The translations under genes were made by a program, and so were the position numbers. This document shows, piece after piece, positions 1-64,000 of a DNA stretch of 64,000 nt (the stretch's first letter is position 1; each line of letters opens with the position of its first letter). Source of the stretch: Thalassobius vesicularis (GTDB lineage Bacteria > Pseudomonadota > Alphaproteobacteria > Rhodobacterales > Rhodobacteraceae); contig NZ_SSMD01000001.1 of NCBI RefSeq assembly GCF_004799325.1, positions 372,001 through 436,000 of the forward strand, read 5' to 3'. The notes beneath the pieces were generated by a model that was given only the letters and a program-made list of their open reading frames with translations, was not told the origin of the DNA and ran no database searches.

Positions 1-118
1 GGCTGGTCACTTCGTGCACCAGGTGGCGGTCGATATACAGAAGGCAGGTGCCGTCGTCGGCCTCGTGGGCGACGTGGGCATCCCAGATTTTGTCATAGAG
101 TGTCTTCGGGGCGGTCAT
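1..118 (-). CDS. leuC: 3-isopropylmalate dehydratase large subunit, N-terminal fragment
   Basis: The reverse strand reads [16 protein letters not shown] and continues [19 protein letters not shown] before the window ends. This is the conserved N-terminus of LeuC, the iron-sulfur isomerase of leucine biosynthesis that works with LeuD. Only 39 codons are present. The ATG is preceded by a good ribosome binding site (GGAGAGG). The gene is divergent from the MscS-type channel gene. Cut by the window edge, not broken. Confidence 0.9.
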
Positions 119-357
119 GGTCCTCTCCCGTGGATATGTGGGTAAATTCAGGGTGTGACAGGGATGGGCGCGCCTTATAGGCGGGCCAGTACAGTGTGCG
201 ATGCGCCGAAAAACCGCCAAGGCAGCCGCGCGCGATCATCCATGTCGAAAAACCGTGTCATGCAAGGGCAGATACTCTTTCGCATGGATTCTATCAAGAG
301 GCACGATCACCCAGTCTACCCTTGCCCACAGAGTCTGGACCGTGCCACTCTGACGAT
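119..357. other. Divergent intergenic region leuC / mscS-like
   Basis: About 240 bases separate the leuC start from the preferred channel start. On the reverse strand a TATAAG box lies near 173-178, a plausible -10 element for leuC, but I find no convincing -35. An open frame on the plus strand runs in from 196 in the channel frame, but it has weak coding character and no ribosome binding site. No RNA gene or repeat was recognised. Confidence 0.4.
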
Positions 358-1713
358 ATGGAGAAAACTGCCGAAACGCCGACCGAGACGACTTGGGATC
401 TGATCCTGGACCTGCTGCTGCAGGCCGAGAAATTCGTTCTTGGCCTTCTGCGGCCCTGGAATGCCTATCAGGTTCTGATCGCTCTGGGTGTACTGATCCT
501 TGCCCACTTGGCCGCAAAGGTGCTGGCGCCAAGGTTCCAGGCGTGGATGCGTACGCGCGATGGCTGGCCGATGTGGCGGATGCGGTTCCTGGTGCTGATC
601 CACCGTCGAATGCGCCTGATCATGTTCGTGCTGCTGATCTGGCCCGTGATCTGGTTCATGCGGGACTGGACGTGGCCGTCGCGCTCCTACTTGCTGGGGA
701 TCATCGGGCAGCTGGCCGTGGCCTGGCTGGTCATCGCGATCGCGACCCGTCTGATCAACAACAACCTGCTGCGCATGCTGGTTCGCTATTCCGGTTGGGT
801 CTGGGTGACGCTGTCGATCCTGAGCCTGACGGACGACGCCATCTCTTTGCTGGACAGCTTTGCCTTCAATATCGGGGAAACGAGGATTTCCCTGTGGCTG
901 ACGCTGCAAGCGGTCGCAATGCTGGCCGTCTTGATGGCGGGCGCGCGGTTCCTGTCCGGCTCGGCCTCGACCACGATCAAAAAGAATACCGATATCAGCC
1001 CCTCGATGCAGGTGCTGGCGATCAAGTTCCTGCAGGTGGTGCTGTACGGCGCCGCGTTCTTCATCGGCCTGCGCGCGGTCGGGGTGGACCTGACCGGCCT
1101 TGCGGTGCTGTCCGGTGCCATCGGTGTGGGCCTGGGCTTCGGCCTGCAAAAGGTCGTGTCCAACCTAGTCTCGGGCATCATCATCCTGCTGGACAAGTCG
1201 ATCAAGCCGGGCGACGTCATCAGCCTGGGGGAAACCTTCGGCTGGATCCAGTCGCTGGGCGCGCGCTATGTCAGCGTCGTCACCCGTGACGGCAAGGAAT
1301 ACCTGATCCCGAACGAGGATCTGATCACCGGACAGGTGGTGAACTGGTCCCACTCGAACGACTTCGTGCGGCTCGACATCTTTTTCGGCACTGCGTATGA
1401 GGATGACCCCCACAAGGTCCGCGCCATCGCCATCGCCGCCGCCAACAGCGTGTCGCGCGTCCTCAGCTTCAAGCCACCGGTCTGCCATATCGTGGGGTTC
1501 GGCGACTCCAGCGTGGACTATATCCTGCGCTTTTGGATTCAGGATCCGACCGCCGGCCTGACCAATATCCGGGGCGACGTGTTCCTGGCGCTGTGGGACG
1601 CGTTCAAGGAAAACGGCATCTCGATCCCCTTCCCGCAGCGCGAGGTCAAAGTGCTGCCCGGCTCGGAATTACGCACCCGAAGCGACGAGGACACGGACAA
1701 AACGGCCTCTTGA
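358..1713 (+). CDS. MscS-family mechanosensitive ion channel
   Basis: A 451-residue inner-membrane protein. About six hydrophobic segments occupy residues 35-250, followed by the pore-lining MscS helix rich in Gly and Ala (SGAIGVGLGFGLQKVVSN, roughly residues 255-272). The beta domain (PGDVISLGETFGWI) and a cytoplasmic C-terminal domain follow. The family releases solutes on hypo-osmotic shock. The frame is open from 196, but the first 54 codons look non-coding; the ATG at 358 starts just before the first plausible membrane protein sequence. The transmembrane count fits the longer YnaI/YbdG-like MscS types rather than the three-helix E. coli MscS. Transcribed alone; a promoter for the next operon follows its stop. 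Confidence 0.88.
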   Translation: MEKTAETPTETTWDLILDLLLQAEKFVLGLLRPWNAYQVLIALGVLILAHLAAKVLAPRFQAWMRTRDGWPMWRMRFLVLIHRRMRLIMFVLLIWPVIWFMRDWTWPSRSYLLGIIGQLAVAWLVIAIATRLINNNLLRMLVRYSGWVWVTLSILSLTDDAISLLDSFAFNIGETRISLWLTLQAVAMLAVLMAGARFLSGSASTTIKKNTDISPSMQVLAIKFLQVVLYGAAFFIGLRAVGVDLTGLAVLSGAIGVGLGFGLQKVVSNLVSGIIILLDKSIKPGDVISLGETFGWIQSLGARYVSVVTRDGKEYLIPNEDLITGQVVNWSHSNDFVRLDIFFGTAYEDDPHKVRAIAIAAANSVSRVLSFKPPVCHIVGFGDSSVDYILRFWIQDPTAGLTNIRGDVFLALWDAFKENGISIPFPQREVKVLPGSELRTRSDEDTDKTAS

Positions 1714-1721
1714 ACCATCCG

Positions 1722-1750
1722 TTGAGATTTTCCATATGCGGTGCTAGCCT
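1722..1750 (+). promoter_or_regulatory. Predicted sigma70-type promoter of rsfS-rlmH
   Basis: TTGAGA (1722-1727) and TAGCCT (1745-1750) are separated by exactly 17 bases. A GCACCG/CGGTGC hairpin (1762-1782) and a strong AGGAGGA follow in the leader. Confidence 0.6.
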
Positions 1751-1801
1751 GAAAATGTCCGGCACCGGGACTCTGTCGGTGCAAGAAACCCCAGGAGGAC
1801 A

Positions 1802-1855
1802 ATGTCCTGTCACTCAACTTCAGCGCGGCTCATGTCGCGGAAACGGGGGCTGTGA
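1802..1855 (+). CDS. Possible 17-codon leader ORF upstream of rsfS
   Basis: An ATG three bases after AGGAGG opens the short frame MSCHSTSARLMSRKRGL, whose TGA (1853-1855) overlaps the rsfS ATG at 1855. If translated, it would couple translation to rsfS. The SD-ATG spacing is short. The same SD is ideally spaced (8 bases) from a CTG at 1807 in the rsfS frame, so the alternative is an N-terminally extended RsfS from a non-AUG start. I cannot decide between them from sequence alone. Confidence 0.35.
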   Translation: MSCHSTSARLMSRKRGL

Positions 1856-2220
1856 TGGCCGCAACCCCCAAGAACGCAACCAGCGAAATCCTGCTGGAGG
1901 CAATCATCAACTCACTCGAAGACGACAAAGCCGAGGAAATCGTGCAGATCGACCTGCGCGGCAAATCCTCGATTGGCGACTACATGGTCGTCTGCTCTGG
2001 CCGCTCGTCGCGCCAGGTGGCTGCGATCGCCGAAAAGCTGGTGGACCGCCTGAAGCAGGACTACGGTCGCCATTGCCGCATCGAAGGCAAGGAAACCGGC
2101 GACTGGGTGCTGATCGACACGGGCGACGTGATCGTCCACGTGTTCCGCCCCGAAGTGCGTGAGTTCTACCAGATCGAGAAGATGTGGCTGCCCGCGGGCG
2201 CCATTGCCTCCGGGGTCTGA
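1855..2220 (+). CDS. rsfS: Ribosomal silencing factor RsfS
   Basis: A 121-residue protein of the RsfS/Iojap/DUF143 family. It binds ribosomal protein L14 and blocks subunit joining, lowering translation in nutrient limitation. Typical blocks are visible: LEDDKAEEIVQIDLRGKSS, a strand ending in VVCSGRSSRQV, the helix AEKLVDRLK, and GDWVLIDTGDVIVHVF near the end. Length matches the family. The start is ambiguous: GTG at 1852, ATG at 1855, or an extended start upstream. The TGA overlaps the rlmH ATG by one base, the usual rsfS-rlmH coupling. Confidence 0.93.
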   Translation: MAATPKNATSEILLEAIINSLEDDKAEEIVQIDLRGKSSIGDYMVVCSGRSSRQVAAIAEKLVDRLKQDYGRHCRIEGKETGDWVLIDTGDVIVHVFRPEVREFYQIEKMWLPAGAIASGV

Positions 2221-2690
2221 TGCGCATCCATATCTGCTGCGTGGGTCGGCTGCGCTCGGGGCCCGAGCGTGCGCTGATCGACGACTACCTGACGCGGTTC
2301 GATCGGACGGGCCGCGCCTTGGGGCTGGGGCCCGCGCAAATCCATGAGGTCGAGGATAAGAAGGGGGGCGGCATGAGTGCCGAAGCCGCCCTGCTTGAAC
2401 GCGCCCTGCCCAAAGGTGCCGTCATCTGTGCGATGGACGAACGCGGCACCGTGATGACCTCGCCCGAGTTTGCCGACAAACTGGCCACCTGGCGCGACGC
2501 CGGCCGAAGCGATCTGGCCTTTGTCATCGGCGGCGCGGACGGGATCGACCCCGCCCTGCGCGCGCAGGCCGATTTCAGCCTGTCCTTCGGCAAGATGGTC
2601 TGGCCCCACATGCTTGCCCGCGCGATGCTGACGGAACAGCTGTACCGCGCTGCCTCGATCTTGGCCGGCAGCCCCTATCACCGGGTCTGA
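2220..2690 (+). CDS. rlmH: 23S rRNA (pseudouridine1915-N3)-methyltransferase RlmH
   Basis: A 156-residue SPOUT-fold methyltransferase that modifies pseudouridine 1915 in helix 69 of 23S rRNA on assembled ribosomes. Seen here: the N-terminal strand MRIHICCVGRL, the central CAMDERGTVMTSPEFA block, the glycine-rich SAM-binding loop FVIGGADG, and the C-terminal RAMLTEQLYRA...PYHRV. The length of about 155 residues is typical. The ATG at 2220 overlaps the rsfS stop (TGATG), indicating translational coupling; an upstream in-frame ATG at 2184 lies inside rsfS and is unlikely. Confidence 0.95.
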   Translation: MRIHICCVGRLRSGPERALIDDYLTRFDRTGRALGLGPAQIHEVEDKKGGGMSAEAALLERALPKGAVICAMDERGTVMTSPEFADKLATWRDAGRSDLAFVIGGADGIDPALRAQADFSLSFGKMVWPHMLARAMLTEQLYRAASILAGSPYHRV

Positions 2691-2773
2691 TTTTGCGACT
2701 GTGGCGGTTTGAGTGGTTCACCCCGCCGCGCGAACCCGCTAGAAGCAAGCCAAATTGACCGGAGCCGTAAGAC

Positions 2774-4294
2774 ATGACCACGCCCAAACCCGTTGTTCTG
2801 TGCATTCTGGATGGCTGGGGCCTGAGCGCCGACACCAAGGCCAACGCGCCCCTTCTGGCTAAGACGCCGACCTTTGACAAACTGATGGCCAGCTGCCCCA
2901 ACAACACGCTGATCACGCATGGCCGCGATGTGGGTCTGCCGACCGGGCAGATGGGAAACTCCGAGGTGGGGCACACCAATATCGGCGCGGGCCGCGTGGT
3001 GGCGATGGACCTGGGCCAGATCGACTTGGCGATCGAGGAAGGCTCTTTCCAGAAGAACCCCGCTCTGCTGGCCTTTATCGACACGCTGAAACAAAACGGC
3101 GGGACGGCGCACCTGATGGGTCTGGTCTCGGACGGCGGGGTGCACGGGCACTTGGTCCACATCATCGCCGCGATCCGCGCGATTGCCGAGGCAGGGGTTC
3201 CCGTCGTGCTGCACGCCGTTACCGATGGCCGTGATGTGGCCCCGAAATCGGCCTTCACCTATTTCCGCGACCTTGAAGACGCGCTGCCCGCTGGTGCCAC
3301 CATCGGCACCGTCACCGGCCGCTATTACGCGATGGACCGCGACAACCGTTGGGAACGCGTCAGCGAAGCCTACGAGGCGATGATCCACGGCAAGGGCAAC
3401 AAATCCGTCAGCGCGCACAAGGCCGTCGATTCCTCCTATCAGCGCGAGGAAACCGACGAATTCATCGCCGCCACCGTGATCGGCGACTACAAGGGTGCCA
3501 AGGATGGCGACGGGTTCTTCTGCCTGAACTTCCGCGCCGACCGCGCCCGCGAGATCCTGCGCGCCGTGGCCGAGCCGGGGTTCGATGCCTTCGACGTGGG
3601 CGTGCGTCCCGAATGGGCCGCGCTGCTGGGGATGGTCGAGTATTCCGAGGGCCACAACGCCTATATGAAAACCGTTTTCCCGCCGCGCGACATCCGCAAC
3701 ACGCTGGGGGAATGGGTCTCGAAGCAGGGCAAGACGCAGTTTCACCTGGCCGAGACCGAGAAATACCCGCACGTGACCTTCTTCCTCAACGGCGGCAAGG
3801 AAGACCCCGAGGCTGGCGAAGATCGCTACATGGCTGCCTCGCCCAAGGTTGCCACCTATGACCTGCAGCCCGAGATGAGCGCCGGCGAAGTGACTGATGC
3901 CTTCGTCAAGGCAATCGAGCATGGCTATGACCTGATCGTGACCAACTACGCCAACCCCGACATGGTCGGCCATACCGGCGATCTGAAGGCCGCGATGAAG
4001 GCGTGTGAAGCCGTAGATCAGGGCCTGACCCGCGTTGTGGCTGCACTGGAAAAGGTGGGCGGCGCGATGATCGTCACCGCTGACCACGGCAACTGCGAAA
4101 CGATGGTCGATCCCGTGACTGGCGGCCCGCACACCGCGCATACGACCAACCCGGTTCCGGTGATCCTGTTCGGCGGACCTGCCGGGGCCAAGCTGCGCTC
4201 GGGCGGGCGACTGGCCGATCTGGCGCCGACTCTGCTGCAGCTGATGAACCTGCCGCAACCCGAAGAAATGACCGGCAAGAGCCTGCTGGAATGA
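2774..4294 (+). CDS. gpmI: 2,3-bisphosphoglycerate-independent phosphoglycerate mutase
   Basis: A 506-residue cytosolic enzyme interconverting 3- and 2-phosphoglycerate in glycolysis and gluconeogenesis. Alkaline-phosphatase superfamily features include the N-terminal metal site VLCILDGWG, the catalytic serine loop GQMGNSEVGHTNIG, HAVTDGRDV, RYYAMDRDNRW, and the C-terminal metal-binding TADHGNCE and HTAHTTNPVP. A ribosome binding site (GGAGCC) precedes the ATG. Its final bases overlap the next gene (ATGA), so gpmI, the EnvC-like gene and ctpA form one transcription unit. Confidence 0.97.
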   Translation: MTTPKPVVLCILDGWGLSADTKANAPLLAKTPTFDKLMASCPNNTLITHGRDVGLPTGQMGNSEVGHTNIGAGRVVAMDLGQIDLAIEEGSFQKNPALLAFIDTLKQNGGTAHLMGLVSDGGVHGHLVHIIAAIRAIAEAGVPVVLHAVTDGRDVAPKSAFTYFRDLEDALPAGATIGTVTGRYYAMDRDNRWERVSEAYEAMIHGKGNKSVSAHKAVDSSYQREETDEFIAATVIGDYKGAKDGDGFFCLNFRADRAREILRAVAEPGFDAFDVGVRPEWAALLGMVEYSEGHNAYMKTVFPPRDIRNTLGEWVSKQGKTQFHLAETEKYPHVTFFLNGGKEDPEAGEDRYMAASPKVATYDLQPEMSAGEVTDAFVKAIEHGYDLIVTNYANPDMVGHTGDLKAAMKACEAVDQGLTRVVAALEKVGGAMIVTADHGNCETMVDPVTGGPHTAHTTNPVPVILFGGPAGAKLRSGGRLADLAPTLLQLMNLPQPEEMTGKSLLE

Positions 4295-5427
4295 TCCGAC
4301 TGGCCGCACTTCTGGCGCTGTGCTTGTGGCCCCTGACGGTCTGGGCAGAAACCGACGACCCGGCCACGGCGGCCCGGGCGGCGGCCAAGGCGCTAGAGGA
4401 GGCGGCGATTTCCCTGTCCAAGGCGGATAGCGCGCGAGACCGGGTGAAGGCCCTGACCCAGACCCTGAAAGCCTACGAAGACGGGCTGGAGGCGATGCGC
4501 GACGGGCTGCGCCGTGTCTCGCTGCGCGAGGCGCGACTGACGCAGGATCTGCAAGCGCGCGAGGCCGAGGTGGCGCAATTGCTGGGCGTGTTGCAAAGCA
4601 TCGCCGCCGCGCCCGCGCCCGTGGCAATGATCCACCCGCAAGGCCCGACCGGCACCGCCCGCGCCGGGATGTTGGTCGCGGATGTGACCCCCGCGCTGAA
4701 CGCCAAGGCGCAAACCCTGCGCACCAAGCTGGAAGAGGTGCAGACCCTGCGCACCCTGCAGGAAAGCGCCGCGAATACCCTGCGCTCGGGTCTGGACGGG
4801 GTGCAAAAGGCGCGGGCCGAGCTGAGCCAGGCCCTGGCCGACCGCACCGACCTGCCCAAACGCTTTACCGAAGACCCGGTGAAAACGGCGATCCTGATCT
4901 CCTCGACCGAGACGCTGGAAGGGTTCGCCAGCGGCCTTTACGACATCACCGAGGATGAGGTCGCCGGCAGCCTGCCCGACATCAGCGACCGGATGGGCAC
5001 CCTGCCGATGCCGGTACAGGGTCGGGTTCTGTTGCGCTCGGGCGAGACGGATGCCGCGGGCATCGCCCGTCCCGGCGTCGTTCTGGCCACGCGGCCGCGC
5101 GCGCTTGTGACCTCGCCCACGGCCGCAACTGTTCGTTATCTTGGCCCGCTTCTGGATTACGGCAACGTGATGATTCTGGAACCGCAGGCCGGTCTATTGT
5201 TCGTGCTGGCAGGTTTGGACGCGGTTTACGGGCAGGCAGGTCAGGTTCTGCCGGCGGGCAGTCCGGTCGGCCTGATGGGGGGGCAAGATGCCGGACCGGG
5301 CACAATTCTGTCACAAGCGGGCGATGGGGCTGGAACTCAGGCGTCGGAAACGCTCTATATAGAGGTCAGACAGGACAATCAGGCCGTCGATCCGGCGCTG
5401 TGGTTCAAAATGCAGAAGGATGAGTGA
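4291..5427 (+). CDS. EnvC-like murein hydrolase activator (degenerate LytM domain)
   Basis: A 378-residue exported protein: signal peptide 1-20 (cleavage after VWA), a long Ala/Leu/Glu-rich coiled coil (about 22-190), then a C-terminal M23/LytM-like domain (about 250-370). In active M23 peptidases zinc is held by HxxxD and HxH. Here the equivalent stretches (GVVLATRPRALVTSPT, then EPQAGLLFVLAGL) lack the histidines. That matches EnvC-type proteins, which do not cut peptidoglycan but activate amidases at the septum. The start overlaps the gpmI stop and ctpA follows 3 bases after its TGA; an EnvC-CtpA pairing is common in alphaproteobacteria. Confidence 0.85.
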   Translation: MIRLAALLALCLWPLTVWAETDDPATAARAAAKALEEAAISLSKADSARDRVKALTQTLKAYEDGLEAMRDGLRRVSLREARLTQDLQAREAEVAQLLGVLQSIAAAPAPVAMIHPQGPTGTARAGMLVADVTPALNAKAQTLRTKLEEVQTLRTLQESAANTLRSGLDGVQKARAELSQALADRTDLPKRFTEDPVKTAILISSTETLEGFASGLYDITEDEVAGSLPDISDRMGTLPMPVQGRVLLRSGETDAAGIARPGVVLATRPRALVTSPTAATVRYLGPLLDYGNVMILEPQAGLLFVLAGLDAVYGQAGQVLPAGSPVGLMGGQDAGPGTILSQAGDGAGTQASETLYIEVRQDNQAVDPALWFKMQKDE

Positions 5428-5430
5428 TCC

Positions 5431-6765
5431 ATGAAGAAGTTCGTCATGGCTGCGGTGAGCGGTACGCTGGCAGGTGTCCTGGTGACCACGCAGGTCGCCG
5501 GTCCGCTGCTGGCGCAGGAAAGCGCGCAGAAGACCAATGTCTATGAACAGCTGGACCTGTTCGGCGATATCTTCGAGCGCATTCGCGCCCAGTATGTCGA
5601 AGAAGTGGACGAAAAGAAGCTGATCGAGGCGGCCATCAACGGGATGCTGACCTCGCTTGACCCACACTCCAGCTACCTGCCGCCGCAGGACGCCGCCGAT
5701 ATGCGGATGCAGACGCGCGGTGAGTTCGGCGGGCTGGGGATCGAGGTCACTCAGGAAGAGGGCTTTATCAAGGTCGTCTCGCCGATGGACGGCACGCCGG
5801 CGCAGGCCGCTGGCATCGAATCGGGCGATTTCATCACCCATGTGAACGGCGAAAGCCTGCTGGGCCTGTCGCTGGACGAAGCGGTCGAGATGATGCGCGG
5901 CCCGGTCGGCAGCGAAATCATCCTGACCGTCGTGCGCGAAGGCAAGACCGAGCCGTTCGACGTCTCGATCATCCGCGACACCATCAAGCTGACCGCCGCA
6001 CGCGTGCGCCGCGAGGGCGACTCGGTCGTCGCGCGGATCACCACCTTCAACGACCAGACCTATCCCAACGTCGAAGAAGGCCTGAAAAAGGCCATCGAGG
6101 AAGCGGGCGGCCTGGACAAGATCAACGGCGTCGTGCTGGACCTGCGCAACAACCCCGGCGGCCTGCTGACGCAAGCGATCCGCATCTCGGACGCGTTCCT
6201 GGAATCGGGCGAGATCGTCTCGACCCGCGGCCGCAACCCCGAGGACGGCGACCGCTACAACGCCACCCCCGGCGACCTGATCGAGGGCAAGCCCATCGTC
6301 GTGCTGATCAACGGCGGCTCGGCCTCGGCGTCGGAAATCGTCTCGGGCGCGCTGAAGGATCACCACCGCGCCATCGTCGTCGGCACCAAGAGCTTCGGCA
6401 AGGGCTCGGTCCAGACGGTGATGCCGCTGCGGGGCGACGGCGCGATGCGCCTGACCACGGCGCGGTACTACACACCCTCCGGGCGCTCGATCCAGAATCT
6501 GGGCGTGTCGCCGGATATCGTGGTGGAACAACCCCGCCGCCCGATGGCCGAGGAAGAGGACACCAAGACCAACGCTCGCCGCACCCGTTCCGAGGCGGAT
6601 CTGCGTGGCACCCTGTCCAACGACAGCCTGACCGAAGACGAGATCAAGCAGATCGAGGAAGACCGCGCCAAGGCCGAAGAGGCCGCCAAACTGCGCGAGG
6701 AAGACTTCCAGCTGGCCTATGCGCTGGACCTGCTGAAGGGCCTGTCGGTGGCTGGTCGTCAGTAA
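5431..6765 (+). CDS. ctpA: S41-family C-terminal processing protease
   Basis: A 444-residue periplasmic protease. It has a signal sequence (about 1-29), an N-terminal helical region with the SLDPHSSYLPP motif, a PDZ domain (about 90-170, GLGIEVTQEEGFIKVV), then the S41 core with the strand GVVLDLRNNPGGLL. The catalytic dyad fits Ser299 (SASASE) and Lys324 (SFGKGS), 25 residues apart as in Tsp/CtpA. The C-terminal tail is highly charged. CtpA proteases trim exported proteins and control peptidoglycan hydrolases, consistent with the EnvC-like neighbour three bases upstream. A strong terminator follows. Confidence 0.95.
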   Translation: MKKFVMAAVSGTLAGVLVTTQVAGPLLAQESAQKTNVYEQLDLFGDIFERIRAQYVEEVDEKKLIEAAINGMLTSLDPHSSYLPPQDAADMRMQTRGEFGGLGIEVTQEEGFIKVVSPMDGTPAQAAGIESGDFITHVNGESLLGLSLDEAVEMMRGPVGSEIILTVVREGKTEPFDVSIIRDTIKLTAARVRREGDSVVARITTFNDQTYPNVEEGLKKAIEEAGGLDKINGVVLDLRNNPGGLLTQAIRISDAFLESGEIVSTRGRNPEDGDRYNATPGDLIEGKPIVVLINGGSASASEIVSGALKDHHRAIVVGTKSFGKGSVQTVMPLRGDGAMRLTTARYYTPSGRSIQNLGVSPDIVVEQPRRPMAEEEDTKTNARRTRSEADLRGTLSNDSLTEDEIKQIEEDRAKAEEAAKLREEDFQLAYALDLLKGLSVAGRQ

Positions 6766-6789
6766 GCCTGTTTGCTGATCTGAAACATA

Positions 6790-6824
6790 AGGGTCGCAGC
6801 CGGATTATCCGCTGCGGCCCTTTT
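6790..6824 (+). terminator. Rho-independent terminator after ctpA
   Basis: AGGGTCGCAGC pairs with GCTGCGGCCCT around a short loop, followed by TTTTC. Confidence 0.8.
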
Positions 6825-6849
6825 CATTTGCCCGGAATACTGCGGCAAA

Positions 6850-6864
6850 AAATGTCAGGCATTT
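6850..6864. promoter_or_regulatory. Operator half of a paired palindrome, site 1
   Basis: AAATGTCAGGCATTT is a 7-1-7 inverted repeat with one mismatch. It lies just upstream of the predicted -35 of the AhpD-like gene and is nearly identical to site 2, 48 bases downstream (centre to centre). Confidence 0.65.
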
Positions 6865-6868
6865 CCGC

Positions 6869-6897
6869 TTGCTGCCGTCATGAAGGCTCGCCATATT
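6869..6897 (+). promoter_or_regulatory. Predicted promoter of the AhpD-like gene
   Basis: TTGCTG (6869-6874) and CATATT (6892-6897) have a 17-base spacer. Operator site 1 lies 5' of the -35 and site 2 starts immediately after the -10, an arrangement that suits repression. Confidence 0.6.
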
Positions 6898-6912
6898 AAA
6901 TGTCAGACATTT
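6898..6912. promoter_or_regulatory. Operator half of a paired palindrome, site 2
   Basis: AAATGTCAGACATTT is a perfect 7-1-7 palindrome, extended to 8-1-8 by flanking T and A. It covers the likely transcription start of the AhpD-like gene. The regulator is not identifiable in this window. Confidence 0.7.
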
Positions 6913-6936
6913 ATCGCGACAGCGTAGGAGGAACCC

Positions 6937-7509
6937 ATGTCCGACCACCCGATCAGCCGTTTCCCGGTGCCCGATGTCAACGATTTGCCCGATGATCTGA
7001 AGCAGATGATGCTGGGTGTTCAGGAAAAGGCCGGGTTCATTCCCAACGTGTTCCTGACGCTGGCCCACCGCCCGGACGAACTGCGCGCTTTCATCGCCTA
7101 TCACGACGCGCTGATGGAAAAAGACAGCGGCCTGACCAAAGCCGACCGCGAAATGATCGTGGTCGTCACCTCGGCTGACAACAGCTGCCAGTATTGCGTG
7201 GTGGCGCATGGCGCGATCCTGCGTATCCGTGCCAAACACTCGACCATCGCGGATCAAGTCACCGCCAACTACCGCAAATCCGACATCACCCCGCGCCAAA
7301 AGGCGATGCTGGATTTCGCGATGAAGGTCTCGAACAACGCCAAATCGATCAACGACGCCGATTTCGAAACCCTGCGCGAGCACGGCTTCAGCGACGAGGA
7401 TATCTGGGACATCGCCGGCGTCACTGCCTTCTTCGGGCTGTCGAACCGGATGGCGAATTTCACCTCGATGCGGCCGAATGACGAATTCTACATGATGGGC
7501 CGCAAATAA
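6937..7509 (+). CDS. AhpD-like peroxidase-related protein (CMD family)
   Basis: A 190-residue protein of the carboxymuconolactone decarboxylase/AhpD superfamily, peroxidase-related subtype. The signature CxxC with downstream His is present as SCQYCVVAHG (about residues 86-95). The flanking helices LTKADREMIVVVTSADN and the C-terminal AFFGLSNRMANFT are typical. Members reduce peroxides or act as disulfide reductases; the true substrate here is unknown. A good ribosome binding site (GTAGGAGG) precedes the ATG. It has its own promoter with two palindromic operators, so it is probably induced by a specific stress or ligand. Confidence 0.88.
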   Translation: MSDHPISRFPVPDVNDLPDDLKQMMLGVQEKAGFIPNVFLTLAHRPDELRAFIAYHDALMEKDSGLTKADREMIVVVTSADNSCQYCVVAHGAILRIRAKHSTIADQVTANYRKSDITPRQKAMLDFAMKVSNNAKSINDADFETLREHGFSDEDIWDIAGVTAFFGLSNRMANFTSMRPNDEFYMMGRK

Positions 7510-7581
7510 GCGCAGATTGGGATGTGGACCTTGCCGGGTCCGCATCCTAATGTCCCGGCGAACTCAACAGGGACCAGACCG

Positions 7582-8064
7582 ATGACACCCGAGGAAATCG
7601 CCAAACTTCCCTATCGCCGCAATGTCGGCGTGATGCTGATGAACGCCGACGGGCATGTCTTTGTGGGCCAACGGCTGGATAACCCCGGCCCGGCTTGGCA
7701 GATGCCGCAAGGCGGGATCGACAAGGGCGAGGAACCCCGCGACGCTGCCCTGCGCGAGCTTGAGGAAGAAACCGGCGTGCCCGCGCATCTGGTTGAACTG
7801 GTCGCCGAAACCGACGGCTGGCTGCCCTACGATCTGCCGCACGATCTGGTGCCGCGCATCTGGAAAGGCCGCTATCGTGGGCAGGAGCAGAAATGGTACC
7901 TGCTGCGTTTTACCGGCGCGGACGCGGACGTGAATATCCAGACCTCGCACCCCGAGTTTTCGGAATGGCGCTGGCTGGCGCCGTCGGATCTGGTGGACAA
8001 CATCGTCCCCTTCAAGCGCGAGGTTTATGAGCGCGTACTGAACGCGTTTGCGGATCACCTGTAA
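7582..8064 (+). CDS. rppH: RNA pyrophosphohydrolase RppH (Nudix)
   Basis: A 160-residue Nudix hydrolase. The Nudix box is intact as [20 protein letters not shown] followed by TGV. The N-terminal [13 protein letters not shown] and the central [15 protein letters not shown] are characteristic of RppH/IalA-type enzymes that remove pyrophosphate from the 5' ends of mRNA and start decay. Related alphaproteobacterial proteins also hydrolyse dinucleoside polyphosphates. An upstream in-frame ATG at 7522 adds 20 residues without family similarity, so the ATG at 7582 is preferred. The 3' end carries a hairpin-tail repeat element. Confidence 0.93.
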
Positions 8065-8090
8065 GCGGGAATGCCTGCGAGAAACTGAAG

Positions 8091-8142
8091 CGGCGCGCGG
8101 GTGGTATCCGCGCGCCGTTTGAGTATTTGAATCAGAAAGAAG
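8091..8142 (+). repeat. 3'-end hairpin plus GAGTATTT...AAAGAAG element (copy 1)
   Basis: A perfect 10-bp GC stem (CGGCGCGCGG / CCGCGCGCCG, 7-base loop) is followed by TTTGAGTATTTGAATCAG and AAAGAAG. It lies 26 bases after the rppH stop, in the rppH orientation. Six related copies occur in the window at 20856, 25254, 53061, 53117, 58134 and 62485. Confidence 0.75.
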
Positions 8143-8149
8143 CAGCAGG

Positions 8150-9145
8150 TCAGAGGAGACCGGCAGCGGGGCGCAGGATGCCAGTTTCCACGCCGCGGCG
8201 GTTGCGGATCGGGGTGTTCATGCGTTTGCGGGTCGCGGGATGGTCGAGGTCCAGCAGGCCGTATTTGACCAGGATTGCCGCGATTGCGCATTCCGAGCCA
8301 CGCGTGGTGCCGTCTGCGACCTTGAGCGCGATGCCCCAGCCCTTTTCCGGGACGATGGCGATGAAGAACGCCTCGGCCCCGGTTTTCAAGGCGACGCGGC
8401 CGTCCATGGCGCGCATCAGCTCGGTGCAGGCGCGGCCTTCGCCAGCGACCAGTTCGGGGTAGGCGGTCATGGCGTCGCGCAGGCGGGCGGCGGCGCTGGC
8501 ACGGGTGCCCTGCCCCTCGCTTGCCGTGGCGAAGAAGGCCATTGCGCGGGCCATGCCGTAGAGCGAGGTCGCGAAGTTGGGGGCCGAGCAGCCGTCAATG
8601 CCGAAGCCAGGGCTGGTTTCACCGGTCAGATCCTCGAACGCTTCGAGCACGGCTTTTTGCACGGGATGCTCGGGGCGGACATATTCCGGGTCGCCGCCGA
8701 TATGTTTGTTCAGCGTCAGGAAGCCCGAATGCTTGCCCGAGCAGTTGTTATGGTACTGACAGGGCGAGCTGTCCGAGCACAGCAGCGATTTATGCGCGAC
8801 CGGATCATCGGGCATCTGCGGGCCACAGCGGAAATCGTCATCGCCCATACCCAGATGTGACAGCCAGGCCTGAACCCGGTCGGTATGGATCGCGGCACCG
8901 TTATGCGAGGCGCAGGCCAAGGCCAGATGCTCGGTCTTCAGGCCGAAAGCGTCGGCGGCGCCGGACTCGATCAGCGGCAGGGCTTGCAGCATTTTCGAGG
9001 AACTGCGCGGCAGCACGATCGCGGCGGGATCGCCCCAGGCCTGCACGATCTGACCGCTGCCATCCACGATCACCGCGTGCCCCATATGGACGCTTTCCAG
9101 GAACGGTCCACGCCAGATTTCAGCCAGTGGGACGGGGTTTGTCAT
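8150..9145 (-). CDS. Asparaginase (Rhizobium etli type II / COG4448)
   Basis: A 331-residue protein of the asparaginase-II family typified by Rhizobium etli AnsA, structurally related to beta-lactamases and unrelated to E. coli AnsB. Hydrolysis of asparagine to aspartate and ammonia is predicted. Motifs seen: the catalytic SSSKMLQALPL (Ser-x-x-Lys style) near residue 48, and HNNCSGKHSGFL near residue 132, carrying the conserved Cys and SGKH. A second cysteine lies in FGIDGCSAPNFA; these cysteines bind zinc in the R. etli enzyme. Monocistronic on the minus strand, convergent with rppH and divergent from the IalB-like gene. Confidence 0.88.
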   Translation of the reverse strand: MTNPVPLAEIWRGPFLESVHMGHAVIVDGSGQIVQAWGDPAAIVLPRSSSKMLQALPLIESGAADAFGLKTEHLALACASHNGAAIHTDRVQAWLSHLGMGDDDFRCGPQMPDDPVAHKSLLCSDSSPCQYHNNCSGKHSGFLTLNKHIGGDPEYVRPEHPVQKAVLEAFEDLTGETSPGFGIDGCSAPNFATSLYGMARAMAFFATASEGQGTRASAAARLRDAMTAYPELVAGEGRACTELMRAMDGRVALKTGAEAFFIAIVPEKGWGIALKVADGTTRGSECAIAAILVKYGLLDLDHPATRKRMNTPIRNRRGVETGILRPAAGLL

Positions 9146-9201
9146 GATCGGTGCCTCTTCAACTCTGTGTCAGCGCTGTGCGAAATTCCGCCAATGGCTC
9201 T

Positions 9202-9230
9202 TTCGTCCGTGGCGCAAATTGGGCTATTGT
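9202..9230 (+). promoter_or_regulatory. Candidate promoter of the IalB-like gene
   Basis: TTCGTC (9202-9207) and TATTGT (9225-9230) with a 17-base spacer, about 100 bases before the gene start. The -35 is only a fair match. Confidence 0.4.
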
Positions 9231-9332
9231 TGCATTGTCGAGACGAAAATGACGCGCCGGTCAAGAAAGTCCATAACAGAAGCGGCACGTCGATCAGGAT
9301 TTGAGGCAAGCTACAGCTTGGAGGCTGGGAAT

Positions 9333-9860
9333 ATGGGATCACCTTTTGTGCGCGGCATGGCCGGAGCCCTGATGGCGCTGGCAGCGACGGGTGTCTGGGC
9401 GCAGAGTGCCAGCGACAATCAGGTCGCCGCGAAAACCGACTGGAGCGTCTTCGAAGACAAGGACCCCAAGGAATGCTGGGCCGTGTCCGCTCCGAAGGAA
9501 ACGGTCAACACCAAGGACGGCCGCGTCGTGGCTGTTCGCCGTGGCGACATCCTGCTGATGGCGTTTTTCCGCCCCGCAGCTGGCGTGAAAGGCCAACTGA
9601 CCTTTACCGGCGGCTATCCGTTCGCCAAGGGCGTTCCGGTGACGCTGGAGGTGGGCGGCGCATCGTTCGACCTGTTCAGCGAGGGCGAATGGGCGTGGCC
9701 GGCATCGGCCTCGGACGACGCCAAGATCATCGCCGCCATGAAGCGCGGCAGCGAGGCCGTCCTGACCGCCCGGTCCGCACGCGGCACGCAAACCAAGGAC
9801 AAGTTCAGCCTGCTGGGTTTCACCGCGGCACTGGACGAGGCCGAGAAACGCTGCAACTGA
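9333..9860 (+). CDS. IalB-family secreted protein
   Basis: A 175-residue exported protein with a signal peptide (about 1-23, ending VWAQS). It shows the invasion-associated locus B fold: a [20 protein letters not shown] opening with one Cys, then strands [15 protein letters not shown] and LTFTGGYPF, and a final Cys near the C-terminus (EKRCN) that could pair with the first. Function is unproven; IalB was named from Bartonella, but free-living alphaproteobacteria carry many paralogues. The ATG at 9333 has a GGAGG site; upstream in-frame sequence is not protein-like. A clear terminator follows. Confidence 0.85.
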
Positions 9861-9882
9861 CGCGACCGCTCGCGCAGATGTG

Positions 9883-9906
9883 ACGGCCCCTTTGGGGGCC
9901 GTTTTT
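9883..9906 (+). terminator. Rho-independent terminator after the IalB-like gene
   Basis: ACGGCCCC, loop TTT, then GGGGGCCGT and a run of T. Confidence 0.85.
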
Positions 9907-9925
9907 CGTATCGGCAACATATCTT

Positions 9926-9954
9926 TTGGCAATTGCCCAAGAATCCTGTATGGA
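9926..9954 (+). promoter_or_regulatory. Predicted rlmN promoter
   Basis: TTGGCA (9926-9931), a 17-base spacer, and TATGGA (9949-9954), about 30 bases before the rlmN ATG. Confidence 0.6.
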
Positions 9955-9984
9955 CCCGTTTCATCCCGCGAAAAGGACCATGCG

Positions 9985-11178
9985 ATGTCGGCCTCCGCTC
10001 CGATCACCCAGGACGTCATGACTATTCCCCGGAAGCTGCCCGAGGGGCCGACCAACATCGTCGGCCTGACCCGGGATCAATTGCGCGACGCGCTGCTGGC
10101 GATGGGGACGCCCGAAAAGCAGGTCAAGATGCGGGTAAACCAGGTCTGGCAATGGGTCTACCAGTGGGGCGTGCGCGACTTTGACGCCATGACCAACCTG
10201 GCCAAGGCTTATCGCCAGCAGCTGGCCGAGAATTTCGTGATCGAGATCCCCGAGGTCGTCAGCAAACAAGTCTCGATGGACGGCACCCGCAAGTACCTTG
10301 TCCGCATCGCCGGCGGGCACGAGGTCGAGGTTGTTTACATCCCGGAAACCGATCGCGGTACTCTGTGCGTCAGCTCGCAGGTGGGCTGCACACTGACCTG
10401 TTCGTTCTGCCATACCGGCACGCAGAAACTGGTGCGCAACCTGACCTCGGCCGAGATCGTGGGCCAGATCATGATGGCGCGCGACGATCTGGACGAATGG
10501 CCCCAACCCGGTGTCGGCACCGGCGACGCCGGCCCGCGCCTGCTGTCCAACGTCGTGCTGATGGGCATGGGCGAGCCGCTCTATAACTTCGACAACGTGC
10601 GCGACGCGATGAAGATCGCGATGGATGGCGAGGGGATTTCCCTGTCGCGTCGCCGCATTACCTTGTCCACCAGCGGCGTCGTGCCCGAGATCGCCAAATG
10701 CGCCGAAGAGATCGGCTGCATGCTGGCCGTCAGCTTCCACGCCACTACAGACGAGGTGCGCGACAAACTGGTGCCGATCAACAAACGCTGGAACATCAAG
10801 GAACTGCTGGACGCCCTGCGCGCCTATCCGAAACTGTCGAACAGCGAGCGCATCACCTTTGAATACGTGATGCTGAAGGACGTGAACGACACCGACGCGG
10901 ACGCCCGCCGCCTGGTCAAGCTGATCCAGGGCATCCCGGCCAAGATCAACCTGATCCCGTTCAACGAATGGCCCGGCAGCCCCTATCAGCGCAGCGATTG
11001 GGACCGGATCGAGAAGTTCGCGGACATCATCTACAAGGCCGGTTACGCCAGCCCGATCCGCACCCCGCGCGGAGAGGACATCATGGCCGCCTGTGGTCAG
11101 CTGAAATCCGCGACCGAGCGCGCACGCAAGTCCCGCGCCCAGATCGAGGCCGAAGCAGGCGTCGCGCAACAATCCTGA
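9985..11178 (+). CDS. rlmN: Dual-specificity rRNA/tRNA adenine-C2 methyltransferase RlmN
   Basis: A 397-residue radical-SAM enzyme that methylates C2 of A2503 in 23S rRNA and of A37 in some tRNAs. The radical-SAM cluster motif CxxxCxxC is seen as [11 protein letters not shown]. Other family blocks are [69 protein letters not shown], and [15 protein letters not shown], which contains the conserved C-terminal catalytic Cys. The start at 9985 follows AAAAGGA; upstream in-frame sequence overlaps the previous terminator. Confidence 0.97.
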
Positions 11179-11209
11179 CAAACCACAGGATTTGTTTCTG
11201 ATTTCACAC

Positions 11210-11232
11210 AAATGCCCCAATCTGGGGCATTT
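11210..11232 (+). terminator. Perfect 9-bp inverted repeat after rlmN
   Basis: AAATGCCCC, loop AATCT, GGGGCATTT. It is placed between the rlmN stop and the start of a small gene. It reads as a terminator with a short T tail, but because the small gene has no other obvious promoter it could also be an operator or attenuator. Confidence 0.55.
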
Positions 11233-11290
11233 CGCGCCCCAATCCGGCAACAGACTGTTTCCAGAAGCAAGTTCCACTGGAGACAGGACA

Positions 11291-11500
11291 ATGCAGAAAA
11301 TCGAAGCCATCACCCCCGCCATCACCAGCACTGTGCTGGAGCTGATCCGTCAGGAGCGCGCGAAATCCGTGTCCGTGCGGGAATGGAAATTCCGCCTGAT
11401 GGGCTATGGCTACCGCGTCATGAACACCGACCATGGCGAAGTCATCGCGACCCTGCGCCAGCAGGAAATCTGCGCCATCCCCGCCGAGCTGCTGCACTAA
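11291..11500 (+). CDS. Conserved-looking 69-residue protein of unknown function
   Basis: A small soluble protein (MQKIEAITPAITSTVLELIR start, ending ICAIPAELLH). It has a helical N-terminal half rich in charged residues, then WKFRLMGYGYRVMNTDHGEV, which suggests two beta strands. No signal peptide, membrane segment or known motif is seen. The ATG at 11291 follows GGAGACAGGAC; an upstream in-frame ATG at 11192 would run through the inverted repeat and is unlikely. It converges on the LOG-family gene with a 3-base gap. Confidence 0.65.
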   Translation: MQKIEAITPAITSTVLELIRQERAKSVSVREWKFRLMGYGYRVMNTDHGEVIATLRQQEICAIPAELLH

Positions 11501-11503
11501 GAC

Positions 11504-12349
11504 TTACCGCCCCGGGATATGCGCCCGCTTGGTGCCCGCGCCGTCCCAGTTGTGCATCGCGTCGAACGCCTCTTCGGCGGTTTCGACATAGCGGAACAGC
11601 GCCAGATCTTCTCGGCTGATCGTGCCGGCCTCGGCCAGCGCCTCCCAGTTGATGATGTTGCACCAGAACTCGCAGCCGAACAGCAAGAACGGCACGCGTT
11701 TCATCCGTCCGGTCTGGATCAGGGTCAGCGCCTCGAACATCTCGTCCAGGGTGCCAAAGCCACCCGGAAACACGCAGATCGCATTCGCTCGCATCAGGAA
11801 ATGCATCTTGCGGATCGCGAAATAGTGGAAGTTGAAGCACAGCTCGGGCGTCACGTACGGGTTCGGAGCCTGCTCGTGCGGCAGCACGATGTTCAAACCC
11901 ACGGTCAACCCACCTGCCTCGGCCGCGCCTCGATTGCCTGCCTCCATCACACCGGGCCCGCCGCCAGTGCAGATGACGTTCTCGCCCCCGCCTGATTTCA
12001 ACGACTCTTCGGTGATCATGAAGGCCAGCTTGCGGGCCTCCTCGTAATATTTCGACAGTTCAGCCAGCGTCTTGGTCTTTGCGCTTTCCTTACCCTCGGG
12101 CGAGGGCACACGCGCGCCGCCGAACAGCACGACGGTGCTGTTGATGCCGTGTTCATCCAGCATCAGCTGCGGTTTCAGCAGTTCCAGCTGCAGGCGCACC
12201 GGACGCAATTCGTCCCGGCACATGAAATCGAAATCATCAAAGGCCAGCTTGTACGAATCCGAACGTGTCTGCGGCGTGTCCGGAACCTGGCGCGCCGTGC
12301 GTCGATCGATGTGGGCGTCGCGGAATGGGCTGTTGCGGTCGTCTTTCAT
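11504..12349 (-). CDS. LOG-family protein (TIGR00730-like)
   Basis: A 281-residue Rossmann-type protein. The diagnostic motif PGGFGTLDE is present near residue 200, with a second nucleotide-binding stretch CTGGGPGVMEAGNRGA. LOG proteins are cytokinin-riboside or AMP phosphoribohydrolases often mislabelled lysine decarboxylases. This longer type, with an N-terminal extension of about 80 residues, is common in alphaproteobacteria; AMP or another nucleotide is the probable substrate. The ATG at 12349 has an AGGGAA site; an in-frame GTG at 12376 lacks one. Confidence 0.85.
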   Translation of the reverse strand: MKDDRNSPFRDAHIDRRTARQVPDTPQTRSDSYKLAFDDFDFMCRDELRPVRLQLELLKPQLMLDEHGINSTVVLFGGARVPSPEGKESAKTKTLAELSKYYEEARKLAFMITEESLKSGGGENVICTGGGPGVMEAGNRGAAEAGGLTVGLNIVLPHEQAPNPYVTPELCFNFHYFAIRKMHFLMRANAICVFPGGFGTLDEMFEALTLIQTGRMKRVPFLLFGCEFWCNIINWEALAEAGTISREDLALFRYVETAEEAFDAMHNWDGAGTKRAHIPGR

Positions 12350-12453
12350 TGGTTTTTTCCCTGCTGCGCCTGTCACCTAACAGCTAGCGCGCCTTGCGTG
12401 TCATTGCCAGAGGATTGCGGCAGCCAGTACACCCGCGCATACCCACTGGCACG

Positions 12454-12482
12454 TTGCACGCAGCCGCGCAGCGCCTTATAGG
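12454..12482 (+). promoter_or_regulatory. Predicted dapD promoter
   Basis: TTGCAC (12454-12459), a 17-base spacer, and TATAGG (12477-12482), about 40 bases upstream of the dapD start. Confidence 0.55.
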
Positions 12483-12520
12483 CAATGTCGAACCTGAATG
12501 CCTGACCTAGGGAGAGAGCC

Positions 12521-13348
12521 ATGTCGAACGCCCAGCTCGAAGCTGCGATCGAAGCCGCGTGGGAAGCACGCGACACCATCACCCCCGCCACCACCGGCGA
12601 AACCCGCGACGCCATCGAGGACACGCTGAACGCGCTGGACTCGGGCAAGCTGCGCGTTGCTGAAAAGCAGGCGGACGGCAACTGGCACGTGAACCAGTGG
12701 GCCAAGAAGGCGGTGCTGCTGGGCTTCCGCATCAAGGACATGGAAATCCAGTCCGGCGGCCCGCAAGGCGGCGGCTGGTGGGACAAGGTGGACAGCAAGT
12801 TCGCCGGTTGGCAGGAAGGCGACTGGAAAGCCGCCGGTTTCCGCGCCGTTCCCAACTGCGTCGTGCGCAAGTCCGCCTATATCGCGCCGGGCGTGGTGCT
12901 GATGCCGTCCTTCGTTAACCTCGGCGCGCACGTGGACACCGGCACCATGGTGGACACCTGGGCGACCGTCGGCAGCTGCGCGCAGATCGGTAAGAACGTG
13001 CACCTGTCCGGTGGCGTCGGCATCGGCGGCGTGCTGGAGCCGATGCAGGCTGGCCCGACCATCATCGAGGACAACTGCTTTATCGGCGCGCGTTCGGAAG
13101 TTGTCGAAGGCGTGATCGTCCGCGAAGGCTCGGTCCTGGGCATGGGCGTTTACATCGGCCAGTCGACCAAGATCGTCGACCGCGAGTCCGGCGAAGTCAT
13201 GTATGGCGAAGTGCCCGCGGGTTCGGTGGTCGTGTCCGGCTCGATGCCGTCGAAAAACGGCGTGCACCTGTACTGCGCCGTGATCGTGAAGCGCGTGGAC
13301 GCCAAGACCCGCTCCAAGACCTCGATCAACGAGCTGCTGCGGGATTGA
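12521..13348 (+). CDS. dapD: 2,3,4,5-tetrahydropyridine-2,6-dicarboxylate N-succinyltransferase
   Basis: A 275-residue cytosolic enzyme of the succinylase branch of diaminopimelate/lysine synthesis. It succinylates tetrahydrodipicolinate with succinyl-CoA. An N-terminal helical domain is followed by a left-handed beta-helix of hexapeptide repeats (roughly 100-230: [54 protein letters not shown]). The length of about 275 is typical. GGGAGAG precedes the ATG. DapE, which removes the succinyl group later in the pathway, lies 5 kb downstream but is not co-transcribed. Confidence 0.97.
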
Positions 13349-13366
13349 TCCCCGTCTAACCGATTG

Positions 13367-13396
13367 AAAACGCGCCTTTCGGGGCGCGTTTTTTCA
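13367..13396. terminator. Bidirectional terminator between dapD and Hint protein 1
   Basis: GAAAACGCGCC, loop TTTC, GGGGCGCGTTTTTTC. The T run merges with the stop codon of the convergent gene; on the other strand the stem is followed by TTTTC. Confidence 0.8.
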
Positions 13397-15013
13397 TGCC
13401 CGCGCCAGCAGCACCCGCGCCTCGAACGGGCGCAGCGACAGGCGGGCGGAGGGGCCATAGCTGGTGTCGGTGATATCCTCCAACCCCGGCATCAGGCGCA
13501 GGATTTCATCACGGGTATCAGCGTCAAAGCTGTCCAGCGTCGCCTGTCCCGGATGGTAGCTTTCGCTGTCCAACCCGTTGGCCGAGACGATCTCGTGCCG
13601 GTCGAACAGCAGGTGGACATAGGTCACGGGCTGCCCGTCGGCGCGCACGGTGATCGACGCACCATTCACCAGATCACGGGCTTTCACCAGCACCTCACCC
13701 TCGCCGAACAGCAGAACAGCACGGGGCGAGCGGACCAAAACCCGGTGGTTAGGCGAAAACTCGACGCTGTCATGCGGCCCCAGCACGCCGGCGGCGAAGC
13801 GTACCGGCGCGTCCGGCCCGAACGCCCGCCGGGTCGAGGTGCCGATCCAGCGCAGCGCTTGCAGACCGTTGTCGCGCGTGACCACCAGATCGCCGGGGCG
13901 TAGCCGTTCCACCGCAACAGGGCCGCGCGGGGTCAGCACCCGGGTTCCGGCGGTAAAGCACGGCGTCGTCTCAACCGTGACATAGCCGACATCGGTGTTC
14001 CCGGCGCCGTCCGTCACCTCATAAGTGAAAGTATTCTCGCCCTCGTCCCCGTCAGCCCAGAGCGTGATCGTACCGTCCGGGTTCAGCACGATCACCTCGC
14101 CTGTGGACAGGGTGATGCTGTCGCCCGCCACCACCGGATGGCCATTGATCGCGGTGATCCTTAGCTCAGGCCCGACCGAGGAGCTGTCGTTGCCCAGCAG
14201 GTCCACCGTCCGCGACCCGTCCGCCTGAACCGAAACGTGATCGTCGCCCGCCACCAGCGCGCATTGCACGGAATCTCCTGCAATCAACAGGTTACTGTCA
14301 TAGGAATGGTCCCCGCCATCGGCGATCCCGATGCGGATCGTGTTCACCTGCCCCGCATTTACCGGCGCGCGCAGCGACAGGGTGACGGTGAAACCGTCCA
14401 TCTCGGTGTTGGCGACCTCGTCGTTGGCGGCGTTGTTGATGTAGAGGTTCGAGTTCGACTCGTCGTTGATATTGTTGATGGTGATGTCGCCGTCGCCCAC
14501 TGTCAGCGTGGCCTGCTGACCGTTCACCCAGACCCCAACCGCATCGTTGAAGCCCGAACCGCAATATTCAAGGTACTCCTCGGATGAGAACGTCACCTGC
14601 ATGGTCAGGGTCGAGCCGTCAGGGATGAACGTCGCCTCAAAAATCGCGGCATCATAGGTCTGCACGCCGGCGATCTGGTTCAGGTCGGCGTCACCGCCCG
14701 TATGCATGTTCCCCGAGGTCGAGGCCGACGTATTCGCGTCGCCCGAGCTGTTGGTGATCGAGGTCGCCCGGCCCGTGGACAGGATCACGCCGGTATCCGA
14801 GGGGGTGATGTCCGGCGCGACCTCATCCCCGTTGGTGTAGATGCCCGAGGACGCGGACGCCCCGGTGTAATCCGCCGACACGATCTGGACGCCCGATCCG
14901 AACATCGTTTCGGCCATCTCCATCGCGGTGGCGTTGGTGTCGATCGGCAGCTCTTGCGCCTGAACCGACGTGGACGTCTGCGCGGTCTGGGAAAACGAGG
15001 AATATTTCGGCAT
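13394..15013 (-). CDS. Secreted-type choice-of-anchor/VCBS protein with C-terminal Hint domain
   Basis: A 539-residue protein without a classical signal peptide. Residues about 25-250 resemble the choice-of-anchor L domain (Asp/Gly/Thr/Ser-rich, TFSSEEYLEYCGSGFNDAVG). Residues about 255-345 form a cadherin/VCBS-like repeat (GDDEGENTFTYEVTDGAGNT-like strand pattern). From Cys352 a Hint (hedgehog/intein) domain begins, CFTAGTRVLTPRG, with SPNHRVLV near residue 420 and ESYHPG near residue 485. Hint domains can self-cleave; roseobacters carry many such proteins, probably exported by type I secretion. AT-rich DNA precedes the gene. A second Hint protein lies 2.5 kb away. Confidence 0.82.
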   Translation of the reverse strand: MPKYSSFSQTAQTSTSVQAQELPIDTNATAMEMAETMFGSGVQIVSADYTGASASSGIYTNGDEVAPDITPSDTGVILSTGRATSITNSSGDANTSASTSGNMHTGGDADLNQIAGVQTYDAAIFEATFIPDGSTLTMQVTFSSEEYLEYCGSGFNDAVGVWVNGQQATLTVGDGDITINNINDESNSNLYINNAANDEVANTEMDGFTVTLSLRAPVNAGQVNTIRIGIADGGDHSYDSNLLIAGDSVQCALVAGDDHVSVQADGSRTVDLLGNDSSSVGPELRITAINGHPVVAGDSITLSTGEVIVLNPDGTITLWADGDEGENTFTYEVTDGAGNTDVGYVTVETTPCFTAGTRVLTPRGPVAVERLRPGDLVVTRDNGLQALRWIGTSTRRAFGPDAPVRFAAGVLGPHDSVEFSPNHRVLVRSPRAVLLFGEGEVLVKARDLVNGASITVRADGQPVTYVHLLFDRHEIVSANGLDSESYHPGQATLDSFDADTRDEILRLMPGLEDITDTSYGPSARLSLRPFEARVLLARA

Positions 15014-15228
15014 GGCACCCCCTTTTGATTGGGGATAGGCGCCACTGGTTCACAAACCGTTGCTACAGAACGATTTTTCCCGCGGATTTTACGAAAATGC
15101 GGAAATTTATTCAGAACAAAATGGCGTAAGTGAATCCGTTTATTCAACATTTTTTTCTCAATTAGGGCGCGCCATATTCCCCTCATCGAAACGCGGAACA
15201 CAGCCCGCACCCAACTGGAGACCCCGAA
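15014..15228. other. AT-rich divergent intergenic region
   Basis: This 215-base region between Hint protein 1 and the SnoaL-like gene is clearly more AT-rich than its surroundings. It holds an imperfect inverted repeat (CCGC..ATTTT / AAAAT..GCGG, about 15080-15103). No ORF with a ribosome binding site was found. It probably carries both promoters; a CATATT near 15171 is the best -10 for the plus-strand gene. Confidence 0.4.
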
Positions 15229-15789
15229 ATGAAACTGCAAACCACCCTTATCGCCGCCCTGATCGGCAGCACCTTTGCCGCCCCCGTTCTGGCCGAAAAC
15301 AACGCCGCTGCCGTGGCTGCGCTGGCCGAGTTGGCCAAGGTTCAGGCCGAGCAGGCCCGGATCGAGAAGAACCTGGAAACGTTCGATATTCTGGACTTCG
15401 ACGTGTTCTCGGGCCAGCACTGGGACCGCCTGCACGAAAGCCACGCGGACAACATCGTCGTGCACTGGCCCGATGGCCGCACCACGACCGGTCTGGACGC
15501 ACACATCGCGGACCTGGAGGCGTTCTTTGTCTACGCCCCCGACACCCGGATCGAGACCCACCCCATCCGCATCGGCCAAGGTGAATGGACCGGCGTCGTC
15601 GGCGTGATCGAGGGCACCTTCAGCGCGCCCATGCCGATCGGCGACGGCAAGTTCATCGAGCCCACCGGCAAACCCTACAAGCTGACCATGGCCACCATCG
15701 GCCACTGGAACGCCGAAGGCGTCATGGACGAAGAATACCTGTTCTGGGACAACCTGACCTTCATGCGTCAGATCGGCCTGGCACAGTAA
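15229..15789 (+). CDS. Exported SnoaL-like (polyketide cyclase fold) protein
   Basis: A 186-residue protein with a clear signal peptide (MKLQTTLIAALIGSTFAAPV, cleavage after VLA). A short Ala/Glu helix is followed by a SnoaL/NTF2-like domain. Features are DVFSGQHWDRLHESHADNIV, HWPDGRTTTGLDAHIADLE, and the closing EEYLFWDNLTFMRQIGL, where the D/N pair and the C-terminal QIGL are typical of ester-cyclase-like SnoaL proteins. Periplasmic; substrate unknown. The ATG follows CTGGAGACCC. Followed by a GC hairpin. Confidence 0.78.
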   Translation: MKLQTTLIAALIGSTFAAPVLAENNAAAVAALAELAKVQAEQARIEKNLETFDILDFDVFSGQHWDRLHESHADNIVVHWPDGRTTTGLDAHIADLEAFFVYAPDTRIETHPIRIGQGEWTGVVGVIEGTFSAPMPIGDGKFIEPTGKPYKLTMATIGHWNAEGVMDEEYLFWDNLTFMRQIGLAQ

Positions 15790-15812
15790 CAACCTTCTGA
15801 TTTTCCAAACAA

Positions 15813-15842
15813 AACGGCTGTGTGGGCAACCACGCAGCCGTT
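15813..15842 (+). terminator. Hairpin after the SnoaL-like gene
   Basis: AACGGCTG-GTGG pairs with CCAC-CAGCCGTT around GCAA, with a single T-C bulge or mismatch. No long T run follows, so termination efficiency is uncertain. Confidence 0.5.
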
Positions 15843-15914
15843 GCGCGTTGCGATTGCGCTGGACCTTTGCGCCGGTTTTCGGCATGTCAGGGCGGTCAGT
15901 ACACGAGGCCCGAA

Positions 15915-16286
15915 ATGTCCGACTCCACGCCCGAAAAACCCAGCAAACAATCGCGCCAGAAGGTCTATACCCTGCTGGTTCAGGTCGGTCGGAAAGACGG
16001 CGACGGGCTGCCCAAGGGCGCAACCGGGGCGGCGCTGATGTGCTATGCCAGCGGCGTGGACGAGGCCGAAGCGGTGCGCGAAACCGTCGCCATCCTGAAG
16101 CAAGCCGACCTGGCGCCGCTGGACGTCACCGGCTACGGCACCGCCGAGGAACGGCTGGAGCAGGGCCACGATATCGAGCAGGACGAGCTGGACCTGATGA
16201 AGCGCGCGCTGGACGAAAACTCGGTCATCGTGGCGCAAATGACGCCGTTTTTCGGCGATGACGGCGGGGCCGACGCGAAGCATTAA
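15915..16286 (+). CDS. Acidic small protein of unknown function (123 residues)
   Basis: A soluble, acidic protein starting MSDSTPEKPSKQSRQKVYTL and ending FFGDDGGADAKH. The centre (YTLLVQVGRKDGDGLPKGAT, EAEAVRETVAILKQADL, LDVTGYGTAEERL) suggests an alternating alpha/beta fold of about 90 residues. No enzymatic motif or signal peptide is seen and I do not recognise a family. The ATG at 15915 follows CGAGG; the in-frame upstream start at 15822 lies in the preceding hairpin. Confidence 0.65.
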   Translation: MSDSTPEKPSKQSRQKVYTLLVQVGRKDGDGLPKGATGAALMCYASGVDEAEAVRETVAILKQADLAPLDVTGYGTAEERLEQGHDIEQDELDLMKRALDENSVIVAQMTPFFGDDGGADAKH

Positions 16287-16340
16287 CGGCTGCGTAACCG
16301 GCCGAATCGTAAGATTTCGGCCGATTTTCGTACGCCGATT

Positions 16341-17396
16341 TTACTGCTGCTCGACGCCGAACCAGCTTTCGCGGATTTCCTCGTATTTGCCGTTCTCGCG
16401 CAGGGACAGCAGGGCGCGGTTGACCTCTTCGGTCAGCTGGCTGCCGGTCGGGAAGGCGATGCCGTAGTTTTCGCGCAGGAAGACCGAGCCGGTCATCTGG
16501 GCCTTACCCTGCGAGCGGGTCTTGACGTAGTAGGCCAAGATCGGGGCGTCGAAGATGATGGCGTCCAGCTCGTCGGACTCGAAGGCGGTCAGAACCTGAT
16601 CCAGACCGGCGTATTTCACATAGTCCAGATCGCGGTTGTCCATGTAGTTCGCGGCGGTCGATCCGGCGACGGTGCCGACGCGCTTGCCGTAGAGGTCGTT
16701 GACCGAGTTGACCGAGGATGTGATCGCCTCGACCGTCATGGCCGAGGTGACGTAGGCGACGAAGACCGAGACGAAGAACAGCGACACGATCACCATGGCC
16801 ACGCCCATCAGGCGGCCAAGCGCGGTGCGGGGGACGCGTTCCTCGAACCCGCCGTTGACGATCAGGTTCAGCGCCCACCAGAAGGCGGGGAACATCGCCT
16901 GCTTGGCGGGAACGGCGAAATAATCCTGATGGCGGCGTTCCAGCCACCACATCAGCATGCCGATCCCCAACAGCGCGGCAAAGGCGGCGAGGACCGAGAG
17001 GATCAGCTCTTTCTTGAACAGGGTGTCCCAGAGGGCGCTGGAATTGCTGTCCACCGGGGTCATGATCTGCAGGCCCGAGCCAAAGATCGGCTGGCTGAAA
17101 TCCATCACCTCTTCGCGGGCGGCGGTGATCGAGATGTTGGCGATCGACAGGTCGACCTGGCCGGTCTCGGCGGCCTTCAGCATGTCCCCGAATTTCTCGA
17201 ACCGTTCGATCCGGTAGGTGTGGCCCATCGAGGTTGCCAGCGCATCCCACAGGTCGATCGAGAAACCCAGATCGGTCCCGGCCAGCGACATCGAGAAAGG
17301 CGGACGCGTGACCGTGCCCACGACCAGTTCGCGGGACATGGATTTCGCGGGCCACAGTGCCAGAACTGTCACCAAAGCAAGAATGATACGCTGCAT
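16341..17396 (-). CDS. GluR0-like ligand-gated ion channel / SBP3-domain receptor
   Basis: A 351-residue protein: signal peptide (1-22), first half of a class-3 solute-binding domain (23-125), a hydrophobic helix (about 131-152), a re-entrant-loop-like segment (169-186, PAFWWALNLIVNGGFEE), a second helix (197-218, VIVSLFFVSVFVAYVTSAM), and the second half of the binding domain (225-350). This S1-channel-S2 layout is that of prokaryotic ionotropic glutamate receptors. TAAREEVMDFSQPI carries the conserved ligand-carboxylate Arg (94), and FDAPILAYY the S2 acidic residue (283). The K+ filter TVGYG of GluR0 is absent. No ABC permease or ATPase gene adjoins it. Confidence 0.8.
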   Translation of the reverse strand: MQRIILALVTVLALWPAKSMSRELVVGTVTRPPFSMSLAGTDLGFSIDLWDALATSMGHTYRIERFEKFGDMLKAAETGQVDLSIANISITAAREEVMDFSQPIFGSGLQIMTPVDSNSSALWDTLFKKELILSVLAAFAALLGIGMLMWWLERRHQDYFAVPAKQAMFPAFWWALNLIVNGGFEERVPRTALGRLMGVAMVIVSLFFVSVFVAYVTSAMTVEAITSSVNSVNDLYGKRVGTVAGSTAANYMDNRDLDYVKYAGLDQVLTAFESDELDAIIFDAPILAYYVKTRSQGKAQMTGSVFLRENYGIAFPTGSQLTEEVNRALLSLRENGKYEEIRESWFGVEQQ

Positions 17397-17462
17397 TTAC
17401 CGAATTTCCCCGTTTAAGACCGGATAGGCCATGCCGGGTAACGACGCAAGGATTTCACCGGG

Positions 17463-18563
17463 TCAAGCGGCGCGGTGCTGCAGCAGGGTCGCGGCCTCGA
17501 TCGCGCGCAGGACGGGAAACGGCGGGCGGGCGTGTTCCGGCAGGCGCGTACGATCCATCCCGGCCAGCAGCGAGGCGGCGATCTGGTCGGGCTTGCGGCG
17601 CATCCGGCCAAGGTAAAGCGATTGCATCGGGGCGCCTGCGGCCAGCACGGCCTGCGCTTGCGACAGCAGCAGTTGATGCCAGGTGACGACAGGGGGGCAG
17701 TCGACATACCAGGCCGAGACTCCGTTCACCAAGTGGCGGGCGGGCAATTGCACGGCGGGGCTGCCGAACAGGAACTCGACATCCGAGCCAGACACGCACA
17801 GCCGCTGCGAGGGCGCGACGGTGATATCGCGTTGCAGCCCGAAATAGGGCGCGCGCAGGCGGATCGGGCGGAAGCTGCCGCGCGCGGGCAGGCTGTGGCG
17901 CAGGTTGGCCAGAACCGGAACCAGATCGCCCGCAGAGGTGCGGACCAGATCGCCGCTGCGGATCTGGCGGATCGGGCGGTAGCCTTGCTCGGTCAGGATC
18001 GGGACGTCGGGGGCGAGGCTGGGCATCGGGCCGATGGGCTGGATGCTGTCGGATAACGCGGCAAAGGCGACCTGCCGGTCCATGTCGGCGGCCGAGGGGT
18101 GCTGAAAGATCGCCTGAAGATCGCCCAGCGACAGGGGCAGCGGGTTGGCCACGGGTTGCAGGTACATCCGGCCCGTGTCCAGCGATTTCACCGACAGATG
18201 CCCGGTGCGGGCGGGCGCGTCCCAGACATAGCTGACGCACAGGGTATGGCCCTGCCCGGTCAGCCCGTGATGCAGCACGGAATGCACGACACTGCCGCCC
18301 TGCGTAACCACCAGAACGACCGAGCCGTCGGGCAAGGCGTGCAGGGCAAGGCCACGCTCCCACGGGTGGAGATGGTGGTAGGACAGCAGCATTTGCGGGC
18401 GGGAATGGCAGGGCACTCCGGTTTCCAGCATCAGCGTGCCGCGCGCCAGCAGGTCGGCGGGGCCGGGGCGCTCGGGCGTGGACGCGGTCAGGCCGCCCGT
18501 GTGGAACAGGGCGGTGGTGCGGTCTGCCAGGCCAATCCAGTGCTGGGGCCAGTGCTGGGCCAT
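17463..18563 (-). CDS. Hint-domain-like protein 2 (degenerate N-terminal residue)
   Basis: About 366 residues. The N-terminal half (HWPQHWIGLADRTTALF, SVVLVVTQGGSVVHSVLHHG) has beta-strand character. From about residue 220 the sequence VPILTEQGYRPIRQIRSGDL matches the start of the roseobacter Hint domains, followed by ITVAPSQRLCVSG in place of the usual SPNHRVLV. The nucleophilic Cys that opens a Hint domain is not present (APDVPILTEQG), so self-cleavage is doubtful. Starts are possible at 18620 or 18563; the latter has a GAGG site and is used here. It is divergent from dapE. Confidence 0.7.
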   Translation of the reverse strand: MAQHWPQHWIGLADRTTALFHTGGLTASTPERPGPADLLARGTLMLETGVPCHSRPQMLLSYHHLHPWERGLALHALPDGSVVLVVTQGGSVVHSVLHHGLTGQGHTLCVSYVWDAPARTGHLSVKSLDTGRMYLQPVANPLPLSLGDLQAIFQHPSAADMDRQVAFAALSDSIQPIGPMPSLAPDVPILTEQGYRPIRQIRSGDLVRTSAGDLVPVLANLRHSLPARGSFRPIRLRAPYFGLQRDITVAPSQRLCVSGSDVEFLFGSPAVQLPARHLVNGVSAWYVDCPPVVTWHQLLLSQAQAVLAAGAPMQSLYLGRMRRKPDQIAASLLAGMDRTRLPEHARPPFPVLRAIEAATLLQHRAA

Positions 18564-18715
18564 GTCTGCGGTGCCTCGGGTGAAGCCGGGTTGTCCCGGT
18601 CTGTCTGCTGGCTTCGTCATAGCACGGGCGGGCGGGCGCGTGAATCCCCCAGCACGGGGTTTGCGCATCGGGCCGATCCGCGATAGCCAAGGAACAAAGC
18701 CGCACAGGAGCCCCC

Positions 18716-19876
18716 ATGACCAACGCCCCCCTTCCGCCCGTCGATGCCGCCGAGCTGACCGCCCGGCTGATCCGCTGCCCCTCGGTCACGCCTGACGAAG
18801 GCGGCGCGCTGGTGCTGTTGCAGGACCTGCTGGAAAGCGCAGGGTTCGACTGCACCCGCGTGGATCGCGGCGAGGTGTCGAACCTGTTCGCCCGTTGGGG
18901 TGCCAAGGGCGCGGCCAAGACATTCGGGTTCAACGGGCATACCGATGTGGTGCCGGTGGGCGATGCCGCCGCCTGGACGGTGGACCCGTTCGGAGCCGAG
19001 GTGAAGGACGGCATGATGTGGGGGCGCGGGGCGACCGACATGAAATCCGGCGTGGCGGCCTTTGTCGCGGCGGCGGTCGATCTGGTGACGCAGACGCCGC
19101 CCGATGGGGCCGTCATCATCACCATCACCGGCGATGAGGAAGGCGACGCCGTGGATGGCACCGTTGCCCTGCTGGACTGGATGGATCGCGCGCAGGAAAA
19201 GATGTCGGTTTGTCTGGTGGGTGAACCCACCTGCCCCAACGAGATGGGCGAGATGATGAAGATCGGGCGTCGCGGCTCTATGACGGCGTTCTTTACGGTG
19301 ACGGGGGTGCAGGGGCACTCGGCCTATCCGCATCGGGCCAAGAACCCGGTGCCGGCGCTGGCGCGGCTGGTGGACCGGCTGGCCAGCCATGAGTTGGATC
19401 AGGGCACGGACCATTTCGATGCCTCGACGCTGGCGGTGGTGACGTTCGACACGGGCAACCCGGCGACCAACGTCATTCCGGCGCAGTGCAAGGCGACCGC
19501 GAATATCCGCTTCAACGACGCGCATTCCAGCGCCAGCCTGACCGAGTGGTTGCAGGCCGAAGCGGACCGCGTGGCGGCTGAATACGACGTGCGGGTCGAG
19601 ATGAAGGTGAAGGTCTCGGGCGAGAGCTTTGTCACGCCGCCGGGGCCGCTGTCGCAGATGGTCAGCGCGGCGGTGCAGGCCGAAACGGGCGTGGAGCCGG
19701 TGCTGTCGACCAGCGGCGGAACCTCGGACGCGCGGTTCGTGCAGCATCACTGCCCGGTGGTCGAGTTCGGGCTGGTCGGCAAGACCATGCACCAGGTCGA
19801 TGAACGAGTGGACGTGGCGCAGATCCACCAGCTGAAGGCGATCTACGGACGCATCCTGCGGGACTATTTCGCGTGA
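18716..19876 (+). CDS. dapE: Succinyl-diaminopimelate desuccinylase
   Basis: A 386-residue M20-family metallopeptidase that hydrolyses N-succinyl-LL-diaminopimelate in lysine and peptidoglycan precursor synthesis. Metal-binding motifs: [12 protein letters not shown] (first His and Asp), [23 protein letters not shown] (catalytic Glu-Glu), LVGEPT, and the late HQVDERV His. The dimerisation domain starts at [22 protein letters not shown] precedes the ATG. The TGA overlaps the GTG of the next gene, so dapE, the acetyltransferase and the DUF2064 gene are translationally coupled. Confidence 0.96.
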
Positions 19877-20292
19877 ACTGGCAGATCGAGGAGGCCGAGG
19901 GGCTGGACGAGGTCCACGCCCTGCGCCGCACCGTGTTCATCGAGGAACAGGGCGTTCCCGAGGCCGACGAATGGGATGATCTGGACGGATCGGCCGTGCA
20001 TCTGCTGGCGCGGGTGGACGGGGTGCCGGTGGGCACCGCGCGGCTGCTGATCGACGGGGACACGGGCCGGATCGGGCGCATTTGCGTGGCGCGTGCGGCG
20101 CGCGGCACGGGGCTGGGTGCGGCGTTGGTGCAGGACGGGATCGCGCGACTGCGAGCGCAGGGGCTGCGCATGGTGCGGCTGGGCGCGCAGGTCCATGCGA
20201 CCGGGTTTTACGAAAAGCTGGGCTTTGCCGTTTGCGGGCCGGTCTATGACGACGCCGGGATTGATCACCACGAGATGGAGCAGACCTTGTGA
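19873..20292 (+). CDS. GNAT-family N-acetyltransferase
   Basis: A 139-residue acetyltransferase starting at GTG within the dapE stop (GTGA overlap). Seen: the N-terminal [19 protein letters not shown], typical of the ElaA/YjcF-like subgroup, the acetyl-CoA binding signature [16 protein letters not shown] (RGxGxG/A type), and [21 protein letters not shown] followed by HHEMEQ at the end. Substrate unknown. Its stop again overlaps the next gene's GTG, so the three genes form a tight operon. Confidence 0.88.
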
Positions 20293-20849
20293 AAGGGACG
20301 CTGGTCATCATGCTGAAAGAGCCGGTCCCGGGGCGGGTCAAGACCCGGCTGGGGCGGGAGATCGGCATGATCCCGGCGACATGGTGGTTCCGGCATCAGG
20401 TCGCGCGCCTGCTGCGCCGGATCGAGGACCCGCGCTGGCGCGTGGTGCTGGCGGTGGCACCTGACCGGGCGGTTGGGTCTCGGGTCTGGCCGGGGCGGTT
20501 CGCGCGGGTGCCGCAGGGGCGCGGCGATCTGGGGCAGCGAATGGCGCGGCAGTTACGGGGGATGCCGCGGGGGCCGGTCTGCGTGATCGGGGCGGATATT
20601 CCGGGGGTCACACGCGCCCATGTGGCGCGGGCTTTTGCGGCTTTGGGGCGGGCCGAGGCGGTGTTCGGGCCGGCGCCGGACGGGGGCTATTGGCTGGTGG
20701 GGCTGAAGGGGCCCGTGCCGGCGGAGCTGTTCAAGGGGGTGCGGTGGTCCTCGGAGCATGCGTTGGCGGACAGCATCGCCAGTTTGCAAGGGCGGCGCGT
20801 GGCGCTGGTGGATGTGCTGGCGGATGTGGACCGGGCGGCGGATTTGTGA
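20289..20849 (+). CDS. DUF2064 / TIGR04282-type glycosyltransferase-like protein
   Basis: A 186-residue protein resembling GT-A fold nucleotidyl/glycosyltransferases of the DUF2064 group. The N-terminal LVIMLKEPVPGRVKTRLGR is the diagnostic nucleotide-binding stretch. RGDLGQRMARQL, VCVIGADIPGVT (metal-site equivalent) and FGPAPDGGYWLVGL are also characteristic. The reaction is unknown. The GTG start overlaps the acetyltransferase stop. A hairpin-tail repeat element follows the stop directly. Confidence 0.87.
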   Translation: MKGTLVIMLKEPVPGRVKTRLGREIGMIPATWWFRHQVARLLRRIEDPRWRVVLAVAPDRAVGSRVWPGRFARVPQGRGDLGQRMARQLRGMPRGPVCVIGADIPGVTRAHVARAFAALGRAEAVFGPAPDGGYWLVGLKGPVPAELFKGVRWSSEHALADSIASLQGRRVALVDVLADVDRAADL

Positions 20850-20855
20850 CGCACG

Positions 20856-20903
20856 CCGGGGGCGCTGCCCCCGGACCCCCGGGATATTTGCAAAAAGAAG
20901 AAG
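20856..20903 (+). repeat. 3'-end hairpin plus GGGATATTT...AAGAAG element (copy 2)
   Basis: A perfect 8-bp stem CCGGGGGC / GCCCCCGG (loop GCT), then ACCCCC and GGGATATTTGCAAAAAG with AAGAAG. It begins 7 bases after the DUF2064 stop, same orientation. Confidence 0.75.
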
Positions 20904-20976
20904 CCCGATGACGGGATTGTGGGTTGGCCGGTTTGCTTTGACGGGGCAGGATCGGGGCGACACAGGAGGATTTTTG

Positions 20977-21516
20977 ATGCGGTTTGGTTGGGTTTTGGCG
21001 GTGATGTTGGCGGGGCCGGTGGCGGCGCAGCAGATGAGTCACGATCACGCGATGATGCATGGTGGTGGGGCGGAAGTTCAGGCGACGCAGGCGGGGCAAT
21101 CGGCCTTTGCCGCCATTCAGGAGATCGTGGGGATTCTGGAGGCTGATCCGGCGACGGATTGGACCTTGGTCAACATTGATGCGCTGCGCGAGCATCTGGT
21201 GGACATGGATAATGTCACGTTGCGGGCCGTGGTGAGGGCGCAGCCGATCAAGGGCGGGATGGCGTTCATCGTGTCGTCCGAGGATGCGGGGGTGATTGCC
21301 TCGATCCAGCGGATGGTGGTGGCGCATGCGGCGGTGATGGATGGCGTGGACGGGATGCGGATGAAAGCCTCGGAGCGGCCATATGGTGCGATGCTGGGGA
21401 TCGAGGGCGACGAGGCCAGGCTAAGGGGGCTGGGGTTCTTCGGGATCATGGCCTCGGGGATGCACCATCAGGCGCATCATCTGGCGATCGCGCGCGGGGG
21501 CAATCCGCATCACTAG
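20977..21516 (+). CDS. Exported His/Met-rich protein of unknown function
   Basis: A 179-residue protein with a short signal peptide (MRFGWVLAVMLAGPVAAQ). The mature N-terminus is Met/His-rich (QMSHDHAMMHGGG) and the C-terminus ends GMHHQAHHLAIARGGNPHH. The middle is mainly helical (AFAAIQEIVGILEADPATDW, LREHLVDMDNVTLRA). The two clusters at the ends suggest periplasmic metal binding (copper or similar), which is inference only. A strong ACAGGAGGA precedes the ATG at 20977. It sits between the DUF2064 gene and rnr. Confidence 0.72.
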   Translation: MRFGWVLAVMLAGPVAAQQMSHDHAMMHGGGAEVQATQAGQSAFAAIQEIVGILEADPATDWTLVNIDALREHLVDMDNVTLRAVVRAQPIKGGMAFIVSSEDAGVIASIQRMVVAHAAVMDGVDGMRMKASERPYGAMLGIEGDEARLRGLGFFGIMASGMHHQAHHLAIARGGNPHH

Positions 21517-21590
21517 GCGGGGCGGGCGATTTCTGGATGTCGGACGTTTTCCCGCATGACGGCGTTTTGCGGCTGTGATAGGCGGAAGAT

Positions 21591-23852
21591 ATGAGCAACA
21601 TGCCCTCGAAATCCGAGATCCTGGATTGGATCGCGGAGAACCCGACCCTCTCTGCAAAACGTGACATCGCCAAGGCCTTTGGCATCAAGGGGGCTGCGCG
21701 GATCGACCTGAAGCGCATCCTCAAGGAGCTGGAGGACGAGGGCCATCTGGAAAAGCGCAAGAAGACCTATCGCGACCCGGATCGGCTGCCGCCTGTCAGC
21801 GTGCTGAAAATCCGCGAGATCGGGCCGGATGGCGATCTGTTCGCGCAACCGATGGAATGGCAGGGCGAGGGCGTGGAGCCGAACGTGCTGCTGATCCCGC
21901 GCGAAAGCGACCCGGCGTTGGGTGTGGGCGACCGCATTCTGGCGCGGGTGCAAGAGGTCAAGGGCGAGGACTATCACTATACCGCGCGGCTGGTGCGGCG
22001 GATCGGGCATAACCCGCACAAGGTGCTGGGCGTCTTCCGCAAGGGGGCCGAGGGCGGGCGGATCATCCCGATCGACAAGGGCGACGGCAAGGAATGGCTG
22101 GTGCCCGAGGGGGCCACTGGCGGGGCCAAGGATGGCGAGCTGGTCGAGGCGGAACAGAGCGGGCCGAAGGGGCGGATGGGTCTGCCCCGGGCGCGGATCG
22201 TGAACCGGTTGGGGGATCCGACGGCGCCCAAGGCGGTGTCGCTGATCGCCATTCACCAGCATGGCATCCCCGACGATTTCCCCGACAAGGTGATCGCCGA
22301 GGCGGATGCGATGAAGCCCGCGGGCCTGTCGGGCCGGGTGGACATGCGGGATATGCCGCTGGTCACCATCGACCCCTCGGACGCGCGCGACCACGACGAC
22401 GCGTGCTGGGCGCATGAGGATGACGACCCCAAGAACCCCGGTGGTTACGTGATCTGGGTCGCGATTGCGGATGTGGCGCATTACGTCACACCGGGCAGCG
22501 CGCTGGATCGCGAGGCGAAGAACCGGGGCAACTCCAGCTATTTCCCTGACCGGGTGGTGCCGATGCTGCCGGACCGGCTGTCGGGTGATCTGTGTTCGCT
22601 GCACGAAGGGGTGCCGCGCGCCTGTGTCGCCGTGCGGATGCAGGTGGATGCGAACGGCGTCAAGATCGGGCACCGGTTCCAGCGGGGGCTGATGCGCTCG
22701 GTCGCGTCTTTGAATTACGAAGAGGTGCAGGCGGCGCGGGACGGCAGCCCGAATGAGAAATGCGCGCCCCTGATGGATGAGGTGATTGCACCGCTTTACG
22801 AGGCCTATGCCCTGCTGGATCGCGCCCGCAAGAACCGCCAGCCGCTGGACCTGGACCTGCCGGAACGCAAGGTCGTGCTGTCGGACGAAGGCAAGGTTCT
22901 GTCGGTGAATTTCCGCGACCGGCTGGACGCGCACAAGCTGATCGAAGAGTTCATGATCCTAGCCAACGTGGCTGCGGCCGAGACGCTGATTCAGCGCAAA
23001 TCCCCGCTGTTGTTCCGGGTGCACGAGGAACCCAGCCCCGAGAAACTGGAGGCGCTGCGCGAGACGGCGACCTCGGCCGGGTTGACGCTGGCCAAGGGGC
23101 AGGTGCTGCAAACGCGCCACCTGAACGCGCTGCTGAACGCCGCCGAGGGCACGGATTTCGACGAGCTGATCAACATCTCGACCCTGCGGGCCATGACGCA
23201 GGCCTATTACAGCCCGGTGAATTTCGGCCATTTCGGGCTGGCGCTGCGGAACTACGCGCATTTCACCTCGCCCATCCGGCGGTATTCGGACCTGATCGTG
23301 CATCGCGGGCTGATCAGCGCGCATAAATGGGGTGATGATGGCCTCAGCCCCGAGGATATCGAGCGGCTGGAAAGCACGGCGACGCATATCAGCGATACCG
23401 AGCGGCGGTCCATGATGGCCGAACGGGACACGACGGATCGCTACCTGGCGGCCTTCCTGTCCGAACGTGTGGGCAACGAATTCACCGGGCGCATCAGCGG
23501 CATCGCCAAGTTCGGCGTCTTCGTGCGGATGGACGAAACCGGCGCGGACGGGCTGATCCCAATCCGCTCGCTTGGCCGGGAATATTTCCACTACGACCGC
23601 GAAAGCAACACGCTGATGGGCGCCGATACCGGCCTGACCCTGGGGCTGGGCCAGCGCGTCACCGTGAAACTGACCGAGGCGCTGCCCGTCACCGGCGGCA
23701 TCGCGCTGGAGCTTGTCAGCCTGGACGGCAAAGACTTCCCGCGCGGCCCCTCGGCCGGACGCGGCAAGCCGGGCAAGCGGCAACTGGGCCGCGCCAAGGC
23801 CAAGGCCGCCAAGGTCAAACGCAAGGTCGAACGCACCCGGCGGAACAAATAA
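21591..23852 (+). CDS. rnr: Ribonuclease R
   Basis: A 753-residue processive 3'-5' exoribonuclease that degrades structured RNA, rRNA fragments and tmRNA-tagged messages. Order of domains: N-terminal winged-helix-like (about 1-60), cold-shock domains (about 70-220), the RNB catalytic core beginning DMRDMPLVTIDPSDARDHDDA (metal-binding aspartates), with YFPDRVVPMLPDRLS, FTSPIRRYSDLIVHR and an S1 domain (about 635-715, EFTGRISGIAKFGVFVRM). A Lys/Arg-rich tail closes the protein, as usual for RNase R. An alternative start is the ATG at 21600. Confidence 0.96.
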   Translation: MSNMPSKSEILDWIAENPTLSAKRDIAKAFGIKGAARIDLKRILKELEDEGHLEKRKKTYRDPDRLPPVSVLKIREIGPDGDLFAQPMEWQGEGVEPNVLLIPRESDPALGVGDRILARVQEVKGEDYHYTARLVRRIGHNPHKVLGVFRKGAEGGRIIPIDKGDGKEWLVPEGATGGAKDGELVEAEQSGPKGRMGLPRARIVNRLGDPTAPKAVSLIAIHQHGIPDDFPDKVIAEADAMKPAGLSGRVDMRDMPLVTIDPSDARDHDDACWAHEDDDPKNPGGYVIWVAIADVAHYVTPGSALDREAKNRGNSSYFPDRVVPMLPDRLSGDLCSLHEGVPRACVAVRMQVDANGVKIGHRFQRGLMRSVASLNYEEVQAARDGSPNEKCAPLMDEVIAPLYEAYALLDRARKNRQPLDLDLPERKVVLSDEGKVLSVNFRDRLDAHKLIEEFMILANVAAAETLIQRKSPLLFRVHEEPSPEKLEALRETATSAGLTLAKGQVLQTRHLNALLNAAEGTDFDELINISTLRAMTQAYYSPVNFGHFGLALRNYAHFTSPIRRYSDLIVHRGLISAHKWGDDGLSPEDIERLESTATHISDTERRSMMAERDTTDRYLAAFLSERVGNEFTGRISGIAKFGVFVRMDETGADGLIPIRSLGREYFHYDRESNTLMGADTGLTLGLGQRVTVKLTEALPVTGGIALELVSLDGKDFPRGPSAGRGKPGKRQLGRAKAKAAKVKRKVERTRRNK

Positions 23853-23893
23853 GCGGGCGGTCGCGGATCGCGGCCCCTGCCCATTTGCGCGCT

Positions 23894-23921
23894 TTGACGG
23901 GGCCGGGTTTCGCGATAGACT
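23894..23921 (+). promoter_or_regulatory. Predicted promoter of the transglycosylase gene
   Basis: TTGACG (23894-23899), 16-base spacer, TAGACT (23916-23921), 35 bases before the ATG. Confidence 0.55.
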
Positions 23922-23956
23922 CTGCTTAAAGGTCCACAAGAACAACGAGGCCGGGC

Positions 23957-25240
23957 ATGAGCATCAAGACGATTCTGGCAGCCGCTGCGCTGCTTTCTTT
24001 TGGCACGTCGGCACAGGCTAGCGCCGTGACCGAGTCGCTGCGGCCACAACCGCGCCCCGACGCGCAACTGGCCAGCGCCGAGGTGCGCCTGTCCACCTCG
24101 AACCTGGGGTTCCAACGCTGGATCCGGCTGTTCCGCGCGCGTGCCAATGCGGCGGGCATCCATAACAGCACGCTGGACCGCGCCTTTGACGGGGTGCAGT
24201 ACAACACCGACGTGATCCAGCGCGACCGCAACCAGTCGGAATTCACCAAGACGCTGTGGGAATACCTGGACAGCGCCGCCTCGGACACGCGGGTGTCGAA
24301 CGGCAAGGCGGCCCTGCGCGACCATAACCGCGTGCTGCGCCAGATCGAGGCGAAATACGGCGTCGACAAAGAGGTGGTGGCCGCGATCTGGGGCCTGGAA
24401 AGCGCCTATGGCACCTTCCGCGGCAAGAACGACATCGTCGAGTCGCTGGCCACGCTGGCCTATGACGGGCGGCGCGGAAAATTCTTTGAACAACAGCTGA
24501 TCGCGGCGCTGAAGATCCTGCAATCGGGCGACGTGGACGCGCGGCACATGACCGGTTCCTGGGCCGGGGCGATGGGGCACACACAGTTCATCCCGACCTC
24601 GTACCTGGCCTATGCGGTGGATTTCACCGGCGACGGCAAACGCGACATCTGGAGCGAAAATCCCGCCGACGCGCTGGCCTCGACCGCCGCCTACCTGGCG
24701 CGGCACGGCTGGGTGAAAGGCCAACCCTGGGGCGTCGAGGTGAAACTGCCAGCCAAGTTCAACTACGCGCTGGCCAACCGCAAAATCCAGAAATCCCCGT
24801 CGGAATGGGCGCGGCTGGGGGTGACCGACATGTCCGGGCTTGCGGTGCCGAACCACGGCCAGGCCTCGCTGTTGCTACCGGCGGGCTCGGATGGCGCGGC
24901 GTTCCTGATCTTCAAGAACTTCTCGGTGATCGAGACCTACAATGCTGCCGACGCCTACGTGATCGGCGTCGGCCACCTCAGCGACCGCCTGAAAGGCGGC
25001 TCGAAGATTCAGGCCAACTGGCCCCGCGGTGACCGCGCCCTGACCTTCGTTGAACGCAAGGAAATGCAGCACCTGCTGACCGAGCGCGGCTTCAACACCA
25101 AGGGCGTGGACGGCCGGATCGGCCCGCTGACGATCGACGCCGTGCGCGATTTCCAACGCGCGCAGGGGCTGACACCGGACGGATACCCGTCGCTCAGGCT
25201 GCTGAAACGGCTGCGTCAGGGACAGAAATACAGCCGCTGA
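23957..25240 (+). CDS. MltB-type lytic murein transglycosylase with peptidoglycan-binding domain
   Basis: A 427-residue periplasmic enzyme: signal peptide 1-22 (SFGTSAQAS), SLT_3/MltB catalytic domain (about 35-330), and a C-terminal PG_binding_1 domain (about 365-425, LLTERGFNTKGVDGRIG). The catalytic Glu is Glu148 in IWGLESAYGTFRG. Further family blocks are SWAGAMGHTQFIPTSYLAYAVDF, DGKRDIWSENPADALASTAAYL and NYNAADAYVIGVGHLSD-like strands. It cleaves glycan strands to 1,6-anhydro ends. No lipobox is present, so it is soluble periplasmic rather than a lipoprotein like E. coli MltB. Confidence 0.94.
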   Translation: MSIKTILAAAALLSFGTSAQASAVTESLRPQPRPDAQLASAEVRLSTSNLGFQRWIRLFRARANAAGIHNSTLDRAFDGVQYNTDVIQRDRNQSEFTKTLWEYLDSAASDTRVSNGKAALRDHNRVLRQIEAKYGVDKEVVAAIWGLESAYGTFRGKNDIVESLATLAYDGRRGKFFEQQLIAALKILQSGDVDARHMTGSWAGAMGHTQFIPTSYLAYAVDFTGDGKRDIWSENPADALASTAAYLARHGWVKGQPWGVEVKLPAKFNYALANRKIQKSPSEWARLGVTDMSGLAVPNHGQASLLLPAGSDGAAFLIFKNFSVIETYNAADAYVIGVGHLSDRLKGGSKIQANWPRGDRALTFVERKEMQHLLTERGFNTKGVDGRIGPLTIDAVRDFQRAQGLTPDGYPSLRLLKRLRQGQKYSR

Positions 25241-25253
25241 AACGGCCTTCTGG

Positions 25254-25311
25254 CTTCTTTCTGATCCAAATACTCACGGTGCGACATCCCGGCCTTTGCA
25301 ACGCCGGGATG
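25254..25311 (-). repeat. 3'-end hairpin plus GAGTATTT...AAAGAAG element (copy 3)
   Basis: On the minus strand: a perfect 9-bp stem CATCCCGGC / GCCGGGATG, then TCGCACC and GTGAGTATTTGGATCAG with AAAGAAG. It follows the serB stop by about 15 bases, in the serB orientation. Confidence 0.75.
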
Positions 25312-25325
25312 AGTGCCATCCGGCC

Positions 25326-26204
25326 TCACACAGCCGCGAAATCCGCTTTCGCGTAGCCCTGCACATACAGCAGCGCGGTCAGGTCGCCGTGGTTGATCCG
25401 CACCTCGCACTCCGCCGCGACCGAGGGCTTGGCGTGCAGCGCAACGCCCGTCCCCGCACGGCCCAGCATGCCCAGATCGTTGGCGCCGTCACCCACGGCG
25501 ATCACGTCGGCCTCGGCGATGCCCAGCTTGGCGGTGATGCGCTCCAGCGCGTCTACCTTGGCCTGACGGCCCAGGATCGGACGGCCCACGTCACCCGACA
25601 GTTTGCCGTCCTCGACCAGCAGCGTGTTGGCGTGGTTTTCATCGAACCCCAGCGCCGCCGCGACCTTGGCGGTGAAGGCCGTGAACCCGCCCGAGACCAG
25701 CGCCGCATAGCCGCCGTTCGCGCGCATCGTCGCCACCAGCTCGGCCCCGCCGGGCATGAAGGTGATGCGTTCGTCCAGCACCTGCTGGATGATGCCTTCG
25801 GGCAGGCCCTTCAGCAGGCCGACGCGCTCGGTCAGCGCGCCTTCGAAGTCCAGTTCGCCGTTCATGGCACGGGCGGTGATGTCCTTGACGCGCGCGCCGA
25901 CGCCGGCCATGTCGGCCAGCTCGTCGATGCATTCCTGCTGGATCATGGTGCTGTCCATGTCGGCCAGCAGCATCTTCTTGCGGCGCCCCTGCTCGGGCTG
26001 GATCACAAGGTCCACGCCCATCTGTTGCAGGTCGGCCCAGACATCCCAGCGATTGTCGGGCAGCGCGGTCAGCGAAAACTCGGCCGCTTCGGCCTCGGCC
26101 AGCCAGACCACATCGCCACCGCCCCACGCGTTGCGCAGCGAATCAAGCAGCGCCGCCTCGAGGGTCCGGGCCTTCGGCGAAGTCAGAAGAGTGGCGACAT
26201 ACAT
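25326..26204 (-). CDS. serB: Phosphoserine phosphatase
   Basis: A 292-residue HAD-family phosphatase performing the last step of serine synthesis. An N-terminal ACT-like region (about 1-75) precedes the HAD core: motif [20 protein letters not shown] (catalytic Asp), motif [13 protein letters not shown], a Lys region with [12 protein letters not shown], and motif [20 protein letters not shown]. The ATG at 26204 is preferred over an upstream in-frame start at 26252 because family similarity begins there. It is divergent from serC, placing all three serine genes in one locus. Confidence 0.96.
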
Positions 26205-26270
26205 GGGAAAGTTTCCGATCGTAGCTGTTGGGGGTCGCAAATCCGCGCTCAAGCGGCGCTATAGCCGCAT

Positions 26271-26286
26271 TTTCACCATTGTGAAA
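26271..26286. promoter_or_regulatory. Palindrome overlapping the serC -35
   Basis: TTTCAC, spacer CATT, GTGAAA: a perfect 6-4-6 inverted repeat in the serB-serC divergent region, overlapping the predicted serC -35. Confidence 0.5.
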
Positions 26287-26307
26287 GAACCCGGCGGGCA
26301 TTATCTG
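26279..26307 (+). promoter_or_regulatory. Predicted serC promoter
   Basis: TTGTGA (26279-26284), 17-base spacer, TATCTG (26302-26307). It puts the start site just before the leader hairpin. Confidence 0.5.
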
Positions 26308-26320
26308 CGTCAGCGGGACA

Positions 26321-26361
26321 CCTCTCCCCAACGAGAGGCGCTTATCTGGAAGGGTAGCTAC

Positions 26362-26364
<3 letters not shown>
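26321..26364 (+). ncRNA. serC leader-like RNA element
   Basis: A CCTCTC / GAGAGG hairpin (loop CCCAAC, 26321-26338) is directly followed by GC-T-TATC...GGGTAGC, which can form a second bulged stem enclosing the GGAAGG ribosome binding site, ending at the serC ATG. Two small stems immediately before serC of a serC-serA operon is the architecture of the serC leader motif described in alphaproteobacteria (an Rfam family). The assignment rests on position and architecture, not on an alignment. Confidence 0.6.
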
Positions 26365-27507
<1,143 letters not shown>

Positions 27508-27520
27508 GACAGCGATCCAG

Positions 27521-27597
27521 CCGGGCCGCCGGCTGCGGAATTTTGAAAAAATTCCGGTGAAAATTCTTCGAAAGAATTTTCGCGCCCAGCGGCCCGG
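27521..27597 (+). promoter_or_regulatory. Three-way-junction inverted repeat between serC and serA
   Basis: Three perfect nested inverted repeats: outer stem CCGGGCCGC (27521-27529) with GCGGCCCGG (27589-27597); inner hairpin 1 GGAATTTT-GAA-AAAATTCC (27537-27555); inner hairpin 2 GAAAATTCTT-CGA-AAGAATTTTC (27559-27581). The inner arms share GAATTTT/AAAATTC, so they can also pair with each other, allowing alternative folds. It could act as an attenuator, RNase processing site or riboswitch-like element controlling serA relative to serC. Confidence 0.7.
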
Positions 27598-27633
27598 TTC
27601 TTTCCCCAATTTCTGACGTAAGGACCAACTGAC

Positions 27634-29226
27634 ATGGCCCCCAAAGTTCTGATCTCTGACAAACTGTCCGACGCCGCCATCCAGATCTTCAAGGATCGCG
27701 GGATCGAAGTCGACTTCCGCCCCGAGCTGGGCAAGGACAAGGACGCCCTGGCCGCCGTCATCGGCGACTATGACGGCCTGGCGATCCGCTCGGCCACCAA
27801 GGTGACCCCGAGCCTGCTGGAAAAAGCCACCAAGCTGAAGGTCGTCGGCCGCGCCGGTATCGGCACCGACAACGTGGACAAGGAAGCCGCATCCAAGAAG
27901 GGCGTGATCGTCATGAACACCCCCTTCGGCAACATGATCACCACCGCCGAGCACGCCATCGCGCTGATGTTCGCCGTGGCCCGCCAGATCCCCGAGGCGG
28001 ATGCCTCGACCCAGGCTGGCAAGTGGGAAAAGTCGAAGTTCATGGGCGTCGAGCTGACCGCCAAGACCCTGGGCGTCATCGGCGCGGGCAACATCGGTGG
28101 CATCGTGTGCAACCGCGCCCTGGGCCTGAAGATGAAGGTCATCGCGTTCGACCCGTTCCTGTCGGACGAAAAAGCCGCCAAGATGGGCGTCGAGAAGGTC
28201 GAGCTGGAAGAGCTGCTGAAGCGTTCGGACTTCATCACGCTGCACGTTCCGCTGACCGACGGCACCCGCAACATCCTGTCGCGTGAAAACCTGGCCAAGA
28301 CCAAGAAGGGCGTTCGCGTCATCAACTGTGCCCGCGGTGGCCTGGTTGACGAAGAAGCCCTGGCCGACATGATCAAGTCGGGCCACGTGGCTGGCGCGGC
28401 GTTTGACGTGTTCTCGGAAGAGCCGGCAACCAACAACGTGCTGTTCGGCCTGCCGAACGTCGTCTGCACCCCGCACCTGGGCGCGTCGACCTCGGAAGCG
28501 CAGGAAAACGTGGCGCTGCAAGTCGCCGAGCAGATGTCGAACTACCTGCTGGACGGCGCTGTTGAAAACGCGCTGAACCTGCCCTCGATGACCGCCGAAG
28601 AAGCCAAGGTCATGGGCCCCTGGGTTGCCCTGGCGGGTCACCTGGGCGGTTTCATCGGTCAGCTGACCGACGAGCCGATCAAGGCGATCAACATCCTGTA
28701 CGATGGCGTTGTCTCGACCATGAACCTGCCGGCGCTGAACTGCTCGGTCGTGGCGGGCATCATGAAGAAGTCGAACCCCGACGTGAACATGGTTTCGGCC
28801 CCGGTCGTCGCCAAAGAGCGTGGCGTTCAGATCTCGACCACCAACCAGGACAAGTCGGGCGCGTTCGAAGGCTACGTGAAAGTCACCGTGGTGACCGACA
28901 AGCGCGAACGCTCGATCGCGGGCACCGTGTTCTCGGACGGCAAGCCGCGCTTCATCCAGATCAAGGGCATCAACATCGACGCCGAAGTTGGTGAGCACAT
29001 GCTGTACACCACCAACGAGGACGTGCCGGGCATCATCGGCACCCTGGGCGGCGTGCTGGGCAAGCATGGCATGAACATCGCCAACTTCACCCTGGGCCGC
29101 GCGAAAGCCGGTGGTGAGGCGATCGCCATCCTGTACATGGACGAAGCAGCCAAGCCCGAAGTGCTGGCCGAACTGGCCGCAACCGGCCTGTTCAAGCAGA
29201 TCCAGCCGCTGGAATTCAACGTCTGA
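27634..29226 (+). CDS. serA: D-3-phosphoglycerate dehydrogenase
   Basis: A 530-residue enzyme catalysing the first committed step of serine synthesis. This is the long SerA type: catalytic/NAD domains (1-315), an intervening ASB domain (about 320-450), and a C-terminal ACT domain (about 455-530, YTTNEDVPGIIGTLGGVLG). Seen: GRAGIGTDNVD, the Rossmann glycine motif GVIGAGNIGGIV, CARGGLVDEEAL with the catalytic Arg, and the late CTPHLGAST catalytic His. The ACT domain usually mediates serine feedback. GTAAGGACC precedes the ATG; a strong terminator follows. Confidence 0.97.
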   Translation: MAPKVLISDKLSDAAIQIFKDRGIEVDFRPELGKDKDALAAVIGDYDGLAIRSATKVTPSLLEKATKLKVVGRAGIGTDNVDKEAASKKGVIVMNTPFGNMITTAEHAIALMFAVARQIPEADASTQAGKWEKSKFMGVELTAKTLGVIGAGNIGGIVCNRALGLKMKVIAFDPFLSDEKAAKMGVEKVELEELLKRSDFITLHVPLTDGTRNILSRENLAKTKKGVRVINCARGGLVDEEALADMIKSGHVAGAAFDVFSEEPATNNVLFGLPNVVCTPHLGASTSEAQENVALQVAEQMSNYLLDGAVENALNLPSMTAEEAKVMGPWVALAGHLGGFIGQLTDEPIKAINILYDGVVSTMNLPALNCSVVAGIMKKSNPDVNMVSAPVVAKERGVQISTTNQDKSGAFEGYVKVTVVTDKRERSIAGTVFSDGKPRFIQIKGINIDAEVGEHMLYTTNEDVPGIIGTLGGVLGKHGMNIANFTLGRAKAGGEAIAILYMDEAAKPEVLAELAATGLFKQIQPLEFNV

Positions 29227-29249
29227 TCTGTCTGGCAGACGTGAATATA

Positions 29250-29283
29250 CCCCCGTCCGGTTCGTCCGGGCGGGGGTTTTTCT
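29250..29283 (+). terminator. Rho-independent terminator after serA
   Basis: CCCCCGTCCGG, loop TTCG, TCCGGGCGGGGG, then TTTTTC. Confidence 0.9.
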
Positions 29284-29289
29284 TTGGGA

Positions 29290-29664
29290 TCAGTCGCGCG
29301 CTTTGCCGGTTTTCACCACGGTGATCAGGAAGATCACCATCGACACCAGCGTGATGATCGAGCCGATGGCGGCCAGGCCCTCGGTCTGTTTGGTGATCGC
29401 CAAGGCGATGCCGGGGACGATGGTGACGACACCGGCGGTGGCGACGGCCAGGTGGATCTTGGCCAACAGCCCCTGCCCCGCCTGCGGCACGATGTGGTAG
29501 TAGATGGCAAACAGCGCCATCGTCACCCAACCGATCAGGTTCAGGTGCGCGTGGACCGGTGCCAAGGTGTGGTCATGCGAGATGGCCATATGGATGCCCA
29601 ACGCCATGCCACAGGTGACGGAGATCACCGCCAACACCATGAAATAAAAAGAAATACCCTTCAT
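29290..29664 (-). CDS. Small four-helix membrane protein resembling haem-copper oxidase subunit I
   Basis: A 124-residue protein with four hydrophobic helices (about 5-27, 38-60, 68-88, 97-117). The segment APVHAHLNLIGWVTMALFAIYYHIVP resembles the haem-binding helix of cbb3-type oxidase subunit I, with paired histidines in HAH and another in YYHIVP. It is far too short to be an oxidase subunit; similar stand-alone proteins occur in proteobacteria without assigned function. It follows the cupin gene by 19 bases on the same strand. The ATG has a CAGGGAGAG site. Confidence 0.7.
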   Translation of the reverse strand: MKGISFYFMVLAVISVTCGMALGIHMAISHDHTLAPVHAHLNLIGWVTMALFAIYYHIVPQAGQGLLAKIHLAVATAGVVTIVPGIALAITKQTEGLAAIGSIITLVSMVIFLITVVKTGKARD

Positions 29665-29683
29665 TCTGTCTCTCCCTGTTTTA

Positions 29684-30139
29684 TTAGTTCACCGCCAGCG
29701 GCGGGCCGGTGAAGGTAAGATTGTACCGTTCGGCAATCGTGATGATGTCCGCCATGTCCTGCGGGATGCGGAACGCCCCCGCAGCCATTTCGGCAAAGAA
29801 CCCCTCGAACCCGCCGGGGTTGAGGATGGTCAGCATCCGCGCGGGGCGCGTCCCGACGACCTGAAACGTGTGCTCGGCCCCGCGAGGGACGAACACGGTG
29901 TCGCCGGGCCCTTTGGCGAGGGTCTCGCCTTCGAGCCAGAACGACACATCTCCGGAGAGCAGGACAAAGGTTTCGTCGGCATCAAGGTGCACATGCCGGG
30001 GCGGGCCGCCGCCGGGTTGGGTGACACTGTCGAACACCGACAACCGACCCTGCGCCGCCGCCGCGGGCAACAGGGTGCGATACGTGGTCTGTAGCCAGGT
30101 GATCGCGTCCGGCTGATGAGAAGAAAGCGATGGGGTCAT
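29684..30139 (-). CDS. Cupin-domain protein
   Basis: A 151-residue single-domain cupin. The two metal-binding cupin motifs are visible: PRHVHLDADETFVLLSGDVSF (two His and the Glu) and GDTVFVPRGAEHTFQV (the last His). The final part, GGFEGFFAEMA, is typical of quercetin dioxygenase-like small cupins. Enzymatic role unknown. It is the first gene of a two-gene unit with the membrane protein and is divergent from a LysR regulator; a strong inverted repeat lies between them. Confidence 0.85.
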   Translation of the reverse strand: MTPSLSSHQPDAITWLQTTYRTLLPAAAAQGRLSVFDSVTQPGGGPPRHVHLDADETFVLLSGDVSFWLEGETLAKGPGDTVFVPRGAEHTFQVVGTRPARMLTILNPGGFEGFFAEMAAGAFRIPQDMADIITIAERYNLTFTGPPLAVN

Positions 30140-30190
30140 GTCGCGTTCCGTTGTCCTGGGTTGACGATACCAGAGAAGGTGGCGCGAAAA

Positions 30191-30224
30191 ATATCATAAG
30201 ATAAATAAATTGTTCTTATGATAT
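30191..30224. promoter_or_regulatory. Operator-like 11-bp inverted repeat upstream of the lysR gene
   Basis: ATATCATAAGA (30191-30201) and TCTTATGATAT (30214-30224) are perfectly complementary with a 12-base spacer. A third half-site, ATATCATGA, runs into the lysR start (30231-30239). The region is very AT-rich in a GC-rich genome. Confidence 0.7.
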
Positions 30225-30235
30225 ATATTCATATC

Positions 30236-31183
30236 ATGAATTTCAGAACCTTCGACCTGAACCTTTTGCGCGTGCTGGATGCCCTGCTGGACACCGGCAG
30301 CACCGTCGCGGCGGCCCAGCGGCTGCATATGTCCCAGCCGGCGATCTCGGCGGCGCTGGGGCGGTTGCGGCACGCGCTGAAGGACCCGCTGTTCGTGCGG
30401 CAGGGGCGGAACCTGCGGCCGACCGAGTTTGCCTCGGCGATGCAGGGGCCGCTGCGCGATCTGCTGAACCAGACCGAGGCCCTGCTGCGTGGCCCCGACG
30501 GGTTCGATGCGGCGCGGGCCGAAATGGCGTTCAAGATCTCGGGCTCGGACTATTTCGCGGAACTGCTGATGCCGCAACTGGCCGAGCATCTGGCGCGCGT
30601 GGCGCCGCTGGTGCAGGTGCAGTTGGTGAACCTGGTGCCCGACAGCTATATCGAGTCGCTGGACACGTTCGGCGTGGACGTGGCGCTGATCCCCCGGTTA
30701 GAGCTGCCGCCCTGGGCCGAGCAGGAGGTGGTGTTCCATTCCCGCTTTGCGGTGATCGCGCGGACGGGGAACCCTCGGCTGGCCCATGCCGGGCTGGTGC
30801 CGGGGGACACGGTGCCGCTGGACCTGTTTTGCGACATGGGACACGTGCTGTTTTCCCCCGATGGCAACCTGAAGGGCATGGGCGACGCGGCGCTGGCGCG
30901 GCTGGGACGGGAACGGCGGGTGGTGATGACCCTGCCGGTGTTTTCGGGGGTCTATAACGCGGTGGCGGCCAGCGATCTGATCGCTCTTTTGCCGCGCTCT
31001 CTGGCGCAGCGGATGGCGCCGCGCGTGGGGCTGGAGCTGTACGAGCCGCCGATGCAGGTGCCGATCGTGCCGCTGTGCATGGCGTGGCACCGGCGGTTCA
31101 GCCACGACCCCGCACATCAATGGCTGCGGGCGCAGTTGCGCACGATTCTGACCCCGCTGGACGACCCCGCGCCGCTGGCCTAG
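30236..31183 (+). CDS. LysR-family transcriptional regulator
   Basis: A 315-residue regulator. The N-terminal winged helix-turn-helix (FRTFDLNLLRVLDALLDTGS, AAQRLHMSQPAISAALGRLR, residues 1-65) has the NodD-like start typical of this branch, followed by the effector-binding domain (about 90-300). The ATG at 30236 gives the standard N-terminus; the in-frame start at 30218 lies within the operator and has no ribosome binding site. It is divergent from the cupin gene and probably controls it; the ligand is unknown. Confidence 0.92.
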   Translation: MNFRTFDLNLLRVLDALLDTGSTVAAAQRLHMSQPAISAALGRLRHALKDPLFVRQGRNLRPTEFASAMQGPLRDLLNQTEALLRGPDGFDAARAEMAFKISGSDYFAELLMPQLAEHLARVAPLVQVQLVNLVPDSYIESLDTFGVDVALIPRLELPPWAEQEVVFHSRFAVIARTGNPRLAHAGLVPGDTVPLDLFCDMGHVLFSPDGNLKGMGDAALARLGRERRVVMTLPVFSGVYNAVAASDLIALLPRSLAQRMAPRVGLELYEPPMQVPIVPLCMAWHRRFSHDPAHQWLRAQLRTILTPLDDPAPLA

Positions 31184-31207
31184 GGTGCCGAAAATTCAGG
31201 AGGCCGC

Positions 31208-31936
31208 ATGACCCCGATCTACGCCGTTGGCGACATTCACGGACAGCTGGAGATGCTGGAAACCGCCCTGTCTCGGATCGAGGCGGATGGCGGTCCGGAC
31301 GCCAAGATCGTCTTTGTCGGCGATCTGGTGGACCGGGGGGCTGGCAGCCGCCAGGTGATCGAGCGACTGATGCAGGGCCAGGCCGAGGGGCGCGACTGGA
31401 CGGTGCTGAGCGGCAACCACGACGACCTGTTTGTCGGCTTTCTGGAACGCGGCGCGGACCATGACCCGCGCATCCTGTCGGGTGTCCCGTGGAGCGGCCC
31501 GCGCATCGGCGGCAAGGCGACGCTGGCCTCGTACGGGATGCAGGATCTGGACCGCCCGATCGAAGCCCTGCTGGAGGAGGCGCGGCAGGTGGTGCCCCCG
31601 GCTCATCTGGCGTTTCTGAAGGGTTTGCCGCTGCACCACGAGGCGGGCGCGTTGCTGTTCGTCCATGCGGGCATCCGGCCCGGGGTCGCGCTGAAGGATC
31701 AGACGCGCGATGACCAGATGTGGATCCGGGGTGATTTCCTGAACGACACCCGCGCACATCCCTGGCTTGTGGTGCACGGCCATACCGCCGTCGAGGCGCC
31801 CGAGCATCACGGCAACCGTGTCAATCTGGACAGCGGCGCGGGCTATGGCCGGCCGATCACGGCAGCGGTGTTCGAGGGACGCGAGGTCTGGACACTGGAG
31901 GCGAAGGGCCGCGCCACGCTGCTGGCGAACCCGTAA
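31208..31936 (+). CDS. PPP-family serine/threonine metallophosphatase
   Basis: A 242-residue cytosolic phosphatase with all signature motifs in order: GDIHGQLEML, FVGDLVDRGAGS, LSGNHDDLF, and the late VVHGHTAVEAPEHHGNRVNLDSGA. These bind the dinuclear metal centre. Bacterial members of this size act on phosphoserine/threonine proteins or diadenosine tetraphosphate; the substrate here is not predictable. CAGGAGGCCGC precedes the ATG, and it lies 24 bases after the LysR stop, possibly co-transcribed. Confidence 0.92.
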   Translation: MTPIYAVGDIHGQLEMLETALSRIEADGGPDAKIVFVGDLVDRGAGSRQVIERLMQGQAEGRDWTVLSGNHDDLFVGFLERGADHDPRILSGVPWSGPRIGGKATLASYGMQDLDRPIEALLEEARQVVPPAHLAFLKGLPLHHEAGALLFVHAGIRPGVALKDQTRDDQMWIRGDFLNDTRAHPWLVVHGHTAVEAPEHHGNRVNLDSGAGYGRPITAAVFEGREVWTLEAKGRATLLANP

Positions 31937-32033
31937 AACCTTAGGGATAAGTCACAATCCCGCCACGCGCCGCGCCGTATTTGCGCGCCCAACCGGGCGC
32001 AGCCTCAGAACATGGTTCAACGGAGGAAACGCC

Positions 32034-32195
32034 ATGTTCTACGAGAAAATCGACCCATCCCAAGCCCAGAAACTGATGCCCGAATTCCTGCAGGGCGCGG
32101 CGGGTCTGCCCAAAAATGATGCATCCGCAGAGCCGGGCGTGCTGCGCCTTCTGCGCGAGTTGACGCAAAGTAACATTTTCACCCCGACTGAGTGA
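32034..32195 (+). CDS. Small protein of 53 residues, unknown function
   Basis: MFYEKIDPSQAQKLMPEFLQ to LRELTQSNIFTPTE. The strong CGGAGGAAACGCC before the ATG and a terminator right after the stop support a real, independently expressed small gene. Mostly helical, no membrane segment. No similarity recognised. A CGCCC/GGGCG hairpin precedes it at about 31986-32000. Confidence 0.6.
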   Translation: MFYEKIDPSQAQKLMPEFLQGAAGLPKNDASAEPGVLRLLRELTQSNIFTPTE

Positions 32196-32201
32196 AAACG
32201 C

Positions 32202-32235
32202 CCCACCGTCATAGCGGCGGTGGGCCAGATTTTTC
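32202..32235 (+). terminator. Terminator after the 53-residue gene
   Basis: CCCACCG (32202-32208) pairs with CGGTGGG (32218-32224), followed by ATTTTTC. Confidence 0.65.
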
Positions 32236-32295
32236 TGTCTTCGAATGGGCAGATCAGATAGCTTCCGCGTGATTTCACTCTGCGGGAGAAAGCAA

Positions 32296-33471
32296 ATGAC
32301 CGATATCGTAATTCTGGACGGTGTGCGCACGGCAATCGGCACCTTCGGTGGCTCGCTGGCGGGGGTCGCTCCGACCCAGCTGGGCGCCATCGTGACCAAG
32401 GAAGCCATGGCGCGCGCCGGGGTTGAGCCGGGTCAGATTGGCCACGTCGTCTTTGGCCACGTCATCAACACCGAGCCGCGCGATATGTACCTGTCCCGCG
32501 TCGCCGCCGTGGATGCCGGTATCCCCAACACCACCCCCGCGATGAACGTGAACCGCCTGTGCGGGTCCGGCGCGCAGGCCATCGTCTCGGCCACCCAGTC
32601 GCTGATGCTGGGCGACGCCGATTTCGCCGTTGCCGGCGGTGCCGAGAACATGTCGCGCTCGCCCTACATCGTGCCCGAGCAGCGCTGGGGCCAAAAGATG
32701 GGCGACGTCCGCACCATCGACATGATGCTGGGCGCGCTGAACTGCCCGTTCGGCACCGGCCACATGGGCATCACCGCAGAAAACGTCGCGTGCGAGCATA
32801 ACGTCACCCGCGAACAGATGGATGCCTTTGCCGCTGAATCGCAGCGCCGTGCGCTGGCCGCGATTGCCGAAGGCCATTTCGCCAGCCAGATCGTGCCGGT
32901 CGAAGTGAAGGTCAAGCGCGACATGGTCGCCTTTGCCACCGACGAACACGCCAAGGCCACCACCGTGGAAACCCTGGCTGGTCTGCGCCCCGCGTTCAAG
33001 AAGGACGGCTCGGTCACCGCAGGGAACGCCTCGGGCCTGAACGACGGTGCTGCCGCGCTGGTTCTGGCGCGCGCGGATGCCGCTGAAAAGGCCGGGCTGA
33101 AGCCCAAGGCCCGCGTGATCGGCTACGCCCATGCCGGCGTCCGCCCCGAGGTGATGGGCATCGGCCCGGTCCCCGCCGTGGAAAACCTGATGGCCAAGAC
33201 CGGCCTGAAGATCAGCGATTTCGACGTGATCGAATCGAACGAAGCCTTCGCCGCACAGGCGATTGCCGTGAACAACGGTCTGGGTCTGGACACCGCCAAG
33301 GTAAACCCGAACGGCGGCGCGATTGCCCTGGGTCACCCGATCGGCGCCACCGGCGCGCTGATCACCGTGAAGGCCCTGTACGAGCTGGAGCGGATCGGCG
33401 GCAAGAAGGCCCTGATCACCATGTGCATCGGCGGCGGTCAGGGTATCGCCATCGCGATCGAGCGCATCTAA
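32296..33471 (+). CDS. bktB: Beta-ketothiolase, BktB type
   Basis: A 391-residue thiolase. The N-terminal catalytic Cys is in NRLCGSGAQAIVSATQSLML (about residue 90). The C-terminal motifs NPNGGAIALGHPIGATGA (His) and MCIGGGQGIA (second Cys) are intact. The overall pattern (EPRDMYLSRVAAV, DMMLGALNCPFGTGHMGITAEN, GIGPVPA) is very close to BktB, the ketothiolase that condenses acetyl-CoA with acetyl- or propionyl-CoA for polyhydroxyalkanoate synthesis. It could also serve fatty or amino acid breakdown. The start at 32296 follows GGGAGAAAG. Monocistronic with its own terminator. Confidence 0.93.
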   Translation: MTDIVILDGVRTAIGTFGGSLAGVAPTQLGAIVTKEAMARAGVEPGQIGHVVFGHVINTEPRDMYLSRVAAVDAGIPNTTPAMNVNRLCGSGAQAIVSATQSLMLGDADFAVAGGAENMSRSPYIVPEQRWGQKMGDVRTIDMMLGALNCPFGTGHMGITAENVACEHNVTREQMDAFAAESQRRALAAIAEGHFASQIVPVEVKVKRDMVAFATDEHAKATTVETLAGLRPAFKKDGSVTAGNASGLNDGAAALVLARADAAEKAGLKPKARVIGYAHAGVRPEVMGIGPVPAVENLMAKTGLKISDFDVIESNEAFAAQAIAVNNGLGLDTAKVNPNGGAIALGHPIGATGALITVKALYELERIGGKKALITMCIGGGQGIAIAIERI

Positions 33472-33490
33472 TCCATACGCTAACGTATGC

Positions 33491-33521
33491 AAAAAGGGCG
33501 GGATTTTCCCCGCCCTTTTTC
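33491..33521. terminator. Bidirectional terminator between bktB and pbpC
   Basis: AAAAAGGGCGGG, loop, CCCCGCCCTTTTTC. A-rich on the 5' side and T-rich on the 3' side, so it can serve both convergent genes. A smaller CATACG-CTAA-CGTATG hairpin precedes it (33474-33489). Confidence 0.85.
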
Positions 33522-33528
33522 GTTGGCC

Positions 33529-35562
33529 TCAGTCGACGCGGATATTCACCCGGTCCGACCGCCCCTGCGCGTCGATCACCGACAGGGTGACAAAGCCCTT
33601 GCCCATCGCGGGCAGCATCACCTCTCGGTCGCGGCCGCCGGTCAGAATGGGTTGGCCGTTGGCAAGGAGGGTAAATGGCGGGCGGCCATCGCGGAGTTTG
33701 ACGACCAGCCCGTGCGAGTCCAGCGGCAGGCGCGCGCCATCCGGCGGGAAGGCCAGTTTCGGCGCGTCGGCATCGGGCAGGAACGCGGCGTCTCGGCCCC
33801 GGAACCGGCGCAGGGGTTGCGGCAACAGCGAGGCGGTGACCAGCAGGGTTTCGGGCGGCGGGGGCGGCAGCGGGTCCAGCTGGGGTTTGAGGCGCTGAAA
33901 CGCCTCGAACAGGACGGGGGCGGCGACGTCTCCGCCGAAGGCGCCGGGTACGGGGGTGCCATCGGGGCGGCCGATCCAGACGCCAATCACATGGGTGCCG
34001 TCAAAGCCGATCGCCCAGGCATCGCGGTGCCCGTAAGAGGTGCCGGTCTTGTAGGCCAGCCGGTTCGCGGGCGCGCCGGGGGGCGGGGTCATTCCGGACA
34101 GGATATAGCCGACCTGCCACGCCGCCGAGCGGCTGACAAAGCGCGCGCCGGGTTGCGCCGCGCCGGTTTCGTGCAGCGCGACGGCCTGCCCGCCATTGGC
34201 CAGACCGGCGTAAAGCTGGACCAGATCGCGCAGGGTGACGCCGACTCCGCCCAAAGCAACGGCAAGGCCGGGTTTCCCGCCGGGGATCACCGGCTGCGCA
34301 CCGGACTGGCGCAGCGCGGACATCAGGCGCAGGGGGCCCAGCTGGTCGGTCAGCAGCACGACGGGGATGTTCAGCGACTGGCGCAGGGCGTCGGCGACCT
34401 TGATCTGGCCACGGAACTGGCCGTCAAAGTTTTGCGGAGCGTAGCGGCCAAAGCTGACGGGGCGGTCGTCGATCAGGGTTTCGGGATGCGCCAGCCCTTG
34501 GTCGAAGGCCATCGCGTAGACCAGCGGCTTCAGCGTGGACCCCGGCGAGCGCAGCGCCGTGGTCATGTCGATAAAGCCCTGCCCCTGCCCCGGTGCGTAG
34601 CCAGCCGAGCCGACGGAGGCGAGGATCTCTCCGTCCTCGATCCGGGCGGCGAGGAGGGCGATGGACAGCTCCCCTCGTTTGCCGCGCAGGGCGTCGGTGG
34701 CCAGCGCCTCGAGCTGGGATTGCAGGATGGAGTCCAGCGTCAGGTCGTGGCGCTGCCGGTCGGGGGCGGCGGAGATCATGCGGTCGGCGACGTGCGGAGC
34801 CAGCGAGGGGAACGGCTGGCGCGCGGTGGGGACCGGGTCAAGACGGGCGGCTTGCAGGTTCTCGGCGGTCAGAACGCCGGCCTCTTGCATCCGTTGCAAC
34901 ACGCGTTCGCGGGCGTCGGCGGCGCTGTTGCCGGGGCGGTCGGGGCGGCGCGCCTCGGGCGCTTGCGGCAGGGCGACCAGCAGGGCGGCCTCGGCCGGGG
35001 TCAGGCGGGTGGGTTCCTTGCCGAACCAGGCCAGCGTGGCGGCGCGGATGCCTTCGATATTGCCGCCATAGGGGGCCAGCGACAGGTACAGGTTCAGGAT
35101 CTGCGCCTTGGTCAGGTGCCGTTCCAGCGCGAGGGCGACGCGCAACTGGCGGAGCTTGCCGCGCCATTGCCCGGTGGGGCCGTTTTCCAGCAGGCGGGCC
35201 ACCTGCATGGTCAGGGTCGAGCCGCCCGAGACAACGCGCCCGTTCAGAACAGCCTGCCCGGTGGCGCGCAGCAGGGCCAGCGCATCGACGCCGGAATGGT
35301 CGTAGAAACGCCCGTCCTCGTAGGCCAGCAGCATCCGGATGAAGCGCGGATCGACCTGATCTGCGCTGACCGGCAAGCGCCACCGACCATCCGCTACCGT
35401 ATAGGCGCGCAGCAGGATGCCGTTGCGGTCGCGCACCTCGGTCGAGTGTTCGACGACCGTCACGGGCAGATCGGTGCGCGCCACCCAGTCATCGACCGCA
35501 TCGCGCGCGGCGGCCCCGGCCCACAGGGCCAGGACCAGCGCGAAGGGGGCCAGCCGTGTCAT
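33529..35562 (-). CDS. pbpC: Penicillin-binding protein 1C
   Basis: A 677-residue class-A PBP: N-terminal membrane anchor (about 1-18), glycosyltransferase family 51 domain (about 45-220; EDGRFYDHSGVD, VSGGSTLTMQVARLL, RKLRQL-type helix), transpeptidase domain (about 280-560; SPGSTLKPLVYAMAFD with the acylated Ser and Lys, YKTGTSYGHRDAW), and a C-terminal BiPBP_C domain (about 590-677). The start overlaps the alpha-2-macroglobulin stop by four bases (ATGA). PbpC paired with an A2M protein is a known module thought to repair peptidoglycan while the A2M traps invading proteases. Confidence 0.95.
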   Translation of the reverse strand: MTRLAPFALVLALWAGAAARDAVDDWVARTDLPVTVVEHSTEVRDRNGILLRAYTVADGRWRLPVSADQVDPRFIRMLLAYEDGRFYDHSGVDALALLRATGQAVLNGRVVSGGSTLTMQVARLLENGPTGQWRGKLRQLRVALALERHLTKAQILNLYLSLAPYGGNIEGIRAATLAWFGKEPTRLTPAEAALLVALPQAPEARRPDRPGNSAADARERVLQRMQEAGVLTAENLQAARLDPVPTARQPFPSLAPHVADRMISAAPDRQRHDLTLDSILQSQLEALATDALRGKRGELSIALLAARIEDGEILASVGSAGYAPGQGQGFIDMTTALRSPGSTLKPLVYAMAFDQGLAHPETLIDDRPVSFGRYAPQNFDGQFRGQIKVADALRQSLNIPVVLLTDQLGPLRLMSALRQSGAQPVIPGGKPGLAVALGGVGVTLRDLVQLYAGLANGGQAVALHETGAAQPGARFVSRSAAWQVGYILSGMTPPPGAPANRLAYKTGTSYGHRDAWAIGFDGTHVIGVWIGRPDGTPVPGAFGGDVAAPVLFEAFQRLKPQLDPLPPPPPETLLVTASLLPQPLRRFRGRDAAFLPDADAPKLAFPPDGARLPLDSHGLVVKLRDGRPPFTLLANGQPILTGGRDREVMLPAMGKGFVTLSVIDAQGRSDRVNIRVD

Positions 35563-38500
35563 TCTGCGATGGTCACGCTGCCCGACGAGGTGTTGGCCGC
35601 GTATTGCGGACGGTACATGTCCTCGACGGTGGCGGCGGGCTGGTGGAACGTGCCGGGGCTGATCGCGCGGACGATATAGGCCAGCTGGAACGGCTTGTCC
35701 GTGCGCCAGTCGACGGCTGCGATGAAGCGGTCATCGCGGAACTCGGCCATCTCGGTGTTGGCCGGGTCCAGCCAGTCCAGCGCGCGCACATCGCCCGAGC
35801 GCAACAGCGACGGGTTGTCGATCTCAAGCCCCGCAGGCAGCGGGTCGTTGACCATCAGTCGCGCGCCGCCCTTTTCGAACGGGGTCACCGTCAGCACCGC
35901 GACCAGACGCTCGCCGGTCTTGACCGAGGCCAGATCGCGCGGTTGCCCTTCGGTGGTGAAGTAGGCCCGTTCGATGCGGTAGCCGTAGCCGCCCGCAGTA
36001 ACGTCATGATCGGGCACGCCGGTGGTTGTCAGCGTGATTTGCACCGGGTTGGCACGGGTGTTGCGGATCGCGGCGGGCTGGACAGACAGGTTATCCTGCA
36101 GCATCCGGACCAGCGGACCCGAGGCCGGGGTGCCGTCGATCTCGATCCCGGAAACGCCGGGGTCCTGCACCATCGCGTGCGCGGCCATCAGCGCCCAAGC
36201 GCTTTCCTGGGTCGAGAGCGTGCGGTTGGTCTGCGCGATGCGGCCGGCCAGCGCCGAGGCGTCGATGGCAGAGGAGCCAGCCTCGACCGCGAGGGCCAGA
36301 ACGGCGGCGGTATCCCGCAGGTTCGAGCCGTAGTCAGCGCGCCAGACGGCGGCGCTGTTGCCTTCTTCGGGCTGGATCATGCGGGCGGCGCGGGTGAACA
36401 TCGCGTCGGCGCGTGTCTGATCGCCGTACATGGCCAGCGCGGCAGCGACCTGAGCGGCGGCCATTGGGGTGCTGAACGCGTCGCCCTTCACGTCGGCGTA
36501 GTAGCGCAGGTCGCTCATCGAGGCGGCCCCTTCGCGGGCCAGAACCATCAGCGCATAGGCCAGTGCATCGCCGCCGTAATCGAAATCGGCGGAATAATTC
36601 AGCTGGTTGCGCAGATTGTCTAGCGCGATGCGGAAGGCAAGGTCCGGCACCGGATACCCGGCGGCGCGGGCGCGGGACAGGAAATCCGTGACATAGGCAT
36701 CCAGCCAGAAATCACCGGACGACGCGCTCCACAGCCCGAAGGCACCGTTGGAGCCCTGACGGGTCAGCACGCGTTCCACCGCCTGATTGATGCGCTTGTC
36801 GATGTCGATGACCCCACCCAGCCCCATCGCCTGCGCGACCGAGGACAGGTAGAGCAGCGGCATCGCGGTGCTGGTGACTTGCTCGGTGCAGCCATAGGGG
36901 TAGCGGTCGAGCGAGGCCAGCAGTGCGGGCGCGTTCAGCTGGGCCAGCGGCCCAGCGGTGAAGGTGGCCAGACCAGTGCCGCTGCGCAGCCCGGCAAAGA
37001 CGTTGGTGTCGAGGGTGAAAGTCTTGCCTGCGGCCAGCTCGAACCGGCGGGTGGTGGAAATCGCCGGGTCGTTCTGACGGATCGGGACGGTCAGCTGTTT
37101 GACCAACTGCTTGCCATCCGGCGTGGTCAGGGCGATGCGGATCGTGTGATCGCCCACTTCGCCCGCGGTGACGGGCAACCGCAGCACGGTCTTGCCATGC
37201 TCGGCCAGGTCCAGGCCCGAGGGCGGCGGCGCGCTGAGGGTCAGGCCATCGGCGGTGACGTCCAGACCCATGCGGCCTGCGGGGCCGGTGGCGTGGACAA
37301 TCTCCAACATCAGGCGCGAGGTGTCGCCGGGGGCGAGGAAACGCGGCAGGCTGGCGGTGACGACCACGGGATCGCGCACCAGCACATCGGCTTGGGCCTG
37401 GCCGACGGCGGTGTCGGACCACGCCACGGCCATCAGGCGGACGGTGCCGTTGAAGGCGGGCAGGTCAAAGGCGACCTGCGCCCGGCCATCGGGGCCGACC
37501 TGAACGGGGCCGCTGAAATAGGCGACCAGCTCCTCGGTCGGCGGAGGCGACTGGAAGCGCGCCCCGTTACCGGCGTCACCGCCCGAGCGCACCAGCCCCA
37601 TCGCGCCGTTCATGCCGTCGATCAGGCGGCCATAGACGTCGCGGATCTCGACGCCCAGACGGCGCTGCCCGAAGTAATGAGCGGACGGATCAGGGGATTT
37701 GAAGCCGGTCAGGTTCAGGATACCCACATCGACGGCGGCCACGGTGACATAGGCGGTGTCGCCTGCGGCCACGCCCTCGACCTTGACCGCGGCAGAAAGG
37801 GTGCCGCGCGGGTCGGCCTGTTCGGGGGCCTCAACCGTCACGGACAGCTGTTTCGCGCCGGGGTCGATCTTGGCGTAGGACAGGCCCAGCGCGCGGGCGG
37901 GGTTATGGCCTGCGGCCACGTCCATCGGCCGGATGACCGAGGCGGTGACATAGGCGCCGGCGCCCCATTCCTCGGTGACCTCAAGCGGGATCAGGTTCTC
38001 GCCCTCGGTGACCTCGACGGTTTTCATGGCGATCACGCGGTTGGACATCACGGTGACCAGCGCGGTGCCCGCATAGCGCGGCACGATGCGCAGGGTCGCG
38101 GTGTCGCCGGAGTGATAGCCGGGCTGATCCAGCGACAGCTCCAGCGTGTCGGGGGTGGTGGTGACATCGGCGGGGGCGTACCAACCGGCGTAGAACTCGG
38201 TCGCGGCCGAGACGCTGTCATCCTCGGTGCTTTCGACGATCAGCTCGTAACGCCCCCACTGCACGGGGGCGGTCACGGTCAGCGGGTCGGTGCCCAGCGT
38301 GACCTCGCCCGAGGCGACGCGGGACCGGGTGGTGATCGGTTCCCAGTTCCAGCTGCCCCATTCCTGATACCACTGATAGCGCGTCTCGACCCGGTTCACC
38401 GTCCAGCGCACGGGCATGGCGGCGGGGGCCAGGGAGGCGTCCAGCGCCATCAGTTGCAGCGCGGCCTCGGTCCCTTCGGGGAGGACATCGTTGAACAGCG

Positions 38501-40991
38501 GCTTGATCCCGATCAGCGGCTTTTCGGGGGCCAAGATGCGCTGGATTTCGCGCTGCACCGGACGGCCCGAGCCTTCGTACATGTTGACGACGATGCGGGC
38601 GGTCATCGGGCCGTAGGTGTCCTCGATCATGTCGGACATGATGGGCAAGGTGGTGACGCCATCGGCATCGGTGTCCTCGGCGCTCAGGTACTGGGTGCGC
38701 GCGGTGAAGGGCCGGTCATAGCGGCCAAAGCGGTAGCCGGGAAAGGTGTCGAGGCTGCGGGCCTCGCTGAGCAGGATCATCCCATCGGCCTTGAGCCCGG
38801 CCCCGGGGGCGCCGAACAGGTAACGGGCGGTGATCTTCATCTCGGGCATGTCGGCAAGGCGCAGGGTGCCTTCGGGCAGGTCCATGGCAAAGTCGATCCG
38901 TTCGGGCAGGAAGTCCTCGACCAGGAATTTCGCGGTGGCCAGCGGGGCGGCGTTGACGTCGGCCTTGATGTCCACCTTCCACGTGCCGCGCGGCGCGGTC
39001 GAGCCGATGGGCATTTGCAGCACATGGCCGCCCTGCGCATCCTGAACCGAGAGGTGGCGGGCATATTCAACGCCGTCCGGGCGGGTCAGGATCGCGGTGA
39101 TCGGCAGGTCGGTCAGGGCATGGGCCAGCCCGTCGCGGGTCAGCACGGTCATGTAGACGGTTTCACCAGCGCGGTAAGCACCACGGTCGGTGGCGGCGAA
39201 CACGTCGATGGGCGGGGCCGGTTCGCGGCCCTCGACGCCACGGTCGGACAGATCGAACGCCGGGTCCTTCAGCGACAGGAAGGCGATGTCCTGATCGCCT
39301 TTCTCGACCACCAGCAGCGCGGGTGCGGCACCCGAGGTGCCACGGATCAGCCCTGCCTCGAACTGGGCGTGGCCGTTTTCGTCGGTGGTGGTGGTGCCCA
39401 GCACGCGGTTGGCGTTGGACAACAGGGTCACGGTCAGGCCGGGTTCCGCCCCGGCATTCGCCAGCGAACGGACAAAGACGTGCATCCCGTCGGTGCCGGA
39501 CAGGCTGCTGACGCCCAGATCGGACAGCACGAACCATTGCGTCGCGGCGGGGTGATCGTAGGGATCAGTGCCCGGAATACTGGCCGACAGGGCATAGATG
39601 CCGGCGGGCAGGTCCTGGATCATCTCGCCGATGGGCAGGCGGGTGGTCATGTCGCGGTTCATCTCTTCGGCGACGTCGCCGGTGCCGGACCAGACCTCTT
39701 CGGCGATGTTGTCGGCGAAATCCTCGTCCTCCCAATACGAAAGCGGGCGGCCGAAATAGCTTTCCTGGATGGCGCGCAGCAGGTTGCGGTCGCTGACCCG
39801 GCGCAGTTTCAGATCAACGCGGGACAGGTTGACCGTTTCGATGGGCAGCGCTGCGTCGGCGGTGCGGGGCAGCACATAGCCACGGCCGGGGAACGTAACC
39901 GCGGGGCTGCGGTCGCGGACATAGACCGTCAGGTCGATGTCCTTGGCCATCTGCTCGCCGCTGGCGGCGGGCAGGCCCTGGCGGAAAGTGATGCGGTAGC
40001 GGCTACCATGCTCGACCCCCTCGACACAGACCGAGGTGTCGTTTGCGACCACGTTCAGACCTGCCGACGGCAGGCGCACATAGGTCGAATAATCGACGCC
40101 GCTGGTGACCAGCGACTCGGAGAATTCGGCACAGATGCGCGGGGCGGCCAGATCGCTTTCGACCTTGTGTTCAACGACGCGGAACCCGTATTTGCCGATC
40201 GCCCCGTCCAGCGCATCCGAGATGTCCTGGCGATTGGGCTGCAGGTCCAGCGCCAGTCGCAGCGCGGGGATCATCTGACGGCCACGGTCGGTGCGCTCCA
40301 TCCCTTCGGCCATGATTTGCAGCGCGGTGACCTGCTGGGCGGCGTTTTCCGCACGCAGGTAGGCGTTGATCGCGGCCAACCGTCCCCGGTTCGAATACTT
40401 GCTACGCTCGGAGTTGTTCGCGGGCTCGATTGTCAGGTTCAGACGGGCGTATTCGGCCCACAAATCGCCTCGGTCCAGATGGCTGAGGGCCGCCCCGGTC
40501 CAGCGCATCGCGTTCAGCCAGTCTTGCTCTTTCAGGCGCTCTTGGGCAGCGGTCAGCAGATCCTTTGGAACGTATTGGCCCGACGGGTGGGTGCCGCCAA
40601 TGTCACGCGCCAGATCGCGGGCGGCACGCATATCGTATTCGTTGATGAAGACCAGATCGGGGGCGCGTTTCGCCGCCAGATCCTTGACCGATTGCGAGGT
40701 GTCCACCACCTCGGCCGACCATGCGCCATCGTATGGTTTGCGTTCCGAGACCGAGGATTTCGCAAAGCAGGCCTTTGACTTGCCGTTATATGTGAAGGCG
40801 CGGCAGCTTGCGTCGGACAGGCACAGGTTCATACACGCCTGATAGGTCGTGTCGAACAGCGAGCCCAGATCCGCCCCGTAGAAATCCACGTTGCTGGTTA
40901 CGATCAGGCGTTTTTCCGGCACCTCGTCCGCCGCGAAAGCCGGAGCCATGCCAAGGGTGGCCGCAACGGCGGCCATAAGAAAACGACGCAT
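35559..40991 (-). CDS. Bacterial alpha-2-macroglobulin (YfhM-like) with N-terminal PAN/Apple domain
   Basis: A 1810-residue exported protein. Signal peptide 1-21 (GMAPAFAAD), then a PAN/Apple-like region (about 28-90, Cys-rich: CMNLCLSDASCRAFTYNGKSK), MG domains with GAYRAGETVYMTVLTRDG, and the thioester domain with YPYGCTEQ (reactive Cys near residue 1367). The CxEQ thioester is intact, so covalent protease trapping is likely. No lipobox is seen, unlike E. coli YfhM. The ATG at 40991 follows AAGGAGATC. The gene ends in an ATGA overlap with pbpC. The frame is uninterrupted. Confidence 0.94.
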   Translation of the reverse strand: MRRFLMAAVAATLGMAPAFAADEVPEKRLIVTSNVDFYGADLGSLFDTTYQACMNLCLSDASCRAFTYNGKSKACFAKSSVSERKPYDGAWSAEVVDTSQSVKDLAAKRAPDLVFINEYDMRAARDLARDIGGTHPSGQYVPKDLLTAAQERLKEQDWLNAMRWTGAALSHLDRGDLWAEYARLNLTIEPANNSERSKYSNRGRLAAINAYLRAENAAQQVTALQIMAEGMERTDRGRQMIPALRLALDLQPNRQDISDALDGAIGKYGFRVVEHKVESDLAAPRICAEFSESLVTSGVDYSTYVRLPSAGLNVVANDTSVCVEGVEHGSRYRITFRQGLPAASGEQMAKDIDLTVYVRDRSPAVTFPGRGYVLPRTADAALPIETVNLSRVDLKLRRVSDRNLLRAIQESYFGRPLSYWEDEDFADNIAEEVWSGTGDVAEEMNRDMTTRLPIGEMIQDLPAGIYALSASIPGTDPYDHPAATQWFVLSDLGVSSLSGTDGMHVFVRSLANAGAEPGLTVTLLSNANRVLGTTTTDENGHAQFEAGLIRGTSGAAPALLVVEKGDQDIAFLSLKDPAFDLSDRGVEGREPAPPIDVFAATDRGAYRAGETVYMTVLTRDGLAHALTDLPITAILTRPDGVEYARHLSVQDAQGGHVLQMPIGSTAPRGTWKVDIKADVNAAPLATAKFLVEDFLPERIDFAMDLPEGTLRLADMPEMKITARYLFGAPGAGLKADGMILLSEARSLDTFPGYRFGRYDRPFTARTQYLSAEDTDADGVTTLPIMSDMIEDTYGPMTARIVVNMYEGSGRPVQREIQRILAPEKPLIGIKPLFNDVLPEGTEAALQLMALDASLAPAAMPVRWTVNRVETRYQWYQEWGSWNWEPITTRSRVASGEVTLGTDPLTVTAPVQWGRYELIVESTEDDSVSAATEFYAGWYAPADVTTTPDTLELSLDQPGYHSGDTATLRIVPRYAGTALVTVMSNRVIAMKTVEVTEGENLIPLEVTEEWGAGAYVTASVIRPMDVAAGHNPARALGLSYAKIDPGAKQLSVTVEAPEQADPRGTLSAAVKVEGVAAGDTAYVTVAAVDVGILNLTGFKSPDPSAHYFGQRRLGVEIRDVYGRLIDGMNGAMGLVRSGGDAGNGARFQSPPPTEELVAYFSGPVQVGPDGRAQVAFDLPAFNGTVRLMAVAWSDTAVGQAQADVLVRDPVVVTASLPRFLAPGDTSRLMLEIVHATGPAGRMGLDVTADGLTLSAPPPSGLDLAEHGKTVLRLPVTAGEVGDHTIRIALTTPDGKQLVKQLTVPIRQNDPAISTTRRFELAAGKTFTLDTNVFAGLRSGTGLATFTAGPLAQLNAPALLASLDRYPYGCTEQVTSTAMPLLYLSSVAQAMGLGGVIDIDKRINQAVERVLTRQGSNGAFGLWSASSGDFWLDAYVTDFLSRARAAGYPVPDLAFRIALDNLRNQLNYSADFDYGGDALAYALMVLAREGAASMSDLRYYADVKGDAFSTPMAAAQVAAALAMYGDQTRADAMFTRAARMIQPEEGNSAAVWRADYGSNLRDTAAVLALAVEAGSSAIDASALAGRIAQTNRTLSTQESAWALMAAHAMVQDPGVSGIEIDGTPASGPLVRMLQDNLSVQPAAIRNTRANPVQITLTTTGVPDHDVTAGGYGYRIERAYFTTEGQPRDLASVKTGERLVAVLTVTPFEKGGARLMVNDPLPAGLEIDNPSLLRSGDVRALDWLDPANTEMAEFRDDRFIAAVDWRTDKPFQLAYIVRAISPGTFHQPAATVEDMYRPQYAANTSSGSVTIAE

Positions 40992-41147
40992 CAAAGATCT
41001 CCTTCAACAATGCCGGGATCGTGGCACGGGGCCGTTCGCAAAATCAATGATTCAGACGCTCAACTGTCTTCACGTTTTTAAGCGGATGTTCACCATCGGC
41101 GGACCAATCTCGGGCCCAGCGATTCTGCAATGACCGGGAACCCTGAG

Positions 41148-43343
41148 ATGAGTCTTGCCCAGAAACTGGCCGAGGAAAGGCGCGCCCGCTTGGCCGCCGA
41201 ACGGCTGTTGGAGCTGAAGCAAGCCGAACTCTTTGCCGCCAACCAGACGCTGGGCCGTCATGCCCGCGCCCTGTCCGAAGAGATCGTGGAAACCCGCGCG
41301 CAGGTCGAATCCATCCGGAACGAGGCGCAGCAGGTACGCTCGGACCTGACGGTGGCGCACCAGAAGGTCGAGATCGCCGAGCGGCGCCTGTGGCACTCGA
41401 TCGAGACGATCCAGGACGGGTTCGCGTTTTTCGACGTGGACAGCCACCTGATCGCCGCGAACCACGCCTACCTGGCGGTTTTCGACGGGCTGGAGGAGAT
41501 CGCCCCGGGCGTATCTTACGCCCGCATCCTGCAGCTGATGACCGAGGAAGGCATCGTCAACATCGGCGACTACGCCCCGGCCAACTGGCGCGCGATGATG
41601 CAGAAACGCTGGGAAACGCCGTCGCCGCCGCCGATCGTGGTGCGGCTGTGGAACGACACCTACATCAAGCTGATCGACCAACGCGGCCACGGCGGCGACG
41701 TGGTCAGCCTGGCGCTGGATATCACCGAAACCGTCCGATACGAGAAAGAGCTGAAAGAGGCGCGCGCCAAGGCCGAGGCCGCCAGCCGCGCCAAATCCGC
41801 CTTTCTGGCCAATATGAGCCACGAAATCCGCACCCCCATGAACGGGGTCGTCGGCATGGCCGAGCTGCTGTCCGACACGCCGCTGTCGCAGGAACAGCAG
41901 CTATATGTGCAGACCATCAAATCCTCGGGCGAGGCGCTGCTGGTCATCATCAACGACGTGCTGGACTACTCGAAGATCGAGGCCAAGAAGCTGGAGCTGC
42001 ACCCCGAGCCCTTCGATCTGGAACGGTGCATCCACGAGATCGTCATGCTGCTGCAGCCGCTGGCGCGGGACAAGAACATCGACCTGCTGGTGGATTACGA
42101 CCTGTTCCTGCCCACCATGTTCATCGGCGATCCGGGCCGCATCCGGCAGGTTCTGACCAACCTTCTGGGCAACGCGGTGAAGTTCACGCAAGAGGGCCAC
42201 GTGCTGGTTCGGGTGGTCGGCGTGCAACCCGGTGAAAGCCTGGACACCCATGTCCACGTCACGATCGAGGACACCGGCATCGGCATTCCCGCCGACAAGG
42301 TCGAGCACATTTTTGGCGAGTTCAACCAGGTCGAGGACGAGCGGAACCGCAAGTTCGAAGGCACCGGGCTGGGGCTGGCGATCACGCAGCGCCTGATCGA
42401 CCTGATGCAGGGCAGCATCTGGGTGGACAGCGAAGAGGGGGTCGGCTCTGCCTTTGGGTTCCGGATCACTCTGCCTGCGACTGATGCCATCGACGCGGCG
42501 CCGGTACTGCCGGAAAAACTGAAAAAGGCGATGGTAGTCGACGACCTGTCGGTGAACCGCGAAATCCTGGCCAAGCAGATGGCGATCCTTGGGATTGAGA
42601 CGCAGGTTTGCGCCAGCGGGGCAGAGGCGCTGGACATGCTGGACGACAGTTTCGACGTGGTGCTGACTGATCACAACATGCCCGAAATGGACGGGATCGA
42701 GCTGTCCCGTGCCATCCGCGACCGCGGCAGTCAGGTGCCGATCCTGCTGTTCAGCTCGAACTCGACCTATGCCGAGATGAACCGCGGCCGCGCTTTTGTG
42801 CAGGCGATCATGCAAAAGCCGATCCCGCGCCGCGACCTGTTCGCCCGCCTGCAGGCGCTGGGGGCCGACATCGACGCGCCTGACCCCGAGAAAACCAGCG
42901 CCGCCCCACCCACCGACGCGCGCCTGATGCGGGTTCTGGCGGCCGAGGATAACCGGACGAACCAGCTGGTATTCCGCAAGATGGTCAAGGACGCGCGGAT
43001 CGACCTGTCCTTTGCCAATGACGGGGCCGAGGCGCTGGCGCTGTACCAATCAATGAAACCGGACGTAGTGTTCATGGACATCTCGATGCCCGGCATGGAC
43101 GGCAAGGAAGCCACGCGGAAGATACGCGAGTTGGAGGCCGACAGCGGCGGCCACGTGCCGATCATCGCGATGACCGCCCACGCGATGGAGGGGGACGGCG
43201 AAGGTATCCTGGCGGCTGGTCTGGATTTCTACCTGACCAAACCCCTGCGCAAATCCGCGATTCTGGAGGCGCTGGTCCGTCACCGGCCGCCCGCCGCACA
43301 GGCACCGGTGAGCGAGGCGGATCAGGCGGCCTCGGCCACCTGA
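41148..43343 (+). CDS. Soluble hybrid histidine kinase with two receiver domains
   Basis: A 731-residue cytosolic sensor kinase: coiled coil (1-80, EERRARLAAERLLELKQAEL), PAS domain (about 85-190), HisKA with phospho-accepting His225 in SHEIRTPMNG, HATPase (DTGIGIP, GTGLGLAI), receiver 1 (Asp508 in TDHNMPEMDG) and receiver 2 (Asp644 in FMDISMPGMDG). Both receivers retain the conserved Asp and a C-terminal Lys-Pro, so a multistep relay is possible; no Hpt or output gene adjoins. An alternative start is the ATG at 41130. Its 3' end overlaps the convergent yaaA gene by 22 bases. Confidence 0.92.
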   Translation: MSLAQKLAEERRARLAAERLLELKQAELFAANQTLGRHARALSEEIVETRAQVESIRNEAQQVRSDLTVAHQKVEIAERRLWHSIETIQDGFAFFDVDSHLIAANHAYLAVFDGLEEIAPGVSYARILQLMTEEGIVNIGDYAPANWRAMMQKRWETPSPPPIVVRLWNDTYIKLIDQRGHGGDVVSLALDITETVRYEKELKEARAKAEAASRAKSAFLANMSHEIRTPMNGVVGMAELLSDTPLSQEQQLYVQTIKSSGEALLVIINDVLDYSKIEAKKLELHPEPFDLERCIHEIVMLLQPLARDKNIDLLVDYDLFLPTMFIGDPGRIRQVLTNLLGNAVKFTQEGHVLVRVVGVQPGESLDTHVHVTIEDTGIGIPADKVEHIFGEFNQVEDERNRKFEGTGLGLAITQRLIDLMQGSIWVDSEEGVGSAFGFRITLPATDAIDAAPVLPEKLKKAMVVDDLSVNREILAKQMAILGIETQVCASGAEALDMLDDSFDVVLTDHNMPEMDGIELSRAIRDRGSQVPILLFSSNSTYAEMNRGRAFVQAIMQKPIPRRDLFARLQALGADIDAPDPEKTSAAPPTDARLMRVLAAEDNRTNQLVFRKMVKDARIDLSFANDGAEALALYQSMKPDVVFMDISMPGMDGKEATRKIRELEADSGGHVPIIAMTAHAMEGDGEGILAAGLDFYLTKPLRKSAILEALVRHRPPAAQAPVSEADQAASAT

Positions 43344-44095
43344 GCGCTGCGGATGAAGACGGGGCGGTCGGGCTCCGACATCTCGGGGCTGTAGCGATAG
43401 CCGCCGGTGTCGAACTCGGTCAGGGCGGCGGGGTCGGTCAGGCGGCGCTGGATGATGTAGCGTGCCATCGCGCCGCGTGCGCGTTTCGCGTAGAAGCTGA
43501 CGATCTTCGGGCCGCCGGGCTTTTCCTCCATGAAGACGGGGGAAATGACGCGCAACGACAGCGCCTTGGTGTCGACCGCGCCGAAATATTCCTGGCTGGC
43601 GCAGTTGACCAGCACGTCGGTGCCCAGCTGTTCGGCCTGCGCGTTCAGCGCCTGTGCGATGTCGGTGCCCCAGAAGTCATAAAGCGTTTTGCCGCGCGGG
43701 TTTTTCAGGCGGCTGCCCATTTCCAGCCGGTAGGGGCGGATGGCGTCCAGCGGGCGCAGCAGGCCGTAAAGCCCAGACAGGATGCGGAAATGGCTTTGGG
43801 CCCAGTCCATCTCGTCTGGTTCGAGCGAACCCGCCTCAAGGCCCACATAGGTATCGCCGGCAAAGGCCAGCGCGGCGGGTTTGCTGTCCAGCGTGTCGAA
43901 ATCGCGGAACCGCTCGTAGTTCAGCTTGGCCAGCGCATCGCTGATATGCATCAGCTTTTGCAGATCGCCCGTCGACAGATCCCGCGCGACCTGGACCAGT
44001 TCGGCGGCCTTTGCCTGGAATTGCGGTTTGGTCGGCGTCAGGCCGGTCACCGGGGTGGTGTCGATCTTTTTGGCGGGGGATACGACGATCAGCAT
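43322..44095 (-). CDS. yaaA: Peroxide stress protein YaaA
   Basis: A 257-residue DUF328 family protein. Typical blocks: the N-terminal MLIVVSPAKKID, YVGLEAGSLEPDEMDWAQ, RILSGLYGLLRPLD, YRLEMGSRLKNPRG, LVNCASQEYF, and FYAKRARGAMARYI. In E. coli YaaA lowers free intracellular iron during hydrogen peroxide stress and binds DNA with a helix-hairpin-helix-like element. GGAGCCACC precedes the ATG. It lies 27 bases downstream of recQ on the same strand. Confidence 0.95.
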   Translation of the reverse strand: MLIVVSPAKKIDTTPVTGLTPTKPQFQAKAAELVQVARDLSTGDLQKLMHISDALAKLNYERFRDFDTLDSKPAALAFAGDTYVGLEAGSLEPDEMDWAQSHFRILSGLYGLLRPLDAIRPYRLEMGSRLKNPRGKTLYDFWGTDIAQALNAQAEQLGTDVLVNCASQEYFGAVDTKALSLRVISPVFMEEKPGGPKIVSFYAKRARGAMARYIIQRRLTDPAALTEFDTGGYRYSPEMSEPDRPVFIRSAQVAEAA

Positions 44096-44122
44096 GGTGG
44101 CTCCTGTTGGTTTAGAACAGTT

Positions 44123-46162
44123 CTAACCGGCTTCGCGCAGAACGTCCAGAAAGGCCGCGCCAAAGCGTTCGGCCCGCCGGTCGCCAAGGATACGCACCAT
44201 CGCGGCATCGTCCTGCGGGCGGGTCTGCGCGATCTTGGCCAAGAGCGAGGCCGAACAGCTGAGTGGTTTGTCCAGCCCGTCCTCGCCACGCGACAGATCG
44301 GCCTGCACCTCGAGCAGTCGGTCATAAAGGCTGCCTGCCTCGCGCCCGGCCAGTTTGCGACGCTGGGGGTGGACGGCCTCGGCCGCGCCAGTGATCACCT
44401 CAAGGAAAGTGTCGCCGTAGCGTTCCAGTTTTTTCGCGCCAACGCCGCTGACGCCCGCCATCTGGTCCAGCGTGGTGGGGCGGCGCTCGGCCATCTCGAT
44501 CAGGGTGCGGTCGTTGAAGATGACGTAGGCGGGGACGTTCGCGGCCTCGGCCAGCGCGCGGCGTTTGGCCTTGAGCGCAGAGAGCAACGGCGCGTCCTCG
44601 TCCGAGACCAGCGCCTTGACGGCGGGGCGGCGGGGCGCGTCGCGGATGGTGTCGCGGCGCAGGTCGATCTGGGCCTCGCCGCGCAGGATCGGGCGGGCGG
44701 CCTCGGTCATTTGCAGCGCGCCGTGGCGGTCGGGGTTGGGGCGGATCAGGTCGTGCCCCATCATCTGCCGGAAAATCGCCTGCCACTGGCGTTTGTCATA
44801 CTCGCGTCCGACGCCAAAGGTGGGCAGCGTGTCGTGCCCTTTCTCGCGGATGCGGTCGGTCAGGTTGCCCAGCAGGATGTCGATCAGGTGGCCCGAGCCG
44901 TACCATTCCTCGGTCCGCAGGATGGCGGACAGGGCCATGCGGACGGGCTGCGTGCCGTCGAAGATTTCGGGCGGAGAGTCGCACAGATCGCAGTTGCCGC
45001 ACTTCACCTCGGTTTCCCCGAAGTAGCGCAGCAGGGTGGCGCGCCGACAGTGCAGAGCCTCGGCCAGACCCAGCAGGGCGTTCAGGCGGGCGTGATCGGC
45101 AGAGCGGCGTTCGGGCGGGGCGAGCCCCTCGTCGATTTGGGCGCGGCGCAGGCGGATGTCATCGGGGCCGAACAGGGTCAGGGTTTCGGCGGGGGCGCCG
45201 TCACGACCCGCGCGGCCGATTTCCTGGTAATACGCCTCGATGGATTTGGGCAGGTCGGCGTGGGCGACCCAGCGGATGTCGGGCTTGTCGATGCCCATCC
45301 CGAAGGCGACCGTGGCGACGACGATCAGGCCGTCCTCGCGCTGGAAGCGGGTTTCGGTGTGGCGACGGTCGTCGGCCTCCATCCCGCCGTGATAGTGGCA
45401 GGCGGCATGGCCAGCCTCGCGCAGGGCCTGGGCCAGCGCCTCGGTCTTGGCGCGGGTGCCGCAATAGACGATGCCGGACTGGCCTTTGCGGGCGGCGGCG
45501 AAGCTCAGGATCTGCTGGCGCGGGTTGTTTTTCGCGGCAAAGGCCAGGTGGATGTTGGGCCGGTCAAACCCGCGCAGGAAGGTTTGCGGCGGTTGGCCGT
45601 CGAACAGACGCTCGACAATCTCGGCGCGGGTTTCGGCGTCGGCGGTGGCGGTGAAGGCCGCCAGAGGCACATTCAGCGCGCGGCGCAATTCGCCGATCCG
45701 CAGGTAGTCGGGACGGAAATCGTGGCCCCATTGGCTAACGCAATGCGCCTCGTCCACGGCGATCAGGTTCACGCCGATGCGGCGCAGCATCCCGAGGGAG
45801 GACCCGGCGGACAGGCGTTCGGGCGCGATGTAGAGCAGCTTCAGCCGGCCGGCCTCCAGCGCCTCCCACACGGCATCGGTTTCCTCAGGCGTGTTGCCGC
45901 TGGTCAGTGCGCCGGCCTCGACCCCCGCTTCGCGCAGGGCGCGGACCTGATCGCGCATCAACGCAATCAACGGGGAAATCACGACCGTCACCCCGTCACG
46001 CAGCAGCGCGGGCAGCTGGAAACACAGGGATTTGCCCCCGCCCGTCGGCATGATCGCCAGCACGTTCTGCCCGGCGGCGACCGCTTGCACGACGTCATCC
46101 TGGCCGTCGCGAAAGGCGTCGAATCCGAATACGTCCTTCAGGATGGTCTGCGCGGGGGACAT
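44123..46162 (-). CDS. recQ: ATP-dependent DNA helicase RecQ
   Basis: A 679-residue helicase: superfamily-2 core with Walker A MPTGGGKSLCFQLPAL, the DEAH box AVDEAHCVSQWGHDFRPDY, ATVAFGMGIDKPDIRWVAH, YYQEIGRAGRDG, a zinc-binding four-cysteine cluster CRRATLLRYFGE..CGNCDLCDSPP, winged-helix RQC domain (about 405-515) and a C-terminal HRDC domain (about 590-670). It acts in RecF-pathway recombination and fork repair. No truncation. It may be co-transcribed with yaaA downstream. Confidence 0.97.
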   Translation of the reverse strand: MSPAQTILKDVFGFDAFRDGQDDVVQAVAAGQNVLAIMPTGGGKSLCFQLPALLRDGVTVVISPLIALMRDQVRALREAGVEAGALTSGNTPEETDAVWEALEAGRLKLLYIAPERLSAGSSLGMLRRIGVNLIAVDEAHCVSQWGHDFRPDYLRIGELRRALNVPLAAFTATADAETRAEIVERLFDGQPPQTFLRGFDRPNIHLAFAAKNNPRQQILSFAAARKGQSGIVYCGTRAKTEALAQALREAGHAACHYHGGMEADDRRHTETRFQREDGLIVVATVAFGMGIDKPDIRWVAHADLPKSIEAYYQEIGRAGRDGAPAETLTLFGPDDIRLRRAQIDEGLAPPERRSADHARLNALLGLAEALHCRRATLLRYFGETEVKCGNCDLCDSPPEIFDGTQPVRMALSAILRTEEWYGSGHLIDILLGNLTDRIREKGHDTLPTFGVGREYDKRQWQAIFRQMMGHDLIRPNPDRHGALQMTEAARPILRGEAQIDLRRDTIRDAPRRPAVKALVSDEDAPLLSALKAKRRALAEAANVPAYVIFNDRTLIEMAERRPTTLDQMAGVSGVGAKKLERYGDTFLEVITGAAEAVHPQRRKLAGREAGSLYDRLLEVQADLSRGEDGLDKPLSCSASLLAKIAQTRPQDDAAMVRILGDRRAERFGAAFLDVLREAG

Positions 46163-46230
46163 GGGCCTGTTTTCTATATCTGCTCAGGCCCAAGTTTTCC
46201 CACACTACGGGTAGTGGGGCAAGGGCGCGA

Positions 46231-46518
46231 TCAGTAGAACAGCGCCATATTGTTCACCAGAATGATGCGCAGCATGATGATGCCAAGGATCACCACCAGC
46301 GGCGCCAGATCCAGCCCGCCCATCGAAGGCAGCACGCGGCGGATCGGGCCGTAGAGCGGCTCTAGCAGCCGGTTCAGGCCGTACCAGATCTGCGCGACGA
46401 ATTGCTGACGCAGGTTCAACACCTGAAAGCTGATCAGCCAGCTCATGATGACATGGGCCAGGATCACGTACCAGACCAGGTCCAGCAGCAGCATCAGGAT
46501 TTGAAACAGTGACATCAT
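46231..46518 (-). CDS. YggT-family membrane protein
   Basis: A 95-residue integral membrane protein with two to three hydrophobic helices (about 5-27 and 70-92). The conserved YggT signature is RLLEPLYGPIRRVLPSMGGLDLAPLVVILGI, with LISFQVLNLRQQFVAQIWYGLN before it. Members are linked to osmotic/potassium homeostasis and cell-division-associated regions; the precise role is unclear. The ATG at 46518 follows GGAGAATTG. The longer in-frame start at 46716 is antisense to the thioesterase gene and rejected. Confidence 0.9.
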   Translation of the reverse strand: MMSLFQILMLLLDLVWYVILAHVIMSWLISFQVLNLRQQFVAQIWYGLNRLLEPLYGPIRRVLPSMGGLDLAPLVVILGIIMLRIILVNNMALFY

Positions 46519-46642
46519 GGGGCAATTCTCCGTCTTTGCCCAACAGGTAAGCATCCGCGACGCAAAGGGCAAGCGTTTGACGCCCGGTTCGGGTTGACGG
46601 CGTTTCGCAGTTGCAGCATCTGGCAGGGAAAGGAGTCCGCCC

Positions 46643-47179
46643 ATGTACCCCGTCCTGCGCTTTACCAAGGAATTCATCAAATTCCGCAACGCCCCGGCGC
46701 TGCCCTTTGACGGCACGCATGTGTCGCATCACATGTGCCTGCCCTGGGACATCGACCTGTGGATGGAGCTGAACAACGGCCGGACGCTGACCCTGTACGA
46801 TCTGGGCCGGATGATCCTGGCCAAACGCGCGGGCCTGCTGGGCGCGATGAAGCGCAACCGCTGGGGCATGACGATGGCCGGGGCCTGCGTCCGCTATCGC
46901 CGCCGCATCCGGGTGTTCGAGGTGATCGAGATGCGCTCGCGCGCGGTGTGCTGGGACAACCGCTTCATCTATATCGAGCAGTCGATGTGGAAATCCGACG
47001 GCGAATGCGCCAACCATATCGTCTACCGAACCGCCGTCACGGACCGGAACGGGATCGTCGCGCCCGAGACGGTGATCCGCGACATCATGGTCACCGTCCC
47101 CGAGGTCAAAACCCCCGAATGGATCGCCACCTGGATCGCTGCCGAGGGTCAGCGCCCTTGGCCGCCGATGCAGGATTGA
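46643..47179 (+). CDS. Acyl-CoA thioesterase-like protein (4HBT superfamily)
   Basis: A 178-residue hotdog-fold protein of the THEM6/4HBT_2 type. The block LPWDIDLWMELNNGRTLTLYDLGR corresponds to the catalytic helix of 4HBT thioesterases (Asp/Asn-rich), followed by RYRRRIRVFEVIEMRSRAVCWDNRFIYIEQSMW. A CoA-thioester substrate is predicted, but its identity is not. GGGAAAGGAG precedes the ATG at 46643. It is divergent from yggT. Confidence 0.85.
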   Translation: MYPVLRFTKEFIKFRNAPALPFDGTHVSHHMCLPWDIDLWMELNNGRTLTLYDLGRMILAKRAGLLGAMKRNRWGMTMAGACVRYRRRIRVFEVIEMRSRAVCWDNRFIYIEQSMWKSDGECANHIVYRTAVTDRNGIVAPETVIRDIMVTVPEVKTPEWIATWIAAEGQRPWPPMQD

Positions 47180-47253
47180 CTTGCCAGCGTTACATTTAGC
47201 CTGCCATAACCTTGATTAACTTGTGGTCTAGCCAAGGATGATTGGGGCAATCC

Positions 47254-48594
47254 ATGCGCAAACGCATCTGGGGATGGTTTTTCTTTGACTGGGCCAGCCA
47301 GCCGTATAACACGCTGCTGATCACGTTCATTTTTGCGCCATATATCAAAGAGTTGCTGGGCGACGGCACCGCTGCCCAATCGGCGTGGGGCTTTGGCATC
47401 GGTGCGGCGGGCTTCGTGATCGCCGTTCTGGCGCCGATCCTGGGCGCGATGGCGGACACCTCGGGCAACCGGATGCGCTGGATCTGGCTGTTCTCGGTCA
47501 TGTACGTGCTGGGTGCGTTCGGCCTGTGGTGGGCCGCCCCCGGCCATTTCAACCTGACCCTGACCCTGCTGTGGTTCGCCGTCGGCATGATCGGGATGGA
47601 GTTCGCGACGATCTTTACCAACTCGATGCTGCCCGATCTGGGCACCGAGGAAGACATAGGCCGGATTTCCGGCAACGGCTGGGCGTTCGGCTATGTCGGC
47701 GGGCTGTTTGCGCTGGTCATCATGCTGGTGTTCTTTGCCGAAAGCGCGACCACCGGCAAAACCTTTGTCGGCCTGTCCCCTGCCCTGGGTCTGGATGCCG
47801 AAGCGCGCGAAGGCACCCGTTTCGTCGGCCCGCTGACGGCGATCTGGTACGCGGTTTTCATGATCCCGTTCTTCCTGTGGGTCCGCGATCCCAAACCCGC
47901 CAAACCGCCCAAAGGCGCCGTGCAGAAAGCATTGAAAGAGGTCGTCAGCACCCTGAAGGCCCTGCCATCCAACCCGTCGCTGTTCGCCTATCTGGCCTCG
48001 TCGATGTTCTACCGGGACGCGCTGAACGGCATGTACGTGTTCGGCGGCATCTACGCCGCGGGCGTGCTGGGCTGGAGCGTCGTGGACACCGGTGTGTTCG
48101 GCATCCTGGCCATCATCTCGGGCGCGATCTTTGCCTGGCTGGGCGGCCATGCGGACAAGAAATTTGGCCCCAAACCTGTGATCAAGGCGTGCATCCTGGT
48201 CCTCAGCTTCGTGGCGATCTCGATCGTGTTCGTGGCGCGTGACAGCGTGTACGGCATTCCGGTTGCCGAAGGCTCGAAACTGCCGGACATCGTGTTCTAC
48301 GTGCTGGGCGCGTTGATCGGCGCGGCAGGGGGCGTGATCCAGTCGGCCAGCCGGACGATGATGGTGCGCCAAGCCAACCCCGAAAAGATGACCGAGGCCT
48401 TCGGGCTGTACGCATTGGCGGGCAAGGCGACCTCGTTCCTGGCGCCGCTGTCCATCGGTGTGATGACGGCAGTGACACAAAGCCAGCAACTGGGCGTTTC
48501 TCCGCTGATCGTGCTTTTCCTTATCGGACTGGTCCTGCTACGCTGGGTCAAACCCGAAGGGAACCGCCAAACATGGTCCGACGCCTCCTCCTGA
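47254..48594 (+). CDS. MFS transporter, UMF1/Atg22 family
   Basis: A 446-residue protein with about 12 transmembrane helices. The opening RKRIWGWFFFDWASQPYNTLLITFIFAPYI is the hallmark of the UMF1 group, related to yeast Atg22 vacuolar effluxers. ADTSGNRMRW forms the MFS motif A equivalent in loop 2-3. A long central loop (about 205-230) carries KPAKPPKGAV. Substrate unknown, perhaps amino acid or peptide efflux. A TTG at 47242 could add four residues; the ATG at 47254 is used. Its 3' end overlaps mepA by 22 bases. Confidence 0.88.
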   Translation: MRKRIWGWFFFDWASQPYNTLLITFIFAPYIKELLGDGTAAQSAWGFGIGAAGFVIAVLAPILGAMADTSGNRMRWIWLFSVMYVLGAFGLWWAAPGHFNLTLTLLWFAVGMIGMEFATIFTNSMLPDLGTEEDIGRISGNGWAFGYVGGLFALVIMLVFFAESATTGKTFVGLSPALGLDAEAREGTRFVGPLTAIWYAVFMIPFFLWVRDPKPAKPPKGAVQKALKEVVSTLKALPSNPSLFAYLASSMFYRDALNGMYVFGGIYAAGVLGWSVVDTGVFGILAIISGAIFAWLGGHADKKFGPKPVIKACILVLSFVAISIVFVARDSVYGIPVAEGSKLPDIVFYVLGALIGAAGGVIQSASRTMMVRQANPEKMTEAFGLYALAGKATSFLAPLSIGVMTAVTQSQQLGVSPLIVLFLIGLVLLRWVKPEGNRQTWSDASS

Positions 48595-49484
48595 TTGCCA
48601 CTGCGTTTTTGATCGCCTCTTGCGGCGGGACGACGACCCCGGTGCCGCATCGCGCGGCGCAGGCTGATATTCCGATCGCCATGCGCTCGGTCGAGGCGAA
48701 GAAGCTGTTCGGCGCGCAGTCCAAGGGCTCGGCCCAACCGGCGGAACCGCTGGGCAGCTACGCCAAGGGCTGTCTGGCCGGCGGCGCGCAATTGCCCGAG
48801 ACCGGCCCGACCTGGCAAGCCATGCGCCTGAGCCGCAACCGCAACTGGGGCTATCCCGAGACGCTGGGATTCATCCGCGACCTGTCGGCCAAAGCGGCGC
48901 AAATGCCGGGCTGGAAGGGGCTGTATATCGGCGACGTCAGCCAGCCGCGCGGCGGGCCGATGCTGACCGGGCACCGGAGCCACCAGATCGGTCTGGACAT
49001 CGACGTCTGGATGCTGCCGCCCAAACGGCTGGACCTGAGCCGCGCCGAACGCGAGGCTATCTCCTCGATTTCATTGAGAAAATCCAACGGTGCCTATGTC
49101 AATGAGAACTGGACACCGCAGCACCACGAGCTGATGAAGGCCGCCGCGCAAGACCCGCGTGTCGCCCGGATTTTCGTGTTCCCCGGTGCCAAGGTGCGCA
49201 TGTGCCAGGACGAAAAGGGCGACCGTTCGTATCTGCGCAAGATCCGGCCGTGGTGGGGGCATCACTACCATTTCCACGTCCGGCTGAACTGCCCGGCGGG
49301 TGCGAATTGCGATGAGCAGGATGCTCCGCCGCCCGGCGACGGCTGCAAGGATGCCGAGCAGTGGGTCTATGACATCCTGCACCCCAAACCGCCGGACCCC
49401 AACGCGCCGAAACCCAAGCCGCGGCGTGAACTGACAATGAGCGACCTGCCCGGCCAATGCGTCAACGTCTTGCAATCGCAGTAA
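48573..49484 (+). CDS. mepA: Penicillin-insensitive murein endopeptidase MepA
   Basis: A 303-residue M74 zinc peptidase that cleaves the D-Ala-mDAP cross-links of peptidoglycan. A lipobox is visible (ATAFLIASCGG), so it is probably a lipoprotein. Catalytic motifs are GPMLTGHRSHQIGLDIDVWMLP (His and Asp zinc ligands) and WWGHHYHFHVRLNCP. Conserved cysteines occur at CLAGG, RMCQDEKGD, LNCPAGANCDEQ and DGCKDAEQW. GAAGGGAACC precedes the ATG. It overlaps both neighbours, indicating a translationally linked unit. Confidence 0.95.
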   Translation: MVRRLLLIATAFLIASCGGTTTPVPHRAAQADIPIAMRSVEAKKLFGAQSKGSAQPAEPLGSYAKGCLAGGAQLPETGPTWQAMRLSRNRNWGYPETLGFIRDLSAKAAQMPGWKGLYIGDVSQPRGGPMLTGHRSHQIGLDIDVWMLPPKRLDLSRAEREAISSISLRKSNGAYVNENWTPQHHELMKAAAQDPRVARIFVFPGAKVRMCQDEKGDRSYLRKIRPWWGHHYHFHVRLNCPAGANCDEQDAPPPGDGCKDAEQWVYDILHPKPPDPNAPKPKPRRELTMSDLPGQCVNVLQSQ

Positions 49485-50371
49485 TTTTTCTGGCTCTGCT
49501 GGTCGGCCTTGCCGACCGGCGGCCGTTTGATCCCGGCCCGGCTTTGCTGGATCGGGTGCTGGATTTGCCTCGGGACCGGTCCCGGCTGGGGGGCTATTCG
49601 GGGCTGCATCTGGCGGAGGACGGGGCGGAATTCGTCATCGTCTCGGATCGCGGGCGCGTGTTGCGGGGAAGCCTGCTGCGCGAGGGCGGGCACCTGTCCG
49701 GAGTGCGCGCGAAACCGATTTTGTCGCTGCGGGATACGCGGGGCAAACCGGTGCGGGGGATGGCAAATGACGCCGAAGGGGTGGCCGTTGCGCCGGACGG
49801 CACGCTGTTCGTCAGTTTTGAGGGCGCGCATCAGATACTTGCCTATCCCGTCGGCGAAACGACCGGCGCACGCATTGAAACGCCCATCTTTTTCGCCACC
49901 CTGCCGAGCAACGGCGGGCTGGAGGCGCTGGCGATCGACCCCGAGGGCCGCCTGATCACCATCCCCGAGCGCAGTTTCCGGCGCAATCGCGCAACCCCCG
50001 TCTATCGGCAGGACGTGGACGGCTGGACCGAGCTGCCGGGATACGTGCGCAGCCACGGATTTCTGCCGGTCGGCGCGGATGTCGGCCCCGACGGACGGCT
50101 GTATATTCTGGAACGGCACTTTGCCGGATTGGGCTTTGCTAGCCGGGTCCGCTCGTTCGCGCTGGGGCCGGAGCTGAGCGACGCGCGGCTGATCCTGCGC
50201 ACCCCCGCCCGCCGGCATGGCAACCTGGAGGGGCTGTCGGTCTGGCGCGACGGGCAAGGGCAAATCCGGCTGACCATGATCTCGGACGACAATTTCCTGG
50301 CGCTGCTGCCCGGCCAGATCGTGGAATACATTTTGCCGAAATCCCTTGCAAACAAGGGCGCAACCCACTAA
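49457..50371 (+). CDS. Esterase-like activity of phytase family protein
   Basis: A 304-residue exported protein (hydrophobic N-terminus RLAIAVIFLALLVGLAD). It has a beta-propeller-like sequence: LGGYSGLHLAEDGAEFVIVSDRG, NDAEGVAVAPDGTLFVSFEG, NGGLEALAIDPEGRLITIPE and NLEGLSVWRDGQGQIRLTMISDDN, matching the phytase-like esterase domain (PF13449). Substrate unknown. It starts 28 bases inside mepA. Confidence 0.85.
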   Translation: MRQRLAIAVIFLALLVGLADRRPFDPGPALLDRVLDLPRDRSRLGGYSGLHLAEDGAEFVIVSDRGRVLRGSLLREGGHLSGVRAKPILSLRDTRGKPVRGMANDAEGVAVAPDGTLFVSFEGAHQILAYPVGETTGARIETPIFFATLPSNGGLEALAIDPEGRLITIPERSFRRNRATPVYRQDVDGWTELPGYVRSHGFLPVGADVGPDGRLYILERHFAGLGFASRVRSFALGPELSDARLILRTPARRHGNLEGLSVWRDGQGQIRLTMISDDNFLALLPGQIVEYILPKSLANKGATH

Positions 50372-50380
50372 ACGCCGCCC

Positions 50381-50399
50381 GTTCCCGATGGTCGGGAAC
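50381..50399 (+). promoter_or_regulatory. Hairpin upstream of the queuosine-precursor transporter gene
   Basis: GTTCCCGA-TGG-TCGGGAAC is a perfect 8-bp stem between two genes, 36 bases before the transporter start. ACCATG occurs twice just after it. I looked for a preQ1 riboswitch and the conserved elements do not fit, so this is only a structured leader or a weak terminator. Confidence 0.4.
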
Positions 50400-50434
50400 C
50401 ATGTCGCCGCTACCATGTAAAAACGGATCAGAAA

Positions 50435-51070
50435 ATGAACCGCACCCATATTCCTGGCATTCTTGCCATGGCTGCCATCGTTGTGGCCGCCAATATCCTC
50501 GTCCAATTCCTGTTCGGCCAATGGCTGACCTGGGGGGCGTTTACCTATCCCTTCACTTTCCTGGTCACCGACGTGATGAACCGCGTCTATGGCGCAGGCC
50601 CCGCGCGCAAGGTCGTCGTGGCCGGTTTCGTCGTGGGCGTCATCTGCTCGCTGATCGGCACGCAGATCATGCTTGAGGGCGACGGCTACACCTATCCGGC
50701 CGTCACGCTGCGTATCGCCATCGGCTCGGGCCTGGCGTTCCTTGTGGCGCAACTTGTTGATATCTCTGTGTTTAACAGCCTGCGCAACGGCAGCTGGTGG
50801 CGCGCGCCGCTGGCCTCGACGCTGGTGGGCAGCTCGCTGGACACGGCGATCTTCTTCAGCATCGCGTTTTCGGCGGCCCTGACCGGGCTGGAACCGATGA
50901 ACGATGTCAGCTGGGCGAACGAAGCCCTGCCGCTGATCGGCGTCGGCCCCGTGGTGCCGCTGTGGGTCTCGCTGGGCTTTGCCGACTGGCTGGTGAAGCT
51001 GTCGCTTGCTTTGGTGGCACTTGTGCCGTTCCGCATCATCGTGGGGGCACTTACTACCCGCACCACATGA
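50435..51070 (+). CDS. Queuosine precursor transporter (YhhQ/VUT family)
   Basis: A 211-residue membrane protein with about six helices. Conserved family features are WGAFTYPFTFLVTDVMNRVYG, VVAGFVVGVICSLIGTQIM, IAIGSGLAFLVAQLVDISVFNSLR, and WWRAPLASTLVGSSLDTAIFFSIAF. E. coli YhhQ (QueP) imports preQ0/preQ1, so this organism can probably scavenge queuosine precursors. Monocistronic; a TTGACA-type promoter begins 8 bases after its stop. Confidence 0.92.
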   Translation: MNRTHIPGILAMAAIVVAANILVQFLFGQWLTWGAFTYPFTFLVTDVMNRVYGAGPARKVVVAGFVVGVICSLIGTQIMLEGDGYTYPAVTLRIAIGSGLAFLVAQLVDISVFNSLRNGSWWRAPLASTLVGSSLDTAIFFSIAFSAALTGLEPMNDVSWANEALPLIGVGPVVPLWVSLGFADWLVKLSLALVALVPFRIIVGALTTRTT

Positions 51071-51077
51071 TTTTGTT

Positions 51078-51110
51078 TTGACATTGAGCATTTCTGTGCC
51101 ACGCTACCAG
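51078..51110 (+). promoter_or_regulatory. Promoter of the candidate small RNA
   Basis: A consensus TTGACA (51078-51083) starts just after the transporter stop. The -10 is less clear; ACGCTA at 51101-51106 has the right 17-base spacing. Confidence 0.5.
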
Positions 51111-51140
51111 TGTGAACAACATTCGAAAGGAGGTGCTCTA

Positions 51141-51194
51141 GTGTCTAACGGGATCGCGGAGAATGGTGTTGGGACAGCGTGGAGGATACGCTAA
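51141..51194 (+). CDS. 17-codon ORF inside the candidate small RNA
   Basis: GTG start seven bases after AAAGGAGG, encoding VSNGIAENGVGTAWRIR then TAA. The SD spacing is ideal, but the SD is predicted to be masked by the downstream CACCTCCTT. It may be a regulatory leader peptide rather than a functional protein. Confidence 0.4.
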   Translation: MSNGIAENGVGTAWRIR

Positions 51195-51265
51195 CGGGGC
51201 AACCCTCGGGTGCGTAAATCCAAGTTGGTGACCATCTAACCAGGGCCACCTCCTTCAATCTCTGG

Positions 51266-51298
51266 GGGCCGCACCGCAAGGGCGGCCCTCTTGCTTTG
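51266..51298 (+). terminator. Terminator of the candidate small RNA
   Basis: GGGCCGC, loop ACCGCAAGG, GCGGCCC, followed by TCTTGCTTT. Confidence 0.65.
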
Positions 51299-51366
51299 CC
51301 GATGGTGTTACAATCGGTTAACCCCGGAAACTGTAAGAAAACCGCCGAAAACCGTACGATTCGAAA

Positions 51367-51789
51367 ATGCTGCGCATCACCGACACGATCACCATTCACG
51401 ACTGGGAGCTGACCGAGCAGTTCATGCGCGCCTCGGGCCCCGGCGGGCAGAACGTGAACAAGGTGTCCTCGGCGGTGGAACTGCGGTTCGAGGCAGAGCG
51501 CAGCCCCTCGCTGACGCCGCCGGTCAAGGCGCGGCTGAAACGGCTGGCCGGTCGGCGCTGGACAAAGGACGGCGCGATCGTGCTGCAATGCGACGAGACC
51601 CGCAGCCAGACCCGCAACCGCGAGATCGTGCGCCAACGCCTGGCCGAACTGATCGAACAGGCCACCCACGCGCCCAAGCGGCGCATCCCCACCAAACCGA
51701 CCAAAGCCAGCCAACGCCGCCGGATCGAGGCCAAGAAACAACGCGGAGAGGTCAAGGCCCTGCGCACCCGCCCCGGCCAGCCAGAATGA
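51367..51789 (+). CDS. arfB: Alternative ribosome-rescue factor ArfB (YaeJ)
   Basis: A 140-residue peptidyl-tRNA hydrolase that releases stalled ribosomes. It has the catalytic GGQ in RASGPGGQNVNKVSSAVELRF and a basic C-terminal tail (PKRRIPTKPTKASQRRRIEAKKQRGEVKALR) that inserts in the empty mRNA channel. Length is typical. No strong Shine-Dalgarno is visible, so the ATG at 51367 is chosen from family similarity. It is preceded by the candidate small RNA, which is suggestive given that both concern ribosome function. Confidence 0.95.
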   Translation: MLRITDTITIHDWELTEQFMRASGPGGQNVNKVSSAVELRFEAERSPSLTPPVKARLKRLAGRRWTKDGAIVLQCDETRSQTRNREIVRQRLAELIEQATHAPKRRIPTKPTKASQRRRIEAKKQRGEVKALRTRPGQPE

Positions 51790-51846
51790 TCCAGCCGGAA
51801 TAATACGGGCTGGACAGACGCTCGATTGGCGCAGAATGTCGCCCAC

Positions 51847-53076
51847 ATGGGAGCAGATATTCTGGATAGCCGTTACGCGTGGCTCCGCCTTGGAGTGTCG
51901 TTGCTGATCGGGATGATCGGCAATATCGGCATGTGGGTGGTGATCGTCGTCATGCCCGCCGTGCAAGCCGAATTCGGGCTAGAGCGCGCGGCGGCCTCGT
52001 ACCCCTACACCATGACGATGATGGGCTTTGCGCTGGGGAATTTCGCCATCGGTCGCATCGTGGACCGGTTCGGAATCACGGTGGCGCTGTCGGGGGCGGC
52101 GGTGATGATCGGGGCCAGCTTCGCGGCGGCAGCTATCAGCCCGACGGTACTGATCCTGACGGCGCTGCACTTCTTCGTGGGCTTCGGCACGGCGGCCAGT
52201 TTCGGCCCGCTGATCGCGGATGTCTCGCTGTGGTTCCTGAAACGACGCGGCATCGCGGTGGCCATCGCGGCCAGCGGCAACTACCTGTCTGGCGCAATCT
52301 GGCCGGTACTTCTGGCCGGGGTGCAGGCAACGATGGGCTGGCGCGGAGTCTACATGGTGCTGGCGGTGATCGTCGTCGGCGCGGTGGTGCCGCTGTCGCT
52401 GTTCCTGCGCCGGCGCGTCCCACTGGAGGCAACGGCCCATTCAGACGCGATCTCGGGCCAACGCGCCCGCTCGGCCGGCTTCAAGCCGGCCACGCTGGCC
52501 TGGCTGTTGGGCATTGCGGGGATCGGCTGCTGCATGGCGATGTCGATGCCGCAGGTCCATATCGTCAGCTTCTGCGTAGATCTGGGATATGGTCCGGCGG
52601 TGGGCAGCCAAATGCTGTCGCTGATGCTACTGGGAGGCGTGGTCTCACGCCTGATCTCGGGCATGCTGAGCGACCGTCTGGGCGGCGTGAAAACGCTGCT
52701 GATCGGGTCGACCCTGCAATGCCTGGCGCTGTTCTTGTACCTGCCCTTCGACGGGCTGGTCTCGCTCTACGTGGTCTCGGCGATCTTCGGCCTCAGCCAG
52801 GGCGGCATCGTGCCCAGCTACGCAGTGATCGTGCGCGAATACATGCCCGCGAAAGAAGCCGGCGCCCGCGTCGGTTTCGTCATGATGGCCACGATCCTGG
52901 GCATGGCCCTGGGCGGCTGGATGTCGGGCTGGATCTACGACGTGACCGGCAGCTACCAGATGGCCTTCTGGAACGGGATCGTGTGGAATTTCCTGAATAT
53001 CGGGATCATGCTGCTGATCCTGACCCGCTCGCGCCCCCGTCTGCCGCGCCCCGCCTCTGGCACGGTCACGCCGTGA
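51847..53076 (+). CDS. MFS transporter (oxalate/formate antiporter-like group)
   Basis: A 409-residue permease with 12 predicted helices. MGNFAIGRIVDRFG-like and SGMLSDRLGGVKTLL segments are the two MFS motif-A loops. The pattern (FFVGFGTAASFGPLIADVSLWFLKRRGIAVAIAASGNYLSGAIWPV) is typical of the large monocarboxylate/unknown MFS group in alphaproteobacteria. Substrate unknown. The ATG at 51847 is preferred to the TTG at 51826. The final codons lie within a 3'-end repeat element. Confidence 0.88.
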   Translation: MGADILDSRYAWLRLGVSLLIGMIGNIGMWVVIVVMPAVQAEFGLERAAASYPYTMTMMGFALGNFAIGRIVDRFGITVALSGAAVMIGASFAAAAISPTVLILTALHFFVGFGTAASFGPLIADVSLWFLKRRGIAVAIAASGNYLSGAIWPVLLAGVQATMGWRGVYMVLAVIVVGAVVPLSLFLRRRVPLEATAHSDAISGQRARSAGFKPATLAWLLGIAGIGCCMAMSMPQVHIVSFCVDLGYGPAVGSQMLSLMLLGGVVSRLISGMLSDRLGGVKTLLIGSTLQCLALFLYLPFDGLVSLYVVSAIFGLSQGGIVPSYAVIVREYMPAKEAGARVGFVMMATILGMALGGWMSGWIYDVTGSYQMAFWNGIVWNFLNIGIMLLILTRSRPRLPRPASGTVTP

Positions 53077-53098
53077 GTATTTAAGATCAGAAAGAAGC
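53061..53098 (+). repeat. 3'-end hairpin plus GAGTATTT...AAAGAAG element (copy 4)
   Basis: A 5-bp stem CACGG / CCGTG is followed by AGTATTTAAGATCAG and AAAGAAG. The stem lies in the last codons of the MFS gene and the TGA stop is part of the element. It faces copy 5 on the opposite strand. Confidence 0.7.
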
Positions 53099-53116
53099 AG
53101 AAAGCCGCGCCCTGCC

Positions 53117-53176
53117 CTTCTTCTTTTTCCAAATATCCCGGGGGTGAGGCCGCAGGCCGAGGGGGCTGGCCCCCTC
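53117..53176 (-). repeat. 3'-end hairpin plus GGGATATTT...AAGAAG element (copy 5)
   Basis: On the minus strand: GAGGGGGC / GCCCCCTC stem, GGCC-TGC-GGCC small stem, then CCCCCGGGATATTTGGAA and AAAGAAGAAG. It starts 3 bases after the stop of the minus-strand hypothetical gene. Confidence 0.75.
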
Positions 53177-53178
53177 CT

Positions 53179-53559
53179 CTACGGTTCAGTCTGAACAGGC
53201 AGCAGGGGGACGCGCCGCGCCAGCTCGCTTTGAATCAGGTCTGCAGGGTAGATTTGGCGCAGGTCCAGTTGGGCCAATTCGGGAAGGGCGCGCAGGAAAT
53301 CGTTGGGGGTTTGGTCGGGCACGTATCGGCGGGCGATTTCGCTGAGCCAGGCGAAGGTCAGTGTGGCATTGAACTTCTTGGGCGCGCCGGCGGCGGTGGT
53401 CAGGCGTTGCAGGCCGCGGGCGATGCGGGCGTGGGCGGTGTAGAAGTCGCCTTCGGTCAGCGCCTGTACGGTAATGCCGATATGGGCCGTGTGGCTGAAT
53501 GTGGACGGGTCCAGAGTGCCTGCGTCCAGCTGGGCCAGCATCTGTGCATAGTCAGGCAT
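53179..53559 (-). CDS. Conserved hypothetical protein (126 residues)
   Basis: A soluble helical protein. The motif FSHTAHIGITVQAL followed by ARGLQRLTTAAGAPKKFNATLTFAWL resembles a widespread uncharacterised family with an FTHxxH-type opening, in which His22/His25-like residues are conserved. No enzymatic activity can be assigned. Its ATG lies within the last codons of the preceding ribbon-helix-helix-like gene (8-base overlap), so the two are co-translated. Function might be regulated by that partner. Confidence 0.7.
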   Translation of the reverse strand: MPDYAQMLAQLDAGTLDPSTFSHTAHIGITVQALTEGDFYTAHARIARGLQRLTTAAGAPKKFNATLTFAWLSEIARRYVPDQTPNDFLRALPELAQLDLRQIYPADLIQSELARRVPLLPVQTEP

Positions 53560-53803
53560 CGGGCGTTTCCCGCAGTTTGTGGCTGTCGGCGGCGCTCAGG
53601 TCCAACTCGTAGACCTGTTTCAGCAGTGCGATCTTTTCCAGCGTGGCGGGCGAGAACGGCGCCTTGCCTTCGAAGGCGTGCAGCGCCATGCCCTCGACCA
53701 GTTCGGCGACGGGCATATCCAGGTGTTCGGCCAGGGCCTTCATCACCTTGAGCAGGCGTTTTTCCAGACGCAGGCCGGTTTGTGTGCGTTCGATCTGTTT
53801 CAT
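53552..53803 (-). CDS. Ribbon-helix-helix-like small DNA-binding protein
   Basis: An 83-residue protein. TQTGLRLEKRLLKVMKALAEHLDMPVAELVEGMALHAF fits a strand-helix-helix (RHH) arrangement: a basic N-terminal strand, helix 1 around KVMKALAEHL, and helix 2 around VAELVEGMAL. The C-terminal half (SPATLEKIALLKQVYELDL) is a further helix. A tandem GGTACC repeat lies 12 bases upstream of its start, a likely autoregulatory operator. Organisation resembles an autoregulated two-gene module, but toxin-antitoxin identity is not supported by sequence. Confidence 0.65.
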   Translation of the reverse strand: MKQIERTQTGLRLEKRLLKVMKALAEHLDMPVAELVEGMALHAFEGKAPFSPATLEKIALLKQVYELDLSAADSHKLRETPDA

Positions 53804-53814
53804 GCGGCAATCTT

Positions 53815-53828
53815 GGTACCTTGGTACC
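53815..53828. promoter_or_regulatory. Tandem GGTACC operator of the RHH-like pair
   Basis: GGTACCTTGGTACC: two perfect 6-bp palindromes spaced 8 bases apart centre to centre (also a TTGGTACC direct repeat), 12 bases upstream of the start codon. Confidence 0.6.
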
Positions 53829-53897
53829 TGATTCGCAAGCGCAAAGATTGACGCCGCCGGACGTGCGCCCTACGCCTTTGCACAAAGGAGAGCCGAG

Positions 53898-54500
53898 ATG
53901 ACCCAAGCCCTGATCGTGATCGACGTGCAGAACGATTTTTGCCCCGGCGGCGCGCTGGCTGTGCCCGAGGGCGACCTGATCGTCCCGGGGATCAACCGGC
54001 TGATGGAGGAGGCTGAAACCGTCGTGCTGACGCAGGATTGGCACCCGTCCGACCACAGCTCTTTCGCGTCGCAGCATGACGGGGCGGCGCCGTTCAGCCT
54101 GACGCAGATGAGCTATGGCCCGCAGGTTCTGTGGCCGGATCATTGCGTGCAGGGGACGGATGGCGCGGCGTTTCACGCTGATCTGGCGGTGGACCGGGCG
54201 CAGATGATCCTGCGCAAGGGGTTTCGGCGCGGGATCGACAGCTACTCGGCCTTTTTCGAGAACGACCATGTGACGCCGACCGGGCTGGAGGGGTATCTGC
54301 GCACGCGTGGGGTGACGCGCGTGCGGATGGTCGGGCTGGCGACGGATTTCTGCGTGAATTTCTCGGCCGTGGATGCGGCCCGGCTGGGGTTCGAGGTCGA
54401 GGTGCGGCTGGACCTGTGCCGGGCGATTGATCTGGACGGCTCGCTTGCCGCCGCGCTGGAGGGGATGCGGGCGGCCGGGGTGAAACTTTCGGACGGCTGA
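53898..54500 (+). CDS. pncA: Nicotinamidase
   Basis: A 200-residue isochorismatase-fold hydrolase converting nicotinamide to nicotinate for NAD salvage. The catalytic triad is visible: Asp in ALIVIDVQNDFCPGG (about residue 9), Lys in LRKGFRRGIDSYSAF (about 112), and Cys in GLATDFCVNFSAVDA (about 153). Metal-binding residues are in TQDWHPSDHSSF and WPDHCVQGT. CAAAGGAGAG precedes the ATG. The nicotinate phosphoribosyltransferase pncB, the next enzyme, lies 2.3 kb downstream with one kinase gene between. Confidence 0.95.
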   Translation: MTQALIVIDVQNDFCPGGALAVPEGDLIVPGINRLMEEAETVVLTQDWHPSDHSSFASQHDGAAPFSLTQMSYGPQVLWPDHCVQGTDGAAFHADLAVDRAQMILRKGFRRGIDSYSAFFENDHVTPTGLEGYLRTRGVTRVRMVGLATDFCVNFSAVDAARLGFEVEVRLDLCRAIDLDGSLAAALEGMRAAGVKLSDG

Positions 54501-54563
54501 TAAGGCCCTGTTTACCATTGCTGGCGGATAGTGCGGGGCAAGACCCCTGGCACGGACCCGCAC

Positions 54564-56768
54564 ATGACCGACACTGCCTCTACCGTCGAAACCTTCGACG
54601 CGCGCTATACGCCCGAGGGGCGACTGCGGCGCTATGCGCAGGGCAGGCTGCGCAGTTTCTGGTCGCGGCAGATTTTGACGCTGTCGGGATCAGTTTTTCT
54701 GGTGTTCCTGGTCTCGCCGGTGATCGGCGCCATCGCCTGCGCGCTGGCCCTGCTGGGCGAGGCGCTGGACTGCCTGCTGCTGCGGCGCGTGCCCTTGATG
54801 CTGGACCGGGGCGTGCCGTTCGTGCGGGTCCGGCTGTGGACGACCGTGACGGGTGCCGTGCAGGCGATGACGATCTCAGGCGCGGTGGCGCTGTCTTGGT
54901 TCAACACCCCGCATGAGGGCGGGACGTTCTTTACCCTGGCCTACCTGACCGGCGCGGTGATCAATGCCGGGATCGTGCTGCCGTTCCATCCGGCGGCGAC
55001 TCTGGCGCGGCTGGGGGTCTATGCCAGCTGCGTGGTGCTGCTGTTCGCGCATATGGCGCTGTTCGCCCTGCCCGACCCGCCGGAATTGATGATTTTCGAC
55101 CTGCTGGGCGCGACGATGATGGCCTACATGGCGCATATCTTCGTGCGCTACATGGTGCAGGGGTTTGCGCGCCAACGGCAAAACCGGCGCGACGCCCTGC
55201 TGCGGAGCGAGGATCTGGCCCGCGCCTATGTCGAGCTGCGCGAGAACCAGAAAGACGCCCGCCGCCTGTCTCTGGTCGCGCGCCACGCGATGGACAGCGT
55301 GATCATGTCGGACGCAGAGGGCCGCATTCAGTGGGTCAATCACACGTTCGAAAAGGTGACCGGCTACAGCATGGCGGAGGTGCTGGGCCGCCGCCCGAGC
55401 GAGTTTCTGAACGGCCCCGAAACCAGCGCGGCCGTCTCGGACCAAATCGCTGCCGCGATCGGCGCGGGGCGGTCGCACCGGGCCGAGATTCTGAACTATC
55501 GCAAGGACGGCCAGAAAATCTGGATGGAGATCACGCTGGTCCCCGTGCTCGACGAAACCGGCGCGGTCGAGACGGTCGTCTCGGTCGAGCGGGACGTGAC
55601 GCAAGCGCGCAAACACGCGCAGGAACTGGCCCGCGCCAAGCTGGATGCCGAAGCGGCCACGCGCGCGAAATCGGACTTCCTGGCCACGATGAGCCACGAA
55701 ATCCGCACCCCGATGAACGGCGTGATCGGCATGGCCGACCTGCTGTGCGAGGCGGATTTGCCGCCCACTTATCACGACTATGCCGAAACCATCCGCCACT
55801 CGGCCGAGGCGCTGCTGACCATCCTGAACGACATCCTGGACTTGTCCAAGCTAGAGGCCGGGCGGGTCGAACTGAGTCCGATCGACTTTGACCCCGGCGC
55901 ATGCCTGGACAACGTGGTCCGGCTATTGCGGTCACAGGCCAGCGCGCGGGGGCTGTATCTGGGCCTGGAAACCGACGGCGTCCCGCCACATCTGCGCGGT
56001 GACGACACGCGGTTGCGGCAGGTGCTGCTGAACGTGATCGGTAACGCAGTGAAATTCACCGAAGCCGGCGGCGTCACCGTCCACGCTCATGCCCGCCCGG
56101 AGAGTGACGGCTGGCGACTGAGGATCGAGATTCGCGACACCGGTGTCGGCATTCCGCAGGACCGGCTGGACCACATCTTTGACCCGTTCGCGCAGGCCGA
56201 CGCCGCCACCACGCGCCGGTTCGGCGGCACCGGGCTGGGGCTGTCGATCTCGCGCCGGCTGTGCGAGGCGATGGGCGGCACGATTTCCGCCCGGTCCGAA
56301 CCCGGAAGCGGCTCGTGCTTTGTGATCGACCTGCCGATGGCGCGCGCTTTGAGCCCCGGGGCAGAGGCTGGTTCGTCCCTGTCGGACGCCGGGCTGCCCG
56401 AAGCTCTGACCGTGCTGGTCGCCGAAGACAACAGCACCAACCGCAAAATCATCGAGAAATTCCTGCAAAAGACCCCGATCCGGCTGCTGTTTGCATTGGA
56501 CGGGGTCGAAGCGATCGAAATGGTCCAGCATCACCGACCGGACATCGTGTACATGGATATGGCGATGCCGCGGATGGACGGGCTGACCGCGACCCGCCAC
56601 ATACGGGACGGCCCCGGACCGCAACCGCGCATCGTGGCACTGACGGCAAACGGGTTTGCCAGCGACAGGGCCGCCTGTCTGGCCGCCGGCATGGACGGGT
56701 TCCTGACCAAACCGCTGCGCAAGGCCGATTTGTACCGCAACCTGTCCGAGATGCGGCCGACCAGCTGA
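54564..56768 (+). CDS. Membrane hybrid histidine kinase with PAS and receiver domains
   Basis: A 734-residue sensor: about six hydrophobic helices within residues 35-200, a coiled linker, a PAS domain (about 240-355, MSDAEGRIQWVNHTFEKVTGYS), HisKA with His378 in SHEIRTPMNG, HATPase (RDTGVGIP, GTGLGLSI), and a C-terminal receiver (Asp665 in YMDMAMPRMDG, Lys in FLTKPLRK). Signal unknown. It sits between pncA and pncB; whether it relates to NAD metabolism is unproven. The ATG at 54564 is preferred to the GTG at 54531. Confidence 0.9.
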   Translation: MTDTASTVETFDARYTPEGRLRRYAQGRLRSFWSRQILTLSGSVFLVFLVSPVIGAIACALALLGEALDCLLLRRVPLMLDRGVPFVRVRLWTTVTGAVQAMTISGAVALSWFNTPHEGGTFFTLAYLTGAVINAGIVLPFHPAATLARLGVYASCVVLLFAHMALFALPDPPELMIFDLLGATMMAYMAHIFVRYMVQGFARQRQNRRDALLRSEDLARAYVELRENQKDARRLSLVARHAMDSVIMSDAEGRIQWVNHTFEKVTGYSMAEVLGRRPSEFLNGPETSAAVSDQIAAAIGAGRSHRAEILNYRKDGQKIWMEITLVPVLDETGAVETVVSVERDVTQARKHAQELARAKLDAEAATRAKSDFLATMSHEIRTPMNGVIGMADLLCEADLPPTYHDYAETIRHSAEALLTILNDILDLSKLEAGRVELSPIDFDPGACLDNVVRLLRSQASARGLYLGLETDGVPPHLRGDDTRLRQVLLNVIGNAVKFTEAGGVTVHAHARPESDGWRLRIEIRDTGVGIPQDRLDHIFDPFAQADAATTRRFGGTGLGLSISRRLCEAMGGTISARSEPGSGSCFVIDLPMARALSPGAEAGSSLSDAGLPEALTVLVAEDNSTNRKIIEKFLQKTPIRLLFALDGVEAIEMVQHHRPDIVYMDMAMPRMDGLTATRHIRDGPGPQPRIVALTANGFASDRAACLAAGMDGFLTKPLRKADLYRNLSEMRPTS

Positions 56769-56838
56769 CTGCGAAAGGGCTTTTCCCACGGATTCCGCTG
56801 ACGTATCAACGGTGTGAAGCATCAAAAGGACCGCACCG

Positions 56839-58128
56839 TTGGACATCGCCACCCGAGTCTGGAGCCACAAGTGGAAGATCGACCCGATCGTGCGGTCTTT
56901 GATCGACACGGATTTCTACAAGCTGCTGATGTGCCAGTCGGTGTTTCGCAACAACCCGGACACGCAGGTGACGTTCAGCCTGATCAACCGATCCAGCTCG
57001 ATCCGGCTGGCCGATCTGATCGACGAGGGCGAGTTGCGCGAACAGCTGGACCACATCCGGTCGCTGTCGCTGAGCCGGGGGGAGTCGACGTGGCTGCGCG
57101 GGAACACCTTTTACGGCAAACGCCAGATGTTCCGGCCCGATTTCATGGAGTGGTTCGAGGCGCTGCGGCTGCCGGATTACCACCTGGAAAAACGCGACGG
57201 GCAGTATGAGCTGACCTTTGAGGGCAGCTGGCCCGAGGTGATGATGTGGGAAATCCCGGCGCTGGCCGTGCTGATGGAACTGCGCGGACGCGCGGTGCTG
57301 CACGACATGGGCCGGTTCGAATTGCAGGTGCTGTACGCCCGCGCGATGACCAAGCTGTGGGGCAAGGTCGAAAACCTGCGCGACATCCCGGGGCTGAAGA
57401 TCGCGGATTTCGGGACGCGGCGGCGGCACTCGTTCCTGTGGCAGGACTGGTGCGTGCAGGCCATGTGCGAGGGGCTGGGGGGCGCATTCGTGGGCACCTC
57501 GAACTGCCTGATCGCCAAGAGCCGGGATCTGGAGGCGATCGGCACCAACGCGCATGAGCTGCCGATGGTCTATGCGGCGCTGGCTGAGAGCGATGCCGCA
57601 CTGGCGCAGGCGCCCTATCAGGTGCTGGCCGACTGGCATGAAGAGCACGACGGCAACCTGCGGATCATCCTGCCGGATACATACGGCACCGAAGGGTTTC
57701 TGCGCAACGCGCCGGACTGGCTGGCGGGCTGGACGGGGATCCGGATCGACAGCGGCGACCCGGCGGCGGGTGCCGAGACGGCGATCCGCTGGTGGCGCGA
57801 GCGCGGCGAGGATCCGACGCAGAAGATGGTGATCTTCTCGGACGGGTTGGAGGTGGACAAGATCCGCGAGTTGCACCAGCAGTTTGCGGGACGGTGCCGC
57901 CCCTCGTTCGGGTGGGGGACATTGCTGACCAACGATTTCCGCGGCCTGACCGAGGGCGACGCGCTGGCGCCGTTTTCACTGGTGTGCAAGGCGGTGAGCG
58001 CGAACGGGCGGCCGACGGTGAAGCTGTCGGACAACCCCAACAAGGCGATGGGCCCGGCGGACGAGATTGCGCGGTACAAGCGCGTGTTCGGCGTGGGCGC
58101 TCAGGACCGGATGGACGTGATCGTGTGA
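56839..58128 (+). CDS. pncB: Nicotinate phosphoribosyltransferase
   Basis: A 429-residue enzyme making nicotinate mononucleotide from nicotinate and PRPP in the Preiss-Handler pathway. Seen: SLIDTDFYKLLMCQSVF near the start, LRGNTFYGKRQMF, IADFGTRRRHSFLWQ (the His phosphorylated in PncB enzymes lies in this region), GTSNCLIAKS, IRIDSGDPAAGAE and FGWGTLLTNDF. The start codon is TTG at 56839, preceded by AAAAGGACC. A 51-bp hairpin-tail repeat follows the stop. Confidence 0.94.
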   Translation: MDIATRVWSHKWKIDPIVRSLIDTDFYKLLMCQSVFRNNPDTQVTFSLINRSSSIRLADLIDEGELREQLDHIRSLSLSRGESTWLRGNTFYGKRQMFRPDFMEWFEALRLPDYHLEKRDGQYELTFEGSWPEVMMWEIPALAVLMELRGRAVLHDMGRFELQVLYARAMTKLWGKVENLRDIPGLKIADFGTRRRHSFLWQDWCVQAMCEGLGGAFVGTSNCLIAKSRDLEAIGTNAHELPMVYAALAESDAALAQAPYQVLADWHEEHDGNLRIILPDTYGTEGFLRNAPDWLAGWTGIRIDSGDPAAGAETAIRWWRERGEDPTQKMVIFSDGLEVDKIRELHQQFAGRCRPSFGWGTLLTNDFRGLTEGDALAPFSLVCKAVSANGRPTVKLSDNPNKAMGPADEIARYKRVFGVGAQDRMDVIV

Positions 58129-58133
58129 GACGG

Positions 58134-58184
58134 GCGAGGGGCCAGCCCCTCGCGCACCCCGGGATATTTGGAAAAAGAAGAAGG
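58134..58184 (+). repeat. 3'-end hairpin plus GGGATATTT...AAGAAG element (copy 6)
   Basis: GAGGGG-CCAG-CCCCTC-type stem, GCGCACC, then CCGGGATATTTGGAAAAAG and AAGAAGG. All 51 bases are identical to copy 7 at 62485-62535. It starts 6 bases after the pncB stop, same orientation. Confidence 0.85.
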
Positions 58185-58189
58185 CAGGG

Positions 58190-59359
58190 TCAGAGACCCT
58201 GCGCGGCCTTGATGATGTTGCGGGCGATGATGATCTGCTGGATCTGGCTGGTGCCTTCGTAGATGCGCAGCAGGCGGGCGTCGCGGTAGAGGCGCTCGAT
58301 CGGGTATTCGGCCATGTAGCCGGCGCCGCCGTGGACCTGAACGGCGCGGTCGGCGACGCGGCCGGCCATTTCGGTGCAGAAATATTTGGCGCAGGAGGCT
58401 TCGAGGGCAGCGGCCCCGGTGGCGTCGTATTTGCGGGCGGTTTCGCGGACGAGGGCGCGGCCGGCGGCCAGTTCGGCCTGGCAATCGGCCAGCAGGCCCT
58501 GCACCAGTTGGTGGTCGCTGATCGGGACACCGAATTGCTGGCGGGTCATGGCGTAGGTCAGCGCCTCGTCCAGCATGCGTTGGGCGGTGCCGACGGCCAT
58601 CGAGGAGACGTGGATGCGGCCACGGTCCAGCACCTTCATCGCGGTGCGGAAGCCGCGGTTGAGGTTTTTCGGGCCGCCGACGATACAGTCTGCCGGGATG
58701 CGGACGTCTTCGAGGATAACGTCCGAGGTTTTGGTGCCCTTCTGCCCCATCTTCTTGTCGGGCGTGGCGATGGTGATGCCCGGCGTGTCGGCGGGCAGCA
58801 GGAAGGCCGAGACGCCGCCCGCGCCGGGATCGTCGGGATTGGTGCGCGCGAACAGGGTGAAGACGTCGGCGCGGATGGCGTTGGTGATGTAACGCTTGGT
58901 GCCGTTGATGATGAAATCGCTGCCATCGGCGCGGGCCGAGGTGCGGATATGCGAGGCGTCGGAGCCGTGGTCAGGTTCCGTCAGCGCGAAGGAGGCGATC
59001 AGTTCGCCCGAGGCGAGGCCGGGCAGGTATTGCTGTTTCTGGGCCTCGGTCCCCTCCATCACGATGCCCTGCGCGCCGATGCCGACATTGGTGCCGACGA
59101 GCGAGCGGAAGGACATGGAGGCGTAGCACAGCGCCTCGACCACTTGGGATTCTTGCAGGGTGGACAGGGCAAGGCCGCCGTATTCCTCGGGGATGGACAG
59201 GCCGAACAGGCCCAGATCGCGCATGTCCTGCACGATGTCGGCGGGGATGTCGTCCAGCGCCTCGAGCTGCGGTTCGGCGGGGACCAGGCGTTCGCGGGCA
59301 AACCGGCGGACGGTGTCCAGCACCTGGCTAAAGGTTTCGTCGTCCATGGCGTGTGTCAT
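58190..59359 (-). CDS. Acyl-CoA dehydrogenase family protein
   Basis: A 389-residue flavoenzyme. FAD-binding and signature blocks are ASFALTEPDHGSDASHIRT and YAMTRQQFGVPISDHQLVQG. RVADRAVQVHGGAGYMAEYPIERLYRDARLLRIYEGTSQIQQIIIAR is the C-terminal family signature with the catalytic-base Glu in YEGTS. SIPEEYGGLALS near residue 60 is also typical. Substrate chain cannot be predicted. The ATG at 59359 has a GAGGGGCAC site; the upstream start at 59377 is less likely. It is divergent from a LysR gene. Confidence 0.93.
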   Translation of the reverse strand: MTHAMDDETFSQVLDTVRRFARERLVPAEPQLEALDDIPADIVQDMRDLGLFGLSIPEEYGGLALSTLQESQVVEALCYASMSFRSLVGTNVGIGAQGIVMEGTEAQKQQYLPGLASGELIASFALTEPDHGSDASHIRTSARADGSDFIINGTKRYITNAIRADVFTLFARTNPDDPGAGGVSAFLLPADTPGITIATPDKKMGQKGTKTSDVILEDVRIPADCIVGGPKNLNRGFRTAMKVLDRGRIHVSSMAVGTAQRMLDEALTYAMTRQQFGVPISDHQLVQGLLADCQAELAAGRALVRETARKYDATGAAALEASCAKYFCTEMAGRVADRAVQVHGGAGYMAEYPIERLYRDARLLRIYEGTSQIQQIIIARNIIKAAQGL

Positions 59360-59453
59360 GTGCCCCTCCCTCGGCAATGCTTTCCGGCTAATTATTCACA
59401 TGCTATCAATTTTGAAAACCCCCTTGCGACTGGACGGGGGCGCGGCAGTTTGA

Positions 59454-59471
59454 TTTGATTTGGCAATCAAA
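59454..59471. promoter_or_regulatory. Operator-like palindrome upstream of the fds lysR gene
   Basis: TTTGATTTGGCAATCAAA: perfect 7-bp arms around TGGC, with an additional TTTGAT copy overlapping its left arm. Lies 24 bases before the LysR start in the region divergent from the acyl-CoA dehydrogenase. Confidence 0.6.
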
Positions 59472-59494
59472 GACGGCCGTTTTGACAGGGAATC

Positions 59495-60379
59495 ATGATT
59501 ACCAAGCTGGAAATGCTGATTGCACTGGCGAAGGAACGCCATTTCGGACGGGCGGCGGAAAGTCTGGGCATCACGCAGCCCAGCCTGTCGGCGGGCATCA
59601 AGCAGCTGGAGGAACAGCTGGGCGTCAAGCTGGTGCAGCGGGGATCTCGATTCGGCGGGCTGACGCCCGAGGGGCAACGGGCGCTGGAGATGGCGCGCGG
59701 GATCGTGCGGGACACACGGCGCCTGCGCGAGGAGATGCGCGCCTCGCGGCACGGGTTGGCAGGGCAGATCCGGCTGGCGGTGATCCCAACGGCGCTGACA
59801 TGGGCCTCGTCCCTGGCGACGCGGTTCAACGCGGCGCATCCGAATGTGGGGTTCTCGATCATGTCGCGCAGTTCGACCGAGGTGCTGGACATGATCGCCA
59901 ACCTGGAGGCGGATGCCGGGATTTCCTATCTGGATAACGAGCCGCTGGGCCGGATGGCCGTGCAGACGCTGTACCGCGAACGCTATACGCTGGTGTGTCA
60001 TCAGGCGCATCCGCTGGCGCGGCGGGCCTCGGTCGGGTGGCGGGATCTGACGGGGCTGAAGCTGTGCCTGCTGTCGCCGGACATGCAGAACCGGCGGATC
60101 ATCAACCGCAACTTTGCCGAAGCGGGGCTGGTACCCGAGGCGATGATCGAGTCGAACTCGACCGTGGTACTGGTGTCGAACGTGGCGGCGGGCGAGTGGG
60201 TGACCATTCTGCCGACCGATCTGGCCGGGTTCCTGTCGGCCGGGCATCCGCTGAGCGTGGTGCCGCTGGAGGGGGGGATCAGCGCGCATTCGGTGGGCCT
60301 GATCGCCCCGCATCAGGAGCCGCAGACGCCGCTGCTGGGGGCGCTGTTCGAGGCGGGTCTGGGGCTGGCAGAACGATAG
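59495..60379 (+). CDS. LysR-family regulator of the formate dehydrogenase operon
   Basis: A 294-residue LysR protein: winged helix-turn-helix (1-62; LIALAKERHFGRAAESLGITQPSLSAGIKQLE) and effector domain (about 90-290; GQIRLAVIPTALTWASSLATRF). It directly precedes fdsG in the same direction, the usual position of the fds regulator, and LysR-box inverted repeats flank it on both sides. Probably senses formate or a related metabolite. The stop codon lies inside one inverted repeat (60372-60394). Confidence 0.92.
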   Translation: MITKLEMLIALAKERHFGRAAESLGITQPSLSAGIKQLEEQLGVKLVQRGSRFGGLTPEGQRALEMARGIVRDTRRLREEMRASRHGLAGQIRLAVIPTALTWASSLATRFNAAHPNVGFSIMSRSSTEVLDMIANLEADAGISYLDNEPLGRMAVQTLYRERYTLVCHQAHPLARRASVGWRDLTGLKLCLLSPDMQNRRIINRNFAEAGLVPEAMIESNSTVVLVSNVAAGEWVTILPTDLAGFLSAGHPLSVVPLEGGISAHSVGLIAPHQEPQTPLLGALFEAGLGLAER

Positions 60380-60394
60380 GCAATGTCTATCGTT
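60372..60394. promoter_or_regulatory. LysR-box inverted repeat upstream of fdsG
   Basis: AACGATAG, spacer GCAATGT, CTATCGTT: perfect 8-bp arms, with the T-N11-A core (ATAG-N7-CTAT) typical of LysR binding sites. It covers the lysR stop codon. A second, weaker repeat (ATCA..TGAT) overlaps the -35 at 60401-60415. Confidence 0.7.
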
Positions 60395-60410
60395 TGACGG
60401 ATCAGCAATA

Positions 60411-60439
60411 TTGATTGACGATTGAACTGAGCGTAGCAG
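60411..60439 (+). promoter_or_regulatory. Predicted fdsGBA promoter
   Basis: TTGATT (60411-60416), 17-base spacer, TAGCAG (60434-60439), 27 bases before the fdsG start, downstream of the LysR box as expected for an activated promoter. Confidence 0.5.
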
Positions 60440-60466
60440 GGGGTTGGAATTTCAGTCGAGGCCCGC

Positions 60467-60943
60467 ATGACCCAGATCACGCCCGCACCGCGCCCCGAGG
60501 ACCTTCGGGAGCTGATCGCCAGCCAGATGCATCTTGAAGGGCCGCTGCTGCCCATTTTGCACGCGATTCAAGAGAGTTACGGACATGTGCCGCAAAGCGC
60601 CGTGCCGCTGATTGCGGACGCGCTGAACATCGGCAAGGCCGAGGTGCACGGGGTCATCAGCTTTTACCACGATTTCCGGGATGCTCCGGCCGGGCGGCAT
60701 GTCGTCAAGATTTGCCGGGCCGAGGCGTGTCAGGCGGTCGGCGGCACGGCGGTGGCCGAGCACGCGTTGCAGCGGTTGGGTGTCGAATGGCACGGCACCA
60801 CGGCCAATGGCGCGGTGACGATCGAGCCGGTCTATTGCCTGGGCCTGTGCGCCTGCGCGCCGGCGGCGATGGTGGACGGGCGCGTCGTGGGTCGGGTGGA
60901 CGCGGCACGGATGGATGAGTTGCTGTCGGAGGCGGGCGCATGA
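60467..60943 (+). CDS. fdsG: NAD-dependent formate dehydrogenase gamma subunit (NuoE-like)
   Basis: A 158-residue protein of the 24-kDa NADH dehydrogenase family. The thioredoxin-like [2Fe-2S] ligands are CRAEACQAVGG (two Cys) and YCLGLCACAPA (two Cys), as in NuoE. The N-terminal helical part LLPILHAIQESYGHVPQSAV and VHGVISFYHDF are typical. In the soluble FdsGBAD complex it passes electrons to the flavin-bearing FdsB. First gene of the operon; its ATGA overlaps fdsB. Confidence 0.94.
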   Translation: MTQITPAPRPEDLRELIASQMHLEGPLLPILHAIQESYGHVPQSAVPLIADALNIGKAEVHGVISFYHDFRDAPAGRHVVKICRAEACQAVGGTAVAEHALQRLGVEWHGTTANGAVTIEPVYCLGLCACAPAAMVDGRVVGRVDAARMDELLSEAGA

Positions 60944-62457
60944 AGATTTACGTCTCGATGGACAGTGCGGCCAAGGCGGTGGGCGCGGATCAGGTGGCTG
61001 AGGCCTTGGCGGCCGAGGTGGCGGCCCACGGGCTGGACGCGCAGATCGTGCGGACCGGCAGCCGGGGCATGATCTGGCTGGAGCCTCTGGTCGAGGTGGA
61101 TCGCGGCGCGGGGCGTGTGGCCTATGGCAACGCGGCGCCTGCGGATGCGGCCGGGATCGTCGCGGGCACGGCCCCGGATCTGGGCCTGACCGAGGAGATC
61201 CCGTTCTTCGCGGCGCAAACGCGGCTGACCTTTGCCCGCTGCGGCGTGACGGACCCGCTGTCGCTGAGCGATTACGAGGCGCATGGCGGGCTGGCGGGCC
61301 TGCGCCGCGCGCTGGGAATGGACCGGGCCGCGATGGTGGACGAGGTGAAGACATCGGGCCTGCGCGGGCGCGGTGGGGCGGGGTTCCCGACGGGGATCAA
61401 GTGGGAGACCGTCTCGAACGCCAAGGCCGATCAGAAATACATCGTGTGCAACGCGGATGAGGGCGACAGTGGCACATTTGCCGACCGGATGATCATGGAG
61501 GGCGACCCGTTCTGCCTGATCGAAGGAATGGTGATTGCCGGGCTGGCGACCGGGGCGACCAAGGGCTTCGTCTATCTGCGCAGCGAGTACCCCGATGCGA
61601 TCGTGGTGATGCAGCGCGCCGTGGAACTGGCGCGCGACGCCGGGGTTCTGGGGGCGTCTGTGCTGGGCAGCGGCCATGCGTTCGATATGGAAATCCGCGT
61701 GGGTGCGGGGGCCTATGTGTGCGGCGAGGAGACGAGCCTGCTGAACTCGCTGGAGGGCAAGCGCGGGATCGTGCGGGCCAAGCCGCCGCTGCCGGCGCTG
61801 GAGGGCTTCTTGGGCAAGCCCACCGTGGTGAACAACGTGCTGTCGCTGGCGACGATCCCGGTGATCTTTGAAAAAGGCGCGGCGCATTATTCGGGCTTTG
61901 GGCTGGGCCGGTCGCGCGGAACGATGCCGATCCAGCTGGCGGGAAATATCCGCCACGGCGGGCTGTTCGAGACGGCGTTCGGGATGCCTTTGGGTGAGCT
62001 GGTCAATGGGATCGGGGGCGGCACGGCCTCGGGGAGGGCGGTGAAGGCGGTGCAGGTGGGCGGGCCTTTGGGGGCCTATCTGCCGGTCTCGAAATTCGAC
62101 ACGGCCTTTGGGTACGAGGAGTTCGACCGCGAAGGCGCCTTGATTGGGCACGCGGGTGTGGTGGTGTTCGATGAGAGCGCCGACATGCTGAAGATGGCGC
62201 GGTTCGCGATGGAGTTCTGCGCGGTGGAAAGCTGCGGGAAATGCACGCCCTGCCGCATCGGCGCGGTGCGCGGGGTCGAGACGATTGACCGGATCGCGGC
62301 AGGTGATGCCGGGGCGGTCGAGGTGCTGGAAGACCTGTGCGAAGTGATGAAGGACGGGTCTTTGTGCGCGTTAGGTGGGTTCACGCCTTTCCCGGTGATG
62401 TCGGCGCTGCGGGAATTCCCCGAGGATTTCCCGGTGGTGCGGGAGGCGGCGGAATGA
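60940..62457 (+). CDS. fdsB: NAD-dependent formate dehydrogenase beta subunit (NuoF-like)
   Basis: A 505-residue subunit that reduces NAD with electrons from formate. A thioredoxin-like N-terminal domain (1-120) precedes the 51-kDa domain: SGLRGRGGAGFPTGIKWE (NADH/FMN binding), CNADEGDSGTFADRMIMEGDP (FMN loop), GAGAYVCGEETSLLNSLEG, and the [4Fe-4S] cysteines ESCGKCTPCRIG plus the later LCALGGFTPF. Its ATG overlaps the fdsG stop. After its stop lies an 88-base spacer holding a repeat element before fdsA. Confidence 0.95.
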   Translation: MKIYVSMDSAAKAVGADQVAEALAAEVAAHGLDAQIVRTGSRGMIWLEPLVEVDRGAGRVAYGNAAPADAAGIVAGTAPDLGLTEEIPFFAAQTRLTFARCGVTDPLSLSDYEAHGGLAGLRRALGMDRAAMVDEVKTSGLRGRGGAGFPTGIKWETVSNAKADQKYIVCNADEGDSGTFADRMIMEGDPFCLIEGMVIAGLATGATKGFVYLRSEYPDAIVVMQRAVELARDAGVLGASVLGSGHAFDMEIRVGAGAYVCGEETSLLNSLEGKRGIVRAKPPLPALEGFLGKPTVVNNVLSLATIPVIFEKGAAHYSGFGLGRSRGTMPIQLAGNIRHGGLFETAFGMPLGELVNGIGGGTASGRAVKAVQVGGPLGAYLPVSKFDTAFGYEEFDREGALIGHAGVVVFDESADMLKMARFAMEFCAVESCGKCTPCRIGAVRGVETIDRIAAGDAGAVEVLEDLCEVMKDGSLCALGGFTPFPVMSALREFPEDFPVVREAAE

Positions 62458-62484
62458 TGGCGCGCGCTGGTTTTGAGTGCGGGA

Positions 62485-62535
62485 GCGAGGGGCCAGCCCC
62501 TCGCGCACCCCGGGATATTTGGAAAAAGAAGAAGG
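62485..62535 (+). repeat. 3'-end hairpin plus GGGATATTT...AAGAAG element (copy 7), inside the fds operon
   Basis: Identical over 51 bases to copy 6. It lies between fdsB and fdsA, and its AAGAAGG tail runs straight into GGGGCGGGGCT before the fdsA GTG, so it supplies the probable ribosome binding site. Confidence 0.85.
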
Positions 62536-62545
62536 GGGCGGGGCT

Positions 62546-64000
62546 GTGAAGGATTTCATTATTCCCTGGGATGACCGGGACATGGGCACGCCTGCGAAGA
62601 CGGGTAAGCCGGTGACGCTGACCGTGGATGGCGTTGAGGTGGTGGTGCCCGAGGGGACGTCGGTCATGCGGGCGGCGGCTGAGGCGGGGATTTCGGTGCC
62701 CAAGCTGTGTGCGACGGATTCGGTGGAGGCGTTCGGGTCTTGCCGCTTGTGCGTGGTGGAGATCGAGGGGAGGCGGGGAACGCCGGCGTCCTGTACCACG
62801 CCGGTTGCGCCGGGGATGGTGGTGCATACGCAATCGTCCAAGGTGCGCAAGATCCGCAAGGGGGTGATGGAGCTGTATATCAGCGACCACCCGCTGGATT
62901 GCCTGACCTGCGCGGCCAATGGTGATTGCGAGTTGCAGGACATGGCCGGGGCCGTGGGGCTGCGGGATGTGCGCTATGCGCCGGGCGAGAACCATTTCGA
63001 GGTACGCTCGAGTGGCGAGGCGAATGCGCGGTATATTCCGAAGGATGAGAGCAACCCGTATTTCACCTATGACCCGCAGAAATGCATCGTCTGCTCGCGC
63101 TGTGTGCGGGCCTGCGAGGAGGTTCAGGGGACATTCGCGCTGACCATCGAGGGGCGCGGGTTTGACAGCCGGGTCAAGGCGGGGATGGCGGGGGATGACT
63201 TCCTGTCGTCGGATTGCGTGAGCTGTGGGGCCTGTGTGCAGGCCTGTCCAACCTCGACCCTGCAGGAGAAATCGGTGATCGAACTGGGCACGCCGGAGCG
63301 GTCGGTGGTGACGACCTGCGCCTATTGCGGGGTGGGCTGTTCGTTCAAGGCCGAGATGCAGGGCGATCAGTTGGTCCGCATGGTGCCGCACAAGCAGGGC
63401 AAGGCGAACCGGGGGCATTCCTGTGTGAAGGGGCGGTTTGCCTGGGGCTATGCCACGCATAAGGAGCGTATCCTGAACCCGATGATCCGCGACAGCATCG
63501 ACCAGCCGTGGCAGGAGGTCAGCTGGGACGAGGCGATCGGCTTTGCGGCGGAGCGGATGCGCGGGCTGCAGGAGAAGTACGGGCGGCGCTCGGTCGGGGT
63601 GATTACCTCGTCGCGGTGCACGAACGAGGAAACGTTCCTGGTGCAGAAGCTGACCCGCGCGGTGTTTGGCAATAACAACACGGATACTTGCGCGCGGGTG
63701 TGTCACTCGCCCACCGGGTATGGGCTGGGGCAGACGTTTGGGACCAGCGCGGGGACGCAGGATTTCGACTCGGTCGAGCATACGGATGTGGTGATCATCA
63801 TCGGGGCGAACCCGACGGATGGGCACCCGGTGTTTGCCAGCCGTCTGAAGAAGCGGTTGCGCAAGGGCGCCAAGCTGATCGTGATCGACCCGCGCCGGAC
63901 GGATATGGTGAAGTCGGCGCATATTCAGGCGGCGCATCACCTGGCGCTGCGGCCCGGCACCAACGTGGCCGTGGTGACGGCGCTAGCGCATGTGATCGTG
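62546..64000 (+). CDS. fdsA: NAD-dependent formate dehydrogenase alpha subunit, partial (N-terminal 485 residues)
   Basis: The frame opens at GTG 62546 (VKDFIIPWDDRDMGT) and runs out of the window. It has an N-terminal [2Fe-2S] ferredoxin domain (CATDSVEAFGSCRLCVV), the His-Cys3 cluster (DHPLDCLTCAANGDCELQ), two 4Fe-4S motifs (CIVCSRCVRACEE; CVSCGACVQACP), then the molybdopterin oxidoreductase domain beginning CAYCGVGCSF. The metal ligand is Cys386 (TCARVCHSPTG), so this is a cysteine, not selenocysteine, enzyme. It oxidises formate to CO2. Truncated only by the window. Confidence 0.95.
   Translation, partial: MKDFIIPWDDRDMGTPAKTGKPVTLTVDGVEVVVPEGTSVMRAAAEAGISVPKLCATDSVEAFGSCRLCVVEIEGRRGTPASCTTPVAPGMVVHTQSSKVRKIRKGVMELYISDHPLDCLTCAANGDCELQDMAGAVGLRDVRYAPGENHFEVRSSGEANARYIPKDESNPYFTYDPQKCIVCSRCVRACEEVQGTFALTIEGRGFDSRVKAGMAGDDFLSSDCVSCGACVQACPTSTLQEKSVIELGTPERSVVTTCAYCGVGCSFKAEMQGDQLVRMVPHKQGKANRGHSCVKGRFAWGYATHKERILNPMIRDSIDQPWQEVSWDEAIGFAAERMRGLQEKYGRRSVGVITSSRCTNEETFLVQKLTRAVFGNNNTDTCARVCHSPTGYGLGQTFGTSAGTQDFDSVEHTDVVIIIGANPTDGHPVFASRLKKRLRKGAKLIVIDPRRTDMVKSAHIQAAHHLALRPGTNVAVVTALAHVIV

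Follow-up and report, generated by a model that had tools for sequence, protein, structure and literature searches.

Two forward-strand genes, one at 50435-51070 that we take, by its sequence, to be YhhQ-like and one at 51367-51789 that was named ArfB-like in the original prediction, flank a short region of the window (the whole 64,000-nt stretch of DNA analysed here), and all elements described below lie on the same strand. The putative promoter has TTGACA as its -35 element (51078-51083), in which TTGAC is nearly constant in a 31-row alignment, and CACGCT (51100-51105) is -10-like in our reading. The RNA would extend approximately from 51113 to 51297, its start being deduced from the promoter and its end from the terminator (51265-51297), which consists of a stem at about 51265-51289, a helix that covaries in relatives, and a T-rich tail. 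Near the 5' end lies an extended Shine-Dalgarno (SD) sequence (51125-51139), the complement of the 16S rRNA tail with two mismatches, and the SD core of the window copy, AAGGAGGTG, occupies 51127-51135. The ORF that follows (51141-51194) starts with GTG at 51141, has 17 codons (18 in most relatives) and ends with TAA at 51192-51194. Helix P1 would join GGAGGUG (51129-51135), within the extended SD, to the anti-SD CACCUCC (51247-51253), part of the anti-SD site CACCTCCTT (51247-51255). Helix P1b would pair UCU (51137-51139) with GGA at codons 6-7 (51158-51160), leaving the start codon in the loop. P2, a covarying helix, has its 5' arm inside the ORF (51175-51183) and its 3' arm, as used in the helix counts, at 51219-51227. 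GGAGGAT, predicted as a hairpin-loop element, is at 51181-51187, and a small hairpin read by eye, GGG GCAA CCC, stands directly past the stop codon (51196-51205). When the sequence was re-read, the predicted elements were all found in place.

The promoter had been described as free-standing and as bracketing, together with the terminator, about 190 bases. Both elements are conserved in relatives; however, simple consensus scans of the locus found no promoter and did not list the terminator at 51265-51297, so the two calls rest on that conservation. A part of the promoter spacer, CTGTG.CA, is also conserved in the 31-row alignment. In many relatives the spacer (51084-51105), which has CTGTG.CA here, carries the dyad ACACA-AAATC-TGTGT, and it may be the site of a regulator. 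The claim of a discrete small RNA is supported by the 31-row alignment, the SD-opening folds, the helix counts and the ORF tests, and on this comparative sequence evidence the segment of about 51113-51297 is a genuine small RNA gene that stands on its own.

In most clades the 5' element, GAAAGGAGGUGAUCC, is exactly complementary to the 16S rRNA tail, whereas the window copy has two mismatches; GAAAGGAGGTGATCC is the exact complement of GGATCACCTCCTTTC. In a pattern search of the own genome, the exact 16S tail occurs at one place only, on contig C17, which was taken as the 16S gene from its sequence alone. Sites with two mismatches are the site of this RNA and five others, and the backward control gives one. 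CACCTCCTT occurs at two sites in the window, one on each strand, and these are exactly the SD and the anti-SD sites; 0.30 sites were expected, and two sites were reached by 3 of 100 shuffles. The prediction that 51247-51255 is complementary to the SD and matches the 16S tail was confirmed. In Caulobacter, 75.4% of coding genes are reported, in the accessible text of PMC4117421, to have no SD, so that an SD spanning the whole tail stands out more. Pairing with the tail is predicted to yield -22.5 kcal/mol for the window copy and -29.9 kcal/mol for the class form, against -10.2 kcal/mol for a 6-nt SD, and the predicted cost of opening the SD in the window copy is 9.7 kcal/mol. A complement of this length and strength would suit an RNA that mainly occupies the 16S tail and lowers translation as a trap or decoy of 30S subunits. 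Such a trap, however, would need no conserved stop codon, and the SD is hidden in Rhodobacteraceae, so we regard this explanation as improbable.

The RNA had been presented as new. A relative is already in Rfam as CC2171 (RF01867), and the Rfam model matched the window copy over its full length with 27.6 bits (E 2.6e-4); the novelty stands to the extent that this score is below the model's cut-off of 75 bits. Blastn with a 241-base query detected relatives in 34 genomes out of 101, most of them from the genus and the family, and the RF01867 model found matches in 26 of 142 genomes sampled from the class, five of them above the cut-off. The exact core pattern is present in 48 of 289 genomes of the class, at a single place in each. 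In a sample of 150 genomes from the phylum it was found in 17, all of them among the 38 that belong to the class, and in none of the 112 outside it. A looser pattern detected 123 of 149 genomes of the family, with two places in four of them, but its backward control matches in two genomes and it includes chance matches such as L236. A scan of named genomes gave at least 119 stretches with the core. Among the matches listed, 116 of 119 have an ORF of 14-31 codons; of the other three, two run off the end of their stretch and the third has 59 codons. By NCBI order, 116 tabulated matches belong to Hyphomicrobiales (37), Sphingomonadales (27), Rhodobacterales (25), Rhodospirillales (5), Acetobacterales (4), Caulobacterales (3) and Hyphomonadales (1), the rest being 11 without order or class within Pseudomonadota, two labelled Gemmatimonadota and one without rank. 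The two Gemmatimonadota-labelled entries among the matches listed (L067 and L095) are MAGs that have the core and a tiny ORF, and misbinning and transfer are both possible. Copy number per genome is usually one. Because the 5' end, the start, the copy number and the terminator are common to all clades, we infer that their copies derive from one ancestral RNA, and by these pattern and model searches an RNA gene of this kind is widespread in alphaproteobacteria. The searches of Rfam families also gave weak matches to suhB/mmgR and BjrC68 over the 3' part, which were set aside, and a serC leader RNA (RF00517) at 26311-26362 on the forward strand of the window (70.9 bits, above the cut-off).

The original prediction drew attention to the adjacent arfB gene. 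Of 74 Rhodobacteraceae-type copies, 71 have a YhhQ relative no more than 1 kb upstream and 53 have an ArfB relative no more than 1 kb downstream; the 21 copies without an ArfB relative include three (L072, L153 and L157) whose available sequence is too short for a decision. Neither YhhQ nor ArfB relatives were found in 21 loci from other families, which extend about 1.5 kb to each side. Clusters of neighbor genes from different clades are nearly separate among the 32 largest clusters, L069 excepted; L069 is a Rhodobacteraceae-type copy with neighbors like those of the MSS-type clade. The frequent position upstream of arfB within the family would fit a leader or a leader-peptide attenuator of arfB, but the terminator stands between the RNA and arfB, and the synteny is incomplete within the family and absent elsewhere. 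The adjacency is therefore unsupported as a functional tie, a role as arfB leader is highly improbable, and we prefer to regard the RNA as a free-standing gene.

We then come to the ORF. The start codon is GTG, ATG or TTG at one common position. In loci derived from BLAST or the model, GTG was counted 32 times, ATG 13 times and TTG three times; six loci were uncalled, namely L033 and five from Rhodobacteraceae that had been read on the anti-SD strand, and no AGGAGGTG was found in L032, L054 and L059. A tally from the pattern searches would be biased because the patterns demand a start codon. The 74-row Rhodobacteraceae-type set was chosen by a peptide pattern with codons 2, 7, 11 and 12 fixed and the stop left free; among 30 family-pattern loci, L211, L212, L216 and L217 lack this pattern and lie outside the set, as do L218, L221, L236 and L237. 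Exactly 18 codons are found in 68 of the 74 copies. Codon 19 is TGA in 39, TAG in 20, TAA in nine and another codon in five, and one copy is cut. TGG, which is one step from TGA and from TAG, occurs in none of the 74, whereas 11.5 are expected if the two bases vary independently; the P value of this codon-19 test, 1e-10, ignores kinship and is hence inflated. Mapped onto a tree of the YhhQ neighbor protein with 69 rows, of which 64 had a scored stop, the stop type shows at least 19 changes. A stop within codons 2-18 is found in frame in 1 of 74 copies, namely the window copy, which stops one codon early, and in 41 and 48 of 74 in the other two frames. In sphingomonad-type copies codon 19 is TAA in 13 and TGA in 11, that is, a stop in 24 of 26. 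The tests of start, frame and stop agree and indicate that the predicted GTG ORF with its well-placed SD is real, and the accompanying statement that no real gene lies between promoter and terminator has to be given up, the small ORF itself being conserved. Although the relative CC2171 is entered in Rfam as an sRNA gene, these same tests make a non-coding sRNA with an incidental SD and ORF extremely improbable.

The peptide behaves differently from the frame. In 52 rows, pN/pS is 0.91 in frame, no lower than the 0.80 and 0.77 out of frame, so a selected peptide is unsupported overall. The in-frame value is lower, 0.57, at codons 8-11. Peptides are wholly different between clades, and the conserved residues fall on RNA helices. 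Because the stop and frame tests hold yet pN/pS is 0.91, the comparisons indicate conservation of the reading frame but, for the most part, not of the peptide; selection seems to have kept translation itself rather than the peptide, although codons 8-11 may leave room for some peptide selection. The alternative is that the RNA is a small mRNA encoding a functional micropeptide (14-31 residues) and that its structure only adjusts translation. The maintained ORF with its clade-constant length and the low value at codons 8-11 agree with it, while the overall pN/pS, the divergence between clades and the coincidence of conserved residues with helices do not, and we consider it rather unlikely.

The window RNA has a fold z of -2.09, with 5 of 200 shuffles as stable or more, and its SD pairs with the anti-SD. 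In predicted folds this SD is unpaired at about 1%, compared with 33% when the downstream sequence is shuffled. Helices were counted in an alignment of 52 sequences, from which rows too similar or too short had been dropped; the strict anti-SD motif is missing at the expected place in nine of 73 first-pass rows, all nine of which are in the 52-row alignment. In P1, 98.1% of 364 cells are paired, with 38 one-sided pair-keeping changes, mostly G-U compatible, and seven misses. Since the SD side is invariant, there is no two-sided change in P1 and its support consists of one-sided changes only. P1b, UCCA 3' of the SD with UGGA at codons 6-7, is 97.1% paired. P2 is 86.5% paired with two-sided changes at six of nine pairs, and the terminator helix is 93.9% paired with two-sided changes at all six pairs. 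The covariation score was 0.327 versus 0.199 for shuffled alignments (0 of 500 shuffles as high), and it fell to 0.145 or less after sliding by 1-3 columns. The original prediction had staked itself on conservation of the SD/anti-SD pairing in homologous regions, and within Rhodobacteraceae the pairing is conserved, with the SD side invariant. It could give both the translated and the closed form that had been proposed. The element that competes with masking is more likely to be the invariant GGAG of codons 6-7, whose partner UCC lies immediately 3' of the SD, than the GGAGGAT at 51181.

The anti-SD arm is CACCTCC in 19 of the 52 rows, CATCTCC in 15 and CGCCTCC in 10, and the latter two still pair with the RNA's own SD. 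This bears on the second idea of the original prediction, that the RNA is a sponge that titrates the SDs of other mRNAs. CACCTCCTT does match the 16S tail, and an anti-SD sRNA is proposed for Bartonella in the accessible text of PMC7717549. On the other hand, the arm drifts to variants that keep the internal pairing, and it is paired within the RNA; titration is thus unsupported and very unlikely.

SD masking was compared across clades. Folds to test masking covered all but 4 of 172 sequences, and those for long-range pairing all but 31 of 217. The SD is unpaired at 0.089 in 57 Rhodobacteraceae-type sequences versus 0.32 with shuffled tails, and 56 of the 57 are below their shuffle mean. In 110 sequences outside Rhodobacteraceae, the value is 0.357 versus 0.329 for shuffles, and 52 of the 110 are below the shuffle mean. 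As the SD outside the family is no more paired than in shuffles, masking is a trait of Rhodobacteraceae; we rejected it as a class-wide principle, and the SD lock cannot be the class-wide function. By eye, clade alignments suggest that other clades have their own helices between the first codons and a segment before the terminator, such as CAUUGUC with GACAAUG (HCH-type), CAUGGUUCAGC with GCUGACCAUG, and GUGA with UCAC. A closing helix common to the class was also considered and was not retained; folding gave it moderate support, with five of six groups above shuffles on average and the Bradyrhizobium group below. In Bradyrhizobium-type copies (L110, L118, L131, L137, L141 and L163), the 14-codon ORF contains a complement of the SD, GUCACCUC, and a second helix, CUCGCUGG with CCAGCGAG, overlaps it; this looks like two exclusive folds.

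We give an even chance to the reading that this is a translated small RNA, either a small mRNA or a dual-function sRNA, that acts as a ribosome-operated RNA switch. The newly made RNA would fold shut and hide the SD and the start codon. The tail of a 30S subunit would then compete for the SD and open the closed RNA, because the predicted energy of tail pairing in the window copy outweighs the predicted cost of opening. Initiation at GTG and reading of 17-18 codons would open P1, P1b and P2 and free the 3' half, and the ribosome would stop just before the small hairpin and leave. Since 30S binding and translation would open the RNA, its closed and open states would follow the supply of ribosomes. 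The open state may differ in stability, hold 30S subunits or expose the freed 3' half. Selection on the peptide sequence is not visible, which makes the translation-driven change of RNA state the most likely useful output. A broader and rather doubtful extension is that the RNA is a class-wide gauge of free 30S subunits, whose input is the 16S tail, sensed through the 15-nt complement, and whose state would report or buffer the supply of these subunits. The disposable ORF would allow the ribosome to flip the RNA open and leave, and Rhodobacterales would have added a lock in which the SD is paired with a copy of the 16S anti-SD. It is unusual for a frame to be kept because it is translated and not because of what it encodes. 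The switch, if real, would offer a way into the question of how ribosome supply is sensed in alphaproteobacteria.

CC2171 reportedly came from a Caulobacter sRNA screen. It is typed as an sRNA in Rfam and shares with the window copy the 5' core CAAC...GAAAGGAGGUG...AGUGUCU with a start codon, a short ORF behind the core and a terminator at the 3' end. The CAUUGUC/GACAAUG helix of the RF01867 model, present in the HCH-type group as the closing helix, is absent from the window copy, which closes by SD/anti-SD pairing instead. A search with the 5' core sequence strings gave no literature match. In the accessible text on CC2171/RF01867, including Rfam 15 (PMC11701678) and PMC5596092, the ORF, the whole-tail SD and the SD lock are not described, nor is the ORF of the RNA described in the accessible main text of PMC10117765, PMC4117421, PMC5082802 and PMC7717549. 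The Mesorhizobium huakuii screen identified MH_s33 as RF01867, and according to the accessible text 34 of 35 non-riboswitch predictions had an RNA-seq product, MH_s6 being the only one without (PMC5596092); a transcript of a relative therefore probably exists in that species.

6S RNA resembles the present RNA in being structured with paired ends, but this identity was rejected because the sole RF00013 match in the own genome lies elsewhere, at C5:52847-53003. That 6S-like RNA (L002, minus strand) scores 39.4 bits, below the Rfam cut-off of 46.4. BbsR14 of Bartonella is likewise an alphaproteobacterial sRNA with an anti-SD motif; in the accessible text its motifs are in loops, with a proposed action in trans, whereas the motif here is paired with the RNA's own SD (PMC7717549). 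The rnTrpL of Sinorhizobium, a dual-function sRNA, is similar in combining a terminator with a tiny ORF that is translated there and probably translated here. As far as the accessible text of PMC10117765 goes, rnTrpL is leaderless, derived from an attenuator and encodes a functional peptide, whereas the RNA here is encoded by a gene of its own, its SD spans the whole tail and selection on its peptide is not visible. The window copy represents an SD-locked, probably translated branch of CC2171-like RNAs. What was catalogued as an sRNA gene of Caulobacter is thereby seen to have relatives across many orders of a major bacterial class and, by the evolutionary tests used here, to look translated.
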